Virus record (IMG/VR): IMGVR_UViG_3300038436_000066
Location: 1 to 21,026 of that record
From: a virus
Strand: one strand, 5' to 3'
Length of the DNA stretch: 21,026 nt
Shown: one piece after another, positions 1-21,026 of the stretch
How positions within the stretch are numbered: position 1 is the stretch's first letter
Layout of the letters: each line of letters starts with the position of its first letter
Translations under genes and position numbers: made by a program
The notes under the pieces: generated by a model
Seen by the model: the letters and a program-made list of their open reading frames with translations, nothing else
Databases searched by the model: none
Told to the model about the DNA's origin: nothing

Positions 1-91
1 CCTCGAGGTCGCCCACCCAGTCGGCAATGGTCTTGATGCCGGTGACCGTGGCCAGGCGCGTCTGGATGGCGGTGTTGATTTCGGCGAGCAT
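1..91 (-). CDS. Mu gp37-like tail/neck protein, N-terminal fragment
   Basis: Only the first 30 codons are in the window, starting at the ATG at 91-89 (MLAEINTAIQ...), preceded by an AGAGG ribosome site five bases upstream. The gene runs off the left edge. It starts ten bases after the stop of the gp36-like gene. Its opening resembles the DUF1834/gp37 family (an N-terminal helix followed by a short strand ending in a Gly-Asp-Leu segment), which in Mu follows gp36 and is part of the head-tail or tail assembly region. The identification rests mainly on position; the fragment is too short for a firm call. Confidence 0.6.
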   Translation of the reverse strand, partial: MLAEINTAIQTRLATVTGIKTIADWVGDLE

Positions 92-100
92 GGCGGCCTC

Positions 101-547
101 TTAATAGTTGTCAAGCGTGCCCGCGGTGCTGCCGCGGCCGATGGTGAACTTGCGGTCGGTCCGGCTGGTGGTAATCTCCACCCCGTCATCGCTCGTCGGC
201 GCCGGGTCGGAGACGCCGAGCGTCACTAGGTCCTTGGCGATATCGCGCAGCAAGCGCACGGCGGACTCGTAGCGGCCCTTCCGCTCTTCCGGCAGCGTCC
301 CCTTTCGCCGGCCATAGAGGTGGTAGATGGCCAGGTCCACCGAGAGCTTGCGGATGATGGCCGGCACGGTCGTAAAGGGCACCGTGTAGCGGCCGCCGCA
401 ATAAGTGTCGATCTCGGCGTCCCCATCGGCGATCGCGCGGGCGACGGCGCTGGCATCGACCTCGCCGAGGCCGTTATCGTCGGTCACCGCGATCAGCTCC
501 TCTTCCGGAAGCTGTTCCAGGATGTCGCTTTGCGTGCAGTAGGGCAT
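101..547 (-). CDS. Mu gp36-like protein (DUF1320)
   Basis: A 148-residue protein that fits the DUF1320 family, to which Mu gp36 belongs; it is a structural or assembly protein of the head-tail neck region. The typical pattern is visible: an N-terminal Tyr-Cys-Thr-Gln-Ser-Asp stretch with a helix (residues 3-20), a helix with Ala-Asp-Gly-Asp-Ala-Glu-Ile-Asp (41-48), a Gly-Gly-Arg-Tyr-Thr-Val-Pro-Phe turn (51-58), then a long helix with Leu-Tyr-Gly-Arg-Arg (77-81). The start ATG at 547 lies three bases after the stop of the upstream HeH protein gene, with GGAG seven bases before it, so the two are translationally linked. The exact function within the virion is not established from sequence. Confidence 0.85.
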   Translation of the reverse strand: MPYCTQSDILEQLPEEELIAVTDDNGLGEVDASAVARAIADGDAEIDTYCGGRYTVPFTTVPAIIRKLSVDLAIYHLYGRRKGTLPEERKGRYESAVRLLRDIAKDLVTLGVSDPAPTSDDGVEITTSRTDRKFTIGRGSTAGTLDNY

Positions 548-550
548 GGC

Positions 551-850
551 TTACTCCGCCGGCGCCGTGGCCTTGAGATAAAGCTCAACCAGGTCCGCTT
601 TCTTGGCTTTATCGGGGATAGCGACCATGAGAGCCTCGAGCTTCCCCTTCAGCTCCGCGACCGTCATTTCTTCGGCCGCTTTGCGGTCCGAGTCGCCGCC
701 GGCATCTACCGCCTCGAAGCGCTGTTTCTTGCTGGTGGCGAGCAGCTCGGCGCCGAAAGCGTCCGGATACTCCTTTTCCTCATCCTGCCGATGCGGGCCG
801 TACGGCTCGACAATGACGCTCGGGCTCGGGCCTAGATATTTAATGCGCAT
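551..850 (-). CDS. Small head-region protein with C-terminal HeH/LEM-like domain (gp35 position)
   Basis: A 99-residue protein. The start ATG at 850 is chosen because AAGGAGG lies five bases upstream; the same frame is open further upstream but would run back into the capsid gene. Residues 1-55 form a beta-rich segment with a Pro-Tyr-Gly-Pro-His turn; residues 62-93 (MTVAELKGKLEALMV...KADLVELYLKA) have the two-helix SAP-like pattern of the HeH/LEM domain, often found in gp35-like proteins between the major capsid and gp36 genes of Mu-like phages. Such domains bind nucleic acid or protein in other settings; its role here is unknown. The call rests on position and the helix pattern. Confidence 0.7.
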   Translation of the reverse strand: MRIKYLGPSPSVIVEPYGPHRQDEEKEYPDAFGAELLATSKKQRFEAVDAGGDSDRKAAEEMTVAELKGKLEALMVAIPDKAKKADLVELYLKATAPAE

Positions 851-917
851 TAAAGCCTCCTTGAAAACGGGCGGCGACTGGCGCCGCCCGGCAGGTCCTG
901 TTTCTTCGCGGCCCCTA

Positions 918-1904
918 TCAGGTCGCGTAGGTGTCTTTCCACAAATAGCCGGCGTAGGCGGAGACAATGACGATATCGGTCTCTTCGGCCACCTCGTAGA
1001 CATCCTGGTGTTTGGCCGCCTCGCGCCAAGTGGTAGTGCGCCGCGGGCCGCCGTTTTCATACGCGATCCGCACCTGCATGCCGGCCGAGACCGTTTTGAG
1101 GCCGACCTTCTTCGGCCGGACTTCGAGAAAGCCCATGCCCTTGCCAGGGTTCACCGTCCAGATGTCGACGGCGTTGAAGTCGTCGCCGGCGACCGTCTCC
1201 TCGGCGTCCGAGTATATGGCCTCGCCGACCAGAACTTCGTCGAGCTCCAGGATGGCCGCCAGCAGCTCCTTGGTGAGCACGCCGCGCTGGGTGTACTTGA
1301 TCTTGTCGAGGATTTGCTCGCACTCGGTGAGCGCCATATAGGTGGCGTAATCGATTGTCAGCACATTGGGGGTCAGGCCGCAGGCACTGCGGATCGCCTT
1401 TTTTGCGGTGGTAATGTCGGCGAGAAACGTATTGGTCGCGCCAGCCGGCGACCAGAGCCCTTCGGCATCCTCGCCGCCGGCGCCGGCGCCGTCCACCCAG
1501 GAGCCGCCGGTAATGGCGGCGGCGATCCGGCGCTCCTTTTTCAGATCGACCTTGTCGCTCGCCAGCTCGATCGCGTCCTGATCGGGCTGGACCACCGGCG
1601 CCCCTTGCGACTTGGCAAAGCGGCGGTCCTCGTCGGTCACCTCGGAGGCAAAGGCGTACTCCTTGGTGGCGACATTGACCGTGCCGGTAGCCGGTTTGCC
1701 CCGCCGCGCTTCCGTGCCCGGCGCCCGAATGCCGGCTTCGTCGCGGAACCAGTCGCCGCGCTTGTAGACGGTGATTTTGGCCTTGGGATCGGCGCCGTCG
1801 AGAATGGGCATGACCCGGTCGCCGATATATTTGAGGTTGCGGTAGGCAACCGAGACGCCGGCCAGCGGCCCGGCGATGATGCGCTCTTTGACGTTCTGTC
1901 CCAT
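918..1904 (-). CDS. Major capsid protein (HK97-fold type)
   Basis: A 328-residue protein in the major head subunit position, after the protease/scaffold and decoration genes. The start ATG at 1904 has AAAGGAG seven bases upstream. The N-terminal part contains the pattern common to many phage coat proteins: a Tyr-Ile-Gly-Asp-Arg-Val-Met-Pro segment (26-33), a Thr-Val-Tyr-Lys-Arg-Gly-Asp-Trp-Phe-Arg-Asp-Glu-Ala segment (45-57), then Arg-Ala-Pro-Gly-Thr-Glu. The middle has a Leu-Thr-Ile-Asp-Tyr-Ala-Thr-Tyr A-domain-like segment. It does not look like classical Mu gpT, so the capsid appears to come from another coat-protein lineage, as in several other transposable phages. I am sure of the role and less sure of the subfamily. 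Confidence 0.85.
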   Translation of the reverse strand: MGQNVKERIIAGPLAGVSVAYRNLKYIGDRVMPILDGADPKAKITVYKRGDWFRDEAGIRAPGTEARRGKPATGTVNVATKEYAFASEVTDEDRRFAKSQGAPVVQPDQDAIELASDKVDLKKERRIAAAITGGSWVDGAGAGGEDAEGLWSPAGATNTFLADITTAKKAIRSACGLTPNVLTIDYATYMALTECEQILDKIKYTQRGVLTKELLAAILELDEVLVGEAIYSDAEETVAGDDFNAVDIWTVNPGKGMGFLEVRPKKVGLKTVSAGMQVRIAYENGGPRRTTTWREAAKHQDVYEVAEETDIVIVSAYAGYLWKDTYAT

Positions 1905-1932
1905 GATGTTCTCCTTTCAAATTGGTTTGCTG

Positions 1933-1988
1933 ACCCCCTCCCCGTCCCTCCCCCTTCAAAGGCGGAAGGGGGAGGGGGAAATGCCCTC
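1933..1988. repeat. Intergenic palindromic repeat, CCCTC/GAGGG family
   Basis: In the gap between the capsid and decoration genes. CTCCCCCTTC (1948-1957) and GAAGGGGGAG (1965-1974) form a perfect 10-bp inverted repeat with a 7-base loop, flanked by CCCCTCCCCG and CCCTCACCC tracts. The flanks resemble the copy at 15955-15992. It looks like a host-type dispersed repeat rather than a phage signal. A role in stopping or attenuating transcription between the two genes is possible but not shown. Confidence 0.7.
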
Positions 1989-2003
1989 ACCCGCAAAGCT
2001 GCC

Positions 2004-3098
2004 TTACACCGTGGACAGCGCCACGCCGTCGTTGTAGGTCACCCGCCAGACCAGCGAGCCGCCGACGGTCATCGCGGTGAGCGTGCAGGCATCCGCCACG
2101 GCGCCGAAGGTAAGCGTATTGTTGCCGGTCTGGTTGACGGTGGTCGCCGCGGTGACGACAATGTTGCCGACATGGGTGTCGTCGATCAGGCTGATCGTCT
2201 GGCCCATGAACGCCGGGGCGGCGATCGTCCGCGTTTCGGCGCCGGCCGAGGTCATGGCGCAGACGCCCGATTCGGTGACGGCGATGGCGCCGGCGTTGCC
2301 GGGATCGGCAATGGTGTCGTTGCGCCGGTCGACGGTGTTCGGGGTCTCGGTAAGCTCGTAGATGGTGACCGCTTCGGCGGCGGCGGTAACATTGGTACAA
2401 ACCGCCAGGAACCGCTTGGTATAGCCGCGGCGGATGGTCATCGTTCCGGTGAGCGTCACCCCGGCGCCGGCGGTAAGGGTGATGGTCTCGTTGGCGTCGG
2501 CGGTGTTCTTGATCGTGAACTCGAAGGAGCTGCCGACGATTGCCCCGGCAATCGCGGCCACGATCTGGGCCGCGGTCGCGGTCACATCGGAGCGGTTGGC
2601 GCCGGCCGGGTCGCGGAGCAAAAGCCCGCCGATCATCTCCGCCGCGCTCCAGGTATTCGCCCCGCCGGTAGTGTCCGTGGTGACCGTGGTCACATGGGCC
2701 ACGGCGTCGTTGATGCCCGGGAATGGCGAGGTGAGCAGCACGCTCGCCAGATCGTCCTCGGCACCGGTAGACTCGATCACCTGCGCCCGGGTATAGGCCG
2801 GGGCGCCGGCGCTGGTCTTGCCTTTGCCGGCATCGGTGGCGCTTACATATTCCGGCATAACGAACGTCCCGATGCCCAGGGCGGCATTGGCCACCATCTT
2901 GCTCGCCCCGAGCAGCCGGACGTTGGCCGCCTCGCCGGATGCGGGCGCGTTCTGCAGGATGCCGAGCCCGACCTCGGTTTCCGAGTCCGGCCGCCGGACC
3001 GTGCCGGCGCTGGTCAGCACCACAAATCGATATTGATCGTTGCTCAAGTCCTCGCCGGCCGGCCACGCCAGGTCGAGCACCCCTTTTTCGGTCGTCAT
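2004..3098 (-). CDS. Capsid decoration protein with two C-terminal beta-rich (head-fibre-like) domains
   Basis: A 364-residue protein between protease/scaffold and major capsid, the usual place of head decoration proteins. ATG at 3098 with GGAGG eight bases upstream. Residues 1-110 match the DUF2190-like pattern: a Leu-Thr-Ser-Ala-Gly-Thr-Val strand (28-34), Glu-Val-Gly-Leu-Gly-Ile-Leu-Gln-Asn-Ala (42-51), then Gly-Ala-Ser-Lys with alternating Ala/Gly strands. Residues about 150-252 form a Thr/Ala/Gly-rich beta domain with a Gly-Ala-Gly-Val-Thr-Leu-Thr-Gly segment, and about 255-364 a second one of similar composition. Plain decoration proteins of this type are often only about 110-130 residues, so the protein is probably elongated and projects from the capsid. 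No enzyme motif is seen. Confidence 0.75.
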   Translation of the reverse strand: MTTEKGVLDLAWPAGEDLSNDQYRFVVLTSAGTVRRPDSETEVGLGILQNAPASGEAANVRLLGASKMVANAALGIGTFVMPEYVSATDAGKGKTSAGAPAYTRAQVIESTGAEDDLASVLLTSPFPGINDAVAHVTTVTTDTTGGANTWSAAEMIGGLLLRDPAGANRSDVTATAAQIVAAIAGAIVGSSFEFTIKNTADANETITLTAGAGVTLTGTMTIRRGYTKRFLAVCTNVTAAAEAVTIYELTETPNTVDRRNDTIADPGNAGAIAVTESGVCAMTSAGAETRTIAAPAFMGQTISLIDDTHVGNIVVTAATTVNQTGNNTLTFGAVADACTLTAMTVGGSLVWRVTYNDGVALSTV

Positions 3099-3135
3099 TG
3101 CTTAATCCTCCATACTGAGTGATGAGTCGTCATAG

Positions 3136-3162
3136 GTCGGGTTAGCGCGAGCGTAACCCGAC
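3136..3162. repeat. REP-type palindrome GTCGGGTTA...TAACCCGAC
   Basis: GTCGGGTTA (3136-3144) pairs with TAACCCGAC (3154-3162), and the stem continues inward as CGC/GCG with one bulged base and a 2-base loop. It fills most of the 70-base gap between the protease/scaffold stop and the decoration gene start. This palindrome type is familiar as a dispersed intergenic repeat in many beta- and gammaproteobacterial chromosomes. It is a separate family from the CCCCCTTT repeats elsewhere in the window. Confidence 0.75.
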
Positions 3163-3168
3163 AACTCG

Positions 3169-3684
3169 CTATGCCAGGCTCGCCGCGTACTCCTGCGCCA
3201 GGTCCGGATGCTCCCGCTGCACCTCGCTGAAGGCGGCGGAAAATCCCAGCTCCGGTTTGGCTTCGAGTTTTTTTCGGGTGAGCGCTTCGAGCTTGGCCCC
3301 GGCATCGCCACCGCCGACATTCTTATTCCGGCCGGCCGCCTCGCCGAATTCGATCAGCTTCGGCAGGCTGTCGATAAAGGCCATGAACCAGTTAAGGCCG
3401 GTCTGCTTTTCGCCGGCGTCGCTAAAGGCGAGCGCCTCCTCGCTGTCAAGCCGCTCACAGAAGGCGGCAAGGCCCGCATCTTTCCATGCCGGTGCGATCT
3501 TGCCGGCCGCGACGCCGTCGGCGATCCACTTCTTGATGGTGGCTTTAGTGGTCGTCCGGCGCTCGTCCTTGGCCTTCTCGGCGAACTCCGCCTCCACCTT
3601 TTTGCGCTCCGCTGCCGCGGCGTCATCGGCCGCTTTTTTGCGGATCGCCTCCACATCCTGCTCGGTAAACGTTTTGTCAGGCAT
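3169..3684 (-). CDS. Nested in-frame scaffold protein (Mu gpZ-like internal start)
   Basis: Inside the protease gene, the ATG at 3684 (codon 214, MPDKTFTEQD...) is preceded by AGGAGGG four bases upstream, as good as any ribosome site in the window. Translation from it would give a 171-residue protein of only the charged, coiled-coil scaffold half. In Mu, and similarly in lambda (C/Nu3), scaffold is made from an internal start in the protease gene. I therefore list it as a separate product; the sequence shows the start signals, and the protein's existence is inference. Confidence 0.65.
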   Translation of the reverse strand: MPDKTFTEQDVEAIRKKAADDAAAAERKKVEAEFAEKAKDERRTTTKATIKKWIADGVAAGKIAPAWKDAGLAAFCERLDSEEALAFSDAGEKQTGLNWFMAFIDSLPKLIEFGEAAGRNKNVGGGDAGAKLEALTRKKLEAKPELGFSAAFSEVQREHPDLAQEYAASLA

Positions 3685-4323
3685 ACTGCCCTCCTCTTGC
3701 TTTGCGGGGCGGTTTGCCCCTTGTTCTGTGAAGCCGGTCTCCTCCGCCGGCCGTTTCGCCTCTTCCTGCATATATTCGAGGTCCCAGTCCGGAATGATCC
3801 GGTCCGCCTTTTCCTGGCCTTCCTTTTCAATGAGAAAGTCGCGCAGGCGGCGAAAGATCCGGGTGATGGTCCCGGTCGCCTCGCCGAATTCGAAAACCGG
3901 CCCGCTCTCGTCGCTGCCGAACTTGATGTCGGCCAGCCCCTTTACCGCCGGGGGCGCGGCGCCCAGAAAGCCGACATGGCGCAGCCGGCCGTCCTGGTAG
4001 AACTTGACCGAGCGCTTTTTGAAGAGCCCGCGCTGGACCATGTCCGCAAACTCGGGCACCACCTGCTTGAACTTGGCCAGCATGACCTTGCGGCCTTTGG
4101 CATCGGTGCCGCTTTTGACGCCTTCCACCCAGGCATAGGCCGGGGCGTCGGTGGTCGGGTGGCCGATCACCGCCGGCGGCTCGTGGGCGGCCGGGTCGAA
4201 GGTGGCGACGGCTCTGTCGATCAGCGCGTCGCCGTCATGCTCGGCGCCGCTCATGTCCGTTTGTCTTCCGCCGGCAAAAACCTCGATGTAATCGTCGAAT
4301 CCTGCGAACTGTGGCTGTGACAT
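3169..4323 (-). CDS. I: Head maturation protease fused to scaffold (Mu gp32 / I protein)
   Basis: A 384-residue protein of the Mu I family. The N-terminal part (about 1-150) is the protease: Ile-Gly-His-Pro-Thr-Thr-Asp-Ala-Pro-Ala-Tyr-Ala-Trp-Val (53-66) holds a conserved His (55), and Phe-Lys-Lys-Arg-Ser-Val-Lys-Phe-Tyr (101-109) holds the probable catalytic Ser (105), by analogy with the herpes-assemblin-like phage proteases. Residues about 214-300 are charged and likely coiled coil, as expected of a scaffold. The ATG at 4323 lies four bases after the stop of the gp31-like gene (4327). An internal start with a strong ribosome site at 3684 is listed separately. The protease would cleave scaffold and itself during head maturation. 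Confidence 0.88.
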   Translation of the reverse strand: MSQPQFAGFDDYIEVFAGGRQTDMSGAEHDGDALIDRAVATFDPAAHEPPAVIGHPTTDAPAYAWVEGVKSGTDAKGRKVMLAKFKQVVPEFADMVQRGLFKKRSVKFYQDGRLRHVGFLGAAPPAVKGLADIKFGSDESGPVFEFGEATGTITRIFRRLRDFLIEKEGQEKADRIIPDWDLEYMQEEAKRPAEETGFTEQGANRPAKQEEGSMPDKTFTEQDVEAIRKKAADDAAAAERKKVEAEFAEKAKDERRTTTKATIKKWIADGVAAGKIAPAWKDAGLAAFCERLDSEEALAFSDAGEKQTGLNWFMAFIDSLPKLIEFGEAAGRNKNVGGGDAGAKLEALTRKKLEAKPELGFSAAFSEVQREHPDLAQEYAASLA

Positions 4324-4326
4324 TTC

Positions 4327-4863
4327 TCACCTCGTCAGATAGTCGTTTACAAGCCCGGCGATGGTCCGCCAGTCCTCGGCCTGCACCATGAGCCAGGGCC
4401 GGGCCGGGAGCTTCAGATTCGCCTTGCGGCTGTGGCCCTTCACGTTTACTCGGCTGGGCGTTTTCAGCGCCCGGCCGAATGCCTGCTTGATCACCCGCAC
4501 ATGCGGCCGCACGTTTTGCGTTACCGATGTGCTTGAGCCCAGGTGATGCGCGGCGCCATAGACGACGTTGGTCCCCACCCGGACAGAGCTGGCCGAGGCC
4601 GAAAACGCGATCGAATTCATCAGCCGCTTGGTGTCGACCAGGGTCTGGCCGCTTTTAGCGCCGTAGGCCGCGTCACCCTTGGCTCGCTTGGACGGCTGCC
4701 ATTTGACCGGCCGGCCGCCGGCCCGGAAGTTGCGGCGCACACTCTCGCGGAGCACCATGCCGATGCGGCGCATGAGCGGCTCGCGGTGATCGACCTTGGC
4801 GAGCAAGCTCCGGATGCCGTCGGTCACTTCGTGATCGTCGATTCGTAAGGTGATGCCGCTCAT
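4327..4863 (-). CDS. Phage virion morphogenesis protein (Mu gp31/gpG family)
   Basis: A 178-residue protein with the PF05069 (Phage_tail_S) pattern: an N-terminal helix region with Leu-Leu-Ala-Lys-Val-Asp (20-25), Arg-Arg-Ile-Gly-Met-Val-Leu-Arg-Glu-Ser-Val-Arg-Arg-Asn-Phe (32-46), a Lys-Trp-Gln-Pro-Ser segment (54-58), Leu-Val-Asp-Thr-Lys-Arg-Leu-Met-Asn-Ser-Ile (75-85), then Tyr-Gly-Ala-Ala-His-His-Leu-Gly, and a C-terminal Pro-Ala-Arg-Pro-Trp-Leu segment. In Mu, gp31 (G) acts in head or tail completion between the MuF-type protein and protease genes, as here. ATG at 4863 has only a weak GGGG ribosome site. It is separated from the MuF gene by a 220-base gap, unlike its tightly packed neighbours. 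Confidence 0.85.
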   Translation of the reverse strand: MSGITLRIDDHEVTDGIRSLLAKVDHREPLMRRIGMVLRESVRRNFRAGGRPVKWQPSKRAKGDAAYGAKSGQTLVDTKRLMNSIAFSASASSVRVGTNVVYGAAHHLGSSTSVTQNVRPHVRVIKQAFGRALKTPSRVNVKGHSRKANLKLPARPWLMVQAEDWRTIAGLVNDYLTR

Positions 4864-5083
4864 GGAACCCCGTTTAAACTATCTTTAAATTGCCCCAGGA
4901 CCGGCGCGGCCCACGTTTGCCGGGGGTCAGTACCCCGGAAACGATTCTGGGGCATTCTGGAGCGTTTTTTTATTGCCGCTGTTTTACCCGCCTGCTAAGC
5001 TGGAAATGTCAACGGGACGCATGTACGCCAGGGGGGCCACCCTGCCAGGAAGCGCATGCGGGCCGGGGTGTGCGCCGCCCCGG
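4864..5083 (-). other. Non-coding gap between MuF and gp31 genes; possible promoter region
   Basis: The longest gene-free stretch in the structural operon. On the minus strand it holds a perfect TTGACA hexamer (5009-5004) and an AATAAAAAAA tract about 35 bases further on, but no convincing -10 box at 17 bases. A CCGGGG/CCCCGG hairpin lies near 4919-4938, and CCAGAAT is repeated in tandem just upstream of it. In Mu a late promoter lies ahead of the I gene region, so a promoter here is plausible. No coding frame with a start signal was seen. Confidence 0.35.
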
Positions 5084-6343
5084 TCAGCGCCCGTACAGCA
5101 GCAAGCCCAGCCGCTGCCGCTCCACATAGCCCAGGTCCGGCAGCCCGCCCTTGAACGGCACAAAGGCCGTTACCCCGCTCCACACCCCGTCGATCACTTC
5201 GAACACCGCCAGGCCGCCGATCCGCTCCTTGTCCGCCGTCTTCCACAGCGAGATGTAGCGCCGGGCGAGCCGCGCCTTGCCGGCCGCGTTCTTCTGCGGC
5301 GTCAGCCAAATCTCGTAAGGCTCGACGAGCATCGCTTCGAGCAGCGGCACCATCTCGCCATGGCCGGCCTTGCCGAACTTGTACACGGGCGCCGCGCCCG
5401 GCGTTTTGTCCACCAGGAAGCTGCGGAGCGACAGCACCACCGGCTCGCCGGCCGCGTCGCGGATCAGCTTTTCCTCGCCATAACGGCGGAGGAACTCGGC
5501 CCGGTAGAAGTCATCCCCCTGGCCAGCGGGCAGCAGCATGCCTTCATCCACCGCCGCCAGCTTTGCCGGCTGGACATTGGCGAGCGCCCGGCGGCCGTAA
5601 TCGGCCGGCGTGTGCAGCGATGGCAGGGGCTCATAGAGCCCGCCGCCGCCCGCGCTATCGACCACGCCGCCCCACACGGTCTTGCCCGGATGGTGGGCAA
5701 AGCCGGGATCAGGGATGAGCGGCCGCGCCGGCACGCGGTTGCCGGTCACCGGATCGAGCGGCTCGATAAGCCTGCCGGTCGGGTCCTCGGTTTCCACCTT
5801 CAGGCCGCGCTCGGCGACCTCGCCTTCGGTGAGCGCCATCACCGAGCAGCGGCAGCGGAACCCGTTCGGCGGGTACCAGGTGTCCCAAAATTGATGATTG
5901 GCCGGGAACACCTTGCCATCGAGCGCCCGGTGTGTCGGCCGCGTGCGGCGATCGTTGACCGCGTCGTACTCCCAATAGGGGAAGCTGTCGGCCATTTCCT
6001 GCAGCTCGCGGTAGCGGCCGACATTGTAGGCGGTCTGGATGTTGGTGCGGAAAATGTTGTCCACCCGCCAGGAGCTTAGCCCCGTCCAGCCGCGGCGCTC
6101 GAAGATCGCCGCGCATTGCGCCTTGAAGTCGCCAAAGCTGATGCCATCCTCCATCGCCCGCTGCAGGGCCTCGAAAACCGTGGCCAGCTCCGCGCCCTTG
6201 GCAATGCCGCCGATCCCGAAGGCCAGCGTCTTCACCTCGTCGGCCAGCCGGTTGAACTGGCCGGGCGAAAGCTGGACCTTGGACCGCCAGAATTCGGCCG
6301 CGGCTTCGAGGGTGATCGGCGAAAGGACCAGCTCAGCCATCAT
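5084..6343 (-). CDS. MuF-type head morphogenesis protein (Mu gp30) with C-terminal PBECR2-like nuclease/toxin domain
   Basis: A 419-residue protein. Residues about 55-175 are the SPP1 gp7/MuF head morphogenesis domain, with Asp-Arg-Arg-Thr-Arg-Pro-Thr-His-Arg-Ala-Leu-Asp-Gly (131-143) and Tyr-Pro-Pro-Asn-Gly-Phe-Arg-Cys-Arg-Cys (157-166). It joins the portal, is packaged, and may enter the cell with DNA. Residues about 305-415 resemble the phage PBECR2 domain (Barnase/EndoU/ColicinE5/RelE-like fold): Lys-Ala-Gly-His (325-328), Glu-Pro-Tyr-Glu-Ile-Trp-Leu (341-347), Arg-Arg-Tyr-Ile-Ser-Leu-Trp (361-367), then Val-Thr-Ala-Phe (391-394). The gene overlaps the portal stop by 11 bases. AGGAGGG precedes the tandem ATGs at 6343 and 6340; spacing favours 6340. 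The nuclease assignment is by pattern and needs a profile search. Confidence 0.85.
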   Translation of the reverse strand: MMAELVLSPITLEAAAEFWRSKVQLSPGQFNRLADEVKTLAFGIGGIAKGAELATVFEALQRAMEDGISFGDFKAQCAAIFERRGWTGLSSWRVDNIFRTNIQTAYNVGRYRELQEMADSFPYWEYDAVNDRRTRPTHRALDGKVFPANHQFWDTWYPPNGFRCRCSVMALTEGEVAERGLKVETEDPTGRLIEPLDPVTGNRVPARPLIPDPGFAHHPGKTVWGGVVDSAGGGGLYEPLPSLHTPADYGRRALANVQPAKLAAVDEGMLLPAGQGDDFYRAEFLRRYGEEKLIRDAAGEPVVLSLRSFLVDKTPGAAPVYKFGKAGHGEMVPLLEAMLVEPYEIWLTPQKNAAGKARLARRYISLWKTADKERIGGLAVFEVIDGVWSGVTAFVPFKGGLPDLGYVERQRLGLLLYGR

Positions 6344-7937
6344 CCCTCCTGGTCGTGGCCCGGCCGTGCATGTGGGCGGCGAAAAGCGACCGCTCGAGCA
6401 CGCTGGTCAGGCTGTCCACGTTCAACGCCGGGAAGAGAGCCAGCAGGTTGCCGATTGCCTCCTCATAGGAGGATGCCGTCTGCACCGCTTCGTCAAAGCG
6501 CGCCTCGTTGGCCGCCAGCGCCGCCACTGCTTCGGCTGCCGCCTGGTCGGCTAAAGATTCAAGCGCCTGCTGCTCCGGGGTGAAATCCCCCCTGCCCCCC
6601 TTTCCCAAAAGGGGGGGAAACCCATCGCTGAAGGTGGCGGTGTTCTTCCCCCCTTTGCCAAAGGGGGGACCGAGGGGGGATTTCCCTTCCGCTGCCTGTG
6701 GCAGAGCCGGGGCGGGGGGCGGCTGGGGCGGCGCCACCACCTCTTCCCCTTTTTGCGGCTCGGGCACGCCATAGGTCTCGTAGAAATACTTCTTCGCCAC
6801 CGGCAGCCCGATCTCCTTGACCAGGCCCTTATCCACCTCGATCCGCTCTTTGAGATCCTCGCCTTCCTCGGTCTGTACCCACACCTGCGGGTAATCGGTT
6901 ACCCCGGCAAAGTTGAGATCGACGATCCAGCGGACCAGGGACTGATTCAGGCACTCGCAGAGCAGATCGGCGTCCGCCTTGGTGACCTCGCCGCGCACCT
7001 CGTCATGGGTCTTGCTCGCGGCAAAGGAGCCTTCGCCCTTGATCTCGGTGGTGAGCGTCTGGCCGAGCACCGCCTTACTGACCGCCCGATCCATGTAATC
7101 GCAGAGGCCCTGATAGGTGGCATTGCCGCTCCGGGCTGCCTCCAGGAACTCGATCTGCATATTGTCCGGGATCTTGACGCCGCTATCGGTCTGGATAGCA
7201 TCGAGCGCATCGAGCAGCGCCTGCTGCTGCGGCCCCGGCGTTCCGGGCGGATATTTGCCCAGCGGCGTCGGCTGGCCGAATTTCTCCAGGAACACCAGCC
7301 AGAACTTCACCCCGTTCTTCTTGAACCACACCGGCCACCACAGCTTTTGCCCGAGGCCGTCGCCGTAAGGATTGTCCGAGCTGCCGTAGGTGAAGACGAT
7401 GAACTTGCGCTCCGGCACCTCCTCGCCGTCGATCATGTTCGACGGCGTGAGCAGCCGAAGCCGCCGTTCCGTATCGAAGACGAAGCGCCGCGGGTGCTTG
7501 GCGCGGATCTTGGCCGGCACATACCGGCCGTTTTGCACCGCCCAGATCACCTCGCCGACATAGAAGCCGTACAGGATGCCTTTCAGCAGTTCCTGGCGGG
7601 CCTGGTCGAAATTGCATTTCTCCAGGGCCTCGCGGACGAAGTCGGCGATTTCTTGGCTGCGGGCCGATTCGTCGGCCGGCTCGACCACCCATTCCTTGCC
7701 GGTCACCGCCAGCGCCCTAGTCTGAAGCACCGAGCCGGCGTGCGGATCGCGGGCCACTTCGTCATAGAGCTTCAACCCCTTGCCGCCCGCCTCGGTGCGC
7801 AGCACCGGGTCCGGGTTTTCGAGCCGCGAGAGCCAGCCGGCAAAGATGTCGATGTCCTTCGCGTTGGTCGCGATCTCGTCGGTGGTCGGCTTCTCCCCCT
7901 TTGTAAAGGGGGGCAGGGGGGATTTGTCGTCAGCCAT
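6333..7937 (-). CDS. Portal protein (Mu gp29, DUF935)
   Basis: A 534-residue DUF935 portal, the twelve-fold ring through which DNA enters the head and to which terminase docks. The family core is clear: Leu-Gln-Thr-Arg (50s-60s), Trp-Val-Val-Glu-Pro-Ala-Asp, Gly-Phe-Tyr-Val-Gly-Glu-Val-Ile-Trp, Phe-Gly-Gln-Pro-Thr-Pro-Leu-Gly-Lys-Tyr, and Gly-Gln-Thr-Leu-Thr-Thr-Glu. Three copies of a palindromic repeat are embedded in frame: one at codons 4-14 (KSPLPPFTKGE) and two near residues 425-465 (KSPLGPPFGKGGKN and FPPLLGKGGRGDF). The start ATG at 7937 has no good ribosome site; the terminase stop is three bases upstream, so coupling or a start beyond the repeat is possible. The last residues overlap the MuF start. 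Confidence 0.9.
   Translation of the reverse strand: MADDKSPLPPFTKGEKPTTDEIATNAKDIDIFAGWLSRLENPDPVLRTEAGGKGLKLYDEVARDPHAGSVLQTRALAVTGKEWVVEPADESARSQEIADFVREALEKCNFDQARQELLKGILYGFYVGEVIWAVQNGRYVPAKIRAKHPRRFVFDTERRLRLLTPSNMIDGEEVPERKFIVFTYGSSDNPYGDGLGQKLWWPVWFKKNGVKFWLVFLEKFGQPTPLGKYPPGTPGPQQQALLDALDAIQTDSGVKIPDNMQIEFLEAARSGNATYQGLCDYMDRAVSKAVLGQTLTTEIKGEGSFAASKTHDEVRGEVTKADADLLCECLNQSLVRWIVDLNFAGVTDYPQVWVQTEEGEDLKERIEVDKGLVKEIGLPVAKKYFYETYGVPEPQKGEEVVAPPQPPPAPALPQAAEGKSPLGPPFGKGGKNTATFSDGFPPLLGKGGRGDFTPEQQALESLADQAAAEAVAALAANEARFDEAVQTASSYEEAIGNLLALFPALNVDSLTSVLERSLFAAHMHGRATTRRDDG
6582..6686. repeat. Two inverted copies of the CCCCCTTT palindromic repeat inside the portal gene
   Basis: First copy: GAAATCCCCCC at 6582, then CCCCCCTTT (6595-6603) pairing with AAAGGGGGG (6608-6616). 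Second copy: CCCCCCTTT (6648-6656) pairing with AAAGGGGGG (6660-6668), then GGGGGGATTTC ending near 6684. The copies face each other in opposite orientation, with about 30 bases between. Both are translated in frame as part of the portal, adding low-complexity Pro/Gly/Lys peptide without stops. The same element recurs at 7892, 12141 and 16967. Confidence 0.85.
7892..7926. repeat. CCCCCTTT palindromic repeat at the 5' end of the portal gene
   Basis: CCCCCTTT (7895-7902) pairs with AAAGGGGG (7905-7912) over a 2-base loop, followed by GCAGGGGGGATTT, the typical tail of this repeat. It occupies portal codons 4-14, so the protein starts MADD and then reads through the repeat. It is the third copy within this one gene. 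Confidence 0.85.
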
Positions 7938-7939
7938 AA

Positions 7940-9355
7940 TCAGCGCGCCATGAAACGTTTGAGTGGCGCGGCGCTCTGGCGCCGGCCGGTGGATTCATAC
8001 TCGATCGGCCCGCTCGGCTGGCTCGCCGCGTGAATCGCCAGCGCCAGCGCCCAAAAGCGGTCGGCGTGGCCGTTTTCGCTGCGCTCGGCGGTGAACCGGA
8101 TGTTGCCGGCAGCGGTGGTCTCCTTGGTGACCGCCCGCAGATCGGCGCGGATTGCCGGCTTGTACGGGATGCGCAGCCGCTTGTCTTCCATTTTGCCGCG
8201 CACCGGGTAGGCGAGGGCTTCCTTAACGTGGGGCGTGAAGGTCACCAGCTCAACCCGCTGCTCGCCGAACTGGCGCTGCGCGTCGTCGCCCCAGCCGATG
8301 CCGAGGCCGGTGTAGTCCATGCAGGTGCGGTCCATGAGTCCCATGACCGGCCAGAGCACCGCTTCCTGGTCCGGCTTCTTCATGTTCTGCAGCTCGACCA
8401 CCAGGCGCGTATAAAGCACGTCGCCGAGCAGCTCGAGCACCCAGAGCACGGTCAGATCCTTCTTGCGGCCGATATCGAGCCCGGCATAAAGCTGGCCGTG
8501 GGGCCTGGTCTCGACGGTGCCGTTCCACTCCCATTTCTCGGCCTGGCCGTATTCGCAACCGGCGATCAGGTCGTATTCGAGGAAGGCCGAGGCGTCGTCG
8601 GCCGCGACGCACATGTACTCCTGGAGGAAGGATTCTTCGTCGGCGCAGCCGCTCTTGATGAAGTCGAAGTAGGCGGTCTCGTCCATCTCCATGACTTCGT
8701 GCTCGTATGGGAGCGACTGCTGGAGCTTGTAGAGGAAGCCCTGGTTGAGAGCGTCTTCAAGGGTCACCCGGTGCAGGCTGATGTGCTTCGGGTTGTTGTG
8801 CTCGCGGATCTCGCGTACCAACAAATTAAAGAAGTTGCCGCTCCCCCGGTGGGTGGAGATCACCTCCATGTTGCCGCCCCAGGTGATGCCCGGGTAGGCG
8901 ATGGCCCAGAGCTTGCGCGGGTCCGGATGGAGCGCGAACTCGTCGAGGATACGGCCGCCGCGCTTGCCGGCCTGGGCATCCGGGTTGCTGCTCATCGAGT
9001 GGATGCGCCGGCCGTTGGCGAAGTGCAGCACGTAGGCGGAGATTTTCCGTTCTTCGTCGATCACCCGCTCGCCCAGGTCCTCGGCGGCGAGGTGCAGCAC
9101 CTTCGCGAACATCTTGCAGTCTTCGATCACCAGCCGGGCCTGGAGATCGTCGCGACTGCTGATCCACTGGTCCCACTTGGCCCCGGCCTCGGCGGTGCGC
9201 TCGTCGGCGGCATAGGCGGTCGACCAGGAAAGGCCGATCTGCCGCGCCTTCTCCATGAGCTTCAGGCGGCTGCGGTCGACAATCCACTTCTCCTGATAGG
9301 GGAGAAAGATCCCTTCCGGGTTGACCGGCTTGATCTTGGCGCCGCCGCTACTCAT
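7940..9355 (-). CDS. Terminase large subunit (Mu gp28)
   Basis: A 471-residue packaging motor. ATPase: a Walker A-like Lys-Ala-Arg-Gln-Ile-Gly-Leu-Ser-Trp (36-44), with the variant Ser in place of the usual GKT seen in this terminase class, and a Walker B Arg-Ile-Leu-Asp-Glu-Phe (135-140). Nuclease: Gly-Leu-Asp-Ile-Gly (292-296) with Asp294, Met-Asp-Tyr-Thr-Gly-Leu-Gly (346-352) with Asp347, and His430-Ala-Asp432 near the end, together an RNase H-fold metal site. The start ATG at 9355 overlaps the small-terminase stop as ATGA; the much longer open frame upstream has alien Gly/Arg composition and is a shadow of gp27. It cuts host-flanked phage DNA and pumps it into the head through the portal. 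Confidence 0.92.
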   Translation of the reverse strand: MSSGGAKIKPVNPEGIFLPYQEKWIVDRSRLKLMEKARQIGLSWSTAYAADERTAEAGAKWDQWISSRDDLQARLVIEDCKMFAKVLHLAAEDLGERVIDEERKISAYVLHFANGRRIHSMSSNPDAQAGKRGGRILDEFALHPDPRKLWAIAYPGITWGGNMEVISTHRGSGNFFNLLVREIREHNNPKHISLHRVTLEDALNQGFLYKLQQSLPYEHEVMEMDETAYFDFIKSGCADEESFLQEYMCVAADDASAFLEYDLIAGCEYGQAEKWEWNGTVETRPHGQLYAGLDIGRKKDLTVLWVLELLGDVLYTRLVVELQNMKKPDQEAVLWPVMGLMDRTCMDYTGLGIGWGDDAQRQFGEQRVELVTFTPHVKEALAYPVRGKMEDKRLRIPYKPAIRADLRAVTKETTAAGNIRFTAERSENGHADRFWALALAIHAASQPSGPIEYESTGRRQSAAPLKRFMAR

Positions 9356-9918
9356 GCCGACATCCTCAGCACGTCGCGCCTGATCCGGGCGATGGTCTCC
9401 GCGCTCACGCCGGCCTCGCGGGCTGTCTCGCCTATAGCCTCGGCCGCCTTCTCCAGGGTCTGCTTGCGGATTTCCGCCTCCCGCTTGACGTTCATGGTGC
9501 TGCTCGCTTCCAGCCGCTGCACCGCCAGGGCCAGCGCCTTCACCTGACTGATCACCCCGGGCAGGCTCTCTTCGTTCAGCTCCGCGTCCTGGAGCTTGAG
9601 GCTCAAATCGAAAGCCAGCGTCCGGAGGATCTCGTTTACCAGGTGGCCGACTTGCCCGGCCGGCGCGGCGCCGAGCTTGCCGATCCACATCTTGGCCACT
9701 TCGCGGCTCTGCCGGAGCTTTTCCCCGGCTTCCCGCATCGAGAGGTCGTAGCGGTTGACCGCCGATTTCGTCACCCGCTCTTCGTGCCCCTCAACCGCGA
9801 GGATCTCGTTGATCCGGGCCGTGGCGTCGAGCTGGGTCACGCGCGGATCGCGGAGCAGCTCTTGGAGCTGTTCCCGGATATCCTCCGGCAGCCGGTCAAT
9901 GGACGATTGGCGGCCCAT
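9352..9918 (-). CDS. Terminase small subunit-like protein (Mu gp27, DUF3486)
   Basis: A 188-residue DUF3486 protein. It opens with the family signature MGRQSSIDRLPEDIREQL, followed by helices with Asp-Ala-Thr-Ala-Arg-Ile-Asn-Glu-Ile-Leu (31-40) and Lys-Ser-Ala-Val-Asn-Arg-Tyr (51-57), which look like a helix-turn-helix for DNA recognition. The rest is helical and likely drives oligomerisation. In Mu, gp27 is thought to be the small terminase that recognises the pac site and loads gp28. Its stop overlaps the large terminase start, and its ATG at 9918 follows the upstream gene stop (9922) by three bases. Confidence 0.85.
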   Translation of the reverse strand: MGRQSSIDRLPEDIREQLQELLRDPRVTQLDATARINEILAVEGHEERVTKSAVNRYDLSMREAGEKLRQSREVAKMWIGKLGAAPAGQVGHLVNEILRTLAFDLSLKLQDAELNEESLPGVISQVKALALAVQRLEASSTMNVKREAEIRKQTLEKAAEAIGETAREAGVSAETIARIRRDVLRMSA

Positions 9919-9921
9919 GGG

Positions 9922-10221
9922 CTAGAGCTCCGGCTCCGGCCGCTTGACGCCGGGGACGACCACGGCGCCGTCGGCAACATCCTTGCCGCGGCGGGTGAGC
10001 TTGATCACCAGGGAGCCCATGACGTCAGTGCTGGTGATCAGCCCCTGCTCGGCGAGCCAGGCGGCTTCGGTCAACAGCCGGTCGCGGCTGACGTTGTGTC
10101 CGAGCATCTTGAGGGCGCCGGCAAGGACGTACTCGTTGACCGAGTAGTCCGGATCCTGCGCCAAGGTGCGCAGAATCACCAGGCGCATATCCGAGGTGAC
10201 GAGGTCGCTAAAGGCGTTCAT
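9922..10221 (-). CDS. Winged-helix protein of the Mu gp26-type region
   Basis: A 99-residue protein with an ArsR/VpaChn25-like winged-helix pattern: helices at 11-22 (DMRLVILRTLAQ) and 26-43, Val-Ser-Arg-Asp-Arg-Leu-Leu-Thr-Glu-Ala-Ala-Trp-Leu-Ala-Glu (44-58) as the recognition helix area, then the wing Gly-Leu-Ile-Thr-Ser...Leu-Val-Ile-Lys-Leu-Thr-Arg-Arg-Gly (60-79). The same type of protein is found just upstream of DUF3486 in many transposable phages. The start ATG at 10221 overlaps the preceding stop as ATGA. It could regulate late genes or assist packaging; neither role is shown by the sequence. Confidence 0.7.
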   Translation of the reverse strand: MNAFSDLVTSDMRLVILRTLAQDPDYSVNEYVLAGALKMLGHNVSRDRLLTEAAWLAEQGLITSTDVMGSLVIKLTRRGKDVADGAVVVPGVKRPEPEL

Positions 10222-10535
10222 GAGCCATCTCCGATTTTGAGGTGATGCTGGTTTAGCAAATCGACCGCCCGGTTGATCCCGGAGAGGCGGCCATCGAGGG
10301 TGCCCAGTTTTTCGACCAGGCTTTCGATTTTCGCGCCCAGCTTGTCGAGGTCCCGGCGGCTCGGCATAAAGGGGATGGCGGTCTCGATCTTGGTAAGCCG
10401 TTCGGCGAGCACGCCCAGGGCCTCGGTCGTCGCCTTACTCTTGTTGCTCTGCCGCACGTAAAGCCAGAGCGCGACATTGACCAGAAAAACGAGCGCGGTC
10501 AGCCAGAACTGCAGCGCTTGGTAGTTGATGGCCAC
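10218..10535 (-). CDS. Membrane-anchored coiled-coil protein (DUF2730, Mu gp25-like)
   Basis: A 105-residue protein with one N-terminal membrane helix (about residues 9-27, FWLTALVFLVNVALWLYV) and a heptad-like tail (35-95) predicted as coiled coil. This is the layout of DUF2730, found between lysis and terminase genes in Mu-like phages. The start is GTG at 10535, immediately after the TAA of the zinc-finger gene, with AGGGGG six bases upstream. Function is unknown; topology with the tail in the cytoplasm is likely from the Arg-Gln-Ser-Asn-Lys-Ser-Lys segment after the helix. Confidence 0.75.
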   Translation of the reverse strand: MAINYQALQFWLTALVFLVNVALWLYVRQSNKSKATTEALGVLAERLTKIETAIPFMPSRRDLDKLGAKIESLVEKLGTLDGRLSGINRAVDLLNQHHLKIGDGS

Positions 10536-10739
10536 TTATTCCCCCTTCTCAAAGTTAGCCTGGCAGCCCACGCACCGCGTGCAGCCGGGGGCCAGCCGGC
10601 GCCGCGCTTCCGGTATCAGGCGGCCGCAATCCTCGCACCTTTCGGCCGCTGGACCGGCCGGCGGCCGGCTGCGCGCTTTGCGGATGGAGTCGGCGAGGAA
10701 TAGCCGCTCCCGCTCCTGGGCGTAATCGGCATCGTCCAT
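10536..10739 (-). CDS. TraR/DksA-type C4 zinc-finger protein
   Basis: A 67-residue protein ending in a TraR/DksA zinc finger: Cys35-x2-Cys38, the family spacer Gly-Arg-Leu-Ile-Pro-Glu-Ala-Arg-Arg-Arg, then Cys56-x2-Cys59, with an extra Cys at 53. The N-terminal helix (5-22) is short, as in TraR rather than in full-length DksA (about 150 residues). Phage TraR-like proteins bind the RNA polymerase secondary channel and alter host transcription. The ATG at 10739 overlaps the upstream stop as TAATG. An Asp-Asp at 2-3 and Asp5 lie near the N terminus, where TraR has its functional acidic tip; that parallel is tentative. Confidence 0.85.
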   Translation of the reverse strand: MDDADYAQERERLFLADSIRKARSRPPAGPAAERCEDCGRLIPEARRRLAPGCTRCVGCQANFEKGE

Positions 10740-11233
10740 TACGGCCGGCCATGCTCCGGCACCCTCCGCACCTCGACTAAATCGAGGAGCGGCGAGAGGT
10801 TGAGCGTGCCCGGATCCACTTTGTAGGCCGGGATGTTTTGCAGCAGTACAATGGCGGCCTTGTCTGCCGCCGTGAACACCAGCTCCGAGCAAAACCACTT
10901 GGCCGCGTCCTGGCTCTGCACTCGGCCAAGAAAGCCGAGGATGGCGTTGTAGTCGTAGCCCTTGTTCAGCTGGCTGGTGAGAAAGCTATAAAAGCGCTCC
11001 TGCCGTACCGGCGTGCAGGGCACCCGGTAAAGATCGATCTGGGTGCCCGGCGTGTGGCCCTCGGTCCAGTGGCGGCGCCGGACCCCGCCGCTCCAGGCCT
11101 CGATCACCTCTTCGCAGCCGGGCAGATACGCCGCGGTGTGGCTGATCTCGCTCCAGGTCCGCCAGCGAATCAGCCGCGAGATGGCTGAAATGCCGTGATA
11201 CTGGCCAAGGTAAATATAGGCTTGCTCGTCCAT
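10739..11233 (-). CDS. Permuted papain/NlpC-P60-like cysteine peptidase or amidase
   Basis: A 164-residue protein. A Ser-His-Thr-Ala-Ala-Tyr segment (31-36) supplies a probable catalytic His32, and Lys-Trp-Phe-Cys-Ser-Glu-Leu-Val (112-119) a probable nucleophile Cys115. His before Cys is the order of the permuted NlpC/P60 class (YiiX/YaeF-like). A Gly-Tyr-Asp-Tyr-Asn-Ala-Ile-Leu-Gly segment (92-100) is also typical. No signal peptide is present. It lies between the holin-like and TraR genes, so a role in cell wall cleavage or virion entry is likely. ATG at 11233 begins two bases after the upstream TAG; the ribosome site is weak, suggesting coupled translation. Confidence 0.7.
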   Translation of the reverse strand: MDEQAYIYLGQYHGISAISRLIRWRTWSEISHTAAYLPGCEEVIEAWSGGVRRRHWTEGHTPGTQIDLYRVPCTPVRQERFYSFLTSQLNKGYDYNAILGFLGRVQSQDAAKWFCSELVFTAADKAAIVLLQNIPAYKVDPGTLNLSPLLDLVEVRRVPEHGRP

Positions 11234-11235
11234 GG

Positions 11236-11679
11236 CTACATGCCGCCGAGGCCCCGGATGAGCGCCTGCGTGAGCGCATCGGTAAGCTGCTGGTCGGTAG
11301 TGACGCCGTCCGCTTGGCCGCTGCCGCCGCAGGCCGCCATCTTGATACCGTCGTAGGATTTGAGGACGGAAAAGTACCCGGCGTTGCAAGTCCCGTCCGG
11401 AGCGGTCGCCACCTTGGCCCCGGCGCAGCCGGAAAAGCTGAGCAGACAAGCGCCGGCGGCAACGAGCAGCAGCAAGCTTTTTAAAGCGCCATTGTCTGGC
11501 CAGTGGATTGCCTCTCGGGTCACAGCGCGCAGGACGAGGTTGACCGTTGCGAGCAGCGCTACCTGGACATCAGCCGGGATCTCCACCCCGCAAAAATGCT
11601 GGGTGACCAGCGCGGCAAACGCGATTGCGTTGGCCCAAAAAGTTTTCGATCGCCAAAAGATCTTGCTTGTGCGCAGCAT
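11236..11679 (-). CDS. Holin-like membrane protein continuous with a lipoprotein-like C-terminal half
   Basis: A 147-residue protein with a very good ribosome site (AGGAGG, five bases before the ATG at 11679). Residues 9-60 (SKTFWANAIAFAALVTQ..., then a second hydrophobic stretch at 38-52) look like small phage holins. Residues 66-85 form another hydrophobic segment ending Leu-Leu-Ser-Phe-Ser-Gly-Cys85, a lipobox-like motif, followed by a polar Gly/Asp-rich tail of 62 residues. This suggests a holin and an Rz1-like or other lipoprotein joined in one frame; no convincing internal start was found. It follows the lysozyme gene closely, consistent with a lysis role. Confidence 0.65.
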   Translation of the reverse strand: MLRTSKIFWRSKTFWANAIAFAALVTQHFCGVEIPADVQVALLATVNLVLRAVTREAIHWPDNGALKSLLLLVAAGACLLSFSGCAGAKVATAPDGTCNAGYFSVLKSYDGIKMAACGGSGQADGVTTDQQLTDALTQALIRGLGGM

Positions 11680-11696
11680 TTTGTCCTCCTAGGGTC

Positions 11697-12119
11697 TCAC
11701 CCCTCCCGCATCATCCGCGCCAATCGCTCCGCCCGGGCGCCGACCTGCCGCGCCCACTCGCTATCGTGCAGCTCATCCGCGGCGCGGTTAAAATCACCAG
11801 CTGAAAGGGCCGCTAACATGCGTTTAAATTCTAAAAAAGTCGGCAGCCCGAGATTCAAATCGAGGTCAATCAGGGCAATTTGCCGCCGCGGCGAAAGGGC
11901 GAGGAAGCCGGGCACCGCCCGCTCCAGCTCGAACCGGCAACGCAGGACATCGTTATCCAGGAGATACTTGGCCTCCGGCTTGGTAATGCCGAGGCTCTCC
12001 AGGTTCCGGCCGTAGCCGATCGTCAACTTCCCGGCCGGGCAGCGGTAGGGCTTTAGCCGCAAGCCCTCGTGCAGGGCGAGCAGTTGGGTCGCGGTTCTGG
12101 TGACGCTGTCCTGGTCCAT
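11697..12119 (-). CDS. Endolysin, T4-type lysozyme (GH24)
   Basis: A 140-residue lysozyme. His-Glu-Gly-Leu-Arg-Leu-Lys-Pro-Tyr (17-25) carries the catalytic Glu18; the residue aligned with T4 Asp20 is Cys27, and Thr33 follows in Leu-Thr-Ile-Gly-Tyr-Gly, giving the E-x8-C-x5-T form also known among phage endolysins. The rest (Leu-Asn-Leu-Gly-Leu-Pro-Thr-Phe, Ala-Arg-Gln-Val) fits the family. The start ATG at 12119 has AGGAG five bases upstream. The frame is open up to 12233 but that part is encoded by a palindromic repeat, so it is probably not translated. No signal-arrest segment is seen, so release would need the holin. It cleaves peptidoglycan. Confidence 0.9.
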   Translation of the reverse strand: MDQDSVTRTATQLLALHEGLRLKPYRCPAGKLTIGYGRNLESLGITKPEAKYLLDNDVLRCRFELERAVPGFLALSPRRQIALIDLDLNLGLPTFLEFKRMLAALSAGDFNRAADELHDSEWARQVGARAERLARMMREG

Positions 12120-12140
12120 GCTGCTCCTCTCGCTGAGGTT

Positions 12141-12175
12141 TCTCCCCCCCTTTGCAAAAGGGGGCAGGGGATTTC
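12141..12175. repeat. CCCCCTTT palindromic repeat upstream of lysozyme
   Basis: CCCCCTTT (12146-12153) pairs with AAAGGGGG (12157-12164), followed by the GCAGGGGATTTC tail. It begins about 22 bases before the lysozyme start on the minus strand, inside the leader. The adjoining gap, 12176-12322, has no gene I can support; it holds CCCCACTGAA twice in tandem (minus strand) and a GGGGACAGATTA segment like those found beside dispersed host repeats. Confidence 0.8.
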
Positions 12176-12322
12176 GCCTGCGGGTAAAGGCGGAAGCGGC
12201 CTGCCGACCGCTCCCGCCCATGCCCAAGGCCAAGGAGGTAATGAAGAGTACAGGGGACAGATTACGGGGTGTTGCCGAGGGTTGTTAGCTGCGGTACTTC
12301 AGTGGGGTTGGTTCAGTGGGGG

Positions 12323-12628
12323 CTATTGGGTGGAGCGGACGCGGACAAAACCCTTGCGGATGGTCTCGAGCACCTTGGCCCAGCCGACTCGACCGGCAAT
12401 CACCTTGCCGTCGCATTCGAGGCGGTAGCAGTCGACGCGGCCGGTGCGATAAAGCTTGAAATGATATTCGACCGTGCCGCTATCATGATCGCGCACGATG
12501 ATCTCCCGCCGCAGATCAGGCAGAGCCGCAGGATATTCCGGCGGCTCCGACTCGAGCCGCCGTTTCTCCGCCGCCGCCCGCATCGCTGCCAAGCGCTTGG
12601 CCATGCCTAATCTTTTGCGGTACGTCAT
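12323..12628 (-). CDS. Hypothetical protein, basic N terminus
   Basis: A 101-residue protein of unknown function. The N-terminal third is strongly basic (Arg/Lys/Ala helix, MTYRKRLGMAKRLAAMRAA), followed by an apparent beta-rich domain (Ile-Ile-Val-Arg-Asp-His-Asp-Ser-Gly-Thr-Val-Glu-Tyr-His-Phe, then Gly-Arg-Val-Asp-Cys-Tyr-Arg-Leu-Glu). Starts at GTG 12637, ATG 12628 and ATG 12604 are all possible; AAGG sits one base before 12628, so none is well supported. The GC content is like the phage rather than the AT-rich block next to it. It could bind nucleic acid, but no named domain is recognised. Confidence 0.6.
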   Translation of the reverse strand: MTYRKRLGMAKRLAAMRAAAEKRRLESEPPEYPAALPDLRREIIVRDHDSGTVEYHFKLYRTGRVDCYRLECDGKVIAGRVGWAKVLETIRKGFVRVRSTQ

Positions 12629-12655
12629 ACCTTGCACGCTCTAGATAATTTGATG

Positions 12656-12955
12656 TTAAATGTCCTCAATAAAAAGGACGCCTCTCTCTATCTGGCCAGG
12701 CACAGCATGGGCAACAGCTTCAAAAAGTACGAATTCTTCTTCACTGTGCGTCTGTTGTAAACGCAACAGCTCGTCTTCAGCTTTTCCTTTACTTGAATAA
12801 ATCACTGTGGGTCTAAACCTCTCTGGAAGAGCGTGGATCTCGCGCAAATCTGCATCAAAAAAGACACACTCCAAATTTATAATCACCCATTTCTTGTCTT
12901 CGTAAGCCATGCCATTTAACCATTCCTTTGAGCCGAGTCGTAATTCCCCTGCCAT
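12656..12955 (-). CDS. AT-rich hypothetical protein, cassette-borne
   Basis: A 99-residue protein of unknown function, acidic toward the C-terminal half, with a Trp-Val-Ile-Ile-Asn-Leu-Glu-Cys-Val-Phe-Phe core strand. Base composition is visibly poorer in GC than the phage genes. The stop codon TAA lies exactly at the left junction heptamer GTTAAAT (12655-12661). The start is uncertain: the frame is open to 13048, ATG 12955 has AAGG close by, and ATG 12910 has a distant AGGAA. It follows the 62-residue gene by 43 bases and is read in the same direction. A two-gene set of small proteins suggests possible toxin-antitoxin or defence function, but no domain is seen. Confidence 0.6.
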   Translation of the reverse strand: MAGELRLGSKEWLNGMAYEDKKWVIINLECVFFDADLREIHALPERFRPTVIYSSKGKAEDELLRLQQTHSEEEFVLFEAVAHAVPGQIERGVLFIEDI

Positions 12956-12998
12956 TACCTTGGCCGCCGGCTCCCGGCTCAAGGAAGGCGTTCGGCAC

Positions 12999-13187
12999 CT
13001 ACTCAGCCGCACGCTCGTAATCTTCGAGAATGCAATCCAAAAAATCATTTTCGTCGGTAGTTATATGCACTTGCACCTCTATGCCATCTTCCGCATAAAT
13101 GCAGAATGCTTCAGATTCACATCCATTGCGCAGATCTTTTAAAGAGGTGTTTATCGCTTTTTCAAGAGCTTCTTTTTTGATTTTCAT
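12999..13187 (-). CDS. AT-rich hypothetical protein, 62 residues, cassette-borne
   Basis: A 62-residue acidic protein (MKIKKEALEK..., then Gly-Ile-Glu-Val-Gln-Val-His-Ile and Asp-Glu-Asn-Asp-Phe-Leu-Asp-Cys). A good GGAGG lies ten bases before the ATG at 13187. An N-terminal helix, a short beta pair and an acidic helix are suggested. No family is recognised. Like the gene after it, it is AT-rich compared with the phage. It starts just after the attC-like fold, so its promoter, if any, would overlap that site. Confidence 0.65.
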   Translation of the reverse strand: MKIKKEALEKAINTSLKDLRNGCESEAFCIYAEDGIEVQVHITTDENDFLDCILEDYERAAE

Positions 13188-13208
13188 AGGCTTACGACCT
13201 CCATTTGT

Positions 13209-13293
13209 GCCGAACCATGTTTTTCAAGCCGACGCCGTTGGCGTCTGGCTTATTAATGCGCCTCTGGGGCGCGGCTTAAAAACAGCGTTAAAA
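13209..13293 (+). other. attC-like integron recombination site
   Basis: Reading the plus strand: R''-like GCCGAAC (13209-13215), spacer CAT, GTTTTT (13219-13224), bulged C (13225), AAGCCG (13226-13231), bulged A (13232), CGCC (13233-13236), a 31-base terminal arm with its own GGCG/CGCC stem, then GGCG (13268-13271), CGGCTT (13272-13277), AAAAAC (13278-13283), spacer AGC and R'-like GTTAAAA (13287-13293). That is 16 paired bases with two extrahelical bases on the R'' side, an unpaired spacer, and AAC pairing with GTT. From memory, the aadA-type attC carries the same TTCAAGCCGACGCCG and GGCGCGGCTTAA arms with the same two bulges. R'' and R' deviate slightly from RYYYAAC/GTTRRRY. Confidence 0.65.
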
Positions 13294-13614
13294 CAACCGT
13301 CCTTGCCTTTCGTCCGGCCGCCCCAGGATCGCCCACACCCAGCGCTCGGAGAGGCCATAGCGGCGGGCGATCTCGGGGACCTTCACCCCGCGGTCGTACT
13401 CCTGCCGGATGCACTGGTCCCGCCAGCGGATCCGCCAGGCATCGAGGTTGCACACATAAATCGGGGTCGAGCGAAAGCGCTGGACGATCCGGAGCGTGTT
13501 TAGCACCCCGACCTCTTCGGCGAGGGTCCGCAAATCGCCGGGCAAGTCCTCGATCGCGGGCAGCAGCTCGGTCGGGAGCTTGGTCAAATCGAAATCGAGC
13601 GGCGGCTCAGCCAT
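13288..13614 (-). CDS. mor: Mor-family middle transcription activator
   Basis: A 108-residue protein of the Mor/C family. The N-terminal dimerisation half (25-55) has Leu-Ala-Glu-Glu-Val-Gly...Leu-Arg-Ile-Val-Gln-Arg-Phe and the Thr-Pro-Ile-Tyr-Val strand used for DNA contacts in Mu Mor. The C-terminal helix-turn-helix (about 78-98) reads Val-Pro-Glu-Ile-Ala-Arg-Arg-Tyr-Gly-Leu-Ser-Glu-Arg-Trp-Val. In Mu, Mor activates the middle promoter, leading to late expression. No separate C gene is seen here. It overlaps gemA by eight bases. The final codons, Leu-Phe-stop, overlap the junction of the attC-like site, so an insertion at this place left the protein intact or changed its last bases only. 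Confidence 0.88.
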   Translation of the reverse strand: MAEPPLDFDLTKLPTELLPAIEDLPGDLRTLAEEVGVLNTLRIVQRFRSTPIYVCNLDAWRIRWRDQCIRQEYDRGVKVPEIARRYGLSERWVWAILGRPDERQGRLF

Positions 13615-14062
13615 CGACCCTTGTCCTCTTGCCCCATTCTTTGAGCGCCTCGATGATCCGGTGCTTTTGCGCTCCGTCGCACCACTGGAGCGCCGCCACG
13701 CCCTGGGGCTGAACGCGGCTCTTGGTCATCCGCTGCACATAGGCGGCCAGCGCCGATTCCGAGGGGTCGCGGACCACGCCGGCTTTGTGCAGGGTGATCC
13801 ACAGCGCCCGGATTTTGCGCGACTGCGGGTCGCTCGCCAAAGCGGATCCGGATCCACTTTTCTCCTTGGCCTGCCGCCCCGGCCGCGCCTGCCACCCCAG
13901 CCGCCGGAAATGGGCGAGCAGATCCGCCACCTGGCGCGGGGTGAGCTCGCGGGCGCTCTCGACCCGGTAGCGGTCGGCCAAAAGATGGCGGTAGCCCTCG
14001 TCATCGAGCCCGATCTCTTTCGCGGCGATGTGGATCTTGGCGAGGTCAGCTCTGGTCGGCAT
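13607..14062 (-). CDS. gemA: GemA-like regulator (Mu gp16 family, DUF1018)
   Basis: A 151-residue DUF1018 protein. The signature is at the N terminus: Ala-Lys-Ile-His-Ile-Ala-Ala-Lys-Glu-Ile-Gly-Leu-Asp-Asp-Glu-Gly-Tyr-Arg-His-Leu (8-27), then Ser-Ala-Arg-Glu-Leu-Thr (36-41) and Leu-Leu-Ala-His-Phe-Arg-Arg-Leu-Gly-Trp (48-57). The C-terminal half (about 75-151) has Lys-Ile-Arg-Ala-Leu-Trp-Ile-Thr-Leu. Mu GemA changes host gene expression and DNA supercoiling and sits just before mor, as here. GAGG is found six bases before the ATG at 14062; the longer open frame upstream overlaps the previous gene and is not needed. Confidence 0.87.
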   Translation of the reverse strand: MPTRADLAKIHIAAKEIGLDDEGYRHLLADRYRVESARELTPRQVADLLAHFRRLGWQARPGRQAKEKSGSGSALASDPQSRKIRALWITLHKAGVVRDPSESALAAYVQRMTKSRVQPQGVAALQWCDGAQKHRIIEALKEWGKRTRVDG

Positions 14063-14285
14063 TTTGCCCTCGCAGCACCTCCGCCAGCGCATACATTGCG
14101 CGGTGGTCCGAGAATTCCTTCCGAAACCCAGGATACCGGTCACAGTATTCCTGCCAAGCATCAACCGCCTGCTGGGCCACCGCCGCGATTTCGATCAGCC
14201 GATCAAGTCGGCTGATAAAAGTATCTCTGGCCTGCTCAAGGGTTGCCTCTGCGCGCCATCTTTTGATCTCTTCCAAGGTCATCAT
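14046..14285 (-). CDS. Small helical hypothetical protein
   Basis: A 79-residue protein, almost entirely helical by composition, with a coiled-coil-like stretch (about 5-50) and Trp-Gln-Glu-Tyr-Cys-Asp-Arg-Tyr-Pro-Gly near residue 45-54. Its ATG at 14285 overlaps the upstream stop as TGATG. GTG codons at 14291 and 14288 are alternative starts. It overlaps gemA by 17 bases. No family is recognised; it is typical of the small genes between DUF3164 and gemA in transposable phages. Confidence 0.65.
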   Translation of the reverse strand: MMTLEEIKRWRAEATLEQARDTFISRLDRLIEIAAVAQQAVDAWQEYCDRYPGFRKEFSDHRAMYALAEVLRGQNADQS

Positions 14286-14815
14286 CACCACCCCATCTTC
14301 TGTTTAAAACCGTCGAGTTCCTTGAGAACCGCCGCGCGGTCCATCGGGCCGCTTTCTTCCGCCGGCGCCAGCGCCCGGGTATTCCCGGTCCGCTCGGCCT
14401 CGTTGCGTTTCTTCTCGGCGGCGGCGTCGACGGCATCCGCCTTGCTGTAAGCGACCCGGCGGAGATAATTATGGTTTTTCATCGGCCCGCCTTTGGCCCG
14501 CAGCCGGTCGCGATCGGCGAGCATGTCCTCGATCGCCGCGACCCAGACGGCCGGCGGGCACGGCCGGGCCGGCATGGTGTCGATCTGAACATGGCCGCTC
14601 GCGACGAGGGCCGCGAGCTCCCGCGCGATCGCCGCGACCCGCGACCAGGCAAGGGCGGATTTCATGGGCCGGAACAGCCCACAATAAGAGAGAGCCACGG
14701 CCGGCAGCCGGCCCGGGAGCGCCGCGACCACGGCCATGGCGGCCCGCATCTCCTCGTCATTTTTCCAGGCGTCGACGCTCGCGATGGCGCCGCAGCTCGG
14801 GCAGATCAGCCGCAT
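14285..14815 (-). CDS. Zinc-ribbon N-terminal early-region protein of unknown function
   Basis: A 176-residue protein beginning Met-Arg-Leu-Ile-Cys-Pro-Ser-Cys-Gly, a half zinc knuckle, followed by a helical region with Leu-Phe-Arg-Pro-Met-Lys-Ser-Ala-Leu-Ala-Trp-Ser-Arg (47-59), a segment I recall from similar proteins in other transposable prophages, placed shortly before gemA. A Lys-Asn-His-Asn-Tyr-Leu motif follows (about 112-117). The start ATG at 14815 has GAGG six bases upstream and overlaps the previous gene by ten bases. The only clear Cys pair is the first CPSC, so metal binding would need a partner or dimer. DNA binding is a guess. Confidence 0.75.
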   Translation of the reverse strand: MRLICPSCGAIASVDAWKNDEEMRAAMAVVAALPGRLPAVALSYCGLFRPMKSALAWSRVAAIARELAALVASGHVQIDTMPARPCPPAVWVAAIEDMLADRDRLRAKGGPMKNHNYLRRVAYSKADAVDAAAEKKRNEAERTGNTRALAPAEESGPMDRAAVLKELDGFKQKMGW

Positions 14816-14979
14816 AGCCACCTCACGACCACGGCGTAAAGCCGCCACACCGGCACACACCACAGTGTGATCATGATCGTCGTCGGCAGCGGTTTAAGCC
14901 GCCATCTATGCGCCAGGGCCATCAGCGGCCAGCAGGCAATAAGGCCCCAGAGCGCCCGCAATACCTCGTCTCCCCACAT
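14806..14979 (-). CDS. Small two-helix membrane protein
   Basis: A 57-residue hydrophobic protein with two membrane helices: about 8-24 (ALWGLIACWPLMALAHR) and 34-53 (TIMITLWCVPVWRLYAVVV), Trp-rich. AGGAGGG lies five bases before the ATG at 14979, which is the main reason for accepting it. It overlaps the preceding Cys-rich gene by 74 bases in a different frame, and the next gene by ten. It could be a superinfection-exclusion or anti-host membrane protein; nothing in the sequence decides this. Confidence 0.6.
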   Translation of the reverse strand: MWGDEVLRALWGLIACWPLMALAHRWRLKPLPTTIMITLWCVPVWRLYAVVVRWLCG

Positions 14980-15208
14980 ATCTTCCCTCCTGGATGTCCA
15001 CCGGTTGCGGCCACGGGTAATCGGCCTGCGATGGCAGCTTTTTCTCGTAAAACGCCACGAAATCCCGGCCACGGCAGCCGGCGCCCGCGATCTCTTGCAC
15101 ATGGTTTGGATGCCGGCACCAGCACACGTTGGCGAGCCGGCCGGATTCGGTCCGGCGCAGGCTGAAAAATAAGTGATAAAGGCAGGTGCCGTTACAGGTG
15201 TCGGCCAT
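14906..15208 (-). CDS. Cys-rich small hypothetical protein
   Basis: A 100-residue protein with Cys5, Cys9, Cys29, Cys31 and Cys45 plus His12 and His33/His36, which suggests a zinc-binding N-terminal half. The ATG at 15208 overlaps the upstream stop as TAATG. The last 25 codons overlap the membrane-protein gene and are Gly/Ala-rich, so the true functional part may end near residue 75. No family is recognised. Confidence 0.55.
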   Translation of the reverse strand: MADTCNGTCLYHLFFSLRRTESGRLANVCWCRHPNHVQEIAGAGCRGRDFVAFYEKKLPSQADYPWPQPVDIQEGRYVGRRGIAGALGPYCLLAADGPGA

Positions 15209-15948
15209 TACGGATGCACCAGCAAATCGATGAACCAGACCTTGTTAACCTTGCGCAAATCGACGGCGCCGGCATTGTCGGCCACGAAGTCGCGCACGTC
15301 CCGGCGCTTGATCCACCACATGTCGCCGCCCTGGACGGCGGTGCGCTCGGTACCGCGCCGTTTGGCTTTGAGCAAACCGCGCTCGATCCACTTGGTAATG
15401 GTCGAGGAATCAACCCCGAATTCGAGGCTGAGCTGCCGGGCGGTGTAATGGTCCGGATCGGTGCTGTCGCACTGCAGCCGCTTGCGCTTGACGACGATGG
15501 CGGTCGCGGTCCGTTTGAAGCCATGGCGGGCGAAGAGGCGGCGGATGACGTGCTCGTTTTTGTGGGCATGGGCGCGCAGCAGCTCAATTTCCGCCGCGCT
15601 CCAGTCCGGCTCCCTAGTGGCCGGCTGGGCGATGCCGAGGGCGATCGCCCGTTTTTTCACCCACCAGAACGGCCGCAGGAGCTTGGCGGCCAGGGCCTTG
15701 ATCGCGCCGCGTTCGGTGCGCGTTTGGTAGCATTCGATGATGGCGCGGTCGATCTCCGGGCTGGTGGCGTAAGGCTGGGCCGGCTTTTTCCCCTTTGGCG
15801 CCCACAGCCCCAGCCCACGCGCCTGCTGATGGATGGCGCCCTCGGTCCGGTCGGGGAGGTGCGCCCGGCAGGCGTTCACGCCGCCGATCGGGTAATGCTC
15901 GCGGACGATCTTGATTTCGGCCATGGTCCAGTAATAGCGCTCGGCCAT
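15208..15948 (-). CDS. DNA-binding protein with three SANT-like repeats and a C-terminal helix-turn-helix
   Basis: A 246-residue protein. Three similar segments can be lined up: residues 7-48 (Trp-Thr-Met-Ala-Glu-Ile...Arg-Thr-Glu-Gly-Ala-Ile), 62-107 (Ser-Pro-Glu-Ile-Asp...Trp-Trp-Val-Lys-Lys-Arg) and 116-159 (Trp-Ser-Ala-Ala-Glu-Ile...Thr-Ala-Thr-Ala-Ile), each ending in a basic recognition-like helix, as in phage and transposon Myb/SANT-like binders. Residues 168-222 form a MerR/excisionase-like helix-turn-helix (YTARQLSLEFGVDSSTITKW) with Trp-Trp-Ile-Lys-Arg-Arg-Asp. The ribosome site GAGGGGG lies in the flank of a dispersed repeat. A role as early regulator is inferred from place and fold. 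Confidence 0.75.
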   Translation of the reverse strand: MAERYYWTMAEIKIVREHYPIGGVNACRAHLPDRTEGAIHQQARGLGLWAPKGKKPAQPYATSPEIDRAIIECYQTRTERGAIKALAAKLLRPFWWVKKRAIALGIAQPATREPDWSAAEIELLRAHAHKNEHVIRRLFARHGFKRTATAIVVKRKRLQCDSTDPDHYTARQLSLEFGVDSSTITKWIERGLLKAKRRGTERTAVQGGDMWWIKRRDVRDFVADNAGAVDLRKVNKVWFIDLLVHP

Positions 15949-15954
15949 ATATCC

Positions 15955-15992
15955 CCCTCACCCTGTCCCTCTCCCGCCAGGGGAGAGGGTGA
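15955..15992. repeat. CCCTCTCCC/GGGAGAGGG dispersed palindrome
   Basis: CCCTCTCCC (15967-15975) pairs with GGGAGAGGG (15981-15989) across a 5-base loop, flanked by CCCCCTCACCCTG and TGA. It is the well-known type of GC-rich intergenic palindrome in proteobacterial chromosomes. Its left part, read on the minus strand, is GTGAGGGGGAT and serves as the ribosome site of the 246-residue gene starting at 15948. Confidence 0.75.
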
Positions 15993-16052
15993 AAACCATT
16001 CGGTTATCTGACGTTGGCTGCTCGTTCAGGCCCCGGCCACCACGCCGAGGCG

Positions 16053-16073
16053 ACTCCCGCGAGAGGCGGGAGT
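16053..16073. terminator. Hairpin after the acidic zinc-ribbon gene
   Basis: ACTCCCGC (16053-16060) and GCGGGAGT (16066-16073) make a perfect 8-bp stem with a 5-base loop, six bases after the stop of the gene at 16080. On the minus strand no T run follows, so it is not a textbook intrinsic terminator; it may attenuate or stabilise RNA ends. Confidence 0.35.
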
Positions 16074-16079
16074 TTCGCT

Positions 16080-16316
16080 TCAGTCGCCCGCCACCTCCTC
16101 GTCGCAATCGCCCACCACAATTTCCTCCTCCTGCTCGTCGCTGGGGGAATCATCCTCCGACGTGAAATCGGCGATCTCGACCAGCGCCGACCGCTCGTGG
16201 CCGCAGTGCGCGCAGCAGATAAAAACCTCGATCACCTCGGGGTCAATGTGGTTTTGCTCAGCGGCCAGATCGGCGCGGGTGTGCTGGTAGCTGCATTTCG
16301 GGCAGATGAATTCCAT
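16080..16316 (-). CDS. Small zinc-ribbon protein with acidic tail
   Basis: A 78-residue protein with Cys5-Pro-Lys-Cys8 and Cys35-Ala-His-Cys38 (plus Cys34), a standard two-knuckle zinc ribbon, followed by a strongly acidic C-terminal tail (residues 50-78, many Asp/Glu). The start ATG at 16316 follows a GAGGGGGGG tract three bases away. Its length and layout resemble small phage proteins that mimic DNA or bind the transcription machinery, but no exact family is recognised. Confidence 0.7.
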   Translation of the reverse strand: MEFICPKCSYQHTRADLAAEQNHIDPEVIEVFICCAHCGHERSALVEIADFTSEDDSPSDEQEEEIVVGDCDEEVAGD

Positions 16317-16327
16317 AGTCCCCCCCC

Positions 16328-16939
16328 TCACAGCGCCGCGAGATCGAGGTTGACCTGCTCGTACTGGTCGCCCTTGGTGCGCCGGTAGATCCGCAGGTAG
16401 GCGCGGGAGCCGGCGACCTGGAGGCTGTCGCCGATCGCGTTCATCGCCTGCAGCCATTTTTCGTCCTTGATGTCGAGCCGCCGCAGGCCGAGGATGCGGG
16501 CGGTGTTGATTTTGCCGGCCTTCTCCTGATAAAAGGCGTCGTTGACGAGGGCCATGATCTCGGCCCGCGAGCCGGCAGCCCACTCCTGGATGCACTCGTC
16601 GATCAGCTGCTTGGCGATCTGCAAGCGCTCGTCGAAAATGAGGTTATCGGCCATGGCCCGCAGCACCCGCCACTCGCCGTCGTAGCTGGTCAACAGCACG
16701 TTGCCCTTCCTGCCGCCGAGCTTTTTCGCCCCGTACTTTTCGGCCGACAGCTCGACAAAGGCTTCGATATCGGCCATGGAGGCGGCCTTGAACCGGGCGA
16801 GCAGCTCGGAGAGCGAGGCTGCCTTGGCGACGATCTCGCGCACCAGCGCATCCCTGGCCTTGTCGATCTCTTTGACGGCATCGACCGGCACTAGGTGGCC
16901 CTGACTGTTCTTCATGTACCCTGCTGGGATTCCTTCCAC
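16328..16939 (-). CDS. DUF3164 early-region protein
   Basis: A 203-residue protein of the DUF3164 family, a near-universal neighbour of A and B in transposable phages. The N-terminal signature Tyr-Met-Lys-Asn-Ser-Gln-Gly-His-Leu-Val-Pro (8-18) is followed by Val-Lys-Glu-Ile-Asp (22-26) and Leu-Val-Arg-Glu-Ile-Val. The rest is helical until a C-terminal Tyr-Leu-Arg-Ile-Tyr-Arg-Arg segment. The start is GTG at 16939, chosen for the AGGAGG six bases upstream; the methionine at codon 9 is an alternative. Database entries sometimes misname it a sulfate transporter. Function is unknown. Confidence 0.82.
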   Translation of the reverse strand: MEGIPAGYMKNSQGHLVPVDAVKEIDKARDALVREIVAKAASLSELLARFKAASMADIEAFVELSAEKYGAKKLGGRKGNVLLTSYDGEWRVLRAMADNLIFDERLQIAKQLIDECIQEWAAGSRAEIMALVNDAFYQEKAGKINTARILGLRRLDIKDEKWLQAMNAIGDSLQVAGSRAYLRIYRRTKGDQYEQVNLDLAAL

Positions 16940-16966
16940 TTGCTACCTCCTTTTTGCCTGTGGTTT

Positions 16967-17005
16967 TCTCCCCCCTTTCGCAAAGGGGGGACACAGGGGG
17001 GATTT
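16967..17005. repeat. CCCCCTTT palindromic repeat between two early genes
   Basis: CCCCCCTTT (16970-16978) pairs with AAAGGGGGG (16982-16990), followed by ACACAGGGGGGATTTC. On the minus strand the TGA stop of the 123-residue gene abuts the repeat end (AATCCCCCC follows directly), so the element lies precisely at the gene end. The next gene's ribosome site starts beyond it. Confidence 0.8.
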
Positions 17006-17376
17006 CACTCGCCCAACAGCCGGCTATGGCTGTCGGCCAGCTCCAGATTTTCGACACACGCCAGGGTGGCCGCGGCCCCGACCTGCAAATAGCGCTCGAG
17101 CTGCCGGCCGAGGCACATCGCCATGCCGGCCAGCTCGGCGAGCTCGCTATCGCTCATCAGCCCCGGCTGCGCCGTGTCCAGATGCTCTTTGAGGTGGGTC
17201 GCCATGATGACCGCCTCGTACCGGTAGCCCGCCACAATCGCACTGGCCGGGCAATCGGCGCACGGCCCCGGCATCCGGCCGTGCACCAGCGCCATGGTCT
17301 CGGCGACGCTGTACCCGGCGGCGATCATTCCGGCCGCGAGCCTCGTTTTGTCCTCGATCTTGATCACGTCTCCCAT
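17005..17376 (-). CDS. Hypothetical early protein with a CxxC pair
   Basis: A 123-residue protein of unknown function. The ATG at 17376 has AGGAGG eight bases upstream, better than the upstream start at 17403. It contains an N-terminal helix-turn-like stretch (Leu-Ala-Ala-Gly-Met-Ile-Ala-Ala-Gly-Tyr-Ser-Val-Ala-Glu-Thr), then Gly-Pro-Cys-Ala-Asp-Cys-Pro (37-43), and a helical C-terminal part. It begins five bases after the stop of the DNA-binding gene at 17382. The pattern could suit a regulator, but no family is recognised. Confidence 0.7.
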   Translation of the reverse strand: MGDVIKIEDKTRLAAGMIAAGYSVAETMALVHGRMPGPCADCPASAIVAGYRYEAVIMATHLKEHLDTAQPGLMSDSELAELAGMAMCLGRQLERYLQVGAAATLACVENLELADSHSRLLGE

Positions 17377-17381
17377 CTTCG

Positions 17382-17690
17382 CTACCTCCTGTTGTTGTCG
17401 CATTGTTTACAAGCTCGATAAATCCGCACCCGAAGCGGGCTCGAGGCCGCAAAGGGCCGTTTCCGCTCGTCGGCGCAGCGGCCGAGGGTGATCTCGCCGA
17501 GCACCGGACAGACGGTGGTCTCGGCGCCGTAGCGCTCGGCCACCCGGGTGAGGAGTTTTTCGACGTCTCCCTGGTATTTCCCCTGCACCGCCTGGTTGAT
17601 CGCGGCCGGGCTCATGCCGATCTCCCGCGCCACTCTGGCCTGACTGGTCTCGGCGACCATCCGGCGGAGCAGCTCAAGGCGGTTATTCAT
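17382..17690 (-). CDS. Small helix-turn-helix protein
   Basis: A 102-residue protein with a clear Cro/XRE-type helix-turn-helix at residues 15-40 (Thr-Ser-Gln-Ala-Arg-Val-Ala-Arg-Glu-Ile-Gly-Met-Ser-Pro-Ala-Ala-Ile-Asn-Gln-Ala). The C-terminal third has Cys61, Cys72, Cys94 and Cys97 (Arg-Ala-Cys-Lys-Gln-Cys), possibly zinc-binding. ATG at 17690 has a very good AAGGAGG seven bases upstream and overlaps the previous gene by eight bases. It is probably an early regulator, but not the main repressor, which should lie beyond A. Confidence 0.78.
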   Translation of the reverse strand: MNNRLELLRRMVAETSQARVAREIGMSPAAINQAVQGKYQGDVEKLLTRVAERYGAETTVCPVLGEITLGRCADERKRPFAASSPLRVRIYRACKQCDNNRR

Positions 17691-18021
17691 CGGCGACCTC
17701 CTTTGGCGGGCAGCACTCGCGGACGCCGGCGACAGACTTGCCGCAGCGGTCACAGATCATCGGATGATTCGGGCCGGGGTTGCGCACCAGGCTGAACGAT
17801 TTCAGGGCGCCCGGTTTGCCGCCGGTATAGCCCTTGTCCTCTCTGACAAAGCCGTGCGCCGCCAAGGCCTGCAAATAGCGCCGGACATTATCGATCTTCG
17901 CGGATGCCGTGCGGCAAATGTCGGCAGCCGTGAAGCGCAGCATGATCCGCATCGCATGCCACATGCGTTGCCTGGCCGCGGTCGGCCAAACCTTTGGCAG
18001 ACTCCCGCATAATCTGGCCAT
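17683..18021 (-). CDS. Winged-helix protein with C-terminal Cys cluster
   Basis: A 112-residue protein. Residues 18-80 look like a winged helix: Met-Trp-His-Ala-Met-Arg-Ile-Met-Leu-Arg-Phe-Thr-Ala-Ala-Asp-Ile (20-35), recognition area Asp-Asn-Val-Arg-Arg-Tyr-Leu-Gln-Ala-Leu (44-53), then a wing with Gly-Lys-Pro-Gly-Ala. The end has Cys90-x2-Cys93 and Cys103-Cys104, likely a zinc site. The ATG at 18021 overlaps the B stop as TAATG; the same frame is open to 18276 but that part is only a shadow of B. Similar small proteins follow B in other transposable phages. Confidence 0.75.
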   Translation of the reverse strand: MARLCGSLPKVWPTAARQRMWHAMRIMLRFTAADICRTASAKIDNVRRYLQALAAHGFVREDKGYTGGKPGALKSFSLVRNPGPNHPMICDRCGKSVAGVRECCPPKEVADE

Positions 18022-18755
18022 TACTTCTTCCTCCGCTTGAACTCCGGCTGATCCAGGTAAAGCGGCCGGTCGCCCCAGGCGGCCCGGTCCATGGTGGCCA
18101 AGCCGGCAGCACGGGCGGCGCTCTCGATCTTGGCCAGGGCCACGACCTGGCGGCCGATATTGCCATGCGTTTCCTGGTGCATGTAGGCGAGCAGGTCGGC
18201 GGCGATCCCTACCTCGCAGACGGTCTCGGCCACGGTGCGCGCGTCGTGGATATCGATGCCCGTGAACTCGACCCATTGCGTGACGCGCCGGGCGAAGCGG
18301 CCGTTTTGCTTCACTTTCCGGGCGAGATTTTCCTCACCGACCAGGATCACGGCGGCGCCGGGCACCATGTCGTAAATGTCCCGGATGGTATCGAGCTGCT
18401 TCGGGTCATCGAGCAGGTAGCCGGCTTCGTCGATAAACAGCGGCCGCGGTCCGCGATCTCCCTGGATCATGACCTGGATGATGTCGCGCACGGCCTGAGC
18501 CCGGATGCGGCGGGGCGGCAGGCCCAGCTCGTGGCAGATGTCGGCCAGCATCGAGCTTACCGTCCAGGAGGATTGCGCCCGGACATAGACGCCGTCGAGC
18601 TGATTGCTCACAAAGGCGAGCGTCGTGGTCTTGCCTTCGCCGGCGAGGCCCCACAACAGGCCCATCCCTTCGAGCCCCGGCGGCCGGTCTTGGAGCGCAT
18701 GCACCGCGGCCAGAAAGCGGCGCACGTTTTTGGTCATTGCCATCTCATGTCGCAC
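18021..18755 (-). CDS. B: MuB/TniB-type AAA+ ATPase, transposition target-selection protein
   Basis: A 244-residue ATPase with Walker A Gly-Leu-Ala-Gly-Glu-Gly-Lys-Thr (36-43) and Walker B Pro-Leu-Phe-Ile-Asp-Glu (105-110), followed by Gly-Tyr-Leu-Leu and a sensor-like Val-Ile-Leu-Val-Gly-Glu-Glu. MuB forms ATP-dependent filaments on target DNA, stimulates the transposase and provides target immunity. Mu B is about 312 residues with an N-terminal DNA-binding helix-turn-helix; here that part is missing and the protein starts close to the ATPase, as in TniB. The start GTG at 18755 has AAGGAGG eight bases before it; ATG codons at 18743 and 18737 are weaker alternatives. Confidence 0.92.
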   Translation of the reverse strand: MRHEMAMTKNVRRFLAAVHALQDRPPGLEGMGLLWGLAGEGKTTTLAFVSNQLDGVYVRAQSSWTVSSMLADICHELGLPPRRIRAQAVRDIIQVMIQGDRGPRPLFIDEAGYLLDDPKQLDTIRDIYDMVPGAAVILVGEENLARKVKQNGRFARRVTQWVEFTGIDIHDARTVAETVCEVGIAADLLAYMHQETHGNIGRQVVALAKIESAARAAGLATMDRAAWGDRPLYLDQPEFKRRKK

Positions 18756-18803
18756 TGTGGTAACCTCCTTTTGTTGCGTTTAAGCCCGTTTCAAGGGCGA
18801 TTC

Positions 18804-18829
18804 AAAGCCGGGGTGGCCTCCCCGGCTTT
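18804..18829. terminator. Strong GC-rich hairpin between A and B
   Basis: AAAGCCGGGG (18804-18813) and CCCCGGCTTT (18820-18829) form a perfect 10-bp stem with a 6-base loop. On the minus strand it is followed by GAATCG, with only the three T of the stem, so termination would be partial; on the plus strand GGTGTTTCT follows. A second small hairpin GCCC/GGGC lies at 18784-18798. The stretch 18756-18848 has no gene. It may tune how much B is made relative to A. Confidence 0.45.
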
Positions 18830-18848
18830 GGTGTTTCTACGCATAGGT

Positions 18849-18910
18849 GCTCAACGCACTGTCTTCTTGTCGCGGCTGCACGCTACTTGCTCGACATTGA
18901 CCAGTTATGC
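18849..18910 (-). other. Weak attC-like segment after the AT-rich gene between A and B
   Basis: On the minus strand: R''-like GCATAAC (18910-18904), which contains the gene's stop TAA, then GTC (18901-18899), TGTCG (18896-18892) pairing with CGACA (18872-18868), GAC (18863-18861) pairing with the GTC, and R'-like GTTGAGC (18855-18849), an exact GTTRRRY. The inner stem is short and the spacers are uneven (2 and 5 bases), so the fold is far weaker than at 13209. A stop codon inside R'' is a hallmark of gene cassettes. Confidence 0.35.
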
Positions 18911-19189
18911 GCCACCACGAATATCATCCAGGGTGGTGCTATTACCAATCTCACAGGCACCGAGAATGTCCTCGATCAAGTCCATTGCATCTTCGTCTAC
19001 TGCATCTTGGATCAAGTCCACGCGGCGCATCTCATGGTCCTTGGACATTGCAGTAATCGCCCATTGCTCCCCTTTCGACCCTTTGAACAAAGACAACAGG
19101 CGTTCTCTTTCCGCTGCAAAAGCATTTTCATCGTTGATCGTGTAAACCACTGTCAAATGTGTTGGCATCCTGCACCTCCTGGCCCATAA
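18855..19189 (-). mobile_element. Tentative single-gene integron cassette between A and B
   Basis: This AT-rich stretch holds one 87-residue gene, beginning 21 bases from the proposed upstream boundary G/TTATGG (minus strand, 19190) and ending in the attC-like segment at 18849-18910. If excised, the circle's R' would be GTTATGG, matching the complement of R'' (GTTATGC) at six of seven bases, and the inverted match extends to nine of ten (GTTATGCGCC at 18904, GGCCCATAAC at 19181). The integrated copy carries GTTGAGC from the flank. All this fits a cassette inserted at a secondary site, but it is weaker than the block beside mor. Confidence 0.33.
18905..19168 (-). CDS. AT-rich hypothetical protein between A and B
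   Basis: An 87-residue acidic protein of unknown function (MPTHLTVVYTINDENAFAAE...), with a Thr-Val-Val-Tyr-Thr-Ile strand, a charged helix (18-32) and an acidic helical C-terminal part (Asp-Leu-Ile-Gln-Asp-Ala-Val-Asp-Glu-Asp-Ala-Met). AGGAGG lies six bases before the ATG at 19168. The composition is AT-richer than A and B on each side, suggesting separate origin. Its TAA stop falls within an R''-like heptamer. A further upstream TTG or other start (19192) would overlap nothing useful. No family is recognised. Confidence 0.7.
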   Translation of the reverse strand: MPTHLTVVYTINDENAFAAERERLLSLFKGSKGEQWAITAMSKDHEMRRVDLIQDAVDEDAMDLIEDILGACEIGNSTTLDDIRGGA

Positions 19190-19201
19190 CAAAGTTTGGG
19201 T

Positions 19202-21026
19202 CTACTCCGTCCCCTCCGCAATCCGCCGCCGCTCGGCAAACGGCTGCCAGCCTTCGGCCATCAAGCCTTTCCGCTTGCTGGTCATCATGTAGTGGTCGTA
19301 TTCGAGCAGCCACCGCTCTTCCTTGTCGCTCAATTCCAGCCCCAGCCGTTTTTCCTCCAGCAGCAGCTCATACGCCTCGTTTTCGTCCGCCGGCTGCGCC
19401 ATGCGGATCCCGGCCCGCCGCTCGAACTTGGCGATCACCGCCTCGCTCGCGGCGTATTCTTCGGCCGAAAGCTCTTGAGGGGCGGGGGCCGCTTCGCGCC
19501 GCATGACGGCCGCCACGGCCCGCGCCGCCTGGTCGAGCGCCGGGGTGGTGTGCTCTTCGGCCCGCTTCGGCAGCTCGGTCACGTTGGCGATCTGCGCCTC
19601 CCGGTACTCGATGTACTCGCGGGCGATGGTCGCCACCGCCTCTTCCTTCGCCTCCCGCCGCAGCTCCGCCGCGCCTTCGTGGATAATCCGTTTTTGGATC
19701 TCCCGGGCGCGGGCCGCCACCTCGACCCGGTCGGCGCCCAGGCGGTCGGCATTTTCGGCGACGCAGATGAATTCACCATCGCCGCTAAAGAGATAGATCC
19801 GGCCCCAGTCGGTGGCGTCGAGGAGGATCTGCACGCGCTCGCCTTTCTCGCGGCTCCCCAGCTCCGGCGCCACGAACCACGCCCGGTCCACCTTGACCCC
19901 CTTCTTCTGAATGGTGCCGAAGCCGCCGTTGTGCGGCGCCGGCAGGAGCAGGAGATCGAGCGCCCGCTCGTCGCTGATCCGGCGGACGGGCAGCGTCCAG
20001 GCGCGAGCCACGTCCGCAGGTTTTTTGCCGGCGAGGCCCGCATGCTCGTCATGGCAATAGACGGCCTCGACCCAGCGGTCGCACATGGTTTGCAGCTCGG
20101 CCGCGGTCATGCGGATCTCGACCAGCTCGCCGTCGCTCATCAGCCGGTCGGCAAAGCTCCGCCGCGCCTCGATCGCCTTCCGGTCCGCCACCGAATGGCC
20201 GATGTAGCCGGGCAGCAGCTCCGCAATCCCGTGGCTGAAGGTGCCGAAGAACCGCTCGATGTGCGGCTTGGCCTCGGGGGTGAAGGGCGGGCAGATGATC
20301 TGCTCGATGCCGAGCCCGTCACAGACGCGCACCATGTGCGCCGAGACGTAATCCTGGCCGTTGTCGATCTTGATCGCTTCGGGCACGCCCCAGTCGAGGA
20401 CGGCCCGGCGCATGAGGGCGGCGATCGCCGCGGACTTCGATGTCTTGGAGACCAGCAGCCGCGGCCGGCGGCTGAAGATGTCGATCACGCCGATCAGGGC
20501 ATGGCGGCCGTCTTCGAGCATGACGTCGGCCGGGGTGGAATCGAGCTCCCAGAGCTGGTTCAGCCGCTCGATCTGGGCCGCGGCATGGCCGAAGGCGTAT
20601 TGATGCTTGTTGCGCCATTCGTCCGGGTTGGTGAGGAAGAGGACGAGGCTCGCGTTTTCCTCTTTCCAGCGGCCGATATAGCGGCGGATCGAGGCGATGT
20701 GCGGGGTGACGCCGTTATAGCGGGCTTTGAGCCCGTTTTCGACGCTTTTAGGGGCGACGTGCGGATACTCGACCAGCATCGCCCGCACGAATTTTTGCTG
20801 CGCCGGAGTCAAGGAGGTACCGCCCTTGTTCGGCGGCGCATAGCCGGAGGCGAGGGCGGCCAGGCCGCCCTGGTCATAGGCCTGCTGCCAGCGGTTGAGC
20901 GAGGCCCAGGAGCAGTTCGGCTGCGCGGCCTTGACCCAGGCGCCAAGGTCGAGACGGCCCTGATTATAGTCTTCGCTAAACACCTTCGAGCCGCGCTTGC
21001 GCGGCAGGCCGGCGGCCCGGACAAAG
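19202..21026 (-). CDS. A: Mu-type DDE transposase A (5' end missing)
   Basis: The frame is open to the right edge; the GTG at 20983 starts a 593-residue stretch but the residues before it (...Gly-Leu-Pro-Arg-Lys-Arg-Gly-Ser-Lys) continue, so the true start is probably outside. Numbering from that GTG: a helix-turn-helix region (about 15-50), then the RNase H-fold core with Glu-Leu-Asp148-Ser-Thr, Ile-Asp207-Asn-Gly-Gln-Asp-Tyr and Pro-His-Ile-Glu243-Arg-Phe-Phe, a D-D-35-E triad. A Mu C-terminal beta-barrel follows (about 335-412), then a charged helical tail that in Mu contacts B. It cuts and joins phage ends during integration and replicative transposition. The stop at 19202 is 33 bases before the next gene. 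Confidence 0.95.
   Translation of the reverse strand, partial: FVRAAGLPRKRGSKVFSEDYNQGRLDLGAWVKAAQPNCSWASLNRWQQAYDQGGLAALASGYAPPNKGGTSLTPAQQKFVRAMLVEYPHVAPKSVENGLKARYNGVTPHIASIRRYIGRWKEENASLVLFLTNPDEWRNKHQYAFGHAAAQIERLNQLWELDSTPADVMLEDGRHALIGVIDIFSRRPRLLVSKTSKSAAIAALMRRAVLDWGVPEAIKIDNGQDYVSAHMVRVCDGLGIEQIICPPFTPEAKPHIERFFGTFSHGIAELLPGYIGHSVADRKAIEARRSFADRLMSDGELVEIRMTAAELQTMCDRWVEAVYCHDEHAGLAGKKPADVARAWTLPVRRISDERALDLLLLPAPHNGGFGTIQKKGVKVDRAWFVAPELGSREKGERVQILLDATDWGRIYLFSGDGEFICVAENADRLGADRVEVAARAREIQKRIIHEGAAELRREAKEEAVATIAREYIEYREAQIANVTELPKRAEEHTTPALDQAARAVAAVMRREAAPAPQELSAEEYAASEAVIAKFERRAGIRMAQPADENEAYELLLEEKRLGLELSDKEERWLLEYDHYMMTSKRKGLMAEGWQPFAERRRIAEGTE

Follow-up and report, generated by a model that had tools for sequence, protein, structure and literature searches.

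What is an attC site, the recombination site of integron cassettes, doing in a transposable phage? The question arises from a viral stretch of 21,026 nt (IMG/VR record IMGVR_UViG_3300038436_000066; hereafter, the window) in which an earlier note had described an attC-like hairpin at 13209-13293. Genes identified in the window encode a MuA-type transposase (rve and Mu-transpos_C domains), an AAA ATPase, GemA, Mor, a lysozyme, and a portal protein. The transposase, the MuB-like ATPase, GemA, and Mor together place the window among Mu-like transposable phages.

Every named element of the hairpin is found in the sequence. On the plus strand, the 5' arm of this site (site 1) comprises R'' GCCGAAC (13209-13215), a spacer CAT, and GTTTTT-C-AAGCCG-A-CGCC, and the 3' arm comprises GGCG-CGGCTT-AAAAAC, a spacer AGC, and R' G|TTAAAA (13287-13293; vertical bars mark crossover points). 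The paired blocks, the extrahelical bases on the R'' side, and the AAC/GTT ends are present as the note had stated. The L''/L' stem has 6+6 paired bases, the unpaired central spacers are 3/3 nt, and the extrahelical C and A both lie on the R''/L'' arm; the likeness to aadA drawn in the note also holds, with both extra bases positioned as in the aadA attC. The R boxes GCCGAAC/GTTAAAA each have one mismatch against RYYYAAC/GTTRRRY. Site 1 shares with class 1 aadA-type sites the L box AAGCCG/CGGCTT, the placement of its extrahelical C and A, and the AAC/GTT ends, but differs in a longer loop, an AT-rich outer L stem, a 5' spacer that is one base longer, and an ORF on the opposite strand.

The note had counted a single attC; that site is real, but a second one (site 2) was overlooked. 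Site 2 reads ATTTAAC-CA-TTCCTT-T-GAGCCG-A ... CGGCTC-AAGGAA-GGC-GTTCGGC on the plus strand, with 6+6 paired bases in its L''/L' stem, extrahelical T and A on one arm, spacers of 2/3 nt, and R boxes (ATTTAAC/GTTCGGC) that deviate from RYYYAAC/GTTRRRY by one mismatch, in R'. Folding, a check that the note had proposed, does not give the attC fold of site 1 as the lowest-energy structure in place: it lies 2.2 kcal/mol above the ViennaRNA optimum, a branched fold in which L'' pairs inside the loop. Site 1 folds at -20.6 kcal/mol in place and at -27.6 kcal/mol when given the R' box of its own cassette; the box in place is a hybrid and, for that reason, pairs only at AAC/GTT.

Could the two hairpins be ordinary intergenic palindromes of the phage (terminators, say, or REP-like elements) whose likeness to attC is accidental? 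Both are intergenic and each has an alternative fold of lower energy in place, but both also carry asymmetric extra bases at attC positions. In the window, a strict structural descriptor detects only two strong sites, scoring 13.0 (13209-13293) and 13.5 (12914-12996); scores in the backgrounds, which comprised 1.26 Mb of shuffled window, 0.38 Mb of shuffled insert, and 0.99 Mb of related phage loci, all stay below 12. A log-odds profile derived from 32 further attCs, on the columns of a covariance model and with the loop left free, gives 18.1 bits for site 1 and 29.5 bits for site 2 in place, against a top non-attC background of 8.7 bits in 3.33 Mb of Mu-like phage DNA. With the own R' box, as in a free circle, these rise to 32.8 and 41.6 bits, respectively. 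The home-made covariance model (32 attCs from plasmid integrons and viral contigs, picked by geometry regardless of ORFs), which recovers 135 hits in the loci that supplied its training set, penalizes long loops and is less generous: 16.2 bits for site 1 (partial match, E 0.04, the top match in the window) and a weak 7.8 bits for site 2. These scores are low because of the penalty on long loops and the hybrid R boxes. Nothing comparable is scored in shuffles or in the 3.33 Mb of relatives, other attC candidates aside, and REP-like dispersal, which the note would have taken as a refutation if found across the host genome, is not seen within the window. Both attC sites are far over background, which speaks against chance. 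Judged by its sequence, site 1 is a bona fide attC that is predicted to recombine.

The R boxes also match across each cassette. Compared as reverse complements, GTTAAAT (12655) and R'' ATTTAAC (12914-12920) agree in 7/7 bases, and R' GTTCGGCA (12990) and TGCCGAAC (13208) agree in 8/8. Such matches are expected in integron cassettes because R'' and the R' at the opposite end derive from one circle, and the complementarity therefore sets the crossovers at 12655|12656, 12990|12991, and 13287|13288 (table 1). The 632-bp insert (12656-13287) has G|TT at both outer ends and 46% GC inside its ends versus 64.6% outside. The matching boxes largely refute chance resemblance of ordinary palindromes, the G|TT ends and the sharp GC island argue against it too, and we regard that explanation as very improbable.

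Table 1. Features of the two-cassette insert and its flanks (window coordinates).
Feature	Position	Strand	Basis or remark
Phage gene downstream of insert, 104 aa	12323..12637	-	ORF list; flanks the insertion site together with mor
Left junction, R box GTTAAAT	12655..12661	+	Crossover G12655|T12656
Gene cassette 1, 335 bp	12656..12990	+ (attC top strand)	G|TT at both ends; attC at 3' end; matching R boxes
Cassette 1 ORF, 84 aa	12656..12910	-	Antisense to attC; TAA stop inside R box
attC of cassette 1 (site 2)	12914..12996	+	Descriptor 13.5; profile 29.5 bits, 41.6 with own R' box
Gene cassette 2, 297 bp	12991..13287	+	R box complementarity
Cassette 2 ORF, 62 aa	12999..13187	-	Antisense to attC; GGAGG ribosome-binding site at ~13198-13202
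attC of cassette 2 (site 1)	13209..13293	+	Descriptor, profile, fold, box layout
Right junction	13287..13293	+	Crossover G13287|T13288; target GTTAAAA is the complement of the mor stop TAA plus C
mor-type late activator	13288..13614	-	Pfam Mor 1.8e-8; PHROG 836, late transcriptional activator, 9e-18

The ORF of a cassette usually runs in the direction of its attC; both ORFs of the window insert are antisense, which defines a variant. For cassette 1, the composition score is 29.8 (for a 108-aa frame containing the ORF) versus -2.8 on the other strand, and the ORF of cassette 2 scores 27.5, with no ORF on the other strand. Neither protein has relatives among plasmids, phages, 84,980 species genomes, Pfam, NCBIfam, or PADLOC, and in PHROGs the only match to either was partial and not significant, to the 62-aa protein. 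Predicted structures of the 84-aa and 62-aa proteins are of low confidence (pLDDT 57 and 54, respectively). Both are probably products of accessory phage genes. By inspection, no intI gene is recognized among the ORFs of the window, and on its left the array is flanked by the 104-aa phage gene (leader and coding region), with no intI or attI. With two attC sites and no recognized integrase gene, the array therefore qualifies as a phage CALIN.

The insert leaves the neighboring phage genes intact. The stop codon of mor adjoins the right end, and the left end lies 18 nt ahead of the start of the 104-aa gene, which has no family match. Rejoining the flanks in silico yields mor-TAA|C followed by a leader of 18-27 nt (to GTG or a later ATG), a normal phage junction. 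An empty site at the same mor locus was not found, there being no close mor relatives in viral contigs or species genomes; the nearest relatives are 41-50% identical in protein. In one related phage (L008, 1229-4000), a long, AT-rich, gene-poor, and attC-free insert sits behind mor, and this place may be a general cargo site.

Related transposable phages also have attC sites. We compiled ~240 Mu-like phage loci, nearly all fetched by terminase and several being overlapping cuts of one contig, in which the covariance model matches L062 (41.1 bits), L205 (26.6 bits), L054 (25.9 bits), and L138 (18.4 bits). The site in L205 is attC-like, but cassette ends could not be set and it was rejected as a delimited cassette. 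In locus L138, one cassette (3225-3518) lies between two genes, in the same layout as the window insert. Homologues of these two genes are separated by ~27 nt in both L052 and L055 and are direct neighbors in L044, representing the empty site; the flanking HTH gene is 89% identical in L052. The L062 cassette carries a gene of the phage family DUF7220 whose TAA stop is inside an R box. In L054, the TAA stop of a head gene is inside an R box and is followed by an attC and then a 99-aa ORF. The insertions in L138 and L062 are not at the stop codon of the preceding gene, and a stop-codon target is seen in only two of four cases.

These loci bear on how the cassettes entered. Real cassettes could have arrived without an integrase, through recombination with a bacterial integron, whether homologous or illegitimate; such entry has been proposed for phage CALINs (PMC9892861), and G|TT ends alone are short. 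However, both ends of the window insert fall exactly at crossover points and bring no integron flank, L138 has one whole cassette at a clean empty site, and donor integrons have the opposite polarity. We consider entry by such recombination unlikely. Instead, 12656-13287 is best explained as a two-cassette CALIN in a Mu-like phage that was probably inserted in trans by a host integrase.

Polarity of attC relative to ORFs sets these cassettes apart. With the attC top strand set by the extrahelical bases, the ORF is antisense to it in both window cassettes and in L138, L062, and L054. In a broader comparison, IMG/VR arrays were collected with an orientation-neutral DNA pattern, and the ORF strand was called by a test on amino-acid composition that had Mu-like genes as its training set. 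A test on codon usage was dropped after mixed calls in GC-rich contigs, and a looser first composition test had called two L108 cassettes antisense and three phage cassettes sense where a sense ORF was absent. Across 12 viral records without a match over the cut-off of the integron-integrase model, 39 cassettes are antisense and none is sense. Conversely, all 15 cassettes in six integrase-type arrays are sense; these are L108, the only IMG/VR record of the collected set with an integron integrase (489.5 bits), and five class 1 plasmid loci (intI1 annotated in three). By record, the split is 12 versus 6 with no exception; by cassette, Fisher p is 1e-13, though cassettes within one array are not independent. 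Phage-type genes are present in 8 of the 12 antisense records (PHROGs), among them genes for DNA polymerase, helicase, tail, minor head, RecE/Bet, and CI repressor, and for one antisense cassette protein, in L105, relatives occur in 244 phage records. L099 was rejected as a bacterial record; its array is antisense and it is without intI. Among phages with annotation, H101 and MW202573 have attCs that run against the annotated genes (matches to the home-made covariance model are weak in H101, at most 18.0 bits), P12002L has a weak match only, within a gene, and TJE1 is sense. The antisense rule therefore has exceptions, and for phage cassettes it is strong but not universal.

If the plus-strand call were wrong, the window attCs would be truly sense-polar and the array an ordinary one, with mor as its first cassette gene and a last cassette devoid of attC. 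The layout of gene, TAAC, attC, gene, TAAC does resemble that of an ordinary array, and the matching R boxes fit either polarity. But the extrahelical bases are on the plus-strand 5' arm in both sites, the profile matches the plus strand only, and the covariance model, with its top strand defined as in class 1 integrons, gives the same polarity in the 12 viral records. Moreover, whole cassettes fit the ends of the array only under the antisense reading. A sense-polar array is thus quite unlikely, and we retain the antisense polarity. The earlier note had suggested cassette flow between integrons and phages. An attC does reside in a transposable phage, but the cassettes have the reverse polarity of ordinary integron cassettes, which argues for a mostly separate phage pool over simple exchange.

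We propose that an integron integrase of the host cell, acting in trans, would fold the attC bottom strand (here the phage coding strand), cleave it, and join it to a G|TT site that is no attC and lies outside any integron, inserting the circular cassettes there. Off-target GTT sites are used by IntI (PMC10127599), and attG sites are cited in PMC12444791 and PMC12901181. In the window, the landing site would be the opposite strand of the TAA|C stop. A TAA followed by C reads GTTA on the other strand, so an insertion behind the stop leaves the upstream gene whole. Since the phage has no integron promoter, only cassette ORFs that read with the phage operon would be useful, and to do so in the observed landing orientation the attC must be inverted relative to the ORF. 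Cassettes with an inverted attC would be kept, their genes being read with the operon. An antisense ORF can end in a TAA inside the next R box, which would provide a new safe landing site and allow the array to grow. We speculate that the replication strand also matters, the attC bottom strand being the phage coding strand.

In integrons, the preference for the attC bottom strand places genes for reading from the integron promoter (PMC11641012), so cassettes with inverted attC would be silent there. Phages may have a cassette pool of their own, with inverted attC, that is expressed when host integrases insert cassettes behind phage stops (TAA|C) and that allows accessory genes to be swapped among phages; we offer this tentatively, at slightly below an even chance. 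If the large antisense class is true, phages would do more than carry integron cassettes and would have a cassette system fitted to their own operons and driven by an enzyme that they do not encode. Insertion behind TAA|C would be a simple rule for gaining small phage genes without damage.

The presence of attC in a phage, which the note had called unexpected, is already known. Qi et al. (2023) reported integrons and CALINs in phages, with CALINs in TJE1, H101/PH101, P12002L, and MW202573, and found that attCs of phage CALINs recombine with attI1 via IntI1, with the bottom strand preferred and five of six tested sites active (PMC9892861). The window array is likewise an integrase-free attC array in a phage, but it is in a Mu-like phage and none of the named examples is reported to be Mu-like. 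Its inverted polarity is common to H101 and MW202573 but not TJE1. Polarity of attC relative to ORFs is not discussed in PMC9892861, and the open-access literature yielded no report of inverted attC polarity in phage cassettes; it seems to be undescribed. Similar insertion is known at attG or secondary sites (according to papers citing Loot et al. 2024, and Recchia and Hall 1995 as cited in PMC10127599), where whole cassettes likewise enter at a GTT other than attI or attC. The window target differs in being in a phage and at the complement of a stop codon, and the cassettes in having an inverted attC.

Other features were observed in these phages. In L138, direct repeats GGCGCACAACG, which match the R' box of the neighboring attC, flank a 560-bp stretch (9650-10220) that contains a small HTH gene and a 100-aa ORF; this stretch is perhaps a cassette that lost its attC. 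A second cassette of L138 (10214-10540) has an ORF that ends in TAA within GCATAAC and is interrupted near its start by a TGA codon. Short repeats in the window (6508-6774 and 7800-7940) read PPFxKGG in protein and DNA (SPLPPFTKGE, KSPLGPPFGKGG), resemble dispersed repeats, and are located at both ends of the portal gene. Locus L018 of a related transposable phage has a C4 antisense RNA match (4596-4670; 45.1 bits, barely over the gathering score). The early region of the window contains a type II hammerhead ribozyme (16012-16080, minus strand; Rfam RF02276, 61.5 bits). RF02276 also matches in related Mu-like phages (L002, 71.4 bits; L012/L141, 60.5 bits; L049, 39.9 bits; L145, 37.5 bits), and a self-cleaving RNA is possibly conserved in the early operon of this phage group.
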